From: Mesotoga prima MesG1.Ag.4.2
Lineage (GTDB): Bacteria; Thermotogota; Thermotogae; Petrotogales; Kosmotogaceae
Reading direction: 5' to 3'
Assembly (NCBI RefSeq): GCF_000147715.2
Contig: NC_017934.1
Location: 1,116,001 to 1,180,000 of the forward strand
Length of the DNA stretch: 64,000 bases
Shown: positions 1-64,000 of the stretch, piece by piece
How positions within the stretch are numbered: the first letter of the stretch is position 1
How the letters are laid out: each line of letters starts with the position of its first letter
The notes under the pieces: model-generated
Told to the model about the DNA's origin: nothing
Databases searched by the model: none
What the model saw: only the letters and a program-made list of their open reading frames with translations
Position numbers and translations under genes: made by a program

Positions 1-2236
1 TTGCCAGTCCGTAGGAAGAGATTCCGTATATTATAGAGAAGTTTATCATCTTCCCTATTCTTCTCTGCTCTTCACTTACTTCGCTTTCTTTAATTCCGTA
101 AAGATTTGATGCCGTTAAACTGTGTACATCTTTGTCGTTTTTAAAAGCGTCAAGAAGCTGCTTGTCCTGGCTTAGGTGTGCGAGAATCCTAAGTTCGATC
201 TGGGAGTAATCTGCGCTCACAATCTTCCAGCCCTTCTTCTGAGGAATGACGCATTTCCTGATTTCTTTTCCCTCTTCGTCCCTAATGGGTAGATTCTGCA
301 TATTTGGGTTGCTGCTTGACAGTCTTCCCGTCCCCGTTCCCGTCTGGTGATAGCTGGTGTGAATTCTTCCTGTCACTTTGTTGACGAGTTCGGGAAGCGA
401 GTCCAGGTAAGTCGATTTCAGCTTCTGGTACTTCCTATAATCGAGGAGCTTCTGCACCGCAGGATGTTCATCTGCGATTTCTTCCAAAGCGTCGGCGCTC
501 GTCGAGTAGGAGCCACCCTTCGTTTTTTTTGAAGGTGTGAGGCCAAGTCTTTCAAAGAGAACCTTCCCAACCTGTGAAGGGGAGTTGGGATTGAACTGCT
601 CTCCCGTAAGGTCAAACAACTCCTCGAGGATTTTATCGAGAATCTTTCCGTACTTCTCTGAAAGGTTTTTGAGCGAAGGAACGTCGAAGTAAACACCATT
701 TAGTTCGAGGTCGGCAAGCACCGGAATTAGTGCCAGTTCGACCTTTCTAAATATCTCTTCAAGTTCCTGTTCATATATCTTTTTTCTAAGAACCGAAGAA
801 AGCCTGAGCGAAATATCCGCGTCCTCCACCGAATAGCGTGCAGCCTCTTCCAGAGGTACCTTGGTGAAATCATCGCCCAGTTGATTTTTCTTCATTAGAT
901 CCTCGAATTTTATCGTTTTGTACCCGAGGAATTTCATCGCTAGCTCATCGAGATTGAACCTCTTTGCATCTGGAGAAAGGAGATAAGCAGCCAGCATCGT
1001 GTCAAAGTCGGGAACAACTGGATGGATACCGTTGACTGCTAAGACAGAATAATCGAATTTCAAATTCTGCCCGATTATCTTAGTCGATCTATCTTCAAGA
1101 AGCTTCTTAAGATTTTTCAGGACATAGTCTCGGTCTGCCTGCCACCCGTCAGACTCGTGTGCAATCGGAATGTAGTAACCGGACCCCTCATCGATGGAAA
1201 TCGAGACTCCTACGATCTTCGCGCAATGAGGATCGAGAGAGGAAGTCTCAAGATCTATTGCAAATATTGGGTTGGAAACCAGTTTCTCGAAAAGCCTCTC
1301 GAGTTCATTTTCGCTCTTGACTAGTCTGTATCCATCTATCTCTGCAAAAGAATCATCGGCCTTATCGGTTAGGTTGAATTCATTCATCATAGATGAGAAT
1401 TCGAGTTTTAGGAAGATCTTTCGCAAATCGTTCTTTCTGAAACCCTCATACTTTATGTCGTCGAGCTCTATGTTCAGATCCTCATTGTCAAGTAGCTTTA
1501 CAAGCTCCATCGAAAGTTCAAGCGAGCTTCTGCCGTCTATCAACTTCTTTCTCAGTCCAGGGCTGAGTTTCCTGATGTTTGCATAGATTCCTTCGATGTC
1601 ACCGTATTCTTTGAGAAGCTTCTGGGCGGTCTTTATTCCGATTCCTGGAACACCGGGTATGTTATCCGACGAATCCCCTGCGAGAGATAGAAGAGCATGG
1701 AGCCTTTCCGGTTCCAGTTCATACCTGGACAAGACCTTCTCTCTGTCGTAGAGATCGAGATCCGTAAGACCCGTAACGAATCGCAATATGTGAACCTTGT
1801 CGTCCACCAGCTGAAGAAGGTCCTTATCGCCAGTTATTACAAGTACTTCGTCTACTTTATCACGGTACTTCTTCGCAGCCGTTGCGACGATATCGTCGGC
1901 TTCGATTCCGGCTATCGAAAGAAACTTTATGCCGAAGGCCTCGACAAGTTCCGGTACGTCCTTAAGTTGTGCGACAAGGGCATCTGGCATAGCTTCCCGA
2001 GTTGCCTTGTATGATTCGTAAGCCACATGACGCTTCGTCAATTCTTTGCGGTCAAAAGCGAAGATAGCATAGTCTCCATTCTTCATTCTCTCTCGAGTGA
2101 ATTTCGACAACATCCTCGCCGTTCCAAAGAGAGCGTTAGTTGGTTCACCTTTGGAGTTTGTAAGAGTTACATCTATCCCGTAGTAACCACGGTAGAAGAT
2201 TGCAGTTCCATCAAAGAGATAAAGTTTCCCGGGCAT
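1..2236 (-). CDS. polA: DNA polymerase I, N-terminal 745 residues (runs off the left edge)
   Basis: Replication and repair polymerase. The 5'-nuclease domain (about residues 1-290) shows the Asp9 metal ligand, GIEADDIVAT, ITGDKDLLQL and the helix-hairpin-helix GVPGIGIKTAQ. The 3'-5' exonuclease domain carries FAIDLETS (Asp328, Glu330), QNLKFDYS and YSVEDAD, so proofreading should be active. The polymerase domain has motif A SADYSQIELR (Asp676) and motif B RRIGKMINFSIIYG before the sequence ends; about 150 C-terminal residues, including motif C, lie outside the window. The ATG at 2234-2236 shares one base with the stop of the upstream gene (TAATG), so the two are translationally coupled in one operon with tatD and ychF. 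Confidence 0.97.
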   Translation of the reverse strand, partial: MPGKLYLFDGTAIFYRGYYGIDVTLTNSKGEPTNALFGTARMLSKFTRERMKNGDYAIFAFDRKELTKRHVAYESYKATREAMPDALVAQLKDVPELVEAFGIKFLSIAGIEADDIVATAAKKYRDKVDEVLVITGDKDLLQLVDDKVHILRFVTGLTDLDLYDREKVLSRYELEPERLHALLSLAGDSSDNIPGVPGIGIKTAQKLLKEYGDIEGIYANIRKLSPGLRKKLIDGRSSLELSMELVKLLDNEDLNIELDDIKYEGFRKNDLRKIFLKLEFSSMMNEFNLTDKADDSFAEIDGYRLVKSENELERLFEKLVSNPIFAIDLETSSLDPHCAKIVGVSISIDEGSGYYIPIAHESDGWQADRDYVLKNLKKLLEDRSTKIIGQNLKFDYSVLAVNGIHPVVPDFDTMLAAYLLSPDAKRFNLDELAMKFLGYKTIKFEDLMKKNQLGDDFTKVPLEEAARYSVEDADISLRLSSVLRKKIYEQELEEIFRKVELALIPVLADLELNGVYFDVPSLKNLSEKYGKILDKILEELFDLTGEQFNPNSPSQVGKVLFERLGLTPSKKTKGGSYSTSADALEEIADEHPAVQKLLDYRKYQKLKSTYLDSLPELVNKVTGRIHTSYHQTGTGTGRLSSSNPNMQNLPIRDEEGKEIRKCVIPQKKGWKIVSADYSQIELRILAHLSQDKQLLDAFKNDKDVHSLTASNLYGIKESEVSEEQRRIGKMINFSIIYGISSYGLA

Positions 2237-2577
2237 TACTCTGCCTCCAATTCGTCGAGAAGCTCAACGGCCCTCCTGAAGTGAGGAATAACTATCGAAC
2301 CCCCGACTATCAAAGCTACGTTGAGCGCTTCCATTATCTCTTCTCTACTGGATCCTGTTGCCTTGCATTGAATTATGTGATAAGCAATACAATCGTCACA
2401 CCTGAGAACGGCCGAAGCCACAAGGCCCATCAACTCTTTAGTTTTCGAATCCAGTGCACCATCCTCGTATACAGCACCGTCCAGCGAGAAGAAACGCTTC
2501 GTATCTATGTTACCAGTTTCAATGATTCTCTTGTTCATCCTTTCTCGAAAACTTCTGAAATCTTCAAGTCTTCCCAT
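2236..2577 (-). CDS. AhpD/carboxymuconolactone decarboxylase-family protein
   Basis: A 113-residue all-helical protein of the AhpD-like superfamily. The signature CxxC....H is present as Cys60-Asp-Asp-Cys63 followed by His67, the arrangement of a redox-active disulfide with proton relay in peroxidase-type members. This makes a thiol-dependent peroxidase or disulfide reductase role likelier than ring-fission decarboxylase activity, but the substrate is unknown. The Shine-Dalgarno AGGAGG overlaps the tatD stop codon, and the gene overlaps the polA start by one base. Placement between a DNA-repair nuclease and polA suggests co-expression but not function. Confidence 0.85.
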   Translation of the reverse strand: MGRLEDFRSFRERMNKRIIETGNIDTKRFFSLDGAVYEDGALDSKTKELMGLVASAVLRCDDCIAYHIIQCKATGSSREEIMEALNVALIVGGSIVIPHFRRAVELLDELEAE

Positions 2578-2585
2578 ATTTCCTC

Positions 2586-3383
2586 CTAAAGTGAGATAGA
2601 GAATAGTCTCAATGCGTTGTTTAAGAGGTTTTCCGAACAGCTGATCGGCGAAATTCCTTTCTGATTCGCAATCTCCTTTATGACATAGCCAACGTAATAG
2701 GGCTCGTTTCGTTTGCCTCTGAATGGGACCGGCGGAAGATAAGGACAGTCGGTTTCACAAACGAGTCTGTCAAGAGAGATTTGCCTAACTACCTCTCTGA
2801 GCCCTTCATTCTTTTTATACGTTAACGGCCCGCCGATTCCGAGAAAGAATCCCATCTGCACGAACTTTCTCGCATGCTCCAGGTCAGCGGAAAAGGCGTG
2901 TATTACTCCCTTGAAGTGTCCAAATTCCTTGAGTATTTCGTAAGCTTCCGAGTAGGCCTCCCGAACGTGTACCACTACAGGAAGATCCAGTCTGGCCGCC
3001 AACTCAAGCTGTTCTTTGAAGGCTCTTACCTGATCTTCAACAGGAGAAAGATTCCTGAAGAAATCAAGTCCTATCTCGCCAACAGCAACGCCTTTATCAT
3101 TCAGAAGCAAAGTCTCTAATTTGATAAGACCCTCTTTATCAAGCCCGCTGCTGTCATGAGGATGAACTCCGGCAGAGAAGAAAGCATTCCTCAGTCCTTC
3201 AACGGTTCTGAAGGCCCTTTCGGAGTCATCTACATTTGTTCCGATCTCAACTAGAAGAGATACCTCTTCATCTTCAATCTGCCTGATTACTCTATCTCTA
3301 TCTGAATCAAACTGAGGAAAGGAGATGTGTGCGTGAGTGTCGACAAGCTTTAGAGAGGAGAAATCAGGCGTTGGCTCTGACAT
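2586..3383 (-). CDS. tatD: TatD-family metal-dependent DNase
   Basis: TIM-barrel amidohydrolase-fold nuclease of the TatD family, about 265 residues (usual length 255-265). Metal ligands are visible: DTHAH near the N terminus, Glu in VGEIGLDFF, His in VVVHVRE, His in VIHAFS and Asp in CETDCPYLPP. TatD enzymes are 3'-5' exonucleases or deoxyribonucleases linked to DNA repair. I chose the ATG at 3383 (MSEPTPDF) because GGTGA lies eight bases before it; an ATG at 3398 would add five residues but has poor spacing. The start overlaps the end of ychF by 20 bases. Confidence 0.93.
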   Translation of the reverse strand: MSEPTPDFSSLKLVDTHAHISFPQFDSDRDRVIRQIEDEEVSLLVEIGTNVDDSERAFRTVEGLRNAFFSAGVHPHDSSGLDKEGLIKLETLLLNDKGVAVGEIGLDFFRNLSPVEDQVRAFKEQLELAARLDLPVVVHVREAYSEAYEILKEFGHFKGVIHAFSADLEHARKFVQMGFFLGIGGPLTYKKNEGLREVVRQISLDRLVCETDCPYLPPVPFRGKRNEPYYVGYVIKEIANQKGISPISCSENLLNNALRLFSISL

Positions 3384-4443
3384 GAAAGATGTCACCATCC
3401 TTCACGATCTCCTCCTTGCCGACGATCTTAACCATGCCTTTTGCCTTTGCCTCCTGCATGCTCCCTACCGTCATGAACTCATCATATGGTATCACTTCTG
3501 CCCTGATGAAACTCCTCTCCAGATCCGTGTGTATCTTCCCCGCAGCAGCCTTTGCCGGAGTATTTTTCTTTATTGTCCATGCCCTTACTTCATCTTCGCC
3601 GACTGTCAAGAAGGAAATCAAACCCATATGCTCATAGACAACTCTCGATAACCTCTCAATTCCGCTTTCAAAGATTCCAAGCTCTTCCATGAAAATCTCC
3701 CTGTCCTCCTCGGATAGTTCCATAAGTTCTGACTCTATCTTTCCCGAGAGTTCAATGTGCGCGAAGTTTCTTTCACTTATCCTTTGAAGAAGGGTCTCAC
3801 GTTCGGGGTAATCATTAGCGGAGAACTGATCCTCATCAAGGTTGATGGCGACGATTATCGGCTTCGCTGTGAAGAGGGCAAGCGAACCGAGGAGTTTCAA
3901 ATCATCCTCAGCAAGTTCAAGTTGCGATGCGAAACTGTTCTCGTCGAAGCCCTTCTCGATGAGGTGGAGAAGCTCAGTCTCCCTTTCTTCGTCGGCAGAT
4001 AGCTTTCGTTTCTTCTTCGCTTCTTCAAGTCTTAAGAGTCTGCCCTCTACTACTTCCATGTCTCTTACGAGAAGCTCGGTCTCAATCGTCTCCAATTGCT
4101 TGACGGGAGTGTAGGCTCCGGTAGGCCAAGGAACTGATGTGTCTTTGAAGGCTCGGACAACGGCCATAACGGCCTCTGAATTCTGAATAAACTGGAGAAT
4201 ACGATTCTTCTCCTTCTGATTTGCCGCAAGATCGTAACCGGGGATATCGGTGAATGACACTGTTGCATATACTGTCTTTTTTGGATTGAAGATTTTCGAA
4301 AGTTCATCTACTCTTCTGTCGTGTACTTTCGCAACGGCCGTATGAGCCTCGTTCTTGTGACTGGAATGGGGTTCGACACCAGTTAGGAGGGTGAACAGCG
4401 TGCTTTTCCCGCTCAACGGTAGACCAAAGATGCCTATCTCCAT
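3364..4443 (-). CDS. ychF: YchF/Ola1-type P-loop ATPase
   Basis: Universally conserved TRAFAC-class nucleotidase that binds ribosomes and prefers ATP; 359 residues, normal length. N-terminal G domain has P-loop GLPLSGKST, switch II DIPGY and the G4-like INLDE; a coiled-coil helical insert follows, then the C-terminal TGS domain ending in VKDGDIFHVRANA. The P-loop is unusual, since family members normally read GxPNVGKST. The ATG at 4441-4443 is preceded by AAGGAGG at ideal spacing; the earlier in-frame ATG at 4464 lies upstream of that ribosome site and is unlikely. First gene of the ychF-tatD-ahpD-polA unit. Confidence 0.95.
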   Translation of the reverse strand: MEIGIFGLPLSGKSTLFTLLTGVEPHSSHKNEAHTAVAKVHDRRVDELSKIFNPKKTVYATVSFTDIPGYDLAANQKEKNRILQFIQNSEAVMAVVRAFKDTSVPWPTGAYTPVKQLETIETELLVRDMEVVEGRLLRLEEAKKKRKLSADEERETELLHLIEKGFDENSFASQLELAEDDLKLLGSLALFTAKPIIVAINLDEDQFSANDYPERETLLQRISERNFAHIELSGKIESELMELSEEDREIFMEELGIFESGIERLSRVVYEHMGLISFLTVGEDEVRAWTIKKNTPAKAAAGKIHTDLERSFIRAEVIPYDEFMTVGSMQEAKAKGMVKIVGKEEIVKDGDIFHVRANA

Positions 4444-4627
4444 AACAACGCCTCCTTTTGACAAATCTATATTATCAGAATAGGGGCTGCAATGGGAAGC
4501 CAGATTAAAACAAGTGAGGGAAGATAAGGGTCCTGTAAAGTCTCTTCACCCATGAAATAGATTCACTGCAGAACGCCGTAGTGAAATTAAACACTGCTCA
4601 AATGTAGCTTGGAATTGAAAAAAGGGG

Positions 4628-5311
4628 CTACACTGTGTGACCGCTTATCCTCTTCAGGGCGGCTCTGTCCAGAATCCTTATCTGTCTTCCGTCCTGCTTG
4701 ATTAGCCCCTGCGCAACAAACTCAGAGAAGACCCTTGACAGGGAGGGTCTGGCCACTCCAAGAGCGCCAGCAAGCTCTTCCTTCGTAGTCTTCAATTCGA
4801 ACTCATCTCCCAGATCGTCACTTTGTCTGAGAAGAAAGTTTGCCAACCTTTGATTCAGAGTGTTCAAAGAGAGCATCCACACCTTTTCTGCCAGAGTAGT
4901 CAGTCTGTCTCCCATATCCCTTAGCAGGTTTCTCAAAAAGACCTCATACTCCTTACAAAGCCAGAGAATCCCGTCTCTTTCGATGTAGAGAATCGCACTT
5001 TTCGCCGTAGAGACGATATCCACGGGAAGATGATTCTCTGTAGCGAAGAGAAAGCCGGAAGCAAGTATAGACGGAGCCTCCATTGTTTCAATCGTAATGA
5101 CCTTGCCGGAAAAATCCTGCATTTGTGCCTTTGTCTGTCCTTGAAGAAGGACAAGCATTTCATCACAGACTGAGTTCTGTTCTTCGATAAGTTCTCCGGG
5201 AAGGAAGAAACTGATCCTGTGCTTCACATTTTCGAAGATCCTTTCTAGTTCGCCAACCCTAATTCCTCCAAATAAAGTGCATCTTCCAAGATTGAAAATT
5301 AAAGGATTCAA
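4628..5311 (-). CDS. Crp/Fnr-family transcriptional regulator
   Basis: 227 residues: N-terminal cyclic-nucleotide-binding-like beta barrel (about 15-120), long dimerisation helix, and a C-terminal winged helix with ELAGALGVARPSLSRVFSEF as the helix-turn-helix. The barrel lacks an obvious cAMP-binding RxS motif, and there is no N-terminal cysteine cluster for an Fnr iron-sulfur centre, so the effector is unknown. Translation starts at TTG 5309-5311 with GGGGGTG four bases upstream. It is transcribed divergently from the HAD/sugar ABC operon across about 245 bp and is a candidate regulator of it, which is inference from position only. Confidence 0.9.
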   Translation of the reverse strand: MNPLIFNLGRCTLFGGIRVGELERIFENVKHRISFFLPGELIEEQNSVCDEMLVLLQGQTKAQMQDFSGKVITIETMEAPSILASGFLFATENHLPVDIVSTAKSAILYIERDGILWLCKEYEVFLRNLLRDMGDRLTTLAEKVWMLSLNTLNQRLANFLLRQSDDLGDEFELKTTKEELAGALGVARPSLSRVFSEFVAQGLIKQDGRQIRILDRAALKRISGHTV

Positions 5312-5556
5312 TAGACACCCCCGTGAAACGTCGATTCATTTTGATTATAACCAGATTAGTTGTTTTTTGGTGTTCGGTTTGTTGTTTTCGAGGAGTGTAA
5401 GTCTTAAGCGCTTGATTTTGGCATCCTTTAAATAGTATGATATTTTTAGTATACTTTGATATCTTCTTTAGGAGTTGTTGCGGGTCAGCATTTTAGCTAA
5501 TCTCAAGTTTTTGAGTCCGCAGCTTGTACTCTTGTAAAGACATAATGGAGGCAATC
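5312..5556. promoter_or_regulatory. Divergent intergenic region between the Crp-like regulator and the sugar operon
   Basis: AT-rich shared control region. A plus-strand candidate promoter reads TTGATT (5412-5417), 18-bp spacer, TATGAT (5436-5441) for the HAD/ABC operon. On the minus strand TATAAT (complement of 5344-5349) could be the -10 of the regulator gene, but its -35 is not convincing. No clear Crp-type palindrome was recognised. Confidence 0.4.
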
Positions 5557-6129
5557 TTGAGACTTTTCATATTCGATGTGGGTGGGGTTGTTGCAGAAAA
5601 TACAAGTGTGGTTCCGTCGATAAGCGGCTTTCTCGGTATCTCGAAAGAGGAGTTTGTGGAGATTGCGGAAATGGATAATCTCCTTGCTTTGCAGACGGGA
5701 AGAATCACGGTAGAGGAATTCGTTTACGTTTTCTCTCGAAAGCTCGGTAGACCGGTCCCGGGGAAAATCTGGGACATGTTTTTCAAACCGACTCCAATGG
5801 AGGAGACCGTCAGAATAATCGAGAGACTTCGAAGAAAATACAGGGTGGTTGCCGGCACAAATACAATCGAGTCACACTACGAAATACACAAGTCGCGGGG
5901 CGACTACGAAGTCTTCGACAGGGTATATGCATCACATTTGATCGGATATGCAAAACCAGACAAGGCATTTTACAGTCATATCCTTCGTGAAGAGAATTGC
6001 TGCGCAGAAGAAGCTTTCTTCACGGATGACACGAGAAAAAACGTTAAGGCCGCTGCCGAACTAGGAATTGTTTCTTATCATTTTACTGATTCAACAGCTT
6101 TAGAAAAAAGACTCAGAGAATACCTTTGA
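5557..6129 (+). CDS. HAD-superfamily hydrolase (YihX-like phosphatase)
   Basis: About 190 residues starting RLFIFDVGGVV, the first HAD motif. The usual second Asp is Gly (D-V-G), as in the YihX group of alpha-glucose-1-phosphate phosphatases. Motif III lysine is in YAKPDKAFY and motif IV is FFTDDTRKNV. The TTG at 5557 is preferred because TGGAGG (5546-5551) sits five bases upstream; the ATG at 5545 overlaps that ribosome site. It leads an operon with a sugar-type ABC transporter 28 bp downstream, so a sugar phosphate is a likely substrate (inference). Confidence 0.85.
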   Translation: MRLFIFDVGGVVAENTSVVPSISGFLGISKEEFVEIAEMDNLLALQTGRITVEEFVYVFSRKLGRPVPGKIWDMFFKPTPMEETVRIIERLRRKYRVVAGTNTIESHYEIHKSRGDYEVFDRVYASHLIGYAKPDKAFYSHILREENCCAEEAFFTDDTRKNVKAAAELGIVSYHFTDSTALEKRLREYL

Positions 6130-6157
6130 GTAACTTCACATCGAAAGGGGTGTTACT

Positions 6158-7498
6158 ATGAAAAGGCTTGGCGTAATTCTTCTAGTATTGCTAATGCTCG
6201 CGGTACCGATTTCTGCGCTTGGAAAGACCACCATCACCTGGTGGATCAACCCTTGGAGAATCGCACCTCCTGGCTTCCCGTCCGATAAGGCCCCAACGGA
6301 GGAGGACTTCCCGAAGTGGGCCGCTGAGGAGTTCATGAGACTTCATCCAGACGTTGAAGTCAAGTATGTCGTTGTTGGAAACACCGAATACTCTCAGAAA
6401 ATGGCTGCGGCCATTGCGACTGGGACCCAGCCTGACATCTTTAAGGGCCCCGTTTGGGATACCAGATGGGTCGAAGCGGGACTTCTGGAACCTATCGACG
6501 ACTACCTTACCGAAGAAGACCTTGCAGACTTCTATGAACTCGCTCTTGATGCAGGTTATGTCGATGGCAAGCATTACATCTGGCCGTGGAATCTCGGAAC
6601 AAACGGTATGGGAACGAGCATGCTTCTCTACACTCCAGACTTCGAAAAGGCCGGGGTCGATTGGCGCAAGATCGTTGAAGAAGGCTGGACTATGGAGGAG
6701 TTTGTGGAGATTGCGAAGAAGCTGACATGGGACTCCGATGGAGATGGAAAGATCGATCACTATGCGATCAGCTTTGGAGCACAGGATACCCACAACCTCA
6801 TGAATTTCATCTACGCACATGGTGCAAAGCTTATCAACGAAGATGAAAGTAAGGTCATCTTCAACTCACCAGAGGCAGTTGCCGGACTTCAGTTCCTTCT
6901 CGATCTGGTCGAAGTTCACGGAGTTGCACCTAGCGGAGTCGAGGCTATGGGTGTTTACGACGTAATTGGGAACTTTCACTCTCACAGAACCAGTATAGGT
7001 TTTGGCGGTCCTTACGAAATTGGAAGAATCACACGTTATGTAAAATCCGGCCAGCTTGCCGAAGCCTTCTACCCGGTGATTGCTCCGTTCCCTCATCTCG
7101 AAGGACATAAGGGCGTATCTTATGCATCTGCCAGTGGATTTGTCGTCTTCAAACAGAAGGATGAGGCAAAGAAGGAAGCCGTTATGGAGTTCGCTAGATT
7201 CCTGACGAACAAGGAAAACACCGCTCTTTTGGAAAGCCTTATATATCTCACTGCAAGAAAGTCTGTAAATGCCATGCTCTTCCAGAATGATGCTTACTTG
7301 AACGAGCAGGCTCAGACATTCGCAAGGATAATGGACGAGACTGGAATGGAGTTCTTTGGATCACAGAGCTTCCCTTGGTCTGAGATATCCAAGTTCTTCA
7401 CCAGCGCAATGCAGGGGGCTTTCGGAAAGACTAAGACAGCGCAGGAGGCCCTCGATGGCTTTGTAACCGAAGCCAACCGGGCACTCTCTTACTATTGA
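6158..7498 (+). CDS. Extracellular sugar-binding protein of an ABC importer (family 1)
   Basis: 446 residues with a clear signal peptide (MKRLGVILLVLLMLAVPISA, cleavage near residue 20-22) and no lipobox cysteine. The mature protein begins with the TTITWW type start of carbohydrate-binding proteins and has the family's aromatic-rich sequence, for example IWPWNLGTNGMG. It captures a sugar outside the membrane and hands it to the two permeases encoded next. AGGGG precedes the ATG. A strong stem-loop directly after the stop codon should favour high expression of this gene over the permeases. The exact sugar cannot be read from sequence. Confidence 0.93.
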   Translation: MKRLGVILLVLLMLAVPISALGKTTITWWINPWRIAPPGFPSDKAPTEEDFPKWAAEEFMRLHPDVEVKYVVVGNTEYSQKMAAAIATGTQPDIFKGPVWDTRWVEAGLLEPIDDYLTEEDLADFYELALDAGYVDGKHYIWPWNLGTNGMGTSMLLYTPDFEKAGVDWRKIVEEGWTMEEFVEIAKKLTWDSDGDGKIDHYAISFGAQDTHNLMNFIYAHGAKLINEDESKVIFNSPEAVAGLQFLLDLVEVHGVAPSGVEAMGVYDVIGNFHSHRTSIGFGGPYEIGRITRYVKSGQLAEAFYPVIAPFPHLEGHKGVSYASASGFVVFKQKDEAKKEAVMEFARFLTNKENTALLESLIYLTARKSVNAMLFQNDAYLNEQAQTFARIMDETGMEFFGSQSFPWSEISKFFTSAMQGAFGKTKTAQEALDGFVTEANRALSYY

Positions 7499-7518
7499 TT
7501 CTAATCAAATGAGTTGAA

Positions 7519-7556
7519 GGGAACAGCCTCTGCCCCAAGGGCCCGGGGCTGTTCCC
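7519..7556 (+). terminator. Intercistronic stem-loop after the binding-protein gene
   Basis: Perfect 10-bp inverted repeat: GGGAACAGCC (7519-7528) and GGCTGTTCCC (7547-7556) with an 18-base loop. There is no long T run (ATTT follows), so it looks like an mRNA-stabilising or partially terminating hairpin rather than a full terminator. The same arrangement occurs after the peptide-binding-protein gene at 28253-28276. Confidence 0.8.
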
Positions 7557-7576
7557 ATTTAATCGGGGTGGTCGAT

Positions 7577-8488
7577 TTGGAGCAAATTCCAGTTAAACCA
7601 ATAAAACGAAAGACTACGTTGAAAGACGTGTGGAAGGGCAGATCGGGATATCTCTTCATACTTCCGCACTTTGCCCTCTTTGCGATATTCTTCCTTGTAC
7701 CGGTTGGTTGGGGGATGTACCTGAGTATGTTTAAGTACAATGTCTTTTCTCAGACATTTGTCTGGTTCGACAACTACAAACGTATTCTCAGCGACTGGCT
7801 GTTTCTAAAATCCCTGAAAAACACCTTTATATACACTTTTGGAGTGGTTCCACTGTGGTTAGGAAAGGCCTTGCTTGTCACGGTTCTCATTTACCCGTTT
7901 AGAAAGAGCATCCAAACATTTTTCAAAGCAGCCTTTTATCTACCCCACGTCACTTCTACGGTCATTGTTTCCATGATTTGGCTTTGGGTTTTCAATCCTA
8001 ACTTCGGACTACTCAACTATTTTATGTCTTTGCTCGGTCTGGAACCAGTAGTATGGCTTGGAAGGTCCTTGACGGCAATGCCGTCCCTAATAATGATGCA
8101 GGTCATCATGGGTGGGGGTTCGACAATAGTGCTCCTCTCTGCGGCCATGGCATCGATACCAGAGTATTATTTTGAAGCTGCAACGCTTGAAGGGGCCAGT
8201 TCCTGGGCGATCTTCAGAAAGATTACCTTACCTCTCTTGAAACCGACTATTCTCTACTCTCTCGTAATGGGTACAATAGCGAATTTCCAGACCTTCTCGA
8301 ACATATACATTATGACGAGTGGCGGACCGGAATTCTCCACCACGACCGTTGCCTATTTGATTTACGAGACCGCCTTTAAGAACTATAATCTCGGCCTTGC
8401 TTCTGCAATGTCGATGGTTATGTTTGCGATACTGGTAGTTCTTGGAATAATCCAGTTCAAGTGGCTCGGCTCAAATGTGGAGTATTGA
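7577..8488 (+). CDS. Sugar ABC transporter permease, MalF/UgpA type
   Basis: Inner-membrane permease, about 303 residues with six predicted membrane segments. The EAA loop that contacts the ATPase reads EAATLEGASSWAIFRKITLP. The TTG at 7577-7579 is chosen as start because GGGGTGG (7565-7571) lies five bases upstream; an ATG at 7514 would place the N terminus inside the intercistronic hairpin and is rejected. It pairs with the MalG-type permease that follows 11 bp later. No ATPase is encoded in this operon, so a shared MsmX-type ATPase from elsewhere is expected (inference). Confidence 0.92.
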   Translation: MEQIPVKPIKRKTTLKDVWKGRSGYLFILPHFALFAIFFLVPVGWGMYLSMFKYNVFSQTFVWFDNYKRILSDWLFLKSLKNTFIYTFGVVPLWLGKALLVTVLIYPFRKSIQTFFKAAFYLPHVTSTVIVSMIWLWVFNPNFGLLNYFMSLLGLEPVVWLGRSLTAMPSLIMMQVIMGGGSTIVLLSAAMASIPEYYFEAATLEGASSWAIFRKITLPLLKPTILYSLVMGTIANFQTFSNIYIMTSGGPEFSTTTVAYLIYETAFKNYNLGLASAMSMVMFAILVVLGIIQFKWLGSNVEY

Positions 8489-8499
8489 GGTGATCGGCT

Positions 8500-9330
8500 G
8501 TGAAAGCGAAGACTAAGACTAACATAAAAAAGATAATTTCGCTGGTTATTTTGGCGGTGCTTGCATCACTTGCCTTCATTCCACTTTACTGGATGGTTGC
8601 AACGGCTTTTACGCAACCTTCACTGACTATGAAGTTTCCACCAGATATCATCCCTAAGAATCCAACTCTTCAGAATTTCAAGGATCTCTTCGAGAGAAAA
8701 ATAATTTTTAGATGGACTCTAAATAGTTTTATTGTTGCCGGAACGGTTACTCTTGCTCAGATTTTCGTCTGTGCAATGGCAGGCTACGCTCTCGCGAAGA
8801 AGAAATTCCCTGGAAGCAAGGTGATATTCTCGATATATATCGCATCGATGATGATACCAACCCAGGTAACCCTTGTGCCCCTGTACATCTTGATATCGAA
8901 AATGGGGATGGTGGACACTTATCAGGCGCTGATTCTGCCCGCTATTGCCGCGCCTTTTGGAGTCTTCCTTATGAGACAGTTCATGGTATCTGTACCCACA
9001 GAGATTATCGAAGCGGCAAGAATTGACGGCGCAAGCGAGTTCAAAACCTTTGCGAAGATCATTGTCCCGATTTCTAAACCGGCTATGGCTGTTCTAGGAA
9101 TATTCACATTCATGGGACAGTGGAACAGCTTCTTGTGGCCACTTATAGTTACGAACACCTCCGAGATGCGAACCCTTCAGGCCGGTCTTTCTCTTCTCCA
9201 GGAGCAGGTACCGATGCAGTATTCATACCTTATGGCAAGCGCTACATACTCGGCCATACCGATGATCATAGTTTTCCTTGCCTTCCAAAAGTATTTCTTG
9301 AAAGGGATAACGGTAGGAGCGATAAAGTGA
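8500..9330 (+). CDS. Sugar ABC transporter permease, MalG/LacG type
   Basis: 276 residues, six membrane segments, first one LVILAVLASLAFIPLYWMVA. EAA loop EAARIDGASEFKTFAKIIVP. The start is GTG at 8500-8502 with GAGGTGAT five bases upstream. It forms the second half of the transmembrane channel with the upstream MalF-type protein. Only 11 bp separate its stop from the NlpC/P60 gene start. Confidence 0.93.
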   Translation: MKAKTKTNIKKIISLVILAVLASLAFIPLYWMVATAFTQPSLTMKFPPDIIPKNPTLQNFKDLFERKIIFRWTLNSFIVAGTVTLAQIFVCAMAGYALAKKKFPGSKVIFSIYIASMMIPTQVTLVPLYILISKMGMVDTYQALILPAIAAPFGVFLMRQFMVSVPTEIIEAARIDGASEFKTFAKIIVPISKPAMAVLGIFTFMGQWNSFLWPLIVTNTSEMRTLQAGLSLLQEQVPMQYSYLMASATYSAIPMIIVFLAFQKYFLKGITVGAIK

Positions 9331-9341
9331 AGGAGTGGGCC

Positions 9342-10661
9342 ATGGAAAAGTATATTGCGACACCTGAAGGAGTGTTACCAGAAAAGCAAGAGTCTGATTA
9401 CTGGTGTAGAAGAATGGAAAACCCGGACGCAGTTTGGATGTTGAAGGACGAGATAGAATCCTTCAACAGCGCAATAATTCTACGAGCTAGAGAGGCCGGG
9501 AAATTAGAATTTGCTTGCAGTTTGGAAGACTGTCCATCTTCGGTTCCTTTCGAGGAAGTTAGGAGATCGATTAACGATACGATTCCCGAAACCTTCTTCC
9601 AAAGATCTCTTCTCACCTCGGAAGGAGACAAAGTTCCGGCCGAGATTCGAAACGACATCATTGATAATGCAACCGCTATCTTAAATCAGGATATGGCCGT
9701 GAGATTCGGTTTGGTGACTCAGAGAACGAATCTCAGGGTTCTCCCAACCGATCTTATTTCGTGTGATGAGTACATAGATAACGATATGCTCCAGTTAACG
9801 GCCGTGAGTATCGGGACTCCATTTGCACTCCTTGCCCGAAGCAGGGATATGTCATGGCTCTTTGTTCAGACTCCCTTTTACAGGGGATGGATCAAGGCAA
9901 ACGATACAGCAACAGCCAAGAAAAGAGGAGCTGTTATGTCCTTCATGAAAGCTTCTCCATTCCTCCTCGCAACGGGCAACAGGGTGGAGATCGAACCAGA
10001 TCCCTTTGCTATAAACTCTCTCGGGCTCATTCTGCAGATGGGTGACAGGCTGCCTCTTGAGAAGCCTACGGAGAACGAAAACCTTCATGCTCAGGGTCCA
10101 TTCTCCTGTTTCACTGTTTCAGTTCCGTACAGAGACAGGCTCGGTTTGCTCGGCTTTAGGAAAGCACTCGTTAGAATGAGCGAAGACGTCCGAATTGGCG
10201 ATCTAGATTTAACAGGAAGAGCAATCCTGGATCAGGCCTTCAAAATGCTCGGAGAGAGATATGGCTGGGGTGACCTCTATAACAGGAGGGATTGTTCGAG
10301 ATTCGTTCGAGACATCTATGCAAGCTTCGGAATCTTTTTACCGCGAGATGCCTGGGCGCAGGAACGGTTTGGATCAAGCAACAAAGTAGTCTTCGAGGGC
10401 GATGCTGAACATAGAAAGTCTCAGTTGTCCTCTTTGAGGCCGGGTAATCCTTTGTATATGCCTGGACATACTCTGATCTACCTCGGGGAGGAGAATGGAA
10501 GTTTCTTTGCGATTCATGACGGGGCGGGCTACCGGGATTCAAAGGGCAAAAAGGTTTCCGTGCACGGTGTCTTTGTGGTCGATCTATCGGTCCGAACTAT
10601 GAACAGCGATAAGAGCTATCTGGAGCAGCTTACGACGGCGCTAAGAATCGATTCCGCCTGA
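9342..10661 (+). CDS. NlpC/P60 cysteine peptidase with N-terminal SH3-like domains (murein peptide hydrolase)
   Basis: 439 residues. Family architecture is an N-terminal NlpC-associated helical segment, two bacterial SH3-like domains (about 120-270), then the NlpC/P60 papain-like domain. The catalytic Cys is Cys318 in YNRRDCSRFV, with His376 in MPGHTLIYLG and a third polar residue near IHDGAGY. Members cleave gamma-D-Glu-diamino-acid bonds in cell-wall peptides. No signal peptide is visible, which fits cytoplasmic recycling of imported muropeptides. The ATG at 9342 has AAGGAG six bases upstream; longer in-frame extensions lie inside the permease gene. It overlaps the convergent CYTH gene by 21 bp. 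Confidence 0.9.
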   Translation: MEKYIATPEGVLPEKQESDYWCRRMENPDAVWMLKDEIESFNSAIILRAREAGKLEFACSLEDCPSSVPFEEVRRSINDTIPETFFQRSLLTSEGDKVPAEIRNDIIDNATAILNQDMAVRFGLVTQRTNLRVLPTDLISCDEYIDNDMLQLTAVSIGTPFALLARSRDMSWLFVQTPFYRGWIKANDTATAKKRGAVMSFMKASPFLLATGNRVEIEPDPFAINSLGLILQMGDRLPLEKPTENENLHAQGPFSCFTVSVPYRDRLGLLGFRKALVRMSEDVRIGDLDLTGRAILDQAFKMLGERYGWGDLYNRRDCSRFVRDIYASFGIFLPRDAWAQERFGSSNKVVFEGDAEHRKSQLSSLRPGNPLYMPGHTLIYLGEENGSFFAIHDGAGYRDSKGKKVSVHGVFVVDLSVRTMNSDKSYLEQLTTALRIDSA

Positions 10662-11246
10662 ATCTCCATAAATTGGCTGAAGAAGTCTACGGAACTCGCT
10701 GATCTGGTGATCGGAGATCGATTCGATTCTCTCCGGGATTATTCCCGCTATGCTGTTGATTGATACAGAGATCGATCTCGCAGTATATGACCGATTTTCG
10801 GTAACTTCTTCAAAAGAGTCACGGGGAAGCGGCCAGTAGTTCCAGGGATCGGGCAGTACTGTTTCCGGATCAGAGGTTTCAACTTCGAGAACGTAACCGA
10901 TACGCGGTAGAAAATACCAGTCGACGACACCTTCAATTTCATTTCTCTTGTAAACATGCCTCGACTTCATAACGGCCCTTGAGACCCTCAGTTCCTTTCT
11001 CATTTGAATTATCAGTGAAAGATCGACTCTTTTCTCGATCTCTTCCCTGATGAGGCCTGATCCCGATTTCAAGGTCTGAACCACATAAATATCTGATTCA
11101 TCGACACTGATCCTTATCCGACGCCTATCAGGAGGGTTGAGGTACCACTGAACTATCAGCAGATGCCTTGTGGCCTCTTCTATTACCTCTTCCGGAATCT
11201 TCGTTTTGAAAAGAAACTTCCTTTCGATTTCGAGCAATGCCCTCAC
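10641..11246 (-). CDS. CYTH-domain (triphosphate tunnel metalloenzyme-like) protein
   Basis: 201 residues. The N-terminal LLEIERKFLF contains the ExExK signature (Glu6, Glu8, Lys10) of CYTH/triphosphate tunnel enzymes, which hydrolyse triphosphate or inorganic polyphosphate or make cAMP. Further basic and acidic strand motifs follow (RRRIRISVD, YVLEVETSD). The start is GTG at 11244-11246 with a GGAG just upstream. It stands alone and converges with the NlpC gene. Most likely a triphosphatase; substrate not determinable. Confidence 0.83.
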   Translation of the reverse strand: MRALLEIERKFLFKTKIPEEVIEEATRHLLIVQWYLNPPDRRRIRISVDESDIYVVQTLKSGSGLIREEIEKRVDLSLIIQMRKELRVSRAVMKSRHVYKRNEIEGVVDWYFLPRIGYVLEVETSDPETVLPDPWNYWPLPRDSFEEVTENRSYTARSISVSINSIAGIIPERIESISDHQISEFRRLLQPIYGDSGGIDS

Positions 11247-11343
11247 ACTCCAGAAACAGTGTATATCAATACATTCGCATCGGCAAGTTGCGTCTTCTTC
11301 GGTCCTGTGTTAGTATGTACCGAATAGTGACAAACGGAGGTTT

Positions 11344-11751
11344 ATGATGGAAGAGAAAAAGGAACTTGAATTTCACGTTTCTGAAGAATGCAACGATCCA
11401 AACTGCGATCACGACCACGATCTAGTTAGTGATGTAGACAGATTTACAGTCACGGACGAAGACGGAAGTGAACACCACTTCACTGTAATAGCTGAATTCG
11501 AGAACAACGACAATACTTACTGGGTAGTTGAGGAGTTTTTCGAGGAGGACGACGAGGAAGCCGATGAAGAGGAAGATGACGCTTCCGAAGATGAAGAAGA
11601 GGAAGGTTATATAGTTTTCAGGGTCGAGTACGACGAGAACGAAAACCCTTACCTTTACTCCGTCGAAGACGAGGAGTTTGAAGAGGTTTCCAAAGCCTGG
11701 AACAAACTCGTCGAAGAGATGATAGCAGAGGATGACGAAGAAGAAGAATAG
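11344..11751 (+). CDS. Very acidic DUF1292-family protein
   Basis: 135 residues with long Glu/Asp runs (about residues 60-85 and the C-terminal tail). The core blocks DRFTVTDEDGSEHHFTVIAEFE and GYIVFRVEYDENENPYLYSVEDEEFEEV match the DUF1292 pattern known from Firmicutes, where it is often near ruvX and alaS. An N-terminal CNDPNCDHDHD could bind metal. Function unknown. GGAGG lies three bases before the ATG at 11344 and six before a second ATG at 11347, which may be the true start. A terminator begins at its stop codon. Confidence 0.83.
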   Translation: MMEEKKELEFHVSEECNDPNCDHDHDLVSDVDRFTVTDEDGSEHHFTVIAEFENNDNTYWVVEEFFEEDDEEADEEEDDASEDEEEEGYIVFRVEYDENENPYLYSVEDEEFEEVSKAWNKLVEEMIAEDDEEEE

Positions 11752-11772
11752 GGGACCTGAGGTCCCCTTTTT
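11751..11772 (+). terminator. Rho-independent terminator of the DUF1292 gene
   Basis: GGGGACC (11751-11757), three-base loop, GGTCCCC (11761-11767), then TTTTT. Its left arm begins right after the TAG stop. A TATAAT follows at 11775-11780 and may be the -10 of the next operon, but no matching -35 is visible. Confidence 0.9.
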
Positions 11773-11799
11773 GTTATAATCCTCTATGGAGGTGTTGAC

Positions 11800-12465
11800 A
11801 TGATTCTTGCTCTCGGCGTCTTTCTTCCAGAAGTAAAACCTGTAATGGACAGTATGCTCGTGCTGGAGTCAGGAGAGATACTTGGCAGACACTTTTGCAG
11901 AGGAGTTATTGGTAACAATGAAGTCGTTGCCTGTGGTGGTTTCGTTGGAAAGGTCGAGTCTTCGATGCTCACTCAGAGATTGATTGATCGCTTCAATCCT
12001 AGGTTGGCCGTTCTCTCTTCATGCGCGGCCGGAATCGATGAATCAGTGCAGATAGGCGATGTTGTTGTAGGTACCGAGTTCGAGGAATATGACACAATCT
12101 TCCCTCTTAGCGAAGGTAAGATGGTAATGAAAGCGCCCGACACGCTTCTTATGAGGTTCCTCAAGATCTACTTCAAGGCAGGAAAATTCGGGAAAATCCT
12201 TTCGGGTGACGGAGTAGTCGCAAGTGCCTCGGTTAGAGACGAAATACACTCTTTCCATGGAGGTATAGCCCTTGATATGGATTCTGCGCCGTTCGCAAAG
12301 ACCGCTTACGAGAATAAATGTAGTTATCTTGTAATAAAAACAATTCTAGATATGGCAGATGAGAATTCAAAGAGGGATTTCGATAGGCATTTCTCTGAAC
12401 TTGCGGGAAGGTCATCTGAACTACTAGTCGAAATAATGAAGAATCACTATATAGACAGGGAGTGA
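11800..12465 (+). CDS. Nucleoside phosphorylase-fold protein, MTA/SAH nucleosidase-like
   Basis: 221 residues of the PNP_UDP superfamily. Visible landmarks are GGFVGKVESSMLTQ (phosphate/ribose region), SSCAAGIDESVQIGDVVVG and LDMDSAPFAKTA, where nucleosidases normally have M-E-G-A-A. The ribose-binding Glu is therefore replaced by Asp, and the purine-binding Asp would be in KTILDMAD. It probably cleaves methylthioadenosine or S-adenosylhomocysteine, consistent with a methyltransferase two genes downstream, but the Asp substitution leaves this uncertain. GGAGG precedes the ATG. It overlaps the HIT gene by four bases. Confidence 0.8.
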   Translation: MILALGVFLPEVKPVMDSMLVLESGEILGRHFCRGVIGNNEVVACGGFVGKVESSMLTQRLIDRFNPRLAVLSSCAAGIDESVQIGDVVVGTEFEEYDTIFPLSEGKMVMKAPDTLLMRFLKIYFKAGKFGKILSGDGVVASASVRDEIHSFHGGIALDMDSAPFAKTAYENKCSYLVIKTILDMADENSKRDFDRHFSELAGRSSELLVEIMKNHYIDRE

Positions 12466-12809
12466 GAAAGGTGGACTGCATATTTTGCAAGATTGCCAGT
12501 GGAGAAATCAAGAGTAGTTTCGTGGGGGAAAATGACTGGTTTGTTGCCTTTGACGACATAAATCCCGTTGCTCCCACTCATGTTCTGGTGGTGCCTCGCA
12601 AACATGTGAAGAGTCTTGAAGAGCTGGCAAAGTATGACACAGAATGCATGAGAAGCTTTTTTGAGCTCGTAGAACAGATAGTCGAACTGAAGGGCATAAA
12701 GACGAGCGGTTACAGGCTAATCGTCAACCAGGGCAGTGATTCCGGACAGGAAGTAGAGCATCTTCACTTTCACATACTCGGAGGAAGAAAGCTGGGAAGA
12801 CTTGGATGA
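12462..12809 (+). CDS. HIT-family (HinT-like) nucleotide hydrolase
   Basis: 115 residues with FCKIASGEI near the N terminus and the histidine triad H100-L-H102-F-H104 in VEHLHFHILGG. HinT proteins hydrolyse AMP-lysine-type phosphoramidates. A GTG at 12462 overlaps the stop of the nucleosidase (GTGA); a second GTG at 12471 is possible. The last bases overlap the methyltransferase start (ATGA). Confidence 0.92.
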   Translation: MRKVDCIFCKIASGEIKSSFVGENDWFVAFDDINPVAPTHVLVVPRKHVKSLEELAKYDTECMRSFFELVEQIVELKGIKTSGYRLIVNQGSDSGQEVEHLHFHILGGRKLGRLG

Positions 12810-13414
12810 AGGAAGACTTTCAACATTACTACACAGATCAGACCGAACCGCCGAAAAGCATCCGGTCCGTTTATCTTCGCCTTAGAAACGGCCATTCTTA
12901 CACATTCAAAAGTCCCGAGGGAGTGTTTGCCTTTGGGAAGGCGGATAGAGCCTCACTCCTGCTAATAGAGAACTGCATTCTTGAAGGTCAGGAGAGCATT
13001 CTCGATCTGGGTTGCGGTTACGGCGCGGTAGGCATCACACTCAAGCTGGAACATCCAGATCTGAAGCTCCACATGAGCGATGTCAATACCAGAGCCTTGA
13101 CCTTTTCGAAAATCAATGCGAGAGATCACAATATTCTAGCGGACATTCGCAAAGGCGACCTCTTCTCTCCCTGGGAAAAGACAAGCTTTGATTCCATTCT
13201 TTCAAATCCCCCGATAGCTGCCGGTAAGGCAGTGTGGCAAAGGATGATAACTGAGGCTCCTGAGTTTCTAAATGAGGGAGGCTCACTTCAGATAGTGGCG
13301 TACCATAACAAGGGTGGTTCAAGACTTGAAGCGATAATGAGAGAAACATTTGGAAACGTCATAACTGCGACAAAATCCGGCGGTGTTAGGGTCTATGTCT
13401 CCAGAAAGTTCTGA
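12806..13414 (+). CDS. Class I SAM methyltransferase, RsmC-like
   Basis: 202 residues. SAM-binding motif I is ILDLGCGYGAVGI and the catalytic N-P-P motif is ILSNPPI, the signature of RsmC-type methyltransferases that modify the exocyclic amine of guanine in 16S rRNA. N-terminal HYYTDQTEPPKSIRS is typical of the single-domain form of about 200 residues. The gene overlaps both neighbours. Target base is inferred from the family. Confidence 0.88.
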   Translation: MKEDFQHYYTDQTEPPKSIRSVYLRLRNGHSYTFKSPEGVFAFGKADRASLLLIENCILEGQESILDLGCGYGAVGITLKLEHPDLKLHMSDVNTRALTFSKINARDHNILADIRKGDLFSPWEKTSFDSILSNPPIAAGKAVWQRMITEAPEFLNEGGSLQIVAYHNKGGSRLEAIMRETFGNVITATKSGGVRVYVSRKF

Positions 13415-14108
13415 TGCCATTCTCCTTCTGGAAAACTTAACTGTCAAAGTGGGCGACGAAGAGATACTCTCGAGGTTCAGCCTCGATGTTGGGCCGGGCG
13501 AACGCATAGCTCTGCTCGGCAAGAACGGCTCCGGAAAGACTACTTTGCTAAGGGTTGTAGCCGGTTTGAAAAAACTTGAATCGGGAAGAAGAATGTTAAA
13601 CGGAAGAATTGGAATGGTCTTTCAGAATCCCGACACGGTGCTCTTCGGTACTACTGTTCGGGAGAATCTCTTCTTTCCTCTTCGCTTGCTTTCAATTTCT
13701 ATGGAAGAGTCGCGTAGAAGGATAGAGCTCTTCGTCACTGAATTCGGCTTCTCAAATATCGTAGATAGGGACATACTGACGCTCTCCGGAGGACAGCGTC
13801 AACTGGTTTCGCTTGCGGCCGCTCTCATATCTGAGCCCTCTCTTCTTCTGCTGGATGAACCGTTATCGATGCTGGACCGGCATGATAGAGACATGATTTT
13901 ACGGACTCTTGAAGAGGTTATTCCGCAGAGGACGTCGATGCTCTTTGCAACTAACAGGTTTTCCGAAGTCCTGAACTGTGAAAGATTCATAATTCTGGGA
14001 AGAAAGGGAAAACTCTTCGATGGGGGTTATAGAGAGCTCAGGAATTCCTTTACCGTGTTCGAGGAGTCGGGGATGTCGATCCCCTTCGAGATTGCTGTCT
14101 CATGCTGA
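13395..14108 (+). CDS. ECF/CbiO-type ABC transporter ATPase, first of pair
   Basis: About 237 residues. Walker A GKNGSGKTTLL, Q-loop MVFQNPDTVLFG, signature LSGGQRQLVSLAAAL and Walker B LLLLDEPLSMLD. The Q-loop sequence FQNPD resembles EcfA/CbiO ATPases of energy-coupling-factor vitamin or metal importers. Starts at ATG 13395 within the end of the methyltransferase gene (20-bp overlap); a GTG at 13383 is an alternative. No EcfT or S component is adjacent. Confidence 0.87.
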   Translation: MSPESSDAILLLENLTVKVGDEEILSRFSLDVGPGERIALLGKNGSGKTTLLRVVAGLKKLESGRRMLNGRIGMVFQNPDTVLFGTTVRENLFFPLRLLSISMEESRRRIELFVTEFGFSNIVDRDILTLSGGQRQLVSLAAALISEPSLLLLDEPLSMLDRHDRDMILRTLEEVIPQRTSMLFATNRFSEVLNCERFIILGRKGKLFDGGYRELRNSFTVFEESGMSIPFEIAVSC

Positions 14109-14890
14109 CTGTTAAAGAAGTTTCCTTTGCCTACAAAGGTCATGGAAACGGGAGTCAAGTTTCCGCCTTGAAGAGGGTCACTTTTGATATTGCGGATGGT
14201 TCCTTTGTCATATTGACGGGAAGGACCGGGTCCGGTAAATCTACTCTTCTTCAGCTTCTTTGCGGATTGATTGAACCTGACGGTGGAGAAATTCACTGCG
14301 GAGACGGAGATCTCTCTTCGAAAAGTGCAATGATCTTCCAGTACCCCGAGGACTGTTTCTTCAATCCTACGGTAATTGAAGAGTTGGAGTTCGGGCTTAA
14401 GACTGCCGGAAAGAAAGGCTCGGAGAGACTGAATGGGATCACCGAAGTAATTGGCTTCGACCTTCAGAAGTTCGGTTCGAGAACTCCCTTTTCACTTTCG
14501 GGGGGTGAGCAGAGGCTTCTTGCCATTGCTTCTATGGCCGTGCTTGACAAAGCGATTCTTCTCCTTGATGAACCGACCTCAGGACTGGACGATACAGCCG
14601 TGCAACGGGTAAGAAAACTCCTCCTATCTGAGTCCAGGTTAGGTAAGACAATAGTTGTCTCCACACACTGGCCTGCAGAGTTCATGGATATGGCGACCCA
14701 TGTCATGAATCTAGAAGACGGCAGCCTTGAATATTTCGTTACAGTAGAAGAATATGTCGAAAGCAATCTTCATAATAAGCAGCTTGAAGAGAAGGAGAAG
14801 TATCTGTTAGACTACTACAAACGCTTCAAGACTTTTCCCGACAATGATGAAGAGCTGATCGAATTCGCCAGGAGAGAAAAGAAATGCTGA
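14102..14890 (+). CDS. ECF/CbiO-type ABC transporter ATPase, second of pair, with C-terminal extension
   Basis: 262 residues. Walker A TGRTGSGKSTLL, Q-loop MIFQYPEDCFF, signature LSGGEQRLLAIASMAV, Walker B ILLLDEPTSGLD. It overlaps the first ATPase by seven bases, so the two likely form an EcfA-EcfA' heterodimer. After the ATPase core a charged helical extension of about 50 residues (EEYVESNLHNKQLEEKEKYL and onward) is present, which is unusual in length. Overlaps DUF554 by seven bases. Confidence 0.87.
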   Translation: MLTVKEVSFAYKGHGNGSQVSALKRVTFDIADGSFVILTGRTGSGKSTLLQLLCGLIEPDGGEIHCGDGDLSSKSAMIFQYPEDCFFNPTVIEELEFGLKTAGKKGSERLNGITEVIGFDLQKFGSRTPFSLSGGEQRLLAIASMAVLDKAILLLDEPTSGLDDTAVQRVRKLLLSESRLGKTIVVSTHWPAEFMDMATHVMNLEDGSLEYFVTVEEYVESNLHNKQLEEKEKYLLDYYKRFKTFPDNDEELIEFARREKKC

Positions 14891-15561
14891 ATATATCTGT
14901 CATTGTAAACACAGTTGCCGTAATTATAGGTTCTATACTTGGATTGCTCGGCGGAAGACTTCTCAAGGACCGTTATAGAAAGGTTTTCTTCAGTGTCATT
15001 GGAATTCTTACTATGGGTCTAGGAATAGAGATGTTTCTAGATACTAACAGCGTTCTCGTTGTTCTTGGAAGTCTTATCATCGGTGGGGCACTGGGAGAAG
15101 CTCTTGATATTGAGGAAAAGATCGGCAGGCTTGCCGGAAACAAACGCGATGACGAGAACTTCGTGAAAGGATTCATTACGGCATCAGTCCTTTTCGTTGC
15201 GGGACCAATGACCGTAATAGGGTCTCTGAAGGCCGGCCTTTCCGGTGAAAACGAACTTATATTCATCAAGTCGTTGATGGATGGAATTTCCTCTATGATG
15301 CTATCCGCAGCGCTAGGTGAGGGTGTACTTCTTTCAGCAGCAGCTGTGTATCTCGTGCAGGGAGGACTCGTCTCTCTTGCAGGAGTGCTTTCCTTCCTCC
15401 AGGATCCGCTGTATCTAGGGGACTTTTCTGGAGTGGGCGGTATGATGCTTCTTGCATTGGGAATCAGGCTACTTGAAATAAAAGAAATCAGGGTCGGCAA
15501 CTTCCTTCCGGCCCTGATACTATCTCCTGTTCTAACCTGGGTCTCTCTTCTCTTTACCTGA
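14884..15561 (+). CDS. DUF554-family integral membrane protein
   Basis: 225 residues with about six to seven hydrophobic segments and the family motif GALLGE-like IIGGALGEALDIEEK plus FVAGPMTVIGSLKAGLSGE. DUF554 (YdfK-like) has no established function; transport has been suggested. Overlaps the ECF ATPase gene by seven bases, hence co-translated, and converges with korB (8-bp overlap at the 3' ends). Confidence 0.88.
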   Translation: MLNISVIVNTVAVIIGSILGLLGGRLLKDRYRKVFFSVIGILTMGLGIEMFLDTNSVLVVLGSLIIGGALGEALDIEEKIGRLAGNKRDDENFVKGFITASVLFVAGPMTVIGSLKAGLSGENELIFIKSLMDGISSMMLSAALGEGVLLSAAAVYLVQGGLVSLAGVLSFLQDPLYLGDFSGVGGMMLLALGIRLLEIKEIRVGNFLPALILSPVLTWVSLLFT

Positions 15562-16405
15562 AGGCCTCTAACTCACTGGAAACATCGATCGACGATCTCT
15601 CTTTTAAAAGGATTACACCCTTCTTCAGAACTGGATGAAGCTCATGATATGTCGGCTTCTCGTTAAGGTACAGGATTCCCATAGGTATCTTTTCGTCCCA
15701 TTCTAGCGCCTTTTCAAAGGCCTTAACTTTGTCCTTAGGATCGTAACTCGCATCTTTCTCATGGACATCGTAAAGCCTGTCTTTGTAGTACTTGAAAGTG
15801 TTTACCTTGTTGAACGTAACGCATGGCTGCATTATATCGACCACGGAGAAGCCTTTGTGTTTTATCGCAGCCGAAACCACTTTTCGAAAGTGATCCTTGT
15901 CTCCGATGAAGGTCCTTCCTACAAAGGCAGCGTCCATAGTAATAGCCAGCGCAAGGGGATTCAGCGGTTCATTAATCACGCCCTGTAGCTGAGAACTTGT
16001 CTTCTGTCCCTTTCTCGTTGTTGGAGAGCCCTGTCCCTTGGTAAGCCCGTAAATCTGATTATCGTGGATCAAAACGGTGACATCAAAATTCCTTCTAATG
16101 CCGTGGATAAAATGGTTGCCGCCCTCTCCATACATGTCGCCATCACCGGATTCCGCAATCACGGTGAGTTCGGGATTAACAGCCTTTATCGCGAAAGCGA
16201 CTGGAAGGCTTCTACCGTGGAGACCGTTGAAGAAGTTAATATCCAGATAATGAGGCATCTTAGCGGCCTGCCCAATACCAGTCACCATAATGAAGTGAGA
16301 TTTATCGACACCGATCTCCTCCAGGGTACTGGCGAGATTCATTCTGAGGGGAAAGTTCCCGCATCCCGGACACCATGCAGGTTCAACTTCTCTTAGATAA
16401 CTCAT
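15554..16405 (-). CDS. korB: 2-oxoacid:ferredoxin oxidoreductase, beta (TPP-binding) subunit
   Basis: 283 residues. WCPGCG near the N terminus and QPCVTFNK near residue 195 supply cysteines of the iron-sulfur cluster. The thiamine diphosphate motif is GDGDMYGEGGNHFIHGIRRN with IHDNQIYGLTKGQ. The enzyme oxidatively decarboxylates a 2-oxoacid to acyl-CoA and reduces ferredoxin. Together with the fused alpha-gamma subunit upstream (ATGA overlap) it forms a two-subunit enzyme of the 2-oxoglutarate/general 2-oxoacid type; the precise acid is not certain. Confidence 0.93.
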   Translation of the reverse strand: MSYLREVEPAWCPGCGNFPLRMNLASTLEEIGVDKSHFIMVTGIGQAAKMPHYLDINFFNGLHGRSLPVAFAIKAVNPELTVIAESGDGDMYGEGGNHFIHGIRRNFDVTVLIHDNQIYGLTKGQGSPTTRKGQKTSSQLQGVINEPLNPLALAITMDAAFVGRTFIGDKDHFRKVVSAAIKHKGFSVVDIMQPCVTFNKVNTFKYYKDRLYDVHEKDASYDPKDKVKAFEKALEWDEKIPMGILYLNEKPTYHELHPVLKKGVILLKERSSIDVSSELEAFR

Positions 16406-18072
16406 ATCATCCCCTCCTTCTTCAAAGATTTCTCTATCCAGTTTGCGCTTATAGGGCGACCGTCATATCGACCTACATGGTCGATCTGCAGACCGGTCAC
16501 CGATCTCAGTAGGGTAGCGAACTGGCCTGTGTAATTTCCCTCGATGGAGCAGAGCTTCTTCCCTTCCAGTTCTTCCCTTATAGATTGGTCGATCGGAAAG
16601 ACCTCGGAATAGTGTACGTAGCCGACATCCTTTCTGGACATTGCGAACTCGTCTATTGCGCCCCAGCTGTCTCCCCAACCAACGAGAACAAGAGGCGCAT
16701 CCAGGTTGAACTTCGCGGGTGCGGACAACTCGCCCAGCAACCCCTCCATCTTTTTCATCCTCTTATCGACCATTTTACTTCTGATCTCTAGATCTTCAGT
16801 AATGTATCCTGCCTCATCATGCTCGTCGGAATCGACTCTTACAGTAGCTTTTCCTCCGGGTATCGCTCTTGGGGAAATGCCGTTCTCCGTAATTTCGTAT
16901 CTGCGATATTCCTCATTTCCTTCTGTGATAAATCTCTGAAGGAACTCCTCTTTGTGAATGGGAGCCTCTATTGTGGCCGAGGAATCTACTAGCGATTCAG
17001 TGAGAAGAATAATCGAAGGAATCTGATATTTATCGGCAATATAGAAAGCCTTTTCCGTAAGCTCGAATGTCTCTTTTGGTGTGCGCGGCGAGACCACATA
17101 TTTTGGAAACTCTCCATGACCTGCATTTACTACAAAAAGAAGATCTTCCTGCGCCGTTCTTGTGGGAAGGCCGGTCGCCGGTGCGGGCCGCTGAGCGTCT
17201 ACCATGACAAGTGGGGTCTCGGTCATTGCGGCCAGAGACACACCCTCCTGCATCAGTGCAAAACCGCCTCCTGATGTTGTTACAAGAGAACGTGCACCTG
17301 CAAAGGCGCCTCCTATAACCATATTCACTGCGGCAATCTCATCTTCTGCCTGTTCAACTACAATTCTATGTCTTTCGGCGTTGGACGCAAGGAAGGTCAT
17401 CACACCGGTACCAGGGGTCATTGGATAGGCCGCCAGGAATTTACATCCCGCAGCGATTGCACCGAGACCGGTGCCTTCTGTTCCATTCATGAGGTAGTAA
17501 TTATGCTCCTGTACATCGAGCGGGGGAATCTCGATTGACAACGAAAGATCGTAACCTCTCTTCAGCGCTTCGAGATTGGCCTTAATTATCTCCTCTTTTC
17601 CGGAGAAGGTCTCTTCTATCAGTTTCGAGGGTATCTCCCTCTTGACTTTGAAAAGACCGAGAATTCCACCCAATGCTACTACGTTTTGGGCTCTTGGCTC
17701 TCCCGCGTCTTTGGCTATTGATCTGAAAGGAAAATTCAAAGCTTTGACTTCAAAATCAAAATCCTTCGAGTTTACGTGATTGGAATCAGAATCGTATATC
17801 AAGGTCGTTCCATCGTGGAAGTACTGGAGCTGTGAGATAGTCGTACTTTTGCTTAGAGAGACTATAAGATCGAACTCCTGTCTCATCGAGTAAAGCGGAG
17901 AGTCTGAAACCCGAATTCGGTACACGTACTCGCCGCCTCTGATCCTTGAATGATAACTCTTGTCGGTGAAGATACAATACCCATTTCTGAAGAGACTTAG
18001 CGCAAGCATATCCCCAATCGTATTAAGCCCTTGACCTGCTTCACCGGAAAGGGCTATTACATAGTCTTTCAC
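16402..18072 (-). CDS. korA: 2-oxoacid:ferredoxin oxidoreductase, fused gamma-alpha subunit
   Basis: 556 residues. Residues 1-180 are the gamma domain (GEAGQGLNTIGDML near the start); from about 195 the alpha pyrimidine-binding domain follows (NGTEGTGLGAIAAGCKF, AAYPMTPGTGVMTFLA, GGGFALMQEGVSLA) and a C-terminal transketolase-like domain. The start is GTG 18070-18072 with GGAGGTG five bases upstream. No ferredoxin-like delta subunit is present. It is separated from the rubredoxin gene by a terminator-like hairpin. Confidence 0.93.
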   Translation of the reverse strand: MKDYVIALSGEAGQGLNTIGDMLALSLFRNGYCIFTDKSYHSRIRGGEYVYRIRVSDSPLYSMRQEFDLIVSLSKSTTISQLQYFHDGTTLIYDSDSNHVNSKDFDFEVKALNFPFRSIAKDAGEPRAQNVVALGGILGLFKVKREIPSKLIEETFSGKEEIIKANLEALKRGYDLSLSIEIPPLDVQEHNYYLMNGTEGTGLGAIAAGCKFLAAYPMTPGTGVMTFLASNAERHRIVVEQAEDEIAAVNMVIGGAFAGARSLVTTSGGGFALMQEGVSLAAMTETPLVMVDAQRPAPATGLPTRTAQEDLLFVVNAGHGEFPKYVVSPRTPKETFELTEKAFYIADKYQIPSIILLTESLVDSSATIEAPIHKEEFLQRFITEGNEEYRRYEITENGISPRAIPGGKATVRVDSDEHDEAGYITEDLEIRSKMVDKRMKKMEGLLGELSAPAKFNLDAPLVLVGWGDSWGAIDEFAMSRKDVGYVHYSEVFPIDQSIREELEGKKLCSIEGNYTGQFATLLRSVTGLQIDHVGRYDGRPISANWIEKSLKKEGMI

Positions 18073-18099
18073 ATTAACACCTCCGTTGAGGTAAAGAAA

Positions 18100-18120
18100 G
18101 GCGGGAGTGATTCTCCCGCC
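18100..18120 (-). terminator. Terminator-like hairpin between rubredoxin and korA
   Basis: GGCGGGAG (18100-18107), loop TGATT, CTCCCGCC (18113-18120). Read on the minus strand it is followed by TTTCTTTACC, a weak T-rich tail, so partial termination is likely: rubredoxin/SOR mRNA would partly continue into korAB. Confidence 0.7.
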
Positions 18121-18125
18121 TCATT

Positions 18126-18284
18126 TCAGTCAATTGGTTCAAAATCGTCTTTACTGGCTCCACATAGCGGACAAACCCAATCCTCTGGAACATCCTCAAA
18201 AGTGGTCCCGGGATCTACACCGTTGTCAGGGTCTCCAATTTCAGGATCATAAATGTAACCACAGATAGTGCATCTGTACTTCAT
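18126..18284 (-). CDS. Rubredoxin
   Basis: 52-residue protein [17 protein letters not shown]..., ending [19 protein letters not shown]. Both CxxCG knuckles (CTICG and CPLCG) that bind one iron are present, and length is exactly that of rubredoxins. AAGGAGG lies nine bases before the ATG. It is a small electron carrier and sits 18 bp downstream of superoxide reductase, its known electron acceptor partner in anaerobes. Confidence 0.97.
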
Positions 18285-18302
18285 CTTGCCACCCCTCCTT
18301 CA

Positions 18303-18656
18303 TCAGAACTCAACTCTCTTACTGCTCTCCCAGAGACCGTGAATGTTGCAGTAAGAGGTAGCGATCAACGAACCTGACTTCTCCAGTTTCACATTGAATA
18401 CTGCCGTGGGCTGCGTATTAACTGGAGTGAACTCGATGTGGCCAAGATGAATCAAGAACTGGCCATCGTCGTACATTACGTACAGATCAAACCACTTGAT
18501 GTGATGCTCGATAGTATTTGGATGTGAAATCTCCTTACCGACCGTTATCTGGACATTAAACGCCTCTCCCGGCTTGACCGAATCGGGAATCTCAATTACC
18601 GGCACATGTTTCTCGCTTTTCCAGTCAGCACTCTTCACATACTCGCCAATTGCCAT
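18303..18656 (-). CDS. Superoxide reductase (neelaredoxin, one-iron type)
   Basis: 117 residues. Iron ligands are readable: EKHVPVIE, HPNTIEHHIKW and YCNIHGLW near the C terminus give the His4Cys site, and Glu of EKHVP is the usual sixth ligand. No N-terminal desulforedoxin domain, so it is the class II, neelaredoxin-type enzyme. It reduces superoxide to hydrogen peroxide without making oxygen, using rubredoxin. The ATG at 18656 is preceded by GAGGAGGGG; an upstream ATG at 18698 would include that ribosome site and is rejected. Confidence 0.96.
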   Translation of the reverse strand: MAIGEYVKSADWKSEKHVPVIEIPDSVKPGEAFNVQITVGKEISHPNTIEHHIKWFDLYVMYDDGQFLIHLGHIEFTPVNTQPTAVFNVKLEKSGSLIATSYCNIHGLWESSKRVEF

Positions 18657-18742
18657 TAAATCCCCTCCTCTATTTAAAGCTGAACACAAAAAGAACAATC
18701 ATTGCAGAGCTGCTCTGAACAACACCTACAGAAATCACAGTA

Positions 18743-18751
18743 ATTATACCA
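18743..18751 (-). promoter_or_regulatory. Extended -10 promoter of the superoxide reductase-rubredoxin operon
   Basis: On the minus strand TGGTATAAT (complement of 18743-18751) is a consensus extended -10 element about 90 bases before the SOR start. No good -35 at 17 bp, which is usual for extended -10 promoters. Confidence 0.55.
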
Positions 18752-18905
18752 TATCACTAAGAATTGAAGTCTATTTGTAATCTTTCCAAATCCCTTAGAA
18801 GTATTGTTGATGCCTATCTCAAAAGAATATTCACGATATGCTTTCTTTTATGGATTTTTCATTGCCTCTGATAGAATAGGGTAAGGGAATGCTGGAGGGG
18901 TTTGT

Positions 18906-20000
18906 TTGACAAGACATGACACAGTCAAAGCATATATCGACGAAGCCTCTGTGGAAGCCGTATTGTTTACGAGGAATTCCAATATACAGTGGTTCTTCGA
19001 AGGTGAGGTCGAACCAAGAATAGACACCTCTACTGACATGGGTGCATTTTGGCTTTTGATAACCAGCTCGATGGTCATTGCTCTCTGCCCAAATTACGAC
19101 GTCCACAGAATTAGAGACGAGATCCTTCCCAAAGACGTGGAGGTTTTGGGCTTTGATGGATTTTCGAATTCCGTCGAATCTGCAGGAAGGCTCTGCGATA
19201 AGTTTTCGAAAGTTGCCGTCGATAGCGATCTCTTCTTTCCCTCTTCGAGCTATGTTTCTATTGGCAGGGACTTCTATGAAAAGACACAACTTCTAAGTGA
19301 AAGAGAGATCTTGCGCTTGAGAGTCACTGGAAAACTTACAGAAAACATCATTTGTGAATTTGCGCCTGAACTGCAACCGGGAATGACCGAACTGGAAGTC
19401 GAGAAGGTCCTAAGGGCGATATTTATCGAGTCGGGACTTGAAGTACCGACTCTTTGCATCGCATCGGATGAAAGGATCTCGAAGTCACCCTATCCAGTCT
19501 CCACTGTAAAGAAGATCAGCAGATATCTCATGCTAAGGGCAACAATCAGAAAACAGGGTCTTTCAGTTTCGTTGAGCAGATACTTTCACTTCGGAGCTAT
19601 TCCACAGGAGATTGAGCAGAGGCACGAGAGGGCTTCAGGAATTGCTGCAAAGGGAGCTGTCGCGATAATGAGAGCAAGAACTATGGGCGAAGTCTATGAA
19701 GAGATAAAGAATGCTTATGCTTCTCTCAATGCTGCAAATGAGATAGCGTATTACAGTCCGGGAGGTACAACTGGTTATACGCAGAACACCTTTCTTTTCG
19801 CTCCCGATTCCCAAATTACGATGAAACATCCCGCCACATATGTGCTTAATCCCCTTATTGGGGGTCTTTTGAGTGAAGACACTGTACTTCTTAATTCCGA
19901 TGGGAACGCGGAATTCCTCACGCTCGGTGAAGACTTCCCGAAAGTAAAAGTCAGACTTGAAAGCTTCAGAGTTCACAGACCCTGGATCATGATCATTTAG
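18906..20000 (+). CDS. M24 (pita-bread) family protein lacking metal ligands
   Basis: 364 residues. N-terminal creatinase-like domain (about 1-130), then a region aligning by eye with the M24 aminopeptidase fold. In active M24 enzymes the core reads D-x-G...S-D-x-T-R; here the matching stretch is LRATIRKQGLSVSLSRYFHFG, with both Asp lost, and the HGxGH region is replaced by PGGTTGYTQNTFLFAP. It is therefore probably not a metallopeptidase, perhaps a binding or metal-free hydrolase. Starts at TTG 18906 with GGAGGGG five bases upstream. Stand-alone gene. Confidence 0.7.
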   Translation: MTRHDTVKAYIDEASVEAVLFTRNSNIQWFFEGEVEPRIDTSTDMGAFWLLITSSMVIALCPNYDVHRIRDEILPKDVEVLGFDGFSNSVESAGRLCDKFSKVAVDSDLFFPSSSYVSIGRDFYEKTQLLSEREILRLRVTGKLTENIICEFAPELQPGMTELEVEKVLRAIFIESGLEVPTLCIASDERISKSPYPVSTVKKISRYLMLRATIRKQGLSVSLSRYFHFGAIPQEIEQRHERASGIAAKGAVAIMRARTMGEVYEEIKNAYASLNAANEIAYYSPGGTTGYTQNTFLFAPDSQITMKHPATYVLNPLIGGLLSEDTVLLNSDGNAEFLTLGEDFPKVKVRLESFRVHRPWIMII

Positions 20001-21847
20001 CTCACTCCACGAGAAACGTCTCCAGTACTTCAGGACAGGACCGTGAGAAAAGAACGGTTCTTCGTTCCGATGATTCGCGTTCAGGTTCTTGTCAAAAAAA
20101 GATGCAAGACGGCAGAGGTAAGAGGCTTGAAGAGATGAGATCCCGCGCAGTTTGCCTGAACAGAACCTTTTCAGGTCGGGCTCAACGGGATGATCCTGAA
20201 CAGAGACCCCAAACAAGTACATATTGGGGCAAGCTTCAGGGCAAGCTCCGTGAAATGACAACGAATGCTTGTTCCGAAAGCGTCTAAATCCGACAGCTGA
20301 ACTTGTTTCAGCATCACGATCTAAGAACCGCAGGAGGCTTGCGAGCAGACGCTGACCGCTGTTAAGAGCCGTCCTTGGTCCCTCGTCCCAGATCATGGAC
20401 CCGTCCTTCGCTGAGACCTAAGCCCAGATCCTTAACAGCGCGCCTTTCGGTCATCCCGTGATGCTTTTGCACGGGATCTGGTCTCGAAAACACGGCAAAG
20501 ACCGAGATCCTGACCAGGAGCATTGTCAGGATGACGTGAAGGGAGTAATACTGACATCCCGTAGAGTCTGCCCCGACGAACTCCTCTTCTGTCATCCCGT
20601 AGTGCTCCTGTACGGGATCTCGCCCAAAGAACCGCTGAACGTTTAAGAACCGAAACCCGCTGAACGCTGTGAAGATAACGTTGACCGTCAACGGTCCACC
20701 GTCCTCCGAGAGGATCAAAACAAAGATCCCGAAACAAGCTCGTTTAAGAGCCGCTGGACGCTTGCTAAAATACGTTGAACGCTGCTGAAGACTAGGTTGT
20801 CCGTCAACGGTCCACCGCCCTCCGAGAGGATCAAAATAAAGATCCCGAAACAAGTTCGGGATGACAATGTGAGAGGGTTCCAAAAGCCGATGTCGGGATG
20901 ACAGAGTGTGGTCATTTCGGAAACGCCGCATTCAGTCATCTGAACTTGTTTCAGCATCCCAATCTAAGAAGTGCTGAACGCTGCGAGCGAAAAAAGGGAC
21001 TGACGGCTCCTATGGTCCCTTTTTCGCGCCTCTTCGGTCATCCCGTGATGCTTTTGCACGGGATCTGGTCTCGAAAACACGGCAAAGACCGAGATCCTGA
21101 CCAGGAGCATTGTCAGGATGACGTGAAGGGAGTAATACTGACATCCCGTAGAGTCTGCCCCGACGAACTCCTCTTCTGTCATCCCGTAGTGCTCCTGTAC
21201 GGGATCTCGCCCAAACAACTGCTGTACGCTTAAGAACCGAAACCCGCTGATCGCTGCTGAAGGCTACGTTGAGCGTCAACGGTCCACCGTCCTCCGAGAG
21301 GAGCAAAACAAAGATCCCGAAACAAGCTCGTTTAAGAGCCGCTGGACGCTTGCTAAAATACGTTGAACGCTGCTGAAGACTAGGTTGTCCGTCAACGGTC
21401 CACCGCCCTCCGAGAGGATCAAAATAAAGATCCCGAAACAAGTTCGGGATGACAATGTGAGAGGGTTCCAAAAGCCGATGTCGGGATGACTTCCTCAGTT
21501 GCATTGAAACCCTGAATTGATTGCCAGTTCTCTTCACGAGACCCCATACCCCGTAATCGATACCCCGCTCTTCTGAACTCCTTCCCTCCCCCATCTCGAG
21601 CTAAAGGTTAGAGATTATATGTTTGAACTTAAATACTCGAGATCTACTTGATCTTCTTCCGTCTGACCTCTTGCAGCTCGTTTTCTAAGAACCTTGATGT
21701 GAAGTGTTGCAACGAATAGCGACTTTTCTAAAGAAAGATCTCATGTTCTTGTAAAGTTTGTGACAAGTCTTTCCTCTGCAAAGTCAAGAATGAAGTCTTC
21801 CGCAATGTCTCAAGGAGACTGATACCAGGAAGAGAGAAGAGAACTTC
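20001..21847. repeat. Repeat-filled intergenic region, block A, with an internal direct duplication
   Basis: No gene is supported here; reading frames arise from repeats. It contains short hairpins bounded by GATC..GGATGAC: ATCCCGTG/CACGGGAT (20453-20477), ATCCTGAC/GTCAGGAT (20507-20532), ATCCCGTA/TACGGGAT (20594-20618), ATCCCGAA/TTCGGGAT (20842-20862). A stretch of about 450 bp (20449-20902) is repeated nearly exactly at 21036-21490, offset 587-588 bp. 21600-21847 shows no recognisable element. Confidence 0.9.
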
Positions 21848-22399
21848 TCAGAAGCTTGGAGGACACACCACCCAGATCCCAATCGCTACTTCGTCTCCTA
21901 GATTTCTCCACTTATGGGGTATAGTGCTGCTGTGGGTTATGCTGTCTCCCTCTTCGAGAATCAAGGTACTATCTCCAAGCTGAAGCTCAATCTTACCCTT
22001 CAGCATAATTCCCGACTCAATGCCCTCATGGATGAAGAAATCCTCTGTACCAGCGTCAGGACTCAAATAAGAAATAAACATGGAATATGACTTGTTGGGT
22101 GCTGAAAGAACCTCGTAGTAAAGACCTGGAGCGACCGTGACGGTCATCCTGTCTTCGCGCTTTATTAGGCCTTTCATTGTGTTCTCAGATGAGTTTTGCT
22201 GCACGAGCGAAATAACTGTTTCCCCCATAGCGTTGAGAATCTTCTTCAGCGTATTCAATGAAGGAGAGACCTTTCCGTGTTCGATTTGACTTATCAGACT
22301 GGAGCTCACACCTGAAGTATCGGCCAGCTTTTTTATACTGATTTTTCTGGCCTGCCGCAGTGATCTCAGCTTGTTTCCAATGTTGTCAAGCTCAGTCAT
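21848..22399 (-). CDS. XRE-family regulator with C-terminal cupin domain
   Basis: 183 residues from the ATG at 22397-22399. N-terminal helix-turn-helix: GNKLRSLRQARKISIKKLAD, then GVSSSLISQIEHGKVSPSLNTL. C-terminal cupin (about 110-183) with HEGIESGIMLKGKIELQLGD and SSTIPHKWRNLGDE. This class senses a small molecule through the cupin and controls amino-acid or peptide metabolism genes. The start overlaps the stop of DUF1177 by eight bases, so it is the last gene of the operon and likely its own regulator. GAGGA lies upstream. Confidence 0.92.
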   Translation of the reverse strand: MTELDNIGNKLRSLRQARKISIKKLADTSGVSSSLISQIEHGKVSPSLNTLKKILNAMGETVISLVQQNSSENTMKGLIKREDRMTVTVAPGLYYEVLSAPNKSYSMFISYLSPDAGTEDFFIHEGIESGIMLKGKIELQLGDSTLILEEGDSITHSSTIPHKWRNLGDEVAIGIWVVCPPSF

Positions 22400-23321
22400 T
22401 TTCAAGGTCCTCTGTTGAAAACACCAATCTCGACATGTCGCCATAAAGTCCGCTGATTCTTTCGAACTCAGTATGATCAAAGAGCTTGCACTTGTTTTGC
22501 CCAAACCGTTTTGCGACCTCTAAAGAGAAACGTGCAGCCAACTCTATGTCGAGTTCGTGTGAAGAACCGGTTGCACATCCAGGAACGGCCAGCTCTGTTG
22601 TTATTGCAAGGCCGACCACAGGAACGCTTAATAAAGTACAGGGCTGCATAATACTGTTTATGTGATGAACTCTGTTCCCATATGGCGTAATATCCTGCAT
22701 TGTGATCGGCAAGACTCTTGCAGGTTGACCAGTAACGGATTCGCAAATATCCAGCAAATCATCTGAGACCTTGAGTATATATCCTTCCTTCACAGTTGGC
22801 GTTATAGCTATACCTTTCCAGTTTATCAATCGGTTTCCCTTGGTCGTATCGATTGAAATCACTGCATCAAGGCGCCTCTTGAGCATTGCCTGCAGCGCCT
22901 GCCTTGTTCCTATAGGCGATCCCATGAATGGAACAGGCTCGTGTCGCTGTGTCGGCGCATCTGGGCAGATGTGTGTGGCAACATAGAGATTTCCGGGAAG
23001 TCGGTCTCCCTTATCGCTCGCCTGAGCAGCCTTCAAAGCCAATGCAAGAGCAGCCGCAGCACCATCTCCATCGCTGACAAAACCAATCATTTCAGGTCTT
23101 GCTCCGATTCCACCAAGTTGTCCGATAACTCCAAGAACTGGGAGTGACGGATCCTCTCCTTCGATTAGAATTCGAACGATGTCGGTGCTCCCCTTTTCGC
23201 TGCCAACTTTCTCGATCTCTACAATAACGCCTTCGTATGGTATGAAGAGTTCGGCAACTTCTTTCCCGTTTGCATAAGGGCTATCGAGAATCTCAAGAAC
23301 ATCCATTACCTGCCTAAGCAT
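22392..23321 (-). CDS. DUF1177-family protein
   Basis: 309 residues from the ATG at 23321, which has AGGAGGT at good spacing; an ATG at 23342 lies upstream of that ribosome site. Conserved-looking blocks are LGQLGGIGARPEMIGFVSDG-like GVIGQLGGIGARPEMIGFV, SDGDGAAAALALALK, VATHICPDAPTQRHEPVPF and TELAVPGCATGSSHELD. The SDGDGAA and H-x-C-P stretches recall metal-site motifs of M20/M28/M42 peptidases but this is only a resemblance. Function unknown. In this operon it sits after a dipeptide transporter and an M20 hydrolase, so a role in hydrolysing or sensing the imported compound is inferred. Confidence 0.85.
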   Translation of the reverse strand: MLRQVMDVLEILDSPYANGKEVAELFIPYEGVIVEIEKVGSEKGSTDIVRILIEGEDPSLPVLGVIGQLGGIGARPEMIGFVSDGDGAAAALALALKAAQASDKGDRLPGNLYVATHICPDAPTQRHEPVPFMGSPIGTRQALQAMLKRRLDAVISIDTTKGNRLINWKGIAITPTVKEGYILKVSDDLLDICESVTGQPARVLPITMQDITPYGNRVHHINSIMQPCTLLSVPVVGLAITTELAVPGCATGSSHELDIELAARFSLEVAKRFGQNKCKLFDHTEFERISGLYGDMSRLVFSTEDLEND

Positions 23322-24276
23322 TGGAATTACCTCCTGTGTCATAAAGATGGCATCTTACCTTTCTGTCCCCGACAACCTTGAGTTCTGGTTTTATCGCGCA
23401 AGCCTCAAAAGCCTTTGGGCACCTAGTGATAAACGGGCAGCCTTTGGGCGGATTTACGGGACTGGGTATTTCACCCATAAGAATCTCATTCGCTGCTTTC
23501 TTACTCGGATCAGGCTGAGGGACAGACTCAAGCAGTCCCTGAGTATACGGATGAAGGGGATTATCAATTATCCGATCTACCGGTCCTATTTCCATGATGT
23601 TTCCTAGATACAAAACTGCCACGTGATCCGAAATCTGACTTACGATCTTTAGGTCATGTGTAATGAAGACATAAGTCAGCAAAAATTCCTTCTGCAAGTC
23701 GCCAAGAAGGTTCAACATCTGTGCTTGAACCGAAACGTCAAGAGCCGAGGTGGGTTCATCCAAAACCAGCAATTCCGGCTGCAAAATGAGCGATCTTGCG
23801 ACAGAGACCCTCTGCTTCTGCCCGCCGCTTAATTCGTGAGGGAATTTTTTTATCGTTGAACGATCCAGGCCGACAGAGTCGAGAATAGTCAAAACCTTTT
23901 CTCTTCTCTCCCGTAGATTCCCCAATCTGTGAATTCGTAACCCCTCTTCGATAATCGAAAAGACATTCTTTCTCGGGTTAAGCGAAGCATCCGGATCTTG
24001 AAAAATCATCTGGATGTTTCTGTAATCGGTCTTTGTTCTTCCGATTGGATTTCCTTTATACAGAATCTCACCAGATGATGGCTGATAAGCACCACATATC
24101 AACCTTGCAATGGTGGATTTTCCGGAGCCGCTTTCTCCTACCAAACTGAAAACGCCGCCCTTATCGACTTCGAAGGATACGTCATCAACTGCCTTGAGAA
24201 ACTTAACCGGTTTCCCGAAAATACTATCCTCTATAGGAAATCTCTTTGTAAGGTTTCTAATTTCCAGCAGCTTCAT
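23314..24276 (-). CDS. dppF: Peptide ABC transporter ATPase, DppF/OppF type
   Basis: 320 residues. Walker A GESGSGKST, Q-loop MIFQDPDASLNPRK, signature LSGGQKQRVSVARSL, Walker B LLVLDEPTSALD, and the C-terminal oligopeptide-transport domain with GCPFITRCPKAFEAC. ATG at 24276 follows GAGAGG; an earlier ATG at 24285 is less well placed. Overlaps dppD by 20 bases and DUF1177 by eight. Confidence 0.93.
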   Translation of the reverse strand: MKLLEIRNLTKRFPIEDSIFGKPVKFLKAVDDVSFEVDKGGVFSLVGESGSGKSTIARLICGAYQPSSGEILYKGNPIGRTKTDYRNIQMIFQDPDASLNPRKNVFSIIEEGLRIHRLGNLRERREKVLTILDSVGLDRSTIKKFPHELSGGQKQRVSVARSLILQPELLVLDEPTSALDVSVQAQMLNLLGDLQKEFLLTYVFITHDLKIVSQISDHVAVLYLGNIMEIGPVDRIIDNPLHPYTQGLLESVPQPDPSKKAANEILMGEIPSPVNPPKGCPFITRCPKAFEACAIKPELKVVGDRKVRCHLYDTGGNSNA

Positions 24277-25246
24277 TATTTGCAACCTCTCTACCGTAAA
24301 GCCAGCACCAGACAGTAGATGAACCCACGGAGAATGCAGGCGGTTCCTTTTCAGTGCAAATCTTCATTGCCTTACTGCACCTTGGGTGAAATCGACAGCC
24401 TTTAGGGGGTTTCAGCAACCCTGGAACATTCCCTTGTATGGAAAGAAGCCTTTGCTTTCTCTTCTCGGGAATCAATTTAGGTAAAGAATCAAGTAGACCG
24501 AGAGTATAAGGATGCTTCGGATTCTTGAAAATGTCTTCGACGGACGCATTCTCGACCTGTTTCCCAGCGTACATAACCATCACTCTGTCTGCAATCTGCG
24601 CGATGACTCCGAGATCGTGTGTAATGAAAATCAAAGAAGTCTCGAACTCCTCTTTCAGTTCGCGGAACATATAAAGAATCTGAGACTGAATTGTCACGTC
24701 AAGAGCCGTAGTCGGTTCATCGGCAATCAGGAGCTTTGGATTGCAAAGCATTGCCATGGCAATCATGATTCTCTGGCGCATACCTCCGCTATACTCAAAA
24801 GGGTATCGGTTCATGAGATTCTCCGGCGATGGAATTCCAAGATTCTTCATAATCTCAATCGACTTCTCTTTCGCCTCTGGCTTTGTCATATTCATGTGGT
24901 TAACTAGCACCTCGATCAGCTGAGCTCCTATCTTCATCGAGGGGTTGAGTGAATTCAAGGGATTCTGAAAGACCATAGATATCTTTTTTCCCCTTATCTC
25001 CTCTACTTCTTTTAGAAGATTTTTCCCCATGAATTCCATCTTGGCAGCTTTTACTTTGCCGGGAGGAGAAGGTATCAGACCCATCAGTGAAAGCGCAGTC
25101 ACGCTCTTGCCGGAACCGCTTTCGCCGACTATCCCGAGCACCTCCCTTTCGCCCACCGAAAAGCTAATACCGTCCGGGGCTCTCAGTATTCCTTCAGGCA
25201 ACCTGAACTCAACCGTTAGGTCTTCTACCTCAAGAACATGGCTCAA
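24257..25246 (-). CDS. dppD: Peptide ABC transporter ATPase, DppD/OppD type
   Basis: 329 residues. Walker A GESGSGKSV, Q-loop MVFQNPLNSLNPSM, signature YSGGMRQRIMIAMAM, Walker B LLIADEPTTALD. C-terminal cysteines in GCRFHPRCSKAMKIC and VWCWLYG match the spacing seen in DppD proteins known to carry a [4Fe-4S] cluster. Start overlaps the M20 gene stop by four bases. Confidence 0.93.
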   Translation of the reverse strand: MSHVLEVEDLTVEFRLPEGILRAPDGISFSVGEREVLGIVGESGSGKSVTALSLMGLIPSPPGKVKAAKMEFMGKNLLKEVEEIRGKKISMVFQNPLNSLNPSMKIGAQLIEVLVNHMNMTKPEAKEKSIEIMKNLGIPSPENLMNRYPFEYSGGMRQRIMIAMAMLCNPKLLIADEPTTALDVTIQSQILYMFRELKEEFETSLIFITHDLGVIAQIADRVMVMYAGKQVENASVEDIFKNPKHPYTLGLLDSLPKLIPEKRKQRLLSIQGNVPGLLKPPKGCRFHPRCSKAMKICTEKEPPAFSVGSSTVWCWLYGREVANNEAAGN

Positions 25247-26424
25247 AACTCTTTCCTTCTCTCTCTAAAATAATCTGTTACTTCTTCCAACAAGGATCTG
25301 TCAGACAAAAGATCATAGACTGTAAGTGCCATTGCTTTCGCTGCTCTTATCATTGCATTGTAGCCGTACTCTGAATTCGCACAAGAGGCAAATTCCCTTG
25401 TATGCGTCGGAATGTCCCGGTGCTCGGTAATATCTATGTACCCCTGTATCGCAGGCAAAACGTGCGTGACAGAACCTACATCCGTAGAGCCAACTCCCTG
25501 TTCGTACGTCCTCATAGTTGTCTTTTCACCGACGAGCTCGAAATTACTGTCAAGGAGTCGAGCAATTGGAACGTTTACATAGACCTCTTCCATCTGCTCG
25601 GTTTGCTTCAGCTCGAAATCACAGCCTGTAGCCAACGCCCCTGCTTGAACTATCTTCCTAAACTTCTCAGAGACAACGTCGACCTCTTCAATAGACAATG
25701 CCCTTATTCCAATCTCGGCAGCTGTATAATCGGGAATTGTATTGAAGGATTGCCCGCCATTCGTTATTATTCCGTGTATCCGAACTTTCTCTGGAAGCTG
25801 TTGACGCAGTGCAGAAATACCATTAAACATCTGAATCACAGCATCGAGCGCATTAACGCCCTTCGCAGGATCCGCAGCAGCGTGAGCCGGTTTCCCAAAG
25901 TATTTTATTGAGAACGTCTTCAAAGCATACGAAATGTCAAAACCCGTACTCATTGAAGCGGGGTGAATAATCAGAGCAGCGCTCATATCATCAAAGACGC
26001 CCTTTTCAACAAGAACCCTCTTTGCTCCTCCCCTTTCTTCAGCGGGGCAACCTACGACAACAATAGAACCTCCAGTTTCCTCGATCGCACCGCTTTCCTT
26101 AAGAGCGATAGCCGCTGCAATACTAGTGGTACAGATCAGATTGTGACCACAAGCATGGCCAATTTCTGGCAGCGCATCATATTCGGCCATCAGGGCTATT
26201 TTCGGACCAGAGTTACCGTAACTCGCAATAAAGGAAGTGGGCAGCTCCTCAATAGCCGGGCTGACAACCTCAAATCCAGAGGCCTTAAGGAAACTCTTTA
26301 GAGCCTCAGAAGACTTGTATTCCTCGTAAGAGAGCTCAGAGAAGCCAAAGATCTTTTTGCCCAGCTCAATTACATCGCTAGCAATTTTGTCAACAGTGTG
26401 GATTATTTCCCTTTTCTTGTCCAT
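25243..26424 (-). CDS. M20-family amidohydrolase (AbgB/aminoacylase-like)
   Basis: 393 residues. Zinc-site motifs: AEYDALPEIGHACGHNL (Asp and His ligands), GCPAEERGGAK (catalytic Glu pair) and an HPA block, followed by the dimerisation lid domain (KYFGKPAHAAADPAKGVNALD). Closest in motif to M20D enzymes such as AbgB, which split amide bonds of p-aminobenzoyl-glutamate or N-acyl amino acids. Within the peptide-transport operon it probably hydrolyses the imported substrate in the cytoplasm. It could alternatively serve as an N-acetyl-diaminopimelate deacetylase, which the lysine operon lacks. Confidence 0.92.
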   Translation of the reverse strand: MDKKREIIHTVDKIASDVIELGKKIFGFSELSYEEYKSSEALKSFLKASGFEVVSPAIEELPTSFIASYGNSGPKIALMAEYDALPEIGHACGHNLICTTSIAAAIALKESGAIEETGGSIVVVGCPAEERGGAKRVLVEKGVFDDMSAALIIHPASMSTGFDISYALKTFSIKYFGKPAHAAADPAKGVNALDAVIQMFNGISALRQQLPEKVRIHGIITNGGQSFNTIPDYTAAEIGIRALSIEEVDVVSEKFRKIVQAGALATGCDFELKQTEQMEEVYVNVPIARLLDSNFELVGEKTTMRTYEQGVGSTDVGSVTHVLPAIQGYIDITEHRDIPTHTREFASCANSEYGYNAMIRAAKAMALTVYDLLSDRSLLEEVTDYFRERRKEF

Positions 26425-26434
26425 ATAACCTCCT

Positions 26435-27274
26435 TCACGACCTCAATCTGGGATCTAGCACGTCTCTCAAACCATCTCCAAGAAGATTGAATCCCAAACA
26501 GGAAACAAGGATCGCAATTCCCGGAAAGATCGCCATATTTGGAGCGGTTTGAAGATAATTCTTGGCCTCGCTCAACATGCTTCCCCAAGAAGGTGTTGGC
26601 GGCTGAATCCCAAGGCCCAGAAAACTCAACGTTGCCTCGCTGATTATCGCACCGGCGAAGTTCAAAGAAGCATATATGATTATTGTTGGAATGATGTTCG
26701 GCAGGATGTGAAACATGATTACCCAGAGATTTGATCCTCCCATCAATCTCGCCGCAGTAACGAACTCCTCGTTTCTGTAAGTCAGGACTGCGCTCCTAAC
26801 AACTCGCGAGAAGCTAGGTATCATAACAATGCCGATAGCGAGCATCGCATTGAAGAGTCCTGGGCCGAGAACCGCCATCATTGCAATGGCCAATAGAACG
26901 TATGGAAAAGACAACAGAGCGTCCATTATTCGCATAATTATCGAATCGACCAGACCTCCGAAAAAGCCGGCTATAACACCGATTACTGTGCCGAGAAGAG
27001 AACCTATGCCCACAGCTACTATACCAACCATTAGAGACACTCTACTACCATAGACCAGTCTGCTGAAAAGGTCACGACCATAGTCATCCGTTCCAAACAA
27101 GTGGCCCCCTTCTCCGGGCAGAGCAAAGATGTGCATGAAGTCCATATCCTCAACTTCATGTGTTGCAATCAGTGGTGAGAACAAGGCAAGCACCAGGATT
27201 GCCAAAATCACAAAAAGCCCCACAGCAGCCTGCTTGCTACGTAGGAGTCTCCTCAAGAATTGTGCAGCTCTCAT
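26435..27274 (-). CDS. dppC: Peptide ABC transporter permease, DppC type
   Basis: 279 residues, six membrane segments. N-terminal cytoplasmic stretch, GEGGHLFGTDDYGRDLFSRL motif typical of DppC/OppC, and a permease core ending LGDGLRDVLDPRLRS, the classical DppC C terminus. Overlaps dppB by one base. Confidence 0.95.
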   Translation of the reverse strand: MRAAQFLRRLLRSKQAAVGLFVILAILVLALFSPLIATHEVEDMDFMHIFALPGEGGHLFGTDDYGRDLFSRLVYGSRVSLMVGIVAVGIGSLLGTVIGVIAGFFGGLVDSIIMRIMDALLSFPYVLLAIAMMAVLGPGLFNAMLAIGIVMIPSFSRVVRSAVLTYRNEEFVTAARLMGGSNLWVIMFHILPNIIPTIIIYASLNFAGAIISEATLSFLGLGIQPPTPSWGSMLSEAKNYLQTAPNMAIFPGIAILVSCLGFNLLGDGLRDVLDPRLRS

Positions 27275-28233
27275 TATTGTGATCCTCCATAAGCGACCCT
27301 AATTTTCGGATTGAGAAAGGCATAGAGCATATCCACAATGAAATTGACAAGTATATATATGAAGGCAATGACCAAGACTTCACCCTGTACTAGCAAGAAG
27401 TCTCTTCTCAATATTGCGTCTATCATCAGCTTGCCCAATCCCGGCAGCGCAAAGACGGTCTCCGTTAAAACTGCACCGGCAAGCAATGTGCCAAGCTGCA
27501 AACCTATGACCGTTACAATAGGAACAAGGGCGTTTCTAAGTGCGTGGTTATACAGGACTAACCTGTTCTTCAATCCTTTTGCCATCGCGGTCCTCACGTA
27601 ATCCTGCCTGAGAACCTCTAACATGCTCGATCGAGTGAATCTGGTTATGATTCCCATGGACTGAATTCCAAGAGCGGTAGAAGGCAGAATAATATGCTTT
27701 ACAACATCCCAAAGTCCGTTCGAGATGTTCCCAATTCCAACCGCGGGAAGCCACCCCAATTGCAATGCAAAGACTATTATCAGTATCATCCCAAACCAGA
27801 ATATTGGAACAGAGATTCCAACCAAGGAGAGAATCGTTATACTGAAGTCCACAAAACTATCGTGCTTAGTTGCGGCAAGAATGCCTGCCGGTATCCCGAT
27901 TATAGAAGCAATGAATAGAGCGCTAACGCTCAGAAGAAGCGTTGTCGGAAGCCTCTCTACAATCAGGGAGATTACATCCTGCTTATATATGAGAGACTTA
28001 CCAAAATTACCTGTGAACACCCTCTTCAAATAAAGCGCAAACTGAGTGAAAACAGGCTGGTCGAGCCCTAGCTCGGCTCTGAAGCGCTCTATATCTTGAG
28101 CCCTGGCGCCTGGTCCTAAAAGAACCGCCGCAGGATCTCCAGGAATAAGCTTCATCAAAAAGAAAACCGTCAAAAGCACAAAGAACAGTGTGGGAACAAT
28201 CTGGAGCAACCTTCTGACAATGAACTTTCTCAC
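27274..28233 (-). CDS. dppB: Peptide ABC transporter permease, DppB type
   Basis: 319 residues, six membrane segments, N terminus RKFIVRRLLQIVPTLFFVLL typical of DppB. GDPAAVLLGP motif present. Start is GTG 28231-28233 with GAGGGAG upstream. A perfect stem-loop separates it from the binding-protein gene. Confidence 0.95.
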   Translation of the reverse strand: MRKFIVRRLLQIVPTLFFVLLTVFFLMKLIPGDPAAVLLGPGARAQDIERFRAELGLDQPVFTQFALYLKRVFTGNFGKSLIYKQDVISLIVERLPTTLLLSVSALFIASIIGIPAGILAATKHDSFVDFSITILSLVGISVPIFWFGMILIIVFALQLGWLPAVGIGNISNGLWDVVKHIILPSTALGIQSMGIITRFTRSSMLEVLRQDYVRTAMAKGLKNRLVLYNHALRNALVPIVTVIGLQLGTLLAGAVLTETVFALPGLGKLMIDAILRRDFLLVQGEVLVIAFIYILVNFIVDMLYAFLNPKIRVAYGGSQ

Positions 28234-28252
28234 AATACCACTCCCTCAAAAG

Positions 28253-28276
28253 GGGATGGAGCGAAAGCTCCATCCC
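28253..28276 (-). terminator. Intercistronic stem-loop between the peptide-binding protein and dppB
   Basis: Perfect 10-bp stem GGGATGGAGC (28253-28262) and GCTCCATCCC (28267-28276) closed by four bases (GAAA on plus, TTTC on the transcribed-sense strand). A short CTTTT follows on the minus strand. It probably stabilises the upstream binding-protein mRNA or causes partial termination. Confidence 0.85.
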
Positions 28277-28292
28277 GCAACAAAACGAGAGT

Positions 28293-29828
28293 CTATTCTA
28301 CGTAAACGTTAGTTCCCGGTGCAAATACTCTGATCGTCATATCCGAAGAAACCGTGAAGCCTTTTACCTTGTCACTAACGCCCATGACAACGAGTTTGTG
28401 ATAGCCTGGGAAAAAGATCCTGTCTTTCATCACGAGTTCCTCCGCTTTCCTATAGTACATAATCCTTTCGTCTTGATCAGCAGAGGATTCACCCAGCTCT
28501 ATGTACTTGTCGACTTCGGGGTTGTTGTATCTACCGCCATTTCCATAAGTTCCCGCAGTCGAAGAGTGGAACATGTAGTACATGAAGAATTCGGGGTCGG
28601 GATACCATGTCCAACCGATTGCATAAATGTCTGCTTCTCCCTTACTGGATACTTCAACAAAACTTCCCCACTCGAGAGAAATGACTTCGAGATCGATTCC
28701 GACCTGCTTCAGCATCGACTGCATAACGATGGCCATCTTTCTTCTATTCGGGTCGTCGGAAGTATACATCTTAAGCTTAAGTCCATCTGCATATCCGGCG
28801 TCCTTAAGGATCTGCTTCGCGCCTTCGGGATCGTAAGGAGTGTAGAAATCCTGAACATCCGGATTGTATGCCCACGATCCGGGAGGGATAGGCCCGTATG
28901 CAGGAACACCGCTCTCATTCGGGAAGATGACTTTAGCTATTTGTGTTACATCTATTGCCTTGAAAATCGCTTCTCTTACCTTGGGATCGGTGGTCGGGCC
29001 CTTCGTAGCGTTCATGTAAGCGGCATAGATGTTGTTTCCCCCCACCATTATTGCCTCGACATTGGGATCGGCCTTTACCTTAGGAATGTCCTGATCGAGA
29101 ATATCGCTTGAAATGTCTACCTGTCCGCTTAGAAGAGCAAGAGTCAAAACTGCTTTGTCTGGGATGAACTTATAGGTAAGATTCTTCACATAGGGTTTTT
29201 CACCCCAGTAATCTTCGTATCTCTCAAAGGACATGTGGTCATCCTTGACCCATTCCTTCAAAACGTACGGACCAGAGCCGATCGGATGAAGCACGAATTC
29301 GTCGCCCCAGCCTTCGACTTCTTCTTTAGGAACTATAGCTGCTCCAATGTCGGTAAGCACGGTAAGGAATGGAGCATAAGGATACTGAAGAGTAATCTTG
29401 ACAGTATAAGTGTCGACAACTTCAATGGTGTCTATCATGTATATTCTCACCATCGGAGAGATCTCCATCTCTCTGTCGAAGCTATACTTCACATCTTCGG
29501 CAGTCACGTTACGCCCGTCTTGGAACTTCCCCTTCTGGAAGAAGACATTCTCTCTGAGTTTGAATGTCCAAACCTTGAGATCATCGCTCACCGTCCAAGA
29601 TTCGGCAATTACTGGTTTAATCTCTTTGACATCGGCAGTGTAAGCGACCAGCGTCTCGAAGACATTTCTCATTACCTGCGACGAAGCCAAATCCTGATAC
29701 ATCGCCGGATCCATTGTCGTCGGATTCTGGTCAGTTCCAACAACAAGTTCCGAATCATACTTGTCCGTTGCAAAAGCCGAGAATGATAGTACGACTACGA
29801 GGAGCAGAATTACCAAATACTTTCTCAT
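28293..29828 (-). CDS. Dipeptide/oligopeptide-binding protein (SBP family 5)
   Basis: 511 residues from ATG 29828 (AAGGAGGT upstream; an ATG at 29846 precedes the ribosome site). Signal peptide MRKYLVILLLVVVLSFSAFA with no lipobox. Family 5 features: ELVVGTDQNPTTMDP, the LAESW-type block VIAESWTVSDDLKVWTFKLR, GRNVTAEDVKYSFDR. It binds a peptide-like ligand outside the membrane for DppBCDF. Ligand unknown. Confidence 0.95.
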   Translation of the reverse strand: MRKYLVILLLVVVLSFSAFATDKYDSELVVGTDQNPTTMDPAMYQDLASSQVMRNVFETLVAYTADVKEIKPVIAESWTVSDDLKVWTFKLRENVFFQKGKFQDGRNVTAEDVKYSFDREMEISPMVRIYMIDTIEVVDTYTVKITLQYPYAPFLTVLTDIGAAIVPKEEVEGWGDEFVLHPIGSGPYVLKEWVKDDHMSFERYEDYWGEKPYVKNLTYKFIPDKAVLTLALLSGQVDISSDILDQDIPKVKADPNVEAIMVGGNNIYAAYMNATKGPTTDPKVREAIFKAIDVTQIAKVIFPNESGVPAYGPIPPGSWAYNPDVQDFYTPYDPEGAKQILKDAGYADGLKLKMYTSDDPNRRKMAIVMQSMLKQVGIDLEVISLEWGSFVEVSSKGEADIYAIGWTWYPDPEFFMYYMFHSSTAGTYGNGGRYNNPEVDKYIELGESSADQDERIMYYRKAEELVMKDRIFFPGYHKLVVMGVSDKVKGFTVSSDMTIRVFAPGTNVYVE

Positions 29829-29842
29829 ACAATACCTCCTTT

Positions 29843-30445
29843 TCACACTATGGTGCGAAGAAATTCCCCCACGATTCTTCTTGCTGAAATAACTGTTCCT
29901 AAAGCGACTTCTTGAATCCTTGACTCATGGTCCAATCCATAACCCATGCAATCAAGATAGATATACTTTGAATCGGTAAGACCGCTAGGTATTGAGGGGC
30001 TTCCCTCATAAGGCGAAAAGCTGAAGACCTCAAGTCGCGTAGAAAGTCCTTTCCATCTCCGTGCAAGCGGTTCTTGCTTCTTCTCAGGCACAACTACTGC
30101 TAGACTTTCGAAAGGGCCCTGAGAGCGTAAGAAAGATCTAATGACCGTATACGGCTCAATATACTTAACTATATTAAACTCACTGGTGCACAAAAGCACT
30201 GTCGCTTCTTTGACTTCAAACGCTAGAAGTTGTTCTCTAACCCATTCCTCGGAAAGTTCAACCTCTCGACCGTCTCGTAAGCGGCTTACCAAAAGATCTT
30301 TCTCGGAGAATGGCGTGACAAAATCCTTCACTTCCATACCATCCAACAAGCCGACCTCTTTGACTTCCAAAGGCTTTCCAATTATTCGAATTAATTCAGG
30401 AACAAGATCATCTCGCGGCGACTGACCAATAGTCAAAAATGTCAT
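29843..30445 (-). CDS. AroM-family protein
   Basis: 200 residues with the AroM hallmark TIGQSPRDDLVPE at the N terminus. Two cysteines sit after predicted beta strands, Cys86 in ATVLLCTSEF and Cys166 in YLDCMGYG, a spacing that recalls two-cysteine Asp/Glu/hydantoin racemases. The name AroM comes from E. coli proximity to aroL and does not define a function. First gene of a nine-gene operon; its stop lies 15 bp before the binding-protein start. Role as a racemase or isomerase of the imported compound is inference. Confidence 0.87.
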   Translation of the reverse strand: MTFLTIGQSPRDDLVPELIRIIGKPLEVKEVGLLDGMEVKDFVTPFSEKDLLVSRLRDGREVELSEEWVREQLLAFEVKEATVLLCTSEFNIVKYIEPYTVIRSFLRSQGPFESLAVVVPEKKQEPLARRWKGLSTRLEVFSFSPYEGSPSIPSGLTDSKYIYLDCMGYGLDHESRIQEVALGTVISARRIVGEFLRTIV

Positions 30446-30482
30446 GCATGGTCTCCAATTAAGTCGTAATTAATTTAATTAA

Positions 30483-30522
30483 AGTATACTACATAACATC
30501 TCAAAATCCAAAATTGGATTTT
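30483..30522 (-). promoter_or_regulatory. Promoter and operator-like palindrome of the AroM-Dpp-DUF1177 operon
   Basis: On the minus strand TTGGAT (complement of 30506-30511), a 17-bp spacer and TATACT (complement of 30483-30488) form a promoter about 40 bp upstream of the AroM start. The -35 lies inside a 9-bp inverted repeat, AAAATCCAA (30503-30511), two bases, TTGGATTTT (30514-30522), a good candidate operator for the XRE-cupin regulator encoded at the operon end. Confidence 0.6.
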
Positions 30523-31453
30523 TTGATTCAGATAATTCATAAGAAGACAATCTTGCTTCTCTGTTTAATTATGCTACTCATTGTTCAGTTTTGAGGCGCT
30601 GTATAGACACACAACCACCCCACTCGTCCTTCCATTGATCTTTTGATGCTATGTGTGTTACCCCACCTCTCGTCCTACGTTTGACGACTTCGCCTCGAAC
30701 GATCCAGATGAGAGTAATTCTCCGCTTTACCGCTGATAACTCTTTTTAGACTCCTCCGGGAAGAACATTTAGAAGTTGTCATTTGCAAGTTGGAGGCAAA
30801 AAATAAGAACGTCTAATCTCGTCATTTGAATTACGAGCTGCCCTTGGTTTACTGTCTTAGATCGTGAAGCTGTTCTCTAAGATGAAGAGCAGAACTGCTG
30901 CTGACTCCGGCAGGAGGCAAGACCGGCCTCGTCGGGATGTGATGCCCGTAGGAGGACACGTTGAAGTGATGCTGCGCTTGCACGCTAGGAAGCGAAAAAA
31001 GAAAAAGAGGTTTGGGAGCGAGATCCTGTACACAACTCTTGAACAAGAGCACTTCAGGAAGAGTCAACGAGCTGTTCAGAGTAAAACACTAATGCTTTAT
31101 AACACATCAAGAGCAAACCGTTTCTTTTCACCACCTAGAGACCCAAGACTCGAGACCAGAGACCCCATACCCTGTAATCGATATCCTACCCTTCGCGCCA
31201 TTCTGAACTTGTTTCAGAATCTACTCCCTTGAAAGAGATGACAAAGAGTCAGCATGTCGAGAGTCCGCCACGCTTGTCGAGATAACGAGAAGGCACACAT
31301 CGTTCGCGGGATAAATGAGGAGTTGCTTTGAGGTATTTTTCAGACACTTCTAAAAAATGAAACGCAACAGTTTCGATAAAGCGACACGGACGATTCTTTC
31401 GGTGTTAAACTCTCAAATGAATCTACTTCATTTTGATTTCGACGGGAGCAATA
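30523..31453. repeat. Gene-free region with degenerate repeats (block B)
   Basis: About 930 bp without a supported gene. 31110-31230 carries fragments shared with other blocks: an AACCGTTTCTTTTCACC stretch also found near 42236, and a CCCATACC.TGTAATCGATA stretch also near 21543, followed by TTCTGAACTTGTTTCAGAAT, a hairpin of the TGAAC..GTTCA type. 30523-30860 shows nothing recognisable. Confidence 0.6.
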
Positions 31454-32929
31454 ATGGACGACTACCTGGGCTACAACAAACACGAATACAGAAGAACAAG
31501 AAAACTCGCGATTATTGAAGGCTCCTTCTTCAATCTCGCATTTCTTGTAACTCAGGGCTTCATCGTTACCGGACTTGCTCTCGAGTACGGCGCGTCGGAG
31601 ATGCTAATAGCGATAATCGGCGTTCTACCAACGCTGGCGCAGCTTGTTCAGCTGGCCGCGCCTCTTGTCTTGAAGCTGTTCAAAGACAGAAAGAAGGCTA
31701 TGCTTTTCAGTGCGCTCCTCGGTAGAATTCCTATTGCATTTATTCCAGTTACCCTTGCTTTAGGGATAAGAGCTCAGTCACTGCTCCTTGTTCTTCTTGG
31801 CTTAATTGCCTTTGGCAACTCACTCGTGGGGACGTTCTGGGCATCTATAATGGGCGACGTGATTGATCCGGAAACGACGGGAAAGTATTACGGTAGGAGG
31901 AACCTGATTCTCTCACTCAGCACAATGCTGATCACACCTGTGTATTCATTGATCCTCGACCGTTACGAAGGCTCTCTCGGATTCATTATTGTGACGTCTA
32001 TGGCTACTGCCTTTGCGATAACAACAATATTCCTTTTGAAAATGCACTACGCACCGCCCGTAAAGACCTTTGGCCGTGGACGAATGTTCAAGGAGGTATT
32101 TTCGAATCTCAAGTTCAGGCAGTACCTCAAATTTGCCTTTGTCTGGAATTTTGCGATAACTATTTCGGGCCCATTTTACGCATACCATCAGTTGGTCAAT
32201 CTTAAAGTCAGTTACTCGTATCTGAGCATTTTGAGCATAGTCGCCTCTCTCACTTCCATGCTGATGTATGTATTGTGGGGAAAGATATCCGATCAAATAG
32301 GTCATCAGTCGGTAGCGGAATTTGGGATTCTCGGGGCGACTTGTCTAGCACTGATGTGGGTGTTTGTGACTCCACAAACAGCGGTCTTTCTCTTACCGGT
32401 AGATGCCATCGTAACTGGAGTTGTCTGGAGCGCAATAAACCTCTGTCTCTTCACGATGATGATGGGAATGATTAGAGGTTACTCCGTTGAGTCGTACGTT
32501 GCAGTACAGGCTTTTCTCAACGGCATAGGTGCTCTCGGTGGTTCCCTGCTGGGAGGATTCATAGCCTCTTATCTTAAGGGCAAGAGCATTACGATTTTTG
32601 GAATGGAGTTCTTTGGTATCCAGGTTATCTTTTTGGTCGGTGCATCGTTTAGGTTCTTGTCTTTTCTTCTTCTTAGGCGTGTACAGACACCTAAGATCAA
32701 GACCGTTACTCAGGTCTTCTTCAACACAATGTCTACAGTAGGCAGAAGAATGGCCACCAGGCCCTACGAATTCCCGGTTCTTCAACTGAGATCGAGAAAG
32801 AAGAGAGAAGAAGCCGAGCCTTTGAAACTCGACCTGCCCAGCTCAATGATTGACCTCAGCGATATTGAAGGGATAGAACCTGAAGAGACAACAGATGACA
32901 GCGATCACGAAGAACGCTCTGACTCCTAG
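31454..32929 (+). CDS. Major facilitator superfamily transporter
   Basis: About 491 residues with roughly twelve hydrophobic helices and a charged cytoplasmic C-terminal tail (LSDIEGIEPEETTDDSDHEE). GRIPIAFIPVTLALG and the KDRKKAMLFSALLGR loop after helix 2-3 fit the MFS motif A region loosely. Substrate unknown. ATG at 31454 follows GGGAG by six bases; an upstream in-frame ATG at 31433 lacks a ribosome site. Ends overlapping the convergent ABC exporter gene by four bases. Confidence 0.85.
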   Translation: MDDYLGYNKHEYRRTRKLAIIEGSFFNLAFLVTQGFIVTGLALEYGASEMLIAIIGVLPTLAQLVQLAAPLVLKLFKDRKKAMLFSALLGRIPIAFIPVTLALGIRAQSLLLVLLGLIAFGNSLVGTFWASIMGDVIDPETTGKYYGRRNLILSLSTMLITPVYSLILDRYEGSLGFIIVTSMATAFAITTIFLLKMHYAPPVKTFGRGRMFKEVFSNLKFRQYLKFAFVWNFAITISGPFYAYHQLVNLKVSYSYLSILSIVASLTSMLMYVLWGKISDQIGHQSVAEFGILGATCLALMWVFVTPQTAVFLLPVDAIVTGVVWSAINLCLFTMMMGMIRGYSVESYVAVQAFLNGIGALGGSLLGGFIASYLKGKSITIFGMEFFGIQVIFLVGASFRFLSFLLLRRVQTPKIKTVTQVFFNTMSTVGRRMATRPYEFPVLQLRSRKKREEAEPLKLDLPSSMIDLSDIEGIEPEETTDDSDHEERSDS

Positions 32930-34869
32930 GCGATATCACCCAGCTCATACTGAAGCCTGTAAAGATCCGAGTATATTCCGCCCTTTGAAAGCAGCTCCTC
33001 GTGTGTTCCTGACTCTACAAGCATGCCCTTGTGAATCACCATGATTCTGTCGGCATTTCTGATCGTCGAAAGTCTGTGGGCAATCGTGATCATTGTCTTT
33101 TCCTTTGATATCCTCTCCATAGCCCTCTGAATGAGCGCCTCTGTTTCCGTGTCGACGTTTGCAGTGGCTTCATCGAGAACAAGAATATCAGCATTGAAAA
33201 CTACAGCCCTTGCAAGAGCTATTAGCTGTCTTTCACCGGCCGAGAGCGTTCCGCCTCTCTCCAGAATAACTGTGTCGTACTTGTCTTGCAAACGCTCTAT
33301 GAAATGGTGCGCATAAACGTACTTCGCCGCTTCGATCACTTTTTCCCTACTGATGGTCTTATCGAAGAGGCGTATGTTGTCGAGAATACTCCCGGAAAAG
33401 AGGAACACATCCTGGAGAACAACGCCGACTTTCTTTCGAAAACTCTGAAGGTTGTAATCGTAGATGTTCCTGCCATCTATCTTTATCTTCCCCGACTGAA
33501 TCTTGTAAAGCCCTGTGAGGATACTTATTATTGAAGTCTTTCCTGCGCCGGTTTCTCCGACGAAGGCGATCTTTTCTTTTGGACGAACCGAAAAGCTTAT
33601 ATCCTTCAAAACTTTGTGCTCGCCGTCGTATGCGAAAGTTACATTTTCAAACTCTACCGTGCCTTCGAGTGATTTGACTCCTGACTCGTTCGAATTATAT
33701 TTCTCTTCCTCTTCGTCCATCAACTTGAAGATCTTCTCTGCAGAGGCCATTGCATTCTGCACGATGTCGTACTTCTCTGCGATGTCTTGAAGTGGCCGGA
33801 AGAACATGTCAATATATGAGATGAAGGCGACCAGTACTCCGAAGGCGAGAGTATTTCCAATAATGCTCTTTACCCCGAACCAAATAACAATCGCTATCGT
33901 TACGTAGTAGAGGAGGTCAAGCAGCGGTCTGAAAATGGCGAAGACCCATAGCTGCTCCATCAGGCTCTTGAAATGGCTCTTATTGACGGTGTCGAACTCC
34001 TTCTTTTTTCTCTCTTCCTGATTGAAAAGCTGTGTTATGGACATCCCGGAGATGTGTTCGGCGAGGAATGCATTGATTATTGCGAGCCGGGTTCTTACCT
34101 TTCTATATGCGACTCTATCGAAATATCTGAAGACAAAGATCGCGCCGGCAATCACCGGGAGAATTGCCACCGTTATCAAGCCGAGATACGTCGAGAGGTT
34201 GAGCATTATTATGATTATTCCGCCGAGTAAAAGAACATCCTTCACCATAGATGTTATAACACTGGTAAAGAACTCGGCAAGGTTCTCCGTATCGTTTGCC
34301 ACCCTTGTGGCAAGCCTTCCGCTGGGGTTGGTATCGAAGAATCTCATAGGGACTCTGATCAGGTGTCGAAAGAGATCGACTCTAATTCCGTGTGTGATCT
34401 TCTGCCCCATGTAAGATGTCGCGTAGACCTGTCCATAATTGACGAAGAAAAGCGAAAAGAGAATCAGACTCATGAAAATTGCGATCTGTCCTATCCCATT
34501 GAGATCCTCAACTCTTAGTTCGGTCAGCTGCTTTTCGGTAATTGGATAAGTGGTCGTCCCATCGGTAACGCTATACATTCCGGACTCGTCCTGTTGAAGA
34601 TAAAAGGTACCCTCTTCCGACTGGACAAAACTGTATGAATCGCCCTCCTCGACAACGACGAGAGAATACTGATTGTCCATGTAATCGTCTATTGCCTTTC
34701 TCATAAGCAGTGGAGGCAGCAGGTCGAGAGCCGTCGAGGCAGCGATCAAAACCAATGCGAGAATAAGAATAGGAACGTATGGCTTTGTGTACTTCCAAAG
34801 TCTAAAGACTACCCGCCAGTCTTCAACTTTGAGTTTTTCTTCTATTTCGCTATAAACGTTTTCTGCCAC
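32926..34869 (-). CDS. Heterodimeric ABC exporter, canonical subunit (TM288-like)
   Basis: 647 residues: six-helix membrane domain then ATPase. Walker A GETGAGKTS, signature LSAGERQLIALARAV, Walker B ILVLDEATANVD with catalytic Glu. Between helices 1 and 2 it has an extra extracytoplasmic segment of about 60 residues (from YMDNQYSLVVVEEGDS to TEKQLTELRVEDLNG) rich in beta-forming residues. Starts two bases after the partner gene. Likely multidrug or lipid export; substrate unknown. Confidence 0.93.
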   Translation of the reverse strand: MAENVYSEIEEKLKVEDWRVVFRLWKYTKPYVPILILALVLIAASTALDLLPPLLMRKAIDDYMDNQYSLVVVEEGDSYSFVQSEEGTFYLQQDESGMYSVTDGTTTYPITEKQLTELRVEDLNGIGQIAIFMSLILFSLFFVNYGQVYATSYMGQKITHGIRVDLFRHLIRVPMRFFDTNPSGRLATRVANDTENLAEFFTSVITSMVKDVLLLGGIIIIMLNLSTYLGLITVAILPVIAGAIFVFRYFDRVAYRKVRTRLAIINAFLAEHISGMSITQLFNQEERKKKEFDTVNKSHFKSLMEQLWVFAIFRPLLDLLYYVTIAIVIWFGVKSIIGNTLAFGVLVAFISYIDMFFRPLQDIAEKYDIVQNAMASAEKIFKLMDEEEEKYNSNESGVKSLEGTVEFENVTFAYDGEHKVLKDISFSVRPKEKIAFVGETGAGKTSIISILTGLYKIQSGKIKIDGRNIYDYNLQSFRKKVGVVLQDVFLFSGSILDNIRLFDKTISREKVIEAAKYVYAHHFIERLQDKYDTVILERGGTLSAGERQLIALARAVVFNADILVLDEATANVDTETEALIQRAMERISKEKTMITIAHRLSTIRNADRIMVIHKGMLVESGTHEELLSKGGIYSDLYRLQYELGDIA

Positions 34870-34871
34870 GA

Positions 34872-36602
34872 CTATTCCTCCTCGAGCTTTTCTTCGAGCA
34901 TCTGTCTCTCGTACATCCTCTGATACAACCCTCCGGCCTCTACGAGATCCGCGTGGGCTCCCTTTTCCACGATTCTTCCGTCATGGAGAACATATATCTC
35001 GTCGGAATCCACAACAGCCTTCAGCCTGTGGGAAATAACGATTATCGACCTGTTGATTTCGGATTCTTTAAGGGACTTCAGAATCTCAGCCTCTGTCTCG
35101 GTATCTACGGCGGAAAGACAGTCGTCAAGAATTACTAGAGGCGCCTCCTTAATCAGGGCTCTTGCAATCGAGATTCTCTGTTTTTGACCTCCGGAAAGCG
35201 TTACGCCTCTCTCTCCAACAATGGTTTTGTATCCCTTGCTAAAACCTTCAATATCTTCATGAATCGAGGCAACCTTAGCGTACCTTTCGACCTCTTCATC
35301 CGAGATCTCCATATTTCCGAATCGAATGTTGTTTCCTACTGTCTCTGAAAATAGGAATGTCTCCTGTGGAACATACGCAACGTTGTCTCTAATCGCTTCG
35401 GGTCTAAGATTGTTGATATCTACACCGTCGATAAAAAGCATCCCCTCTTCAACGGGATACAGCCTGGCTATAAGCTTTGCCATTGTCGATTTGCCGGATC
35501 CCGTCGTTCCTACTATGGCTATCTTGGAGTCCGGTTTAACTTCGAAATCAATGTTTTCCAGCGCCGGTCTTGTACCAGTGGGATAGGTGAAGGTCAGGTT
35601 CTTCATCACGACGTGGCCCTCAAAGCTCACGACTTCGATTGGATCGTTCGTAGTAATATTGTTCTCTTCTTCAAGGACTTCCATAAGCCTTCTGTAGGAG
35701 GCCCTTCCTCTCTGGATAATGTTTATAACCCATCCAAACGCGGTCATAGGCCAGACAAGCATTCCAAGATATGATGTGAATGTTATGTACTCTCCCAGAG
35801 TTATCTGCCCGAGTATTACCATTCGTCCACCGAACAGCGTGGCCAGTACAGAGCCCAGCATCGAGAGGGTCTGAGTCAACGGGAAGAACATTCCCCAGAC
35901 TTTGACTAGATTCATATTCTTGTCCACGTAGAGATTCGACTTTTCCGTGAGAGTCTCGTTTCTCAGGTCTTCTATACCGTAGCTCTTTATCAGGCGAACA
36001 CCCGAAATCGATTCCTCTATCGTATCGGTTAGATCGGAAAAGGAAGCTTGAACCAATTTGAATCTTTTATGGATCATCTTTCCGAAAAACGTAGAAACAA
36101 CCGCGAGAGCTGGGAGAGGGGCAATCGAGATCCATGTCAAACTCCAGTTCGTAAATAGTCCCATGGCGATGATTGTGACTGTAACCAGAAAGACAGCATC
36201 TATGATCATTACAATGGCCGGGCCCATAGCCATTCGAACGGCGTTGACATCGTTTGTGAATCTGGCCATCAGGTCGCCTACTCTAGTCTTGTCGTAGAAC
36301 GTCGGTGAAAGCGTAAGAAGTTTCTCGAAAAGGGTCTTCCGAGTATAGTATTCGAATCTCCGAGCCGCTCCCATTATGAATATGCGCCAGAGCAATCTAG
36401 TTATGAACAGCCCAAAAGCTACGCCTATCACGGCCAGTATCAATAGCCCGACGAGGTTAAGATCTTGGGCGCCACCCCTGATCTCATCTACAATCATTCC
36501 TATCACTCTTGGAGTAACCAACATGAGCAGATCGACAAGAATAAGAAAGATTGAACCATAGAGATACCTTGGCCAGTTGTGTTTCAAGAAGTCTCTTATC
36601 AA
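34872..36602 (-). CDS. Heterodimeric ABC exporter, degenerate-site subunit (TM287-like)
   Basis: 576 residues: membrane domain then ATPase. Walker A GTTGSGKST, signature LSGGQKQRISIARAL, and Walker B followed by Asp (VILDDCLSAVD) instead of the catalytic Glu, so one of the two ATP sites of the heterodimer is degenerate, as in TM287/288. First gene of the pair and divergent from the patatin gene. Confidence 0.93.
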   Translation of the reverse strand: MIRDFLKHNWPRYLYGSIFLILVDLLMLVTPRVIGMIVDEIRGGAQDLNLVGLLILAVIGVAFGLFITRLLWRIFIMGAARRFEYYTRKTLFEKLLTLSPTFYDKTRVGDLMARFTNDVNAVRMAMGPAIVMIIDAVFLVTVTIIAMGLFTNWSLTWISIAPLPALAVVSTFFGKMIHKRFKLVQASFSDLTDTIEESISGVRLIKSYGIEDLRNETLTEKSNLYVDKNMNLVKVWGMFFPLTQTLSMLGSVLATLFGGRMVILGQITLGEYITFTSYLGMLVWPMTAFGWVINIIQRGRASYRRLMEVLEEENNITTNDPIEVVSFEGHVVMKNLTFTYPTGTRPALENIDFEVKPDSKIAIVGTTGSGKSTMAKLIARLYPVEEGMLFIDGVDINNLRPEAIRDNVAYVPQETFLFSETVGNNIRFGNMEISDEEVERYAKVASIHEDIEGFSKGYKTIVGERGVTLSGGQKQRISIARALIKEAPLVILDDCLSAVDTETEAEILKSLKESEINRSIIVISHRLKAVVDSDEIYVLHDGRIVEKGAHADLVEAGGLYQRMYERQMLEEKLEEE

Positions 36603-36709
36603 AACAATCGCCTCTCTAGTCCGCTAAACTAACTTAATATCATACAACATTTCAGGGGAAAGTGCGATGAATTTCCGAAAAGCATTTCAAGAGTCTTTCC
36701 TCTCCAATG

Positions 36710-36715
36710 TATAAT
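36710..36715 (+). promoter_or_regulatory. Candidate -10 box of the patatin gene
   Basis: TATAAT preceded by ATG-type sequence (AATGTATAAT), about 50 bp before the chosen start. No convincing -35, so confidence is limited. Confidence 0.4.
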
Positions 36716-36766
36716 AATATCATCAATTCAGCTTTTCCGAATCCAAACCAACACCGGAGAAGGATT

Positions 36767-38113
36767 ATGAGAAAGATTGTTGCCATTATGCTCTTGTTTG
36801 CCGTTGCAAGTACTTCCATGCCCGTTGCAGTCGTCTTTTCAGGTGGCGGAGGTAGAGGGGCGTACGAGATCGGGGTTTATGGAGCTCTGCTGGATCTTGG
36901 ACAGGATATCGAGGGGATCTATGGGGCCTCTGTCGGGGCCTTGAATGCCGCCGGATTGATAAGCGAAGGATTTGAGGCGGCCAGAGACTTGTGGTGCAGT
37001 ATGGATTATTTAGAGCTCATGAATGCCTCTCCGCAACTATATGAACTGATTCAGGGGAATATTGCGCAGCTTGACACTCTTGAACTGGCATCTGCAATGA
37101 GGGCTCTTACTTCGAACAATGGCATTGATATAGAACCGTTGAGAAACAAGATGAAGGAGCTCATTGCTGAGGAAGAGGTAAGAGAGAGCGAGATTGAACT
37201 TGGAATCGTACTCTACTCACTGAGTGAAATGAAGTCCTATGCTCTTTACAAAGCCTCCATACCAGAAGGAAAGCTTGTTGACTTTGTTCTGGCAAGCGCA
37301 AACTTCCCTGCCTTCACAAGAGAAGAGATAGATGGAGAGGTCTTCATAGACGGCGGTGTTTACTCGAATTTTCCACTCTTCATGGCGAAAGAAAGGGGTC
37401 ACAGGGATGTCGTAGCCGTTGACCTTATTGGCATGTACTTCGGAGACTCTCTTGCTTACGTAAATATGTTTACCGACGGAATGGATGTGACGCTCATTCA
37501 ACCTTCCGAACAGTTTGGAACAGTCATGACGTTCGATTCCGAAGTCTCGAAGAATTATCTTATTTGTGGTTATCTCGATACGATGAAGGCTTATGAAGTC
37601 TTACGGGGCGAAAAATACTTCATATTCGGGGATGACGATCCGTTGCGGGACCATTTCCTGTCCCTTGACAGTGAGTCTCGAATCGAAGCCCTGAAACTAC
37701 TGGGACTTGACGGAGTAAAAGGCGAGTGCGCCGAGTACCATTACTACCGACAATTCATTCCCTGGCTGGAGAGTACGTTGAAAAGGCCATACATGGGGAC
37801 AAGCAAGCTAGTCTCATCGGTTCTCGAAGAGATGGCTGACTTTCTCGAAGTCGAAAGGGTGATCGCCTACTCGCCTTCGGGTCTTCTGGGGGCGGTCCTG
37901 GCAGCATACAGAGCCGGTGACTTTCGAGATGAGCGAGATCTGAACTACCTCACTATTTACAAGAGGCTTCTCGTTTTCCTTGAGTATCTTCATTGGCAGA
38001 AGCCTTTTGAAGCGCAGAGTTCCGCTGAGTTCAGATCCTTTCAAGAACTCTTTCAGAGTTCCGTTGGCCTTTTGGAACATACCTACTCGCCGCGGGGCCA
38101 TATATCTCACTGA
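36767..38113 (+). CDS. Secreted patatin-like phospholipase
   Basis: 448 residues from ATG 36767 (GGAGAAGG upstream). N-terminal hydrophobic signal MRKIVAIMLLFAVASTSMP. Patatin signature: oxyanion loop SGGGGRGAYEIG, nucleophile elbow GASVG, and catalytic Asp in DGGVYSNFP. The C-terminal 150 residues have no recognised domain. Serine lipase acting on membrane lipids, likely outside the cytoplasmic membrane. The 3' end overlaps the convergent GNAT gene by 83 bp. Confidence 0.93.
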   Translation: MRKIVAIMLLFAVASTSMPVAVVFSGGGGRGAYEIGVYGALLDLGQDIEGIYGASVGALNAAGLISEGFEAARDLWCSMDYLELMNASPQLYELIQGNIAQLDTLELASAMRALTSNNGIDIEPLRNKMKELIAEEEVRESEIELGIVLYSLSEMKSYALYKASIPEGKLVDFVLASANFPAFTREEIDGEVFIDGGVYSNFPLFMAKERGHRDVVAVDLIGMYFGDSLAYVNMFTDGMDVTLIQPSEQFGTVMTFDSEVSKNYLICGYLDTMKAYEVLRGEKYFIFGDDDPLRDHFLSLDSESRIEALKLLGLDGVKGECAEYHYYRQFIPWLESTLKRPYMGTSKLVSSVLEEMADFLEVERVIAYSPSGLLGAVLAAYRAGDFRDERDLNYLTIYKRLLVFLEYLHWQKPFEAQSSAEFRSFQELFQSSVGLLEHTYSPRGHISH

Positions 38114-39242
38114 GAGAAAGGGGCCTCTTCAACAGACTCTTTCCGTAAACGATGTAATGCTTGTATTCCTTTCCGCCGGCGCGCCTCGCATTGGCAATCA
38201 TGGTTAAATTCATGGAACTGATTGAGGAACCTTCTATCTCCTTGAAACCCATGTTCTGTATGTTTCTGTAAGCCCTCAAAAACATCGCCGAAGGTACTCC
38301 CTTGTTTCTGTAATCGGGAACTACGAAGAGGATGGCTGCCCTCGCTCGTTCCAGTGACTTCCGCAGCCTGAGGAATTTGTACCAGCCAAATGGGAGGAGT
38401 CTTCCTTCGATCTCTCTAATAATCGGGCTGAAGTCCGGAAGCGCAACGAAGAAGCCGATCGGTCTCTCTCCTGATCTTGCAATAATCACCATTCTTCGAT
38501 CGGCCACCAACTTAAGCGTCTTTGCCATGTCATATAGCTCGTCGTATGTAGGGGGCAGTATATCTTCCTCCCAGTTTGGAATCGATTCCTCCATAATCTT
38601 CTGAAGATCGGCCGAAACTTCCCTTATTCTTCTGAAATTTGCCTCTTCCACTCTAAACTTGTAGCGATCCATGGCGATCTCTGTGAACTTTATCTCTCGC
38701 TCTGAGATAACGTTTGCGAGGTCATATTGGAAACCAAGATACTTCAGATAGATCTCGAAACTGTCGAAAAAGCTTGCGTAATAAGGAGGATTGTATGGCA
38801 TCAATACGGCAGGAGGGTCATCGAAGTTGTCAACCAGGAGTCCTCTGTAGTCATCTCCGTTCGTTGGAGAAACGGGCCCCTTCAGATAGTTCATTCCTTT
38901 GTTCCTCGCCCAACTTTCGGCAGTCCTCAGAAGCGCCTCGGCAACCTCCCTGTCGTCTACCGATTCGAATAATGTGAAGTAAGCGTGTTTTACTGACTTT
39001 TCGTTGTTCATTACCTGTTCTATTCCAACGGCGATTCTTCCCTTAACTTCGTTATCATCCTTCGCGATGAAAAAAACATGAGGGCCATTTGCGAGAAGCT
39101 GTGATCCTCTGCTTTTCAGTAGGGCCTTCATTTCATGGCTAAAAGGCGGGACCCAGAGCGGATAATCTCTGTACAAACTCTCTGGCAGATCAGTGAATTC
39201 TTTCCTATCCAGCCGGCTAGTGACTCTGACAATCTTCAACAT
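38031..39242 (-). CDS. GNAT-fold N-acetyltransferase-like protein
   Basis: About 403 residues from ATG 39242 (GAGGAG upstream). Tandem GNAT-like regions: an N-terminal one around FFIAKDDNEVKGRIAVGIE and a C-terminal one around ILFVVPDYRNKGVPSAMF, where the RNKGV stretch resembles the acetyl-CoA pyrophosphate loop. Belongs to large GNAT-related proteins found beside sugar and lipid genes; substrate unknown. Follows the nucleotidyltransferase gene by about 50 bp. Confidence 0.78.
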   Translation of the reverse strand: MLKIVRVTSRLDRKEFTDLPESLYRDYPLWVPPFSHEMKALLKSRGSQLLANGPHVFFIAKDDNEVKGRIAVGIEQVMNNEKSVKHAYFTLFESVDDREVAEALLRTAESWARNKGMNYLKGPVSPTNGDDYRGLLVDNFDDPPAVLMPYNPPYYASFFDSFEIYLKYLGFQYDLANVISEREIKFTEIAMDRYKFRVEEANFRRIREVSADLQKIMEESIPNWEEDILPPTYDELYDMAKTLKLVADRRMVIIARSGERPIGFFVALPDFSPIIREIEGRLLPFGWYKFLRLRKSLERARAAILFVVPDYRNKGVPSAMFLRAYRNIQNMGFKEIEGSSISSMNLTMIANARRAGGKEYKHYIVYGKSLLKRPLSLSEIYGPAASRYVPKGQRNSERVLERI

Positions 39243-39293
39243 GTGGCTACTCCTCAAAAAAACGTATGGACAATTGTAGCATGAGAAACCTCT

Positions 39294-40415
39294 CTACTTG
39301 TCAGCGGGATTGGCCTCCATAGTTCTAACGTCAGAGACATAGCGCTTCAGATTGGAGTCGGCTATCATTCCGCCCTTTCCATCGGACCCAACATAATACT
39401 CCGGAGTAATAAGAAGATTTTTCGCCTTGAAACCCGGCTTTATCCTGATGTAATCCCCAAGGAAGACATTGCTTAGTTCAACATCCTCATGGATCCTGCA
39501 ATTTGCGCCTATCATTACCGGACCTTCCAGTTTCACGTTCTTCTCTATTACCGATCCCGGTCCAATATAAACCGGAGTTATTATCTTTGTCGTTTTTTCG
39601 AGGAGCGATCCTGTACCTCTCCAAAGGCCCTTGGTCACTTCTTTTCCAGAAGGTTTGAATCCCTTGATTTCTCCCTCAAGCGCCTTCGCGAGTATTTCGA
39701 GATAATCTGAATTGCGCCCGATATCGTACCAGTCTATCTTTGTATCAAGGGAGAAAACCCTTTCCTTTTTCTGGACGAGAAGTGGAAGCAACTCTCCCCC
39801 TATGTCGAAGAACTGATTCTTTGGAATGTACTCTAAAACCTCAGGCTCAAAGATATATATCCCCGTATTTGCAAGGTTGGATTTTGCTTTCTCTGCGGGC
39901 GGTTTCTCCTGAAAGGACTCGACTCGGCCAGAAGAGTCAGATACGATTATCCCGTAGTTAGAAACCTTGTCCATCTGAACCTCTTTGGAGACAATTGTGG
40001 CAACTGATCTGCTGGCCTTATGAAACTCGAAGGCTTCGGCCAGATCAAAGTCGACTATCGCATCACCGCAGAGTACCACGAACGTCTCATCGAAAAAACC
40101 CGACTCTTCCTGGATCTTTTTCAGCCCGCCGGCAGATCCTACCGGCTCAGGGACGAGCTGCCCCTTTTCAAAGTGACCTTCGAATGAATAACCAACCCTT
40201 ACCCCGAATCTATATCCACTCCTCACATAATTCTGAAGAACGCCTGCAAGGTGCGAGACATTTATCATGATCTCCTTTACGTCATACTTCGAAAGGAGTT
40301 CTAATATGAATTCGATAACCGGTTTCTCAATGATCGGGAGCATCGGTTTCGGTAGCCTGTTTGTCAACGGTCTCAATCTCGTTCCGGCCCCGGCTGCTAA
40401 AATCATGGCCTTCAT
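39294..40415 (-). CDS. Sugar-1-phosphate nucleotidyltransferase (mannose-1-P guanylyltransferase-like)
   Basis: 373 residues. Nucleotide-binding LAAGAGTRLRPLT, PKPMLPI and EKPP motifs, catalytic GD in VLCGDAIVDF, then a left-handed beta-helix C-terminal region of hexapeptides (VYIGPGSVIEKNVKLEGPVMIGANC). Makes an NDP-sugar for cell-surface polysaccharide. Domain order matches bacterial GDP-mannose or dTDP-glucose pyrophosphorylases; the nucleotide cannot be fixed from sequence alone. Confidence 0.92.
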   Translation of the reverse strand: MKAMILAAGAGTRLRPLTNRLPKPMLPIIEKPVIEFILELLSKYDVKEIMINVSHLAGVLQNYVRSGYRFGVRVGYSFEGHFEKGQLVPEPVGSAGGLKKIQEESGFFDETFVVLCGDAIVDFDLAEAFEFHKASRSVATIVSKEVQMDKVSNYGIIVSDSSGRVESFQEKPPAEKAKSNLANTGIYIFEPEVLEYIPKNQFFDIGGELLPLLVQKKERVFSLDTKIDWYDIGRNSDYLEILAKALEGEIKGFKPSGKEVTKGLWRGTGSLLEKTTKIITPVYIGPGSVIEKNVKLEGPVMIGANCRIHEDVELSNVFLGDYIRIKPGFKAKNLLITPEYYVGSDGKGGMIADSNLKRYVSDVRTMEANPADK

Positions 40416-40426
40416 GTATGTTCCTC

Positions 40427-40909
40427 CTATCTTCTAATTGTTCTCAGATTCTTATAAACTACCAAACCTCCGACTCCGAGCAACACTATCCCAATGAAAA
40501 TTCCCAGCACTGTGGGTGCAACCGATATAAGCAGGAACAGTATTGACAAAGCAGACAAGAAAGAAGCTGCCGTCAGAACACCTTTGTCTTTCTCTTCTCT
40601 TCCGAAGTAAGATTGAAAAAGACCCACAGCAGGTGCGGCGATAAACAGTGCCCAACCGCCTTCGGTAATGAAACCCGGGAAGATAACATTTAGACTTAGA
40701 ATTACCGCTATCGTAATCAGTACTCCCGCCGGGACGAAGAGATTCCTGTCCCTTCCAGAGAAGGCTCTGTACTCCATGAATACTGCGGGAATCCATATGA
40801 GTAAAAGCCAGAGATTCAAAGTGAAGGATTTTACGAATATTGTGAAAATACCGAGAAGAACCATTATTGCCCCAATTATTATTCTAATAATTGTGTCCCT
40901 GTTCATCAT
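40427..40909 (-). CDS. Small four- to five-helix membrane protein
   Basis: 160 residues, almost all hydrophobic in segments (IIIGAIMVLLGIFTIFV, LWLLLIWIPAVFM, VLITIAVILSLNVIFPG, LSALSILFLLISVAPTV, LGIFIGIVLLGVGGLVVY) with a basic C terminus. No family recognised. GGAGGC lies six bases before the ATG. 11 bp upstream of the nucleotidyltransferase gene in the same unit. Confidence 0.82.
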   Translation of the reverse strand: MMNRDTIIRIIIGAIMVLLGIFTIFVKSFTLNLWLLLIWIPAVFMEYRAFSGRDRNLFVPAGVLITIAVILSLNVIFPGFITEGGWALFIAAPAVGLFQSYFGREEKDKGVLTAASFLSALSILFLLISVAPTVLGIFIGIVLLGVGGLVVYKNLRTIRR

Positions 40910-41084
40910 CCATCGCCTCCAGAGAGATCATTCATCGGAATTATAACAAGAAGATGGCTTCTTTAGTCAGAAGAATCGAAATACTCGAAACTGCGCAATC
41001 CGATCAAATCCCCAACTAGCAGTTCTCGAATTTACCGAACATAATTTCATCCAGAAGCTATCTTGCTAATCCTTAATAGAAAAA

Positions 41085-41567
41085 CTATCCATTTGCGGAC
41101 TTTCCCGTCAAATGAAGAACATCTATTCTGATAATGGAAGTGGCTTCCAGAGAGTTATTAATTTCGTTGATTGCTTCATGTACATAGTCGGACGAGTACT
41201 TTGAAACCAGCTTCAGCAGGGCTTCGATCTTCTCTTCATCATTATCAACAATTGAAGCCTTTCCGAAAGCAATTGCGCTGCGGAAGTTCGTAGAGAAACG
41301 CTCAGGAATCACCTTCGCGTATTCGACCACACAAAAGGAAACATGGCTGTTTTGAAAAATGTTATCGAGTTTGTGCCCGGAAGAAGCACAGTGAATGAAA
41401 ATCCTACCGTCTTCGTACACATAATTTACCGGCACCCCGTAAGGCATTCCATTCATATCGGCAGTCGAAAGAACTCCAAACGAACCCTTTTTGAGCATTT
41501 CTCGAGCCTCGTTTTCGGGAACCTCCTTATCCGATCTCCTCATCTTTCTAAATTCCAAATGCCTCAC
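41085..41567 (-). CDS. PNPOx-like flavin-binding protein (NimA family)
   Basis: 160 residues with the split-barrel pattern of pyridoxamine 5'-phosphate oxidase-like proteins: FGVLSTADMNGMPYGVPVNYVYEDGRIFIHCAS and HKLDNIFQNSHVSFCVVE, as in nitroimidazole-resistance NimA proteins. Likely binds FMN and reduces small molecules. GTG at 41567 is the longest start; ATG at 41543 (MRRSDKEVPE) is an alternative, since no strong ribosome site decides. Confidence 0.87.
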   Translation of the reverse strand: MRHLEFRKMRRSDKEVPENEAREMLKKGSFGVLSTADMNGMPYGVPVNYVYEDGRIFIHCASSGHKLDNIFQNSHVSFCVVEYAKVIPERFSTNFRSAIAFGKASIVDNDEEKIEALLKLVSKYSSDYVHEAINEINNSLEATSIIRIDVLHLTGKSANG

Positions 41568-41639
41568 CCCTAGCCTATACTCTGTATTTTACCTTATGTT
41601 CGAAATGATCCGCTCATTTTGCTTTGAAGACTCTGGAAG

Positions 41640-42310
41640 GTCCTTGTCAGTCATTGTCTAACCTAAGGAAGAACCGCTGGACGCTTGCTAAAATACGCTG
41701 ATCGCTGATGAAAATCACGTTGCCCGTCAACGGTCCACCGTCTTCAGAGAAGAAAAAAAGATCCCGAAACGAGTTCGGGATGACAGTGTGTGGTCATTTC
41801 GGAAACGCCGCATTCAGTCATGCTGAACTTGTTTCAGCATCCCGATCAAATAAGCGCTGATCGCTGTAAGCGAAAATAGGGACTGACCGGCTCCTATGGT
41901 CTGTCCCTTTTTCGCGTAAAAGGCAGAGATTCCAACCAAGACCTCCTTCGGGCGAACGGCCGTTCGCCCCTACAAGAGAACTGCATAATCGTCTGAAATT
42001 GTCATCCCGTAGTGCTCCTGTACGGGATCTCGCACTAAGAACCGCTATACGCTAAAAAACGAAAACCCGCTGAACGCTGCCGAAGGCTTCGTTGTCCGTC
42101 GACGGTCCACCGTTTTCCGAGAGGAGCAAAACAAAGATCCCGAAACAAGCTCGGGATGACAGTGTGAGAGGGTTCCAAAAGCCTATACAGGATGATAGCC
42201 TTTGCATACTGCTCCATAACACTTCTTGTAGAGCAAACCGTTTCTTTTCACCAGACCCGAGACTCCATGCTCGATACCCAGTTCTTCGACTGGTGTAAAG
42301 AGGTGAGGTT
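41640..42310. repeat. Intergenic repeat block C
   Basis: Gene-free. Carries ATCCCGAA/TTCGGGAT hairpins (near 41762), a TGAAC..GTTCA hairpin (near 41822), a unit starting GCGAAAATAGGGACTGACC (41870), a perfect 20-bp palindrome with arms GGGCGAACGG/CCGTTCGCCC (41950-41969) and an ATCCCGTA/TACGGGAT hairpin (42004-42028). The 41870-42010 unit recurs at about 44530-44660. Confidence 0.85.
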
Positions 42311-42318
42311 CGAATTCT

Positions 42319-42346
42319 TTGACGTACACCTTTACTAATGTATAAT
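42319..42346 (+). promoter_or_regulatory. Sigma-70-type promoter of the lipoprotein metalloprotease gene
   Basis: TTGACG (42319-42324), 16-bp spacer, TATAAT (42341-42346). Predicted start of transcription near 42353 leaves an 85-base leader before the ATG. Confidence 0.75.
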
Positions 42347-42437
42347 CACTTTGTCAAGCAGTCATTTGCTGTGTCCTACATTTTCCAACCTCGATTGATT
42401 CCTATCAAGCGCTCACTAATTTGAAGGGGGTGCTACA

Positions 42438-44291
42438 ATGCGTCGAACATTTCTTTTCTTGATTGTGCTTTCTTTAGCAATCATCTTTCTTGTTAGTTGT
42501 CCCGCCCTAAAATACGCTCTCACAATTCAGATAGGAGGCAGTGGAACTACGGATCCATCCGAAGGAGTCCATGAATTTAATAAGAACCAAGTAGTTACAG
42601 TAAAAGCATTTCCCGAAAGCGGTTGGCAATTCGACTCGTGGGAAGGTGAAGTCTCTACGCCTGATTCAACTACAACGACCGTGACTATGGACAAGAGCAA
42701 GACTATCAAAGCCGTCTTCGTTTTGGATCAGATTGGCATCATCATTGATAAGCTAGACCCGCTTACCCCATTATCCTTTAGACATGGTGAAGAGCTTATT
42801 CTGCTGGTTCCGAACAATATCCAGAGGTTCCTGAATCTTCTTGAAGACGACGATCCTTTGAATCGATGGGCTGCAGCCTATGCTCTTCAAAGAAATCAGC
42901 TCGACCAGTCAACTCTTGATGATCTGGAGGATTATCTCGATGACGAAAATCTAACTATCAGGGCTCTCATAGCTGTAGCATTTCTGCTGAGCGGAGATGA
43001 ATCGGGAAAGTCTGTTTTAGTGAATCTTTTGACTGAAGATACCGTTATGATGTACAGTATCCCGCCTGTTTTGCTTTCAGACTTTGCCGAAGTTATCCTC
43101 AACGCTTACTACCCTGCCGAATATCCGTTGACGAGCTTTTCACCACAAACAACCACTGTCTCTGGTGGACCCTGCGAATACACTGTCACTGTGAAAGTGG
43201 TCTTTCATGGTGCAGGAGCCTCGGAAACACAGGTTGAAGCATGGGAGACTGATGCCGAAGCAATTTGGAATGGGGCTGACGATTCACGTGAATGGGGAGA
43301 CGGATGCTGTAGTGTGAAATTCGAGTTTGATTTCTCCGTCCTCGCAGAAGGGGCTCAGCCACCGGATGACGCCCATGTTGTAGAAGTTAAAAAAGTGAAA
43401 AGTAGCCATACCTCTTGGGTAGCTACTCCTCTGCCGACTCCTGGATCGACAGAAACCACGACGGGTGAGTGGGACAGCCTCGACACAGGTCCCGTTATCG
43501 CTCATGAAATGGGACACATGATGGGTCTGGATGACGAGTATCATAATGACGAGGATGGGAACTACGTCAATGATAATCCTCAGCCTGAAGGGAGCCCTCC
43601 GAGTATAATGGCTCAGACCTGGGGTGGAGCCCAGCCTCTAACTGAACACTTTGATGCGATAATGGAGGCCGCAGATATTGAATGCGATTGTGACTACACG
43701 CTTACTATCGATCCGCCATATGATGTCAATATCTCTCCCGGTTCTCATACAGTCACAGTTACAGTTGCGAAAGAAGACGGAAAGCCAGCCAAGAACTGTG
43801 ATCTCACCCTGAACATTACCGGTCTCCATCCGAAATCAGATGTTAAGCTAAAGACAGATGACGCTGGTAAATCACAGTACACCTATCAGTGCGTTAGGCC
43901 AGACCACACTGGAATAGACAACATCAACGTAACGGGGGAATGTGGAGCATTAGGAGATGCAGTAAAGAAGTGGATAGCTCTATGGGACCTATTCCCATTT
44001 GGGATCACGCCCTTTGACGGCCAGGAGGATTATCCTTATTCAATTCCAATGGCAATTATCTTTGGTGTTGAACCTGCACTCGCCCTTGAAGCAGAGAACC
44101 TAGCATTTAACGTCTCAGTAATGATGGGAACAGAGACACTCTTTTCCACGAAGACGCATCACACAGAGATCGAAACCCCTCTGCTTCTAGAACCTGGCAG
44201 CGATTTTACTTTGGAGATTGTGCCTATTTCTCTCCCGGATACTGAAGGAACACCGACAGTAATTAACTTTTCGACCTTGCCTCTTGAGTAA
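42438..44291 (+). CDS. Surface lipoprotein with InlB-B repeat, HEAT-like region and metzincin-like metalloprotease motif
   Basis: 617 residues. Lipobox FLVSC puts the lipidated Cys at residue 21. Residues about 28-95 form a divergent InlB B-repeat/Flg_new-type module (GGSGTTDPSEGVHEFNKNQ and WQFDSWEG). Residues about 115-200 look like HEAT repeats (DDDPLNRWAAAYALQRNQLD). The protease motif is His356-Glu-Met-Gly-His360-MMG-Leu-Asp-Asp366, fitting HExxHxxGxxD zinc binding, with PSIMAQ as a possible Met-turn. A beta-sandwich of Big/invasin type follows (VNISPGSHTVTVTVAKEDG). Own promoter, GAAGGGGG before ATG. Exported protease anchored to the membrane; substrate unknown. Confidence 0.82.
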   Translation: MRRTFLFLIVLSLAIIFLVSCPALKYALTIQIGGSGTTDPSEGVHEFNKNQVVTVKAFPESGWQFDSWEGEVSTPDSTTTTVTMDKSKTIKAVFVLDQIGIIIDKLDPLTPLSFRHGEELILLVPNNIQRFLNLLEDDDPLNRWAAAYALQRNQLDQSTLDDLEDYLDDENLTIRALIAVAFLLSGDESGKSVLVNLLTEDTVMMYSIPPVLLSDFAEVILNAYYPAEYPLTSFSPQTTTVSGGPCEYTVTVKVVFHGAGASETQVEAWETDAEAIWNGADDSREWGDGCCSVKFEFDFSVLAEGAQPPDDAHVVEVKKVKSSHTSWVATPLPTPGSTETTTGEWDSLDTGPVIAHEMGHMMGLDDEYHNDEDGNYVNDNPQPEGSPPSIMAQTWGGAQPLTEHFDAIMEAADIECDCDYTLTIDPPYDVNISPGSHTVTVTVAKEDGKPAKNCDLTLNITGLHPKSDVKLKTDDAGKSQYTYQCVRPDHTGIDNINVTGECGALGDAVKKWIALWDLFPFGITPFDGQEDYPYSIPMAIIFGVEPALALEAENLAFNVSVMMGTETLFSTKTHHTEIETPLLLEPGSDFTLEIVPISLPDTEGTPTVINFSTLPLE

Positions 44292-44299
44292 ATTGAATC

Positions 44300-45010
44300 A
44301 TTATCAAAGAACCACAGGAGGCTTGCCAGCAGACGCTGAGCGCTGTGAAGAGCCGTCCTTGGTTCGTCCCAGATCATGGACCCGTCCTTCGCTGAGACCC
44401 AAGCCCAGATCCTTAACAGGAGCTTTTCATATGACGTGAAGGACTGTCATCTCGCAGTGCGTCTGTGCGGGATCTCCCATCAAAAAGCCGACGGACGCTT
44501 AGGAACAAGAACCCGCTGAGCGCTGCGAGCGAAAATAGGGACTGACCGGCTCCTATCGTCCCTTATTCGCGTAAAAGGCAGAGATTCCAACCAAGACCTC
44601 CTTCGGGCGAACGGCCGTTCGCCCCTACAAGAGAACTGCATAATCGTCTGAAATTGTCATCCCGTGATGACTCTGCACGGGATCTCTCGAGGGGCAGGGA
44701 TCCTGACCAGGAGCATTGTCAGGATGACGTGAAGGGAAAGTCTGCCCGGACGAGCTCCTCTTCTGTCATCCCGTAGTGCTCCTGTACGGGATCTCACCCA
44801 AACAACTGCTGTACGCTTAAGAACCAAAACCCGCTGAACACTGTGAAGACAACGTTGTCCGTCAACGGTCCACCACCCTATGCGAAGAAAAAACAAAGAT
44901 CCCGAAACAAGTTCGGGATGACGTTTGGGGGTATCATCCCGTAACAAAAAAGGGGTTTACACAAAAAAAGAGACAGAACCCCGTAGTGCTCCTGTACGGG
45001 ATCTCGCCTC
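44300..45010. repeat. Intergenic repeat block D
   Basis: Gene-free. Contains a GACTGACC unit and 20-bp palindrome (44605-44624) matching block C in the same orientation, hairpins ATCCCGTG/CACGGGAT (near 44659), ATCCTGAC/GTCAGGAT (near 44698), ATCCCGTA/TACGGGAT (near 44769), ATCCCGAA/TTCGGGAT (near 44899) and, at 44944-44981, a solitary IS256-type end. Confidence 0.85.
44944..44981 (+). mobile_element. Solitary IS256-family terminal fragment
   Basis: About 37 bases ending GTTTACACAAAAAAAGAGAC-AGAACC are identical to the right end of the intact element at 57486-57523. No transposase or left end is adjacent, so it is a remnant of an earlier copy. It interrupts a GATC..GGATGAC hairpin whose right part resumes with CCGTAGTGCTCC. 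Confidence 0.75.
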
Positions 45011-45023
45011 TTCAGTCTCATCG

Positions 45024-45098
45024 TCTCTTTCTCTCTCTCTTCTCTCTCTCTATCTCTCTCTTTCTCCATCTCTCTCTCTCTCTCTCTCTTCTCTCTCC
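45024..45098 (+). repeat. Pyrimidine (CT) tract upstream of the DUF2207 gene
   Basis: About 75 bases of nearly pure C/T, mostly CTCTCT runs, on the coding strand and about 80 bp upstream of the proposed -10 of the next gene. A matching tract lies on the coding strand upstream of the esterase gene (55958-56035). Confidence 0.9.
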
Positions 45099-45206
45099 CA
45101 CCTCTTCTCGCGAGACGAAGTCTGGCAGGCCTGCGTTAGCAGACTGACTCACTTGAATAATTCTAGGTACGATAGTGTACAATCCAACCAGGGGAGGTGG
45201 GCTTTT

Positions 45207-47015
45207 GTGAAGAAGATTGTTACGAGAGTGATTATTGGTTTAATTATTGGGTTGATTACGTGGGGGATCGTTGTCATCATTTTCAGCAGCGGTATTTCAG
45301 ATACTTTCTCATCAATCACTTCAATCGAGAAAGCAGATGTGCTCATGGAAATAGATGAAAATGGTCTTCTGACGGTCACGGAGACGATCGACTACGTTTT
45401 CAAGAAACCATATAGAGGCATTTATAGAGAGCTGCCTGCCGACAGGGCCGGAAGTCAGTACAGCGCGATTGAAGTAACTGCAGTTGGAAAAGAGATCAAA
45501 TACATCGAGTCGTTTGGTTCTCAGGACGCTCGATCTGTAAGGATTTGGTTTGTCCCGTATAACACGGGTGCGGTATCTCCTGTGAAGGGAGAAGAAAGAG
45601 TAAGCGTTACTTACAAGTACACGGTAAGAAGAGCTGTAGAAGTCGGTACAGATATAGCTCAGATTTTCAGGAAGATATGGGGCGAAGATACTGCAAGTTG
45701 GGTCAAAAAAATCACAGCTACAATAGTCTTTCCTGAGAATCTTGAGATCCTTGAATTCTATACACATCCCGATGCTGAAGTATATAGAGAAGGAAATACC
45801 TATGAATTGGAGGTTACAAATGTGCCTCCACTAACATATGTTGAATTTAGAGCAGTGATTCCTAAAGATCAAGCGATGGCCATGAATATGAGAAATGTTG
45901 CTTTGGGCGGAGCCTTTGACAAGAATTACATAGACGGGGTCGAGAGCGGAGTCAGGCGAAAGATCCTCTTTGGAAAATGGATAATCCCGATCGCGATCGG
46001 TTTGCTGACGCCCTTTGTTTTCATTCTTGCTCACAGGAAGCTTGGCAGGGAAATAGACGTTGGATATTACGCGGAATATGAACGAGATCTGCCGACACAA
46101 CACGCGCCCGATGTCATAAACGCAGCGGTCAAGAACCTGGCCGGTATGGTAGACAACGACGGGATTGGATCTACAATAATGGAGCTTTATCGGAGGGAGT
46201 ACATCGATTTCGAGAAGGGCAAAGGCGACAAGGTTGAGGGAATTGTTATAAAGAACCGCGACGTTTCAAAGCTTAGGCCTACAGAAGCTGCATTCCTAGA
46301 GTTTCTAGACAAGTACGACACAGGAAACGTATTCGATTTCTCTGCAGTCAAGAAGACGGTTACTAAGAAGCAATCGGAAGCAAGGATCTTCACGAGCGAT
46401 TTCTCAAAGTACAAGAGCAAAGTACACGACTCGGTCAAGGGGATGCATCTTATTGATCTGAAGGGAAACGCAATCGCCAAAGGTTACTCCATACTTATGT
46501 TCGTAGTCTGTGTGATCCTCCTCGCTTTCTATTCAGGCGCCGATCTTGCGCCTTTGAGAATCTTCTCTCTTATCTTCTTCGGTGCAATCTGGGTTCTCTG
46601 CTGGATAGTGATGGTCCTGCCGAAGGATGTATTTGGTCGATGGACAAGGGAGGGAAGGCTCTTCTATCTGAAGTGGCTCGGGCTTAAGAACTATCTCGAG
46701 GACTACTCTCTGCTCAATGAAAAGCCGCCCGAATCGATCATCCTCTGGGAGGAGTATCTCGTCTATGCAACCGCTCTTGGAATAGCGGACACCGTTAGAA
46801 AGAACCTGAACAAGATTGTTCCGGAAGATGTCTGGAACGAGCAGAGCAGACATCCATACATGTACTATCCCGTTACTGCCTATGCTGTAAGCTCTTTTAC
46901 GGGTGTTACCAGAGCAGCCTATTCCGCCTCGAGCAAAGGCTCCGGAGGCGGCGGAGGATTCAGTGGTGGAGGCTCCGGCGGTGGCGGAGGAGGAGGCGGT
47001 ACTGGCGGCTTCTAG
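45207..47015 (+). CDS. DUF2207-family membrane protein with glycine-rich tail
   Basis: About 602 residues. Begins at GTG 45207 with GGGGAGGTGG six bases upstream; an earlier in-frame ATG at 44925 would translate the IS remnant and CT tract and is rejected. One N-terminal membrane helix (VIIGLIIGLITWGIVVIIF), a long extracytoplasmic domain with the DUF2207 pattern (EKADVLMEIDENGLLTVTETIDYVF, PYRGIYRELPADRAG), helices at about 255-275 and 425-470, a cytoplasmic winged-helix-like part and the tail GSGGGGGFSGGGSGGGGGGG. Function unknown; typical in length and tail for the family. Confidence 0.9.
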   Translation: MKKIVTRVIIGLIIGLITWGIVVIIFSSGISDTFSSITSIEKADVLMEIDENGLLTVTETIDYVFKKPYRGIYRELPADRAGSQYSAIEVTAVGKEIKYIESFGSQDARSVRIWFVPYNTGAVSPVKGEERVSVTYKYTVRRAVEVGTDIAQIFRKIWGEDTASWVKKITATIVFPENLEILEFYTHPDAEVYREGNTYELEVTNVPPLTYVEFRAVIPKDQAMAMNMRNVALGGAFDKNYIDGVESGVRRKILFGKWIIPIAIGLLTPFVFILAHRKLGREIDVGYYAEYERDLPTQHAPDVINAAVKNLAGMVDNDGIGSTIMELYRREYIDFEKGKGDKVEGIVIKNRDVSKLRPTEAAFLEFLDKYDTGNVFDFSAVKKTVTKKQSEARIFTSDFSKYKSKVHDSVKGMHLIDLKGNAIAKGYSILMFVVCVILLAFYSGADLAPLRIFSLIFFGAIWVLCWIVMVLPKDVFGRWTREGRLFYLKWLGLKNYLEDYSLLNEKPPESIILWEEYLVYATALGIADTVRKNLNKIVPEDVWNEQSRHPYMYYPVTAYAVSSFTGVTRAAYSASSKGSGGGGGFSGGGSGGGGGGGGTGGF

Positions 47016-47117
47016 GAGTCTCCGCCTCTTGCGACTAGGCTAAGCATATAGCGATTTGTGATGTCGCATCGGACTTAAATGAGATGATCACTTAACGATA
47101 TGTTTTCATTAAGGGAG

Positions 47118-47144
47118 TTGAGCACCAGACCAGCGTGATATAAT
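47118..47144 (+). promoter_or_regulatory. Promoter of the lysine biosynthesis operon
   Basis: TTGAGC (47118-47123), 15-bp spacer, TATAAT (47139-47144) with the extended element TGA directly before it. Transcription would start near 47151, just before the riboswitch. Confidence 0.7.
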
Positions 47145-47156
47145 CAATCGAAAGTT

Positions 47157-47322
47157 ACCCAACGGAGGAGCACCCGAGATGAGTAGACGTCCATCAGGGA
47201 ATCGGGACGGATCGAAAGGCGAGGGTGCCGAAGAAGGCGGAAGCCCCAGCGACCGACTTCTGGGCATACGGGAAATACCTGTATGACTGTCACGAAGAAT
47301 GCGTGGAGAGCCGGTGGGTTGG
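47157..47322 (+). ncRNA. Lysine riboswitch (L box) aptamer
   Basis: Conserved blocks of the lysine aptamer appear in order: ACGGAGG, CACCCGAGATGAGTAG, CATCAGGG, ATCGGGACGG, GAAAGGCGAGGGTGCCGAAG, TTCTGGGCATACGGGAAATA, GACTGTCACGAAGAATGCG and GGAGAGCCGGT. They match, block for block, my recollection of the T. maritima asd-leader riboswitch. The outer stem P1 pairs CCCAAC near 47158 with GTTGG near 47318. Lysine binding should stop transcription at the terminator 28 bases downstream, before asd. Confidence 0.96.
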
Positions 47323-47349
47323 AATAAGAGATTATTTCAAACCATTGAA

Positions 47350-47379
47350 GTGTTCCCGTTTTCTTCGGGAACACTTTTT
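47350..47379 (+). terminator. Riboswitch-controlled intrinsic terminator
   Basis: GTGTTCCCG (47350-47358), seven-base loop, CGGGAACAC (47366-47374) and TTTTT. It is the expression platform of the lysine riboswitch: terminate when lysine is bound, read through into asd when lysine is scarce. Confidence 0.92.
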
Positions 47380-47399
47380 GTTATTCAGGAGGTGGTTTA

Positions 47400-48365
47400 G
47401 TGAGAATTGCAATAGTCGGCGCAACCGGGGAAGTTGGCCGAATGATGTTAAAAAAACTCGAAGAAGAGAACATTCCAGCAGAAGTGATCGATCTCTACGC
47501 TTCCAGCAGAAGTGTGGGAAAGAAGTTCACTCTCAAAGACAAAACTTTAGAGGTCGTCGAGCTTCGCGAAGATTCTTTTGACAGGGGTTACGATTACGTG
47601 CTCTTCTCGGCAGGGGCGTCGATATCGAGGCATTACTCGCCAATAGCTGCAGAAAAAGGGGCTCTGGTGATCGACAATTCGTCGGCCTTCAGAAGCGATG
47701 CTGAGGTTCCTCTCGTTGTGCCAGAAATCAACGGTTTTCTCGTTAAGGGCTACAAAGGAATCATTGCAAACCCGAACTGCTCTACTATACAAATGGTCCT
47801 TTCTTTAAGTGGCATATACAGGAGATACGGAGTCAAGACGATAGTCGTCTCTACTTATCAGGCGGTATCAGGTGCAGGGAACAAAGGAGTCGCCGAACTC
47901 GAAAAGCAGGAGGCCGGCGAGATTGTTTCAACCGTCTTCATCAGACAGATACATAGAAATGTCGTACCTGTAATAGGCGATCTACTTGAGACCGGTTTTT
48001 CAACCGAAGAGATGAAGATGGTCAACGAAACGAGAAAGATTTTCGGCGACGATTCAATTTCCGTCTGGCCTACGACTGTTCGAGTTCCCGTTGCACACGG
48101 CCACTCGGAATCCATATTCGTCGAAACGATCGAGCCCTTTACGCTTGACGGCCTGAAAAGTGTGATTGAAAACTCTGAGAACGTTGTTTACAGCGAAGAT
48201 CATTTAACCCCCCTCGAAGTTGCCGGTTCCGATCTCGTCTATGTATCACGACTCAGAACCTTCGATTCCAGCAGATTCCTTTTCTGGAACATAGCGGACA
48301 ACATCCGCGTTGGTGCCGCAACAAACGCGGTCAGAATAATGAAAGCCCATATGGGAGGCGCTTAA
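47400..48365 (+). CDS. asd: Aspartate-semialdehyde dehydrogenase
   Basis: 321 residues. NADP-binding IVGATGEVGRMML, catalytic Cys in IIANPNCSTIQM and the His/Arg region VRVPVAHGHSESIFVE. Second step of the aspartate pathway, reducing aspartyl phosphate. Starts at GTG 47400 with GGAGGTGG upstream, directly behind the riboswitch terminator. Confidence 0.97.
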   Translation: MRIAIVGATGEVGRMMLKKLEEENIPAEVIDLYASSRSVGKKFTLKDKTLEVVELREDSFDRGYDYVLFSAGASISRHYSPIAAEKGALVIDNSSAFRSDAEVPLVVPEINGFLVKGYKGIIANPNCSTIQMVLSLSGIYRRYGVKTIVVSTYQAVSGAGNKGVAELEKQEAGEIVSTVFIRQIHRNVVPVIGDLLETGFSTEEMKMVNETRKIFGDDSISVWPTTVRVPVAHGHSESIFVETIEPFTLDGLKSVIENSENVVYSEDHLTPLEVAGSDLVYVSRLRTFDSSRFLFWNIADNIRVGAATNAVRIMKAHMGGA

Positions 48366-49081
48366 TGATGAGAGGAGCATACTACACCGCAACGGGAAAC
48401 ACCTTTCTTGTAGTCGACTCTAGAGAGAGAAAACTGAGCGATATGGAGAAACGCCTTCTTGTGTTGAAGTATGTAGACGGAAGAGACGGAGCTATCTTCG
48501 TCGAAAGAGATTTCATGGACTACTACAACTGTGATGGAAACAGAGCCGCTTTTTGCGGGAACGGGGCGAGGACCTACGTTTATTTCATTCACGAGAAGGA
48601 GAAGCGCAATTTGGTAGAATTCTCCTCTCACGCGGGCAACGTTTTGGGTAAAGTGGACGATCTAGTCAGCGTACGAATGCCGTCTCCCAGGTTTCTCGGT
48701 ACCTTTGAAGAGGAAGATTATTCTGGAGAGATAGTCGTCGTAGGCGTCCCGCATCTAGTTATCGAAGGAGACACAGATAAAGTAGATTGGAACGCTCTTC
48801 TGCCTCTGAGACATCTTTACGATGCAAATATAAACGTATTCACCGTTAAGAAAGAAGGAAGTCTCAGGATACGGACATTCGAACGGGGTGTTGAAGGCGA
48901 AACCGGTGCCTGCGGAAGTGGTGCCACCTCAGTAGTATGGCTCTACTCGCGGAGAACTGGCTGTGAAAAAGTCATTCTGCAGGCAAATGGCGGGGACCTT
49001 ACCGTGTCATTCAGAGATGGATCCGCCTATCTTGGAGGAGGTGTGGAGAAATGTTCAGAGGAACTGGAACTGCAGTTATAA
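48365..49081 (+). CDS. dapF: Diaminopimelate epimerase
   Basis: 238 residues, shorter than the usual 270-280. Both active-site cysteines are present: CDGNRAAFCGNGART and GETGACGSGATS. Converts LL-DAP to meso-DAP for lysine and peptidoglycan. The ATG at 48365 overlaps the asd stop and has GGGAGG six bases before it. Its end overlaps dapA by 31 bases. Confidence 0.93.
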   Translation: MMRGAYYTATGNTFLVVDSRERKLSDMEKRLLVLKYVDGRDGAIFVERDFMDYYNCDGNRAAFCGNGARTYVYFIHEKEKRNLVEFSSHAGNVLGKVDDLVSVRMPSPRFLGTFEEEDYSGEIVVVGVPHLVIEGDTDKVDWNALLPLRHLYDANINVFTVKKEGSLRIRTFERGVEGETGACGSGATSVVWLYSRRTGCEKVILQANGGDLTVSFRDGSAYLGGGVEKCSEELELQL

Positions 49082-49932
49082 CGCCCTTTAAAGACGGAGC
49101 CGTTGATTTCGGCTCATTCAGGCGATTCCTTCGTTTCCAGCTTGAGAACGGAATAGAGGCATTGATAGTTCTCGGCACGACCGGCGAATCACCGACTATA
49201 AATGAATCTGAACGAACCAAACTGATAAGAATTGCAGTGGACGAGGCAGGCGGCAAGGTACCCGTAATAGTGGGTACCGGGACGAATTCGACGGAGAAGA
49301 CAATAAAGAGCTCGCTGAAGGCTTTTGACGAGGGTGCCGACGGCGTGCTTGTGGTTGTACCCTATTACAATAAACCGACACAAGAGGGCCTTTACAGACA
49401 CTTTGGAGAGATAGCTACGCGCGTACAGGGACCGGTTATCATCTACAACGTACCGGGGAGGACAGGGGCAAACATCCTGCCGGACACGGTAATCAGATGT
49501 CTAGAGTTCAATAACATCGTTGGTGTAAAGGAGGCGAGCGGGGACCAGTATCAGGTCGACTACCTCATCTCCGCCTTGCGGTCAAAGGAATCTGACTTCA
49601 AAGTTTGGTCCGGAAACGACGACCAGGCCTTCCATCTCTGTTGCAGCGGGGGTGACGGAGTGATCTCGGTAATCTCCAACGTTGCGCCGATGAAGACATC
49701 CACCATGATTCATTCGATCCTAAAGGGCGATCTTCATATAGCTAGAGGGCTCCATCTGGAGCTTCTGCCTTTAATGAAGGCACTGTTCGTGGAGTCTAAT
49801 CCTATTCCTGTAAAATACGCGCTCAGCCTTATGAACTACTGCCAAAACGAACTTCGTCTACCGCTTTACGAGCTTTCAGAAGGAAACCGAAACGTCGTCC
49901 GGAAGGCTTTGCAGGAGAGTGGTGTCCTGTGA
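49051..49932 (+). CDS. dapA: 4-hydroxy-tetrahydrodipicolinate synthase
   Basis: 293 residues, normal length. TIM barrel with GTTGESPTIN, the Tyr in IIYNVPGRTG and the Schiff-base Lys in VGVKEASGD. Condenses pyruvate with aspartate semialdehyde. Starts inside dapF. Confidence 0.97.
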   Translation: MFRGTGTAVITPFKDGAVDFGSFRRFLRFQLENGIEALIVLGTTGESPTINESERTKLIRIAVDEAGGKVPVIVGTGTNSTEKTIKSSLKAFDEGADGVLVVVPYYNKPTQEGLYRHFGEIATRVQGPVIIYNVPGRTGANILPDTVIRCLEFNNIVGVKEASGDQYQVDYLISALRSKESDFKVWSGNDDQAFHLCCSGGDGVISVISNVAPMKTSTMIHSILKGDLHIARGLHLELLPLMKALFVESNPIPVKYALSLMNYCQNELRLPLYELSEGNRNVVRKALQESGVL

Positions 49933-50576
49933 GATATGGTTTGACCGGTTCCACGGGCCGTATGGGAAAAGAGATTATCGAGGTCTTTAAAGGACATGAT
50001 CTTGTGCTCGAAGTTAATGATACAGGGATCTTCCGGCACGGCGAACCGGAAGTGATCGTGGATTTTTCGAATCGCGAAGTACTTAAGACTACGATCGAAC
50101 TGGCCGTGCAGTTCGGGGCAGGTGTGGTGATCGGTACCACCGCTCTTAGTCAGTCAGACCTCACAGATCTCAGGACTCTTTCTGAGAAGGTGCCTGTGGT
50201 CCAGAGCTATAACTTCTCCACAGGCATAAATATCATGAAGATGATTCTCAGAGAGTTCTCTTCACTACTGAAAGACTTTGAGGCAGAGTTGATTGAAACC
50301 CACCACAGCGGGAAGAAGGACGCGCCTTCGGGAACAGCCTTGATGCTGAAAGACGCTACGGAGAGGGATCTTCCCATTCATTCGCTGAGGGTGGGGGGAG
50401 TTCCGGGGGATCATTCCATAGTATTTGCGAACGAAGGCGAGGTAATTGAGATAACTCACAGAGCGATCTCGAGAAAAGTTTTCGCCATTGGCGCACTGAC
50501 CGCGGCTCGATTCTGCCTGGAGCATGAGAAGGGTTTCTACTCCTTTGAGGAGGTAATAAGATGGACGCAGAGATGA
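49929..50576 (+). CDS. dapB: 4-hydroxy-tetrahydrodipicolinate reductase
   Basis: 215 residues, short form as in Thermotoga. N-terminal [15 protein letters not shown] nucleotide site and the substrate loop [19 protein letters not shown] start overlaps dapA stop (GTGA). Overlaps dapH by 16 bases. Confidence 0.96.
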
Positions 50577-51268
50577 TCATAAGGATGATTAGAGACGCAA
50601 AAAAGAAGACCCCTGCGGTCTGCTACTTATCCGGTGATTTGAGAGGTCTGAAACATGAAAATGTGCGATTTGTCGGCGGAAAGGATTTCGGGATTCTCTT
50701 CGGTGATCTGAAAGAGATAGAAGCTATTCTCGAGTTACATTCAGAGAGAATTTCGGCTCATTACATCGAAGTAAAAGCTCGGAACTCCGCTCTTCCCCTG
50801 GCCGATCTGACCAAATACCACGCAAGGATAGAACCGGGAGCGATAATTCGTGATCTCGTAGAGATTGGCGACAATGCGGTGATTATGATGGGCGCCGTTC
50901 TGAATGTCGGAGCTGTAATCGGTGAGGCCACCATGATAGATATGAACGCCGTAATCGGGGGAAGGGCGATTATCGGAGCAAACTGCCATATAGGGGCTGG
51001 GGCCGTTGTTGCAGGCGTGGTCGAACCGCCCAGTGCCACTCCCGTCGTTATTGAAGACAACGTGCTTGTCGGAGCCAACGCGGTTATTCTTGAAGGTGTA
51101 AGAGTCGGCGATCATTCCGTAATAGCTGCCGGTGCTGTGGTCACAAAGGATATTCCGCCCTATTCCGTTGCGGTGGGAATGCCAGCAAAAGTAGTTAAGC
51201 GGTTCGACGAGAAGACGGCAAGTAAAACGAGTCTCGTTCAAGAGCTGCGTGAGATACAGGAGAGCTAG
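50561..51268 (+). CDS. dapH: Tetrahydrodipicolinate N-acetyltransferase
   Basis: 235 residues: N-terminal alpha/beta part ([16 protein letters not shown]) and a left-handed beta-helix of hexapeptide repeats ([38 protein letters not shown]). The PPSATPV segment and short N-terminal domain match DapH, not the succinylase DapD, so the pathway uses acetylated intermediates. GAGGAGG before the ATG. Confidence 0.94.
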
Positions 51269-52468
51269 ATGATCGTTCAAAAATACGGAGGTTCATCTGT
51301 TTCCGATACCGAAAGAATAAGAAACGTTGCAAGAAGAATAAGGAAGAAGGTCGACGCAGGGGAAAAAGTGATCGTTGTCGTCTCTGCGATGGGAAAGACT
51401 ACGAATGAGCTAATATCTCTAGCAGAATCCGTAACTGAAAATCCCGATCCCAGGGAACTGGCGATGCTTCTTTCCACCGGGGAACAGGTTTCGGCCGCTC
51501 TACTCTCGATGACTCTAATAGAGATGGGAGTTAGATCTATCTCGCAAAACGCCATGCAGCTGGAGATCTCAACGTTTGGCGATTTCGATAACGCGCGAAT
51601 CGCCGATCTTAATCTCGACAAGATATACGCCGAGCTTGAGAAGCACGATGTGATAGTTGTCACCGGATTTCAGGGTGTCGACCCGGAAGGGAATCTAACA
51701 ACGCTAGGCCGAGGAGGTTCCGACACTTCGGCAGTCGCAATCGCTGCCAAAGCCGGTGTTCAATGTGAAATACTCAGCGATGTCCCAGGTATTTTCACCT
51801 GTGATCCGAAATTTCACAAGGATGCGAAAAAACTGGACTACATAACATATGACGAAATGCTTGAACTGGCAGCCCTTGGGGCAAAAGTCCTCCATTCAAG
51901 GTCTGTGGAAATAGCAAAGAAGTATAACGTCGAAATCCTGTGTTTGTCTTCATTCAGTGAAGAAGGAGGTACTAGAGTGGTGAACAGGCTACCGGAATGG
52001 CTTGAACAGCCTGTAGTAACTGGAGCGACTATTGACACAAACCAGTTGAAGATCGCAATAAACAAACTTCCCGGAAATACGGACATCGTAAGCAAGATCT
52101 TCCAGGCGGTTGCTGGATCGAGTTTCAACGTAGACATGATCTCGATAGTAAACGATAATGGGTACATTCATCTGGCCTTCACTGTGCTTTCAGCAAGTCC
52201 CGCTGCAATAAAGAGCACGATAGAAAGCGTCCTGGTCGATGTAGACAACTGGGAGCTTGCTATAGATGAGGACGTTGCGAAGATTTCCACCGTGGGAGTA
52301 GGCATGAGGTCGAGTGCAGGAGTCGCTTCTCGTTTCTTCTTGGCCCTTCAGAAGGCCGGCGCGAAAATAATAGCAACGACAACCTCCGAGATAAAGATCT
52401 CTGTGTTGGTTCCAAAATCTCAGGCAGGCAAGGCCTTGAAGGCCCTGCTCGACGAATTCGAACTGTGA
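51269..52468 (+). CDS. lysC: Aspartate kinase with two ACT domains
   Basis: 399 residues. Kinase N-terminal VQKYGGSSVSDTERI, substrate region LGRGGSDTSAVAIAA, and C-terminal tandem ACT domains (from about 265), normally the site of lysine/threonine feedback inhibition. First step of the pathway. Starts directly after the dapH stop. Confidence 0.96.
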   Translation: MIVQKYGGSSVSDTERIRNVARRIRKKVDAGEKVIVVVSAMGKTTNELISLAESVTENPDPRELAMLLSTGEQVSAALLSMTLIEMGVRSISQNAMQLEISTFGDFDNARIADLNLDKIYAELEKHDVIVVTGFQGVDPEGNLTTLGRGGSDTSAVAIAAKAGVQCEILSDVPGIFTCDPKFHKDAKKLDYITYDEMLELAALGAKVLHSRSVEIAKKYNVEILCLSSFSEEGGTRVVNRLPEWLEQPVVTGATIDTNQLKIAINKLPGNTDIVSKIFQAVAGSSFNVDMISIVNDNGYIHLAFTVLSASPAAIKSTIESVLVDVDNWELAIDEDVAKISTVGVGMRSSAGVASRFFLALQKAGAKIIATTTSEIKISVLVPKSQAGKALKALLDEFEL

Positions 52469-52477
52469 GATGATGAG

Positions 52478-53584
52478 ATGCTGTCAAACGTTTATTTGCC
52501 ATTTCCATTGAAGATCCGCAGTGCCCACGGCATCAGAATCGAGACGGATAGTGGCGAGTATCTCGATACCTTTGCCGGAATAGGGGTTCTTGCTTTCGGG
52601 CACACGGATAGAAAGACCGTCGAAGCCGTTACTTCAAAGGTTCAGCGGTTCTCCCACACTTCGAATTACTTCCTCGACGAAGACGCGATTTCTCTCAGCA
52701 AATTCATCCTCGACTTCTCAAATTCCGAAGGCGAAGTTTACTTCGCTAATTCCGGAACGGAAGCCACAGAGGCCGCTATAAAAGCTGTAAGAAGGCTAAA
52801 AAAGGGCAAGCTGATTTCGTTCGAGGGGAACTTCCACGGAAGAACGATGGGTGCTCTGTCCCTAACATACAGCGAGCGGCTTCGCAAACCCTTTGAACCG
52901 CTACTTCCAGACGTTCGGTTCATTCCTAAGAGTGTTCAGGATTTTGAAAAGGCAGTATTGTCTGATGAAATTGCCGCGGTCTTCGTGGAGGTCATTCAGG
53001 GGAACAGCGGTGTTCACCTATACCCTGCCGAGCTTCTTCAAGCCATAGAGAAGTTGAGAAAAGAGCGAGGTTTCTTGCTCGTAGCAGACGAAATCCAGAG
53101 TGGCCTCTGCAGGACGGGAGAGTATTTCGGTTATCAGAACTACGCGATCGAGCCGGACATGATAATACTGGGAAAGGCTGTGGGAGGTGGACTACCCCTG
53201 GGGGCCACCGTGTTCAGAGGCGTATCGCCTTTTTATCCCGGAGATCACGGCTCCACATTTGCACCGAATCCAGTCAGCCTCGCAGCAGGGCTCTCCGTTT
53301 TGAGTAGAATGGACTCGGCTCTTCTAGAAAGTGTTAGAATATGTGGGGCCCATCTGAAGGAGAATCTGGAGAGACTTCCCTGGGCAAGAGAAGTGAGAGG
53401 CATGGGACTCATGATTGGCGTTTCGACCGATAACCCTGAAAGAATAAAGAGCCTCGCGTTTGAAAGGAAGGTTCTTCTAAATGTTACGGCGGGAAGCATA
53501 AGGTTCCTTCCGGCGCTGAATATTACGGAAGAAGAGATAGACGAAATAACGGAGCGACTGGATTTTGGAGGACTAAATGATTGA
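52478..53584 (+). CDS. Class III aminotransferase, probable N-acetyl-LL-DAP aminotransferase
   Basis: 368 residues, acetylornithine aminotransferase family. PLP lysine in IILGKAVGGGLPLGA, EGNFHGRTMGALS and LVADEIQSGLCRTG motifs. Family members act on acetylornithine or N-acyl-DAP; position between lysC and lysA, with dapH present, points to the N-acetyl-diaminopimelate step (inference). Overlaps lysA by eight bases. Confidence 0.87.
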   Translation: MLSNVYLPFPLKIRSAHGIRIETDSGEYLDTFAGIGVLAFGHTDRKTVEAVTSKVQRFSHTSNYFLDEDAISLSKFILDFSNSEGEVYFANSGTEATEAAIKAVRRLKKGKLISFEGNFHGRTMGALSLTYSERLRKPFEPLLPDVRFIPKSVQDFEKAVLSDEIAAVFVEVIQGNSGVHLYPAELLQAIEKLRKERGFLLVADEIQSGLCRTGEYFGYQNYAIEPDMIILGKAVGGGLPLGATVFRGVSPFYPGDHGSTFAPNPVSLAAGLSVLSRMDSALLESVRICGAHLKENLERLPWAREVRGMGLMIGVSTDNPERIKSLAFERKVLLNVTAGSIRFLPALNITEEEIDEITERLDFGGLND

Positions 53585-54704
53585 TTTTCAGAAACTTGCA
53601 AATGAGTTTGGGACACCTCTATACGTATATGATGCGGAAAAGATAAGGAAGAGGATAAAGAAAGCGAAGACCGTTTTCGAGGGTCTCGATGCAGAGATAG
53701 TCTTTGCCCTTAAAGCCAACAACAACCCCGCACTTCTCAAGATCATGGCCGAGGAGGAAATCGGAGCCGACGTCGTCTCGAGGGGCGAGCTTCTTGCGTC
53801 GAAGATGGCCGGAATGAAGAGAATTCTCTGGAACGGGAACGGCAAAACTCACGAAGACATTACACATTTCGTGAACCAGGGGCTCAACATTGTCTGCATC
53901 GACTCGCTTCAGGAGTTGCCGCTCTGGGACGGGGTAAATGTGATCAAGCTCTTGAGAGTAAACCCCGATGTAGATGCCCGTACTCACCCGCATATATCGA
54001 CAGGCTTGAGGGCCCATAAATTCGGCGTGCCCATAGAAAAGGTCTCGGAAGTTGCCGACAGGATAGATGGAATACATCTTCACATAGGCTCTCAGATTAC
54101 GGACGTGGAACCCTTCTTCGATGCCTATTCTAAGGCCCTCGATTGTGCAAAGCAATACGGATTCAAGTACATCGATCTTGGTGGAGGCTGGGGAATAGAC
54201 TACGAAGGAAAAGAACTTGACATAGAAAGACTTCAAAAGGGAATATCCGGAATCTTTGCAGGCTTTGACGGTAAACTGATAGCCGAACTGGGAAGATTCA
54301 TCATAGGTCCGGCCGGCTATCTGGTCACCAAAGTAGTAAGCGTCAAGCCTTCGGAAAAGATATTTATTGTCACCGACGCTGGAATGAACGCCTTGATAAG
54401 ACCAGTGCTGTATGATGCCCATCACAGAATTCAGGTCCTCGCAAGCACAAAAAAGACCGTCACTGCCGATGTGGTCGGCCCGCTGTGTGAAAGCGGTGAC
54501 ATCCTTGCCAGGGGTCGAAAGCTCGAAGTACCGATTCCCGGAACCGCAATAGTCTTGGAGAATGCCGGCGCATATGGATTCTCAATGGCAAACAACTACA
54601 ACGGAATGCCCTTCCCTGCGGAAGTGCTCGTGGACGGAGAAGAGGTCAAGCTCATTCGCCGCAGACAGAGCATTGAGGAACTATTCACTAACGTAAAGAT
54701 GTGA
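53577..54704 (+). CDS. lysA: Diaminopimelate decarboxylase
   Basis: 375 residues. Fold III PLP enzyme: Lys in VFALKANNNPALL, HLHIGSQ, LGGGWGIDY (phosphate loop) and the Cys site GPLCESGDIL. Makes lysine from meso-DAP. Last gene of the operon; a terminator follows. Confidence 0.97.
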   Translation: MIDFQKLANEFGTPLYVYDAEKIRKRIKKAKTVFEGLDAEIVFALKANNNPALLKIMAEEEIGADVVSRGELLASKMAGMKRILWNGNGKTHEDITHFVNQGLNIVCIDSLQELPLWDGVNVIKLLRVNPDVDARTHPHISTGLRAHKFGVPIEKVSEVADRIDGIHLHIGSQITDVEPFFDAYSKALDCAKQYGFKYIDLGGGWGIDYEGKELDIERLQKGISGIFAGFDGKLIAELGRFIIGPAGYLVTKVVSVKPSEKIFIVTDAGMNALIRPVLYDAHHRIQVLASTKKTVTADVVGPLCESGDILARGRKLEVPIPGTAIVLENAGAYGFSMANNYNGMPFPAEVLVDGEEVKLIRRRQSIEELFTNVKM

Positions 54705-54790
54705 AGATCGAGATCCGCCCTTTCGATAAATCGCTGAATCAAACGAAAGCTCGTGATTCATTGGGTAGAGACTCAGATAAAGAAAAGCAA

Positions 54791-54828
54791 AAAGAGGGAC
54801 TGATTCATTTCTTTTGTCCCTCTTTTTT
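54791..54828 (+). terminator. Terminator after lysA
   Basis: AAAGAGGGAC (54791-54800), 15-base loop, GTCCCTCTTT (54816-54825) with a run of T to 54828. The A-run on the left side makes it potentially bidirectional, also serving the convergent esterase gene. Confidence 0.88.
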
Positions 54829-54859
54829 GGTGACTTATCGTGCTTTCGAAGAACGATTT

Positions 54860-55870
54860 TTACAGTGTCTTGCTAAACCAATCTACAGTGGCTTCTATTA
54901 GCTGATTGAATGCGGTCATATCTCCGGTGAATATATTGAAGGTGTGGTCTGCGCCCTCGATTATAAGAACCTTCGATTTCTCATTTCTTGATGCATCGAC
55001 GATTCTCTGCGCATTCACGGGATCGACTACTGTGTCTTCTGAACCATTGATAGCAAGCACCGGTGCACTTGAGTTAGAGAAGACCTGCAAGACGTCCGTT
55101 CCGTAGGCCTCGTCGAACCACTGAAGTCCCAGTTTAAGAGGGCTTCTCCACTCAAAGGTCAGCTCATAGTAACCATTCTGCTTCGCAATTTCGTAAGCTT
55201 CTAAGCTTCCAACGCCTGACAGGTCAGGAGCGCCAGCCCAGCAGAGAACAGACTTGTAAGCGGGATTCTGTCCTGCCGCAAGCAAAGCGATCGTTCCACC
55301 CTGGCTCCAGCCCATTATCCCAGCCCGATGACCGTCCACTCTTGGAAGACTTGCCGCGTAAGCGAACGCGATGTTCGTGTCGTCTACGGCTGAAGTGAAA
55401 TTGTAGTTAATGTAGTCGGCAGTACTCTCGCCGTTCCCAATGAAGTCAAAGCGAACACTCGCAATACCGGCCTTTGCAAGCGCTGGAGCTGCCAGCAGGT
55501 AACCACCACCGGCCTCGTTCTTATCAGAGCCTGTTCCATGAAGCATAACAACTAACGGAAATGGACCGTCACCGTTGGGTATGCAGATAACAGCGGGAAT
55601 CTCATGATCGATATTGGGAATCATGACGGATATTTCCGTATAGGCTTCAGGAATCTTCAAGACCGTTCCCACCTGAAGTGCAAACTCATCAGTGATTCCG
55701 TTAAGTTCGGCAATTTCCTTCCAGTCGACACCATACGCCTTTGCGATCTCCCATAGAGTATCTCCCTTTACAACAGTGTACTCGCTTCCGGCTGCGAAAA
55801 GCATACCGCCAAGAAGCACAATCAAAAGAACAACTAGAGAAGCTCTCCTCGTAACTTTCAACGCTCTCAC
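54860..55870 (-). CDS. Secreted alpha/beta-hydrolase with N-terminal LysM domain
   Basis: 336 residues. Signal peptide SLVVLLIVLLGGMLFAAG, then LysM (YTVVKGDTLWEIAKAYGVDW...LQVGTVLKIP, about 30-75) that binds peptidoglycan, then alpha/beta-hydrolase with nucleophile GWSQGG, Asp in INGSEDTVVDP and His in GADHTFN. Oxyanion site LHGTGSDKN. Probably a wall-attached esterase. Start GTG 55870 or TTG 55861, the latter better spaced from GAGGGG. A candidate -10 TATACT lies at 55899-55904 (minus). Confidence 0.9.
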   Translation of the reverse strand: MRALKVTRRASLVVLLIVLLGGMLFAAGSEYTVVKGDTLWEIAKAYGVDWKEIAELNGITDEFALQVGTVLKIPEAYTEISVMIPNIDHEIPAVICIPNGDGPFPLVVMLHGTGSDKNEAGGGYLLAAPALAKAGIASVRFDFIGNGESTADYINYNFTSAVDDTNIAFAYAASLPRVDGHRAGIMGWSQGGTIALLAAGQNPAYKSVLCWAGAPDLSGVGSLEAYEIAKQNGYYELTFEWRSPLKLGLQWFDEAYGTDVLQVFSNSSAPVLAINGSEDTVVDPVNAQRIVDASRNEKSKVLIIEGADHTFNIFTGDMTAFNQLIEATVDWFSKTL

Positions 55871-55957
55871 CCCTCAAAAAAGATATGGTTTCATTTTTAG
55901 TATACACCCGCTTTGTTGCCGGACTGATAATAAGCTCCTCTTGAAAACGCTCCTGCA

Positions 55958-56035
55958 AGAAGAGAGAAGAAGAGAGAGAAAGAGAGGGAGAGAAGAGAGA
56001 GAGAGAAGAGAGGGAGAAGAGAGAAAGAGAGAGAA
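55958..56035 (-). repeat. Purine (GA) tract, pyrimidine on the coding strand of the esterase gene
   Basis: About 78 bases of nearly pure G/A on the plus strand. It lies 54-131 bp upstream of the esterase -10. A hairpin CGAGAAG/CTTCTCG follows at about 56044-56063. Mirrors the tract at 45024-45098. Confidence 0.9.
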
Positions 56036-56195
56036 TGAAGACATGCGAGAAGTCTCGTCTTCTCGTGAGCGAAGCGAACGTCTCAAATGTGTTCTTTCTC
56101 AGCTTTTCCAAGCGTACAGCAGTTGTTTGAGCGAGATCCCGTACAGGATCACTACGGGATGACAGAAGAGGAGCTCGTCCGGGCAGACTCTATGG

Positions 56196-57523
56196 AGTAT
56201 GTAAAGAAGATTGTGTAAACCCTCTAGAATGGAAGAGAAGATTGGAGGGAAAAGAAGATGAAATTTGACAGAGAAAAGATCAAGTCGTTAATCGAGAAGA
56301 ATGGATTTGAAAACGTTGGAGATGTTCAAGAGGCAATGAAGGAATTGTTTGGTGACGTAATCAAAGAAATGCTTGAAGGAGAACTGGAAGATGAGCTTGG
56401 ATATTCGAAGCATGACTACAAGAACAAAGAGACTGACAATTCCAGGAATGGACATAGCAAGAAGACAGTTAGGAGCGATTACGGAGAAATAGAACTTGAG
56501 ATACCAAGAGACAGGAAAGGTGAATTTGAACCGGTTGTTGTGAAGAAACACCAGAGGGACATTTCTGGTATAGAGGATCAGATAATCTCCATGTATGCAA
56601 GGGGAATGACAGTAAGAGATATTCAGAGTCATATAGAGGATATCTACGGTTCCAGATTGTCTGCAGAGAGCGTAAGCAGGATAACGGACAAGATACTGCC
56701 ACTGGTCTCCGAATGGAGAAACAGACCATTAGAATCTGCGTATGCGATAGTCTACATGGATGCCGTATTCTTCAGGGTCGTTGAAAGCAACCAGGTAAGG
56801 AAGAAAGCACTCTATATAGCCTTAGGAGTATCCCTAAATGGCCACAAAGACATTCTAGGCATGTGGATAAGTGAAACAGAAGGAGCAAGCTACTGGCTAA
56901 GCATTCTCAACGAATTGAAGAATCGCGGGGTTGAAGACGTGGCAATCTTCTCAATAGATGCATTAAGCGGAATGGAAGAAGCCATAGAGGCTGTATATCC
57001 ATTCTCAGAGGTTCAGAAGTGCATAGTTCACCAGATAAGAAACACCATGAGATATGTTACCTGGAGGGATCGTAGACCTCTAGCACGCGATCTCAAGACA
57101 ATTTATCAGGCACCTACAAGAGAGGCAGGATGGAATGCATTGCTTGCACTAGAAGAGAAGTGGGGCGACAAATACCACTTGTCAATAAAAAGCTGGAAAG
57201 ATAACTGGGAAACTCTCTCAACCTTCTTTCAATATCCAGAGGAACTGAGAAGATTGGTTTATACAACTAATCCCATTGAATCAGTTAATAGACAACTCAG
57301 GAAGGTGACGAAGAACAAAGGAGTCTTTCCAACAGACAATTCTCTCTTAAAGATGGCTTATCTAGCAATAATGAACATAACAAAGAAATGGACAGTAAGA
57401 ACTCTTGATTGGTCCAGGATCCTTACTCAACTTGTGATAAAGTATGAAAGATTAGCTAAGTACATAAGCTGATTCTTAAACCCATTACAAAAAAGGGGTT
57501 TACACAAAAAAAGAGACAGAACC
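56196..57523 (+). mobile_element. Intact IS256-family insertion sequence (1328 bp)
   Basis: Bounded by the 9-bp direct repeat ACTCTATGG (56187-56195 and 57524-57532). Ends share the inverted motif TTGTGTAAACCC (left near 56211) and its complement GGGTTTACACAA (right near 57496). The outermost left bases match the right end poorly. One transposase gene fills the element. Flanks rejoin as a continuous copy of the genomic repeat, confirming the boundaries. Confidence 0.88.
56258..57472 (+). CDS. IS256-family (mutator-type) transposase
   Basis: 404 residues, full length and uninterrupted. DDE residues: Asp in VYMDAVFFRV, Asp in FSIDALSGMEE, Glu in NPIESVNRQLR; also the family block KCIVHQIRNTMRYV. 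N-terminal LEDELGYSKHDYKNKETDNSRNG is typical. Probably active. Confidence 0.97.
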   Translation: MKFDREKIKSLIEKNGFENVGDVQEAMKELFGDVIKEMLEGELEDELGYSKHDYKNKETDNSRNGHSKKTVRSDYGEIELEIPRDRKGEFEPVVVKKHQRDISGIEDQIISMYARGMTVRDIQSHIEDIYGSRLSAESVSRITDKILPLVSEWRNRPLESAYAIVYMDAVFFRVVESNQVRKKALYIALGVSLNGHKDILGMWISETEGASYWLSILNELKNRGVEDVAIFSIDALSGMEEAIEAVYPFSEVQKCIVHQIRNTMRYVTWRDRRPLARDLKTIYQAPTREAGWNALLALEEKWGDKYHLSIKSWKDNWETLSTFFQYPEELRRLVYTTNPIESVNRQLRKVTKNKGVFPTDNSLLKMAYLAIMNITKKWTVRTLDWSRILTQLVIKYERLAKYIS

Positions 57524-58270
57524 ACTCTATGGGATGAAAGTCCTTCAAGTCATCCTGACAATGCTCCTGGTCACGATCCCGGTCTTTCGCAAAAACGGGA
57601 CCTTAGGAACATTTGGGAACCAGTCTGCTAACGCAGGCAAGTCAGGCTACGCCTGGCCAGTCTCGCCTTCGGCGAGGCCAGTTCCGACTGCGTCGGTCAT
57701 AAGAGCCGGTCCTTAGTTACACAGTCAGCAGTGAACTGCCTTTCACAGCGACCAGCGGGTCTTCGTACTTAAGCGCAGAGCGGGTCTTAGAACGGGATGC
57801 TGAAACAAGTTCAGCATGACTGAATGCGGCGTTTCCGAGGTGACCTCACACTGTCATCCCGAACTTGTTTCGGGATCCGGTTTTGATCTTGTCAGCGCAT
57901 AGCGGGTTCTTGTTCCTAAGCGTCCGTCGGCTTTTTGATGGGAGATCCCGCACAGGAGCGCTGCGGGATGACAAAGTGAGTGGATTCAGGGCGAACTTCA
58001 CGGAATGACAGCATGGGGGAATCACGGGATGACACCCCTAAACGTCATCCTGACAATGCTCCTGGTCAGGATCCCTGTCCCTCGCGAAAAAGGGACAGAC
58101 CACAGGATCCGGTCAGTCCCTTTTTTCGCTTACAGCGATTAGCGGTCTTCGTACTTAAGCACAGAGCGGTTCTTAGAACGGGATGCTGAACGAAGTTCAT
58201 GACAGGATGTGGAGTTCTCTAGCAAAAATCGCGTACAGACATTAAGAGATTTGTCAGTCCCTATTTTCTC
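57524..58270. repeat. Intergenic repeat block E (interrupted by the IS)
   Basis: Gene-free. The repeat begins left of the IS (56125-56195) and continues here: hairpins GTCATCC..GGTCA (57553-), CTCGCCTTCGGCGAG-type stem (near 57664), ATCCCGAA/TTCGGGAT inverted copy (57856-57876), ATCCCGCA/TGCGGGAT (57945-57969) and a GTCAGGAT pair near 58040-58070. A GTCTGCTAACGCAGGC element near 57626 is the reverse complement of 45129-45144. Confidence 0.85.
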
Positions 58271-58280
58271 GTGAAGATAG

Positions 58281-58304
58281 AAAAAGGCGGGCTTAAGGCC
58301 CGCC
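58281..58304 (-). terminator. Terminator of the marR-ABC exporter operon
   Basis: On the minus strand GGCGGGC, five-base loop, GCCCGCC then TTTTT (complement of 58281-58304). Confidence 0.92.
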
Positions 58305-58340
58305 ATATTCGTTAATGTTGCGATTTTGTCTTTCTCTTGC

Positions 58341-60215
58341 TTATACGGCCTCCACGAAGTCGCTTTCAAACTGACTCGCGTAAAGTTCTGCATAGAAGCC
58401 GCCTCGCTCAAGTAGTTCTTCGTGAGTTCCCTGTTCAACGATGTCGCCTTCGTTCATTACGAGTATGAGATCGGCATCTCTTATCGTTGAAAGTCTGTGG
58501 GCTATGATGAAGCTGGTCCTGTCTTTCATCAAGTTTGCCATGGCTTTCTGTATAAGGGCTTCCGTTCTTGTGTCGACTGAACTGGTCGCTTCGTCTAGTA
58601 TAAGAACTTTCGGATCTGCCAGTATTGCCCGGGCAATGGTTATTAGCTGCTTTTGACCCTGCGAGATGTTTGTCTGCTCTTCGTTCAGTACGAGGTTGTA
58701 TCCGTCCGGGAGGGTATGGATAAAGGAGTCGACATGAGCCGCCTTAGCCGCTGCAAGAACTTCTTCATCGGTTGCGTCGAGCCTTCCGTATTTGATGTTG
58801 TCCCAGACACTGGCGTTGTAAAGCCAGGTGTCTTGGAGGACCATTCCGAAGTTTTCCCTCAGGTCGTGTCGGGTGTATTCTTTTATGTTATGTCCGTCCA
58901 GAAGTATCTCTCCGGAGTTGACATCATAGAAGCGCATCAGGAGTTTGACTATGGTCGTCTTCCCCGCTCCCGTGGGGCCGACGATGGCAATGTTGTGGCC
59001 CTTGTCAACTTCGCAGGAGAAATCTTTTATGATTATCTTTTCCGGGTCGTAGCCAAATCTGACGTTCTTGAACTCGACATGGCCGTGATGATCGACTCCT
59101 CTGACAGGATCGGAAGTCTCGGCAACTTCCTCTTCTTCTTCCAGGAATTCGAAGACTCTCTCCGCTGCAGCTGCCGTCTGCTGGAAGACGTTCATGATAT
59201 TTGCGATTTGCGCGATGGGCTGAGTGAACGACCTTACGTACTGTATAAAGGCCTGGATGTCGCCGACTGTGATCATCTTTCTGACGGCAAACCAGCCGCC
59301 TACTATGGTTATGAGGACGTATCCAAGGTTTCCCACGAATGTCATTATGGGCATCATCATGCCGGAGAGAAACTGTGATTTCCAGGCGGAGTCGTATAAT
59401 TCGGCGTTGAGCTTGTCGAAGGTTTGTATGCTTTTTTCCTCTCCGTTGAAAGCCTTTACAACGACGTGGCCTCCGTACATCTCCTCAATGTGGCCGTTTA
59501 CCTTTCCGAGGTACTGTTGCTGCTTCTTGAAGTATCTCTGGGAAAGCCTGACCACAAAGGTGATGAGCCCCATAGAAACAGGTAGCATTAGCAAGGCTAT
59601 AAGTGTTAGCTGCCAGCTTATCGAGAACATCATTATGGTGACGCCGACAACTGTCGTGACGGATGTTATGATCTGGCTCAGACTCTGGTTTAGCGTTCTA
59701 CTTATGGTGTCGACGTCGTTTGTTACCCTTGACAGGACGTCTCCCTGGGAACTCTTGTCAAAGTATTTCAGGGGAAGCCTGTTTATCTTCTGGGAGATTT
59801 CCTGCCTGAATTTGTATGTGACCTTCGCGGATATACCCGACATTATCCATCCCTGGATGTACATAAACAGGGCGCTGAGCACGTACAGTCCGAGAAGAAT
59901 AAGCATTGTTCTAGCGATCGATTCGAAGTTTATTCCTTCGCCGGTCCCGGTGATTTTGGCCATGATTCCCTCGAATACTTCAGTTGTCACCGTCCCGAGT
60001 ATCTTCGGCCCCATTATGGAGAAGAGGGCGCCGGCCGCCGCAAAACAGAGCACTACGATTATCAGGATCTGGTACTTCCTAAGATATTGAAAGAGTTTCC
60101 TCAATGTCCCTCGAAAATCTTTGGCCTTCTCTCCTCCGCGCATCATACCGGGGCCCATTGGACCGCCGTGACGACCTTGATGGCCTCTTCCGTGTACTCT
60201 ACTATCCTTGCTCAT
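58341..60215 (-). CDS. Heterodimeric ABC exporter, canonical subunit
   Basis: 624 residues. N-terminal Gly/Arg/His-rich cytoplasmic leader (GRGHQGRHGGPMGPGMMRGG), six membrane helices, ATPase with Walker A GPTGAGKTT, signature ISQGQKQLITIARAI and LILDEATSSVD with the catalytic Glu. Overlaps the partner gene by four bases. Confidence 0.95.
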   Translation of the reverse strand: MSKDSRVHGRGHQGRHGGPMGPGMMRGGEKAKDFRGTLRKLFQYLRKYQILIIVVLCFAAAGALFSIMGPKILGTVTTEVFEGIMAKITGTGEGINFESIARTMLILLGLYVLSALFMYIQGWIMSGISAKVTYKFRQEISQKINRLPLKYFDKSSQGDVLSRVTNDVDTISRTLNQSLSQIITSVTTVVGVTIMMFSISWQLTLIALLMLPVSMGLITFVVRLSQRYFKKQQQYLGKVNGHIEEMYGGHVVVKAFNGEEKSIQTFDKLNAELYDSAWKSQFLSGMMMPIMTFVGNLGYVLITIVGGWFAVRKMITVGDIQAFIQYVRSFTQPIAQIANIMNVFQQTAAAAERVFEFLEEEEEVAETSDPVRGVDHHGHVEFKNVRFGYDPEKIIIKDFSCEVDKGHNIAIVGPTGAGKTTIVKLLMRFYDVNSGEILLDGHNIKEYTRHDLRENFGMVLQDTWLYNASVWDNIKYGRLDATDEEVLAAAKAAHVDSFIHTLPDGYNLVLNEEQTNISQGQKQLITIARAILADPKVLILDEATSSVDTRTEALIQKAMANLMKDRTSFIIAHRLSTIRDADLILVMNEGDIVEQGTHEELLERGGFYAELYASQFESDFVEAV

Positions 60216-62437
60216 GCTAATTCCGCCTCTGAAAGCTGTGATTGTGCAATTTCTCTGTAAATCTGACAGCTTTTCATCAGTTCGTGGTGTTTGCCGATTC
60301 CAACAAGATTGCCCTCGTCAAGAACGAGTATCTGATCGGCGTTCTTTATCGTCGCAATTCTCTGGCCAACAATTATCATCGTGCTGTCCCCCGTTTCCCT
60401 TTTGAGCTTTCTCCTGAGCGCCGCGTCCGTCTTAAAGTCGAGGGCCGAGAAGCTATCATCGAAGAGGAGTATCTTCGGCCTCTTCAGAAGCGCCCTGGCT
60501 ATGGAGAGTCTCTGCTTCTGGCCTCCAGACACGTTTGTCCCGCCCTGGGATATGGGCGAGTCAAACCCTTCTTCCTTCGCCCTTATGAATTCGAGGGCCT
60601 GTGCGATCTCGGCAGCCCTTTTGATTTCTTCATCAGAGGCATTCTCATTGGCGTATCTGAGGTTCGATTCAATAGTTCCGCTGAAGAGGATGCCCTTCTG
60701 GGGGACGTAGCCTATCTTTTCTCTAAGCTCATGTTGATTTACTTCCCGGATGTCAATTCCGTCTACCAGCACTTGACCGCCACAGACATCGTAGAACCTC
60801 GGTATCATGTTCAGAAGCGTAGATTTCCCCGAGCCGGTCGAGCCTATGATCGCAGTGGTCTGTCCCGGCAGGGCCGTGAAGCTTATGTCGTTCAAGATGT
60901 TTTTCTCGGCACCAGGGAAGCGGTAGCAGACGTTCTTGAATTCGACAGTTCCCTTGAAATCACTACCAAATTTCTTCGGGTTTTTAGGGTCTTTTATCTG
61001 GGGGTCGACTTCGAGGATCTCGGAGACTCTGGCAGCTGAGACAGAGGCCCTTGGGATCATTATGAACATCATTGTAAACATGAGAAAGGCGAATATGATC
61101 AACATGGCGTACTGGATATAGGCCATCATATCTCCGACCTGCATAGTTGAGGCCTCTATCTGGTGTGCGCCCACCCAGACGATGAGCAGCATAGTACCGT
61201 TCATCACAAACATCATGGCCGGCATCATCACTACCATCACCCGGTGAACAAAGAGATCGGTTCTTGTCAAGTCCTTGTTCACGGCGTCGAATCTCTCTTC
61301 TTCAAACTCCTGGGCATTGAAAGCCCTGACGACCATGAGACCGGAAAGATGTTCCCTTGTAACCAGGTTCAGCCTGTCTATAAGCTTTTGTATCTTCTTG
61401 AATTTCGGCAAAGCTATGGCGAACACGATTCCAATCAGGCCAAGCATTATGATGACGGCAAGTGCAATGATCCAGGACATGGAAGTACTCTTCTCAAGAG
61501 CCCTTATGATTCCTCCGACACCGATGATCGGGGCGTAGAAAGCCATTCTGATTATGAGAACAATCACGAGCTGGATCTGAGTTATATCGTTTGTTGTTCT
61601 AGTGATGAGCGAAGCCGTAGAAAACCTGGCAAATTCAGAGTTTGAGAAGTTCTCGACCTTCTCGAAAACGTCTCTTCTCATCCTTCTGGCCGAGGCGGCT
61701 GCTATCTTCGAAGCGATGAAGGCAACCATGATTGTCGACAGCGTGCTCAGCAGAGTCACGAGAACCATGACCAAGCCCGTGCTAAGCACGTAGTCGCTCT
61801 GCAGCTTAGTAGTGTCCACGCCAAGCTCTTCGTAGATTTCCTTCACGACAAGAGCAGCCGACTGGCTCACGACGTTTTCACCCATGACTTCGACCATGCT
61901 GTCGATCTGATTTAGCATTTCAAGCCTCTGAGCCTCGGGCATCAGCCTCATAAGGAGGAATACGTTTGCCCCCTCGGGGATCTTGAAACCCTCAGGAGGC
62001 GCGAAGCTACCGTTTGACCCAGTCATGCCGTTCTTGACTCCGGAGTAAGCCATGAGGGCCTTACCGAAGATCAGACTGAGGGCCTGCCGGTCTTCAATCT
62101 CACCGGGTTTTAGGACATAGACATCTTTGCTCTCCAACGCAGGGTACTTCTTGAGGTTTTCTTCGTAAGTGGCGGAGTCTTTGGTTATGAGATCGTAGTG
62201 GCTCAGAACTTTTTGCCTATCTTCTCCGCTCATGAACAGCGAGACGTTATCAAAAGCCTCTTTGCTAATGGCCTCCGGGACTGCGTCTTCGATACCGCCC
62301 TGCTGGATTCCGACATTTACGATATTCGACATGTAATCTGGAAGAGCCAATTCCGCCATCGCCTGAACGAAGAGCAGCGCCACCGCGACAATGATGAAGA
62401 CAGTGTAGGGTTTAAGGTACCGAATCAGCTTGAGCAT
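60212..62437 (-). CDS. Heterodimeric ABC exporter, degenerate-site subunit with large external insert
   Basis: 741 residues. After helix 1 (VFIIVAVALLFVQAMAELAL) comes an extracytoplasmic insert of about 170 residues (to TTKLQSDYVLSTG) before helix 2. ATPase: Walker A GSTGSGKST, signature VSGGQKQRLSIARAL, and LLFDDSFSALD with Asp in place of the catalytic Glu. Pairs with the 624-residue subunit. Such large inserts are known in Firmicute relatives. Confidence 0.95.
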   Translation of the reverse strand: MLKLIRYLKPYTVFIIVAVALLFVQAMAELALPDYMSNIVNVGIQQGGIEDAVPEAISKEAFDNVSLFMSGEDRQKVLSHYDLITKDSATYEENLKKYPALESKDVYVLKPGEIEDRQALSLIFGKALMAYSGVKNGMTGSNGSFAPPEGFKIPEGANVFLLMRLMPEAQRLEMLNQIDSMVEVMGENVVSQSAALVVKEIYEELGVDTTKLQSDYVLSTGLVMVLVTLLSTLSTIMVAFIASKIAAASARRMRRDVFEKVENFSNSEFARFSTASLITRTTNDITQIQLVIVLIIRMAFYAPIIGVGGIIRALEKSTSMSWIIALAVIIMLGLIGIVFAIALPKFKKIQKLIDRLNLVTREHLSGLMVVRAFNAQEFEEERFDAVNKDLTRTDLFVHRVMVVMMPAMMFVMNGTMLLIVWVGAHQIEASTMQVGDMMAYIQYAMLIIFAFLMFTMMFIMIPRASVSAARVSEILEVDPQIKDPKNPKKFGSDFKGTVEFKNVCYRFPGAEKNILNDISFTALPGQTTAIIGSTGSGKSTLLNMIPRFYDVCGGQVLVDGIDIREVNQHELREKIGYVPQKGILFSGTIESNLRYANENASDEEIKRAAEIAQALEFIRAKEEGFDSPISQGGTNVSGGQKQRLSIARALLKRPKILLFDDSFSALDFKTDAALRRKLKRETGDSTMIIVGQRIATIKNADQILVLDEGNLVGIGKHHELMKSCQIYREIAQSQLSEAELA

Positions 62438-62907
62438 CGGCTTCGTCCCCTCTCTCTGGGTTCTTGCGACTCTTCAAGTATCTTCTCCAGCTTTTCGAGC
62501 CCTCGAATGATGGACTCAACGTCTTCTTCTGTCATGGTTGACAATGCTTTTCTCATCTTTTGCGCAAAGGCATTGAGGCCTTTCTTAACTGGTTGGCGGT
62601 ACTCGTCCGCAAGACTTATCATCACGATTCGCCTATCTTCTTCACTTCTCTTTCTTTGGACGATCTTCTTTTCGACGAGCCTGTCGATTATCCCAGACAC
62701 CGTGCTATTTGAAAGATCGAGTTCTTTACTTATGTCGCTTACCTTCATATCGCCATAATGGTTCAGCACTCTCATAACAAGAATCTGTGATTGGGTCACG
62801 CCCATCTTTTTGAAATCACTTTCGAAATTCTGCTTTACAACCGACATTATCCTCTTGACAAGCGTAAGCATCTCTTGTATTCTAGAGCTTTCCTCCAACA
62901 AAACCAC
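62425..62907 (-). CDS. MarR-family transcriptional regulator
   Basis: 160 residues. Winged helix with VLNHYGDMKVSDISKELDLS, NSTVSGIIDRLVEKKIVQR and the wing RSEEDRRIVMISL. Overlaps the ABC gene by 13 bases and very likely represses this exporter operon. Starts at GTG 62907 or TTG 62901, the latter better spaced from AAGG. Confidence 0.94.
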   Translation of the reverse strand: MVLLEESSRIQEMLTLVKRIMSVVKQNFESDFKKMGVTQSQILVMRVLNHYGDMKVSDISKELDLSNSTVSGIIDRLVEKKIVQRKRSEEDRRIVMISLADEYRQPVKKGLNAFAQKMRKALSTMTEEDVESIIRGLEKLEKILEESQEPRERGRSRCSS

Positions 62908-62922
62908 CTTCTATGCACATCA

Positions 62923-62976
62923 TTCGAACTTTCGCATACGAATACTTAGACTTCGAATATTTCGTACACGAAATAT
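62923..62976. promoter_or_regulatory. Tandem MarR-type operator sites
   Basis: Two related palindromes 30 bp apart: TTCGCATACGAA (62931-62942) and, within arms ATATTTCGT/ACGAAATAT, TTCGTACACGAA (62961-62972). Each is preceded by TTCGAA (62923 and 62952). They lie just upstream of the MarR gene and fit autoregulation. Confidence 0.7.
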
Positions 62977-63079
62977 ATTCTACAGTAAAAGTATAGATGT
63001 GTTTATGACGAAAAAAATAGAAGTCGTAAACTTTGTGGAACAAACTAGATTTTCGGCTTCTAAGAAGTGATTTATAGGG

Positions 63080-63900
63080 CCTGGCAGAAGCGAGATCCGT
63101 GCAGAGTCTGGAAAAGGAAGATCCCGTACAGGAGCACTGCGGGATGACAGTTGGAGAGTCTTGAACAGGTCGTTTTCAGGGCAGGCTCTACGAGATGACA
63201 ATTTCAGATGATTGTGGAGTTCTCTTGTAGGGGCGAACGGCCGTTCGCCCGAAAAAGGTCCTGGTTGGAATCTCTGCCTTTTACGCGGAAAAAAGACATA
63301 CTATAGGAGTCGGTCAGTCTCTATTTTCGCTTACAGCGATTAGCGGGTCTTCGTACTTAAGCGCGTAGCGGTTCTTAGAACGGGATGCTGAAACAGGTTC
63401 AGCATGACAATTTCAGATGATTGTGCAGTTCTCTTGTAGGGGCGAACGGCCGTTCGCCCGAAAAAGGTCCTGGTTGGAACCTCTGCCTTTTACGCGAAAA
63501 AAACATACTATAGGAGTCGGTCAGTCCCTATTTTTCGCTCGCAGCGTTCAGCGCTTCTTTGATCGGGATCCCGTTTTGATCCTCTCGGTGGACGGAGGAC
63601 CGTTGACGGACAACATTGTCTTGACAGCGTTCAGCGGGTTTCGGTTCTTAAGCGTACAGCAGTTCTTTGGGAGAGATCCCGCACAGGAGCGCTGCGGGAT
63701 GACAAAGTGACTGGATTTAGGGGCAGACTTTCCCTTCACGTCATCCTGACAACGCTCCTGGTCAGGATCCCTGCGCCTCGCGACATTTCCGAAGTGACCT
63801 AACATTGTCATCCCGAACTTGTTTTGGGATCCCGTTTTGATCCTCTCGAAGGACGGTGGACCGTTGACGGACAACGTTGTCTTCAGAGCAATCAGCCTTA
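63080..63900. repeat. Terminal intergenic repeat block F
   Basis: Gene-free. Two inverted-orientation copies of the unit with the GGGCGAACGG/CCGTTCGCCC palindrome (63231-63250 and 63440-63459), ATCCCGCA/TGCGGGAT hairpin (near 63678) and ATCCCGAA-type copies. The last 100 bp to 64000 show nothing recognisable. Confidence 0.85.
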
Positions 63901-64000
63901 CTTAACAAGCGCATCTTGTAATAACCAATGGGAGACTATGTTGAAGCGCAGAGTCATGAGACTGATTGTCTCATTCTTTCTGTTTGAATGACCAAAATTG

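Follow-up and report, generated by a model that had tools for sequence, protein, structure and literature searches.

AroM of a peptide-uptake operon in Mesotoga prima carries a conserved cysteine pair that aligns with the catalytic pair of Asp/Glu/hydantoin racemases

The name aroM reportedly goes back to a 1986 sequence paper on the shikimate region of Escherichia coli, and to our knowledge the protein has been without a known function since it was named. A 2024 paper, in the passages drawn on here, states racemase-like predicted structures for AroM proteins and calls the family not experimentally characterised (PMC11055893). The link between AroM and the racemase fold is therefore not new, and we make no claim of novelty for it. 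Among the open-access literature searched, the phrase "AroM family" was met in that paper only, and no activity data for AroM were found. The same passages describe cyclodipeptide-oxidase clusters that contain AroM, DUF917 proteins (taken there for hydantoinases), a hydantoin racemase, and dipeptide ABC and OPT transporters (PMC11055893).

In the excerpts used here, characterised racemases of the Asp/Glu/hydantoin type carry their two cysteines 104–111 residues apart: 104 in NozR (PMC10156859), 105 in KpAllR (Cys79/Cys184) and 109 in OpaE (Cys90/Cys199) (both PMC12661438), and 111 in the glutamate racemase of Bacillus subtilis. OpaE epimerises a peptide derivative with its Cys/Cys pair, and its residual activity is 4.8% in the C90S and at most 0.3% in the C199S variant; in EcL-DER, described in the same excerpt, the pair is unbalanced (Thr83/Cys197) and catalysis is quasi-unidirectional (PMC12661438). 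NozR, a homologue of the Asp/Glu racemases, acts as a D/L isomerase on a cyclic dipeptide, and replacing either cysteine with alanine abolishes its activity (PMC10156859). Set beside AroM by this description, NozR is a member of the racemase superfamily that needs no cofactor, has a Cys/Cys pair and acts on a peptide-derived ring, and it is a model for a possible role of AroM; its pathway is biosynthetic, and it is described as a homologue of the Asp/Glu racemases rather than as an AroM protein (PMC10156859). Arylmalonate decarboxylase has Gly74/Cys188, where related racemases have a second cysteine (excerpt of PMC4996985).

The window analysed here is a stretch of 64,000 nucleotides from the 2.98-Mb genome of Mesotoga prima MesG1.Ag.4.2 (NC_017934.1, positions 1,116,001 to 1,180,000). 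A preliminary description of its sequence had placed aroM in a dipeptide-type uptake operon, rightly so, and this operon is conserved in Thermotogota. The features are as follows.

29843..30445, minus strand: aroM, first gene of the operon, 200 aa, PF07302, with only two cysteines
30188..30190, minus strand: codon of Cys86 in LLCTSEF, the predicted first catalytic thiol, invariant in the alignment and paired with a racemase cysteine
29948..29950, minus strand: codon of Cys166 in LDCMGY, the predicted second catalytic thiol, invariant in the alignment and paired with a racemase cysteine
28293..29846, minus strand: family-5 extracellular solute-binding protein of the dipeptide type; the ORF shares 4 bases with the end of aroM
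27274..28233, minus strand: DppB-type permease (family scan)
26435..27274, minus strand: DppC-type permease (family scan)
25243..26424, minus strand: M20-type amidohydrolase (TIGR01891 over the cut-off)
24257..25246, minus strand: DppD-type ATPase (family scan)
23314..24285, minus strand: DppF-type ATPase (family scan)
22392..23342, minus strand: DUF1177 protein (PF06675, 403.8 bits)
21848..22405, minus strand: regulator with an XRE-type helix-turn-helix and a cupin domain, with a start homologous to that in L018 (185 aa); the listed ORF starts at 22504

Sixteen AroM regions of Thermotogota, the window included, were compared. The order aroM, binding protein, DppB, M20, two ATPases, DUF1177 and regulator recurs in 12 of the 16 (DppC was outside the search). 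Three regions are on contigs no longer than 5.4 kb, and for two of these genomes more of the operon, including DUF1177, is found on another contig (L117 and L118). The L065 region, on a 9.5-kb contig, is arranged differently: it includes DUF917 and a racemase, and M20 is absent from that contig. A plasmid of Paenibacillus guangzhouensis holds the same set of transporter, M20, DUF1177 and AroM genes as the window, in another order. Compared with the published cyclodipeptide-oxidase clusters, AroM loci share the companions DUF917, dipeptide ABC transporters and OPT transporters, and the window operon has M20 and DUF1177 in place of DUF917 (passages of PMC11055893).

The window protein matches PF07302 over its full length (110.8 bits against a curated cut-off of 23.8, model positions 1–216 of 219, in the family scan); E. 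coli AroM, a member of the same family, scores 255.5 bits against the same model. The N-terminal motif TIGQxPRxD, a label taken from the present alignment, reads TIGQSPRDD in the window protein, whose closest relatives, at 91% (Kosmotogaceae) and 83% (Mesotoga) identity, both come from metagenome assemblies. The two cysteines pointed out in the preliminary description are indeed the only ones in the protein, and hydrophobic, strand-like runs precede both, as judged by eye.

Conservation of the pair across AroM, which had been named as a check on the racemase idea, was found in two samples. In a hand-chosen alignment of 23 sequences, from which enteric AroM and LuxR fusions were left out, ten columns are invariant (G7, P10, R11, G32, D35, G59, C86, P120, P145, and C166); its members are 20–83% identical to the window protein and come from Thermotogota, Bacilli, Gamma- and Alphaproteobacteria, one haloarchaeon, and two further groups treated as phyla. 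A broader survey gave 114 hits that reduced to 65 distinct segments, four of which were set aside because one or both sites were not aligned (three fragments and one divergent Martelella protein with its second site in a gap). The remaining 61 carry Cys/Cys in 53 cases, Ser/Cys in four, and Ser/Ala and Ser/Ser in two each; at a 70% identity cut (n = 39) the counts are 33, 3, 1, and 2, respectively, in a sample weighted towards Thermotogota and one other phylum. With 53 of 61 segments Cys/Cys, the pair occurs well beyond chance. AroM itself was absent from a single-genome phylum reached through a GcrA search, and none was found in two scans of viral contigs.

The link to the racemases was carried by profiles. 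In an hhalign comparison with four PF01177 racemases whose genes lie near aroM, the AroM profile gave an E value of 1.2e-6 and a probability of 90.8, which is similarity at the level of families, and paired LLCTSEF with the racemase motif LSCAADP and LDCMGY with FSCTGF; the single control, against DUF1177, gave an E value of 0.81. By conservation and by this pairing, Cys86 and Cys166 correspond to the two catalytic cysteines, one per half, that mark the superfamily. Among solved-structure sequences the best match of the AroM profile was the hydantoin racemase 2eq5 (E value of 0.009), with both cysteine stretches aligned, in a weak match made of segments of 6.0 and 10.6 bits. E. coli AroM matched PF01177 with an E value of 3.8e-5, and one Martelella AroM matched it as well, both short of the curated cut-off. 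A local AroM profile matched four racemase-like proteins (E values of 1.1e-5 to 9.4e-4), reaching them mainly by its C-terminal half, which fell onto both halves of the targets. Alignment with a single racemase of the same genome was not convincing (hhalign E value of 0.016, probability 2.8) and was offset, with the second half of AroM on the first half of the racemase. An AlphaFold model of AroM built from three near-identical sequences (the window, L018, and L019) had a pLDDT of 32.3, too low for a usable structure.

A quite different explanation is that the cysteines are conserved for structural reasons or as a by-product of close relatedness, in a protein whose function has nothing to do with racemases. 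It would fit the behavior of the window protein taken alone, for which no match was found to PF01177 (family scan, E value up to 1) or to solved-structure sequences (E value up to 10). We regard it as very improbable, because the pair is kept in bacteria of several phyla and in one haloarchaeon at about 20–30% identity, the profile match sets cysteine on cysteine, and published structure predictions, in the passages drawn on here, agree on a racemase fold (PMC11055893).

The preliminary description had called the two cysteines "spaced like" a racemase pair. Profile alignment does equate both cysteines with those of the 2eq5/KpAllR group, but the spacing does not agree: the cysteines are 80 residues apart in the window protein, against 104–111 in the characterised racemases. 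Nor does the window protein reach PF01177 by itself. In a Klebsiella plasmid AroM the cysteines are 92 residues apart, and the uncharacterised racemase adjoining it has a spacing of 98. The equivalence of the AroM and racemase cysteines is thus based on profile alignment, not on equal distance. The link to the racemases itself was supported by the profile–profile pairing, by the weak alignment with 2eq5, and by the predicted fold in the 2024 paper as far as its passages go (PMC11055893); the cysteines proved to be conserved, and no evidence of a different fold was found. Judged on sequence comparison, the earlier interpretation is right on the family resemblance and unproven on the reaction.

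Since the AroM cysteines align with the catalytic pair of the racemases, AroM probably inverts the handedness of something imported. We consider it likely that the window AroM is an active racemase or epimerase that works with two thiols and no cofactor, on the architecture of the Asp/Glu/hydantoin racemases. The window genome encodes two PF01177 proteins elsewhere, one MurI-like and the other of the aspartate-racemase type, as judged by eye; AroM is therefore probably unneeded as a glutamate or aspartate racemase, and a role as the only such enzyme of the cell was rejected.

The AroM forms that lack one or both cysteines bear on the reaction. All four Ser/Cys rows are enteric AroM proteins whose genes adjoin aroL and yaiA (E. 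coli, Klebsiella, Enterobacter, and Salmonella; L032, L033, L035, and L113). In them serine replaces Cys86, the reverse of the pattern in Martelella, where two divergent AroM proteins, both PF07302, keep the first cysteine motif (L112:7989-8768 and 15091-15894) and apparently have Gly-Tyr-Gly at the second site, as judged by eye. The second Martelella gene lies directly before a creatininase gene, and an Asp/Glu racemase gene is in the same stretch as both. The enteric form thus combines Ser/Cys with a shikimate-gene context, whereas the window AroM has both thiols and a peptide-uptake operon; by analogy with EcL-DER, the enteric pair may be an unbalanced active-site pattern. The widespread AroM keeps the full catalytic pair and the enteric form has lost half of it, so that E. 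coli AroM may be a poor model. Because some members are without one or both cysteines, racemase activity does not follow from the fold by itself.

Another reaction of the superfamily, such as cis–trans isomerisation, decarboxylation, or a lyase-type step, could be carried out on the racemase fold with both thiols present, one cysteine acting as the nucleophile or proton donor. The superfamily is functionally broad, as arylmalonate decarboxylase, with glycine at the first site and only the second cysteine, illustrates in the excerpt available (PMC4996985); the Ser/Cys state of enteric AroM makes a one-cysteine activity conceivable within the family, and DUF917 and HyuA-type ring enzymes are among the AroM neighbours. 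One-cysteine chemistry would not, however, need both cysteines to be kept in Thermotogota and most other AroM proteins, and the decarboxylase differs from its racemase relatives precisely by the missing cysteine (PMC4996985). We therefore consider this alternative unlikely.

The four Cys-less rows are all alphaproteobacterial AroM proteins with a C-terminal extension, from three genera. A LuxR-type DNA-binding domain was recognized in the three that were scanned; the fourth, L034, is nearly identical to the L027 fusion.

L024:7919-8809: AroM–LuxR fusion, Cys-less
L027:8965-9888: AroM–LuxR fusion, Cys-less
L031:8001-8951: AroM–LuxR fusion, Cys-less
L034:7977-8900: AroM with a C-terminal extension, nearly identical to the L027 fusion, Cys-less

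In Neorhizobium (L024) the fusion gene lies directly before a gene for a Cys/Cys AroM. A maximum-likelihood tree of the 61 rows, rooted at the midpoint and accompanied by a tool warning of long branches meeting (the Shinella row included), places the Ser/Cys rows on one branch (100/100) and the Cys-less rows on another (99/88), which is joined to the Neorhizobium Cys/Cys copy (99/93). The cysteine states need three changes on this tree, the minimum, and we read the Cys/Cys state as ancestral in AroM. The fusions should, by analogy with the racemases, be inactive; catalysis would be dispensable in them, and such a fusion may have arisen as a sensor through the inactivation of a racemase.

The fusions bring in the possibility that the window AroM is itself non-catalytic and controls the operon by binding a small molecule, as a sensor or chaperone whose cysteine pair is a redox or metal site. 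They do indicate that an AroM domain can serve as a sensor, and enteric aroM adjoins yaiA and the shikimate kinase gene aroL. Against this, the LuxR-fused proteins have lost both cysteines (four of four rows, three of them scanned for the DNA-binding domain, in three genera), so that sensing needs no thiols; in every one of the 53 Cys/Cys rows the AroM domain is followed by at most 40 residues; and the window operon has its own XRE-cupin regulator. A sensor or chaperone role for the window protein is accordingly quite improbable. The natural Cys-less fusions offer a route to the AroM ligand. Neither the pattern of cysteine loss nor the fusions were met in the open-access literature, in a search not aimed at LuxR or fusions; what the present analysis adds is a survey of the active-site residues, the sensor-like fusions without cysteines, and the coupling of AroM to DUF1177 and DUF917.

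In Thermotogota, AroM was found in 16 of 103 genomes and DUF1177 in 16 of 103, with both in 15 of the 17 that have either (Fisher p = 6e-16; this and the following p values ignore shared ancestry and so overstate independence). The two are on one contig in 13 of these 15 genomes, 5.7–6.7 kb apart; the exceptions to co-occurrence are G060, with DUF1177 and no AroM, and G030, 78% complete, with AroM and no DUF1177. In a second phylum the partner is DUF917: AroM is present in 27 of 63 genomes, DUF917 in 26, and both in 25 of the 28 with either (p = 3.5e-14), on one contig in 16 genomes at a distance of 0.1–7.7 kb. DUF1177 is present there in six of 63 genomes, five of them with AroM (p = 0.08). 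DUF917 was found in 14 of the 103 Thermotogota genomes; a profile search (E value up to 0.001) did not find it in the window genome, and a coupling of AroM with DUF917 there was rejected. AroM proteins linked to DUF1177 or DUF917 are the ones to study for activity.

As to G060, a 19.5-kb stretch (L116) holds DUF1177 and neither AroM nor the other operon genes searched for; its genus, g25, also includes genomes with the whole set. In a plasmid collection, DUF1177 was found in seven records, five with AroM beside it. The two remaining records are from Planococcus and have identical match scores, and the one examined has DUF917 and hydantoinase genes and no annotated AroM nearby.

Outside Thermotogota, peptide transporters and enzymes that hydrolyse amides or rings are frequent neighbours of AroM. 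In 40 of 41 given regions, as raw counts with no random-region baseline, we found DUF917 in 23, HyuA-type proteins in 19, a binding protein and a Dpp ATPase in 18 each, a DppB-type permease in 17, GGT in 10, DUF1177 in six, a racemase and PepE in five each, OPT in four, M20 in three, and IclR in two. Four genomes give two regions each, and three regions hold LuxR fusions; the table leaves out L034 and the enteric aroL loci (L032, L033, L035, and L113), and L112 had no AroM at its threshold. The neighbourhood differs in enteric bacteria and Martelella. The DUF917 and HyuA-type proteins that adjoin AroM in groups outside Thermotogota provide a likeness to hydantoin racemases by context. DUF917 is now S-Me-THD-like in Pfam, and two copies that were scanned matched NCBIfam thiohydantoin desulfurase models below the cut-off. 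A six-sequence profile of DUF1177 gave no solved-structure match (E value up to 10), and an AlphaFold model from two sequences had a pLDDT of 30.3, likewise too low to be usable. With no solved-structure match, a hydrolase role for DUF1177 is suggested by its context only.

Here, we propose how a two-thiol racemase could work in the window operon. The Dpp-type ABC transporter would import a compound, and the substrate of AroM would be this compound or a derivative of it, probably a peptide-derived, possibly cyclic, amide; candidates are a hydantoin-like ring, a cyclic dipeptide, a dipeptide containing a D-residue, and an N-acyl amino acid. Cys86 and Cys166 would lie on opposite faces of the substrate in a cleft between two pseudo-symmetric domains. 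One thiolate would take the acidic Cα proton, and the other thiol would give one back from the opposite side. The M20 amidohydrolase, and perhaps DUF1177, would then hydrolyse the amide of the usable epimer. With AroM, an enantioselective hydrolase could draw on both enantiomers or on a racemising ring; hydantoin racemase serves hydantoinase and carbamoylase in the same way. The preliminary description had AroM racemise or isomerise the released product; as to the order of the steps, it could equally act on the cyclic or acylated form before hydrolysis. A cyclic amide is at best a doubtful assignment for the substrate; it is drawn from DUF917 and HyuA neighbours in other groups, not from the window operon itself.

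A wider scheme is offered tentatively. AroM may belong to an undescribed catabolism of peptide-derived cyclic amides in which it inverts the substrate, DUF1177 and DUF917 are the partner hydrolases, and the Ser/Cys enteric form and the Cys-less LuxR sensors descend from a Cys/Cys ancestor. The enteric form would then possibly be a one-directional or altered enzyme, and the Cys-less AroM–LuxR fusions would be one-component transcription factors that respond to the same compound.

Some minor observations concern the surroundings of these genes. On a 44.7-kb Paenibacillus plasmid (L020:800-17655), phage head and tail genes come directly after the Dpp/M20/DUF1177/AroM block, and the plasmid is possibly a phage-plasmid carrying a metabolic operon. 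A conjugative Klebsiella plasmid (L021:5595-11002) has IclR, an OPT transporter, DUF1177, AroM, PepE, and a racemase in this order between transposase genes, an arrangement like that of a mobile catabolic cassette. Elsewhere in the window, an ORF at 36707-38113 has a start that resembles secreted patatin-like lipases, with GGGGRGAYEIG and GASVG motifs, as judged by eye.
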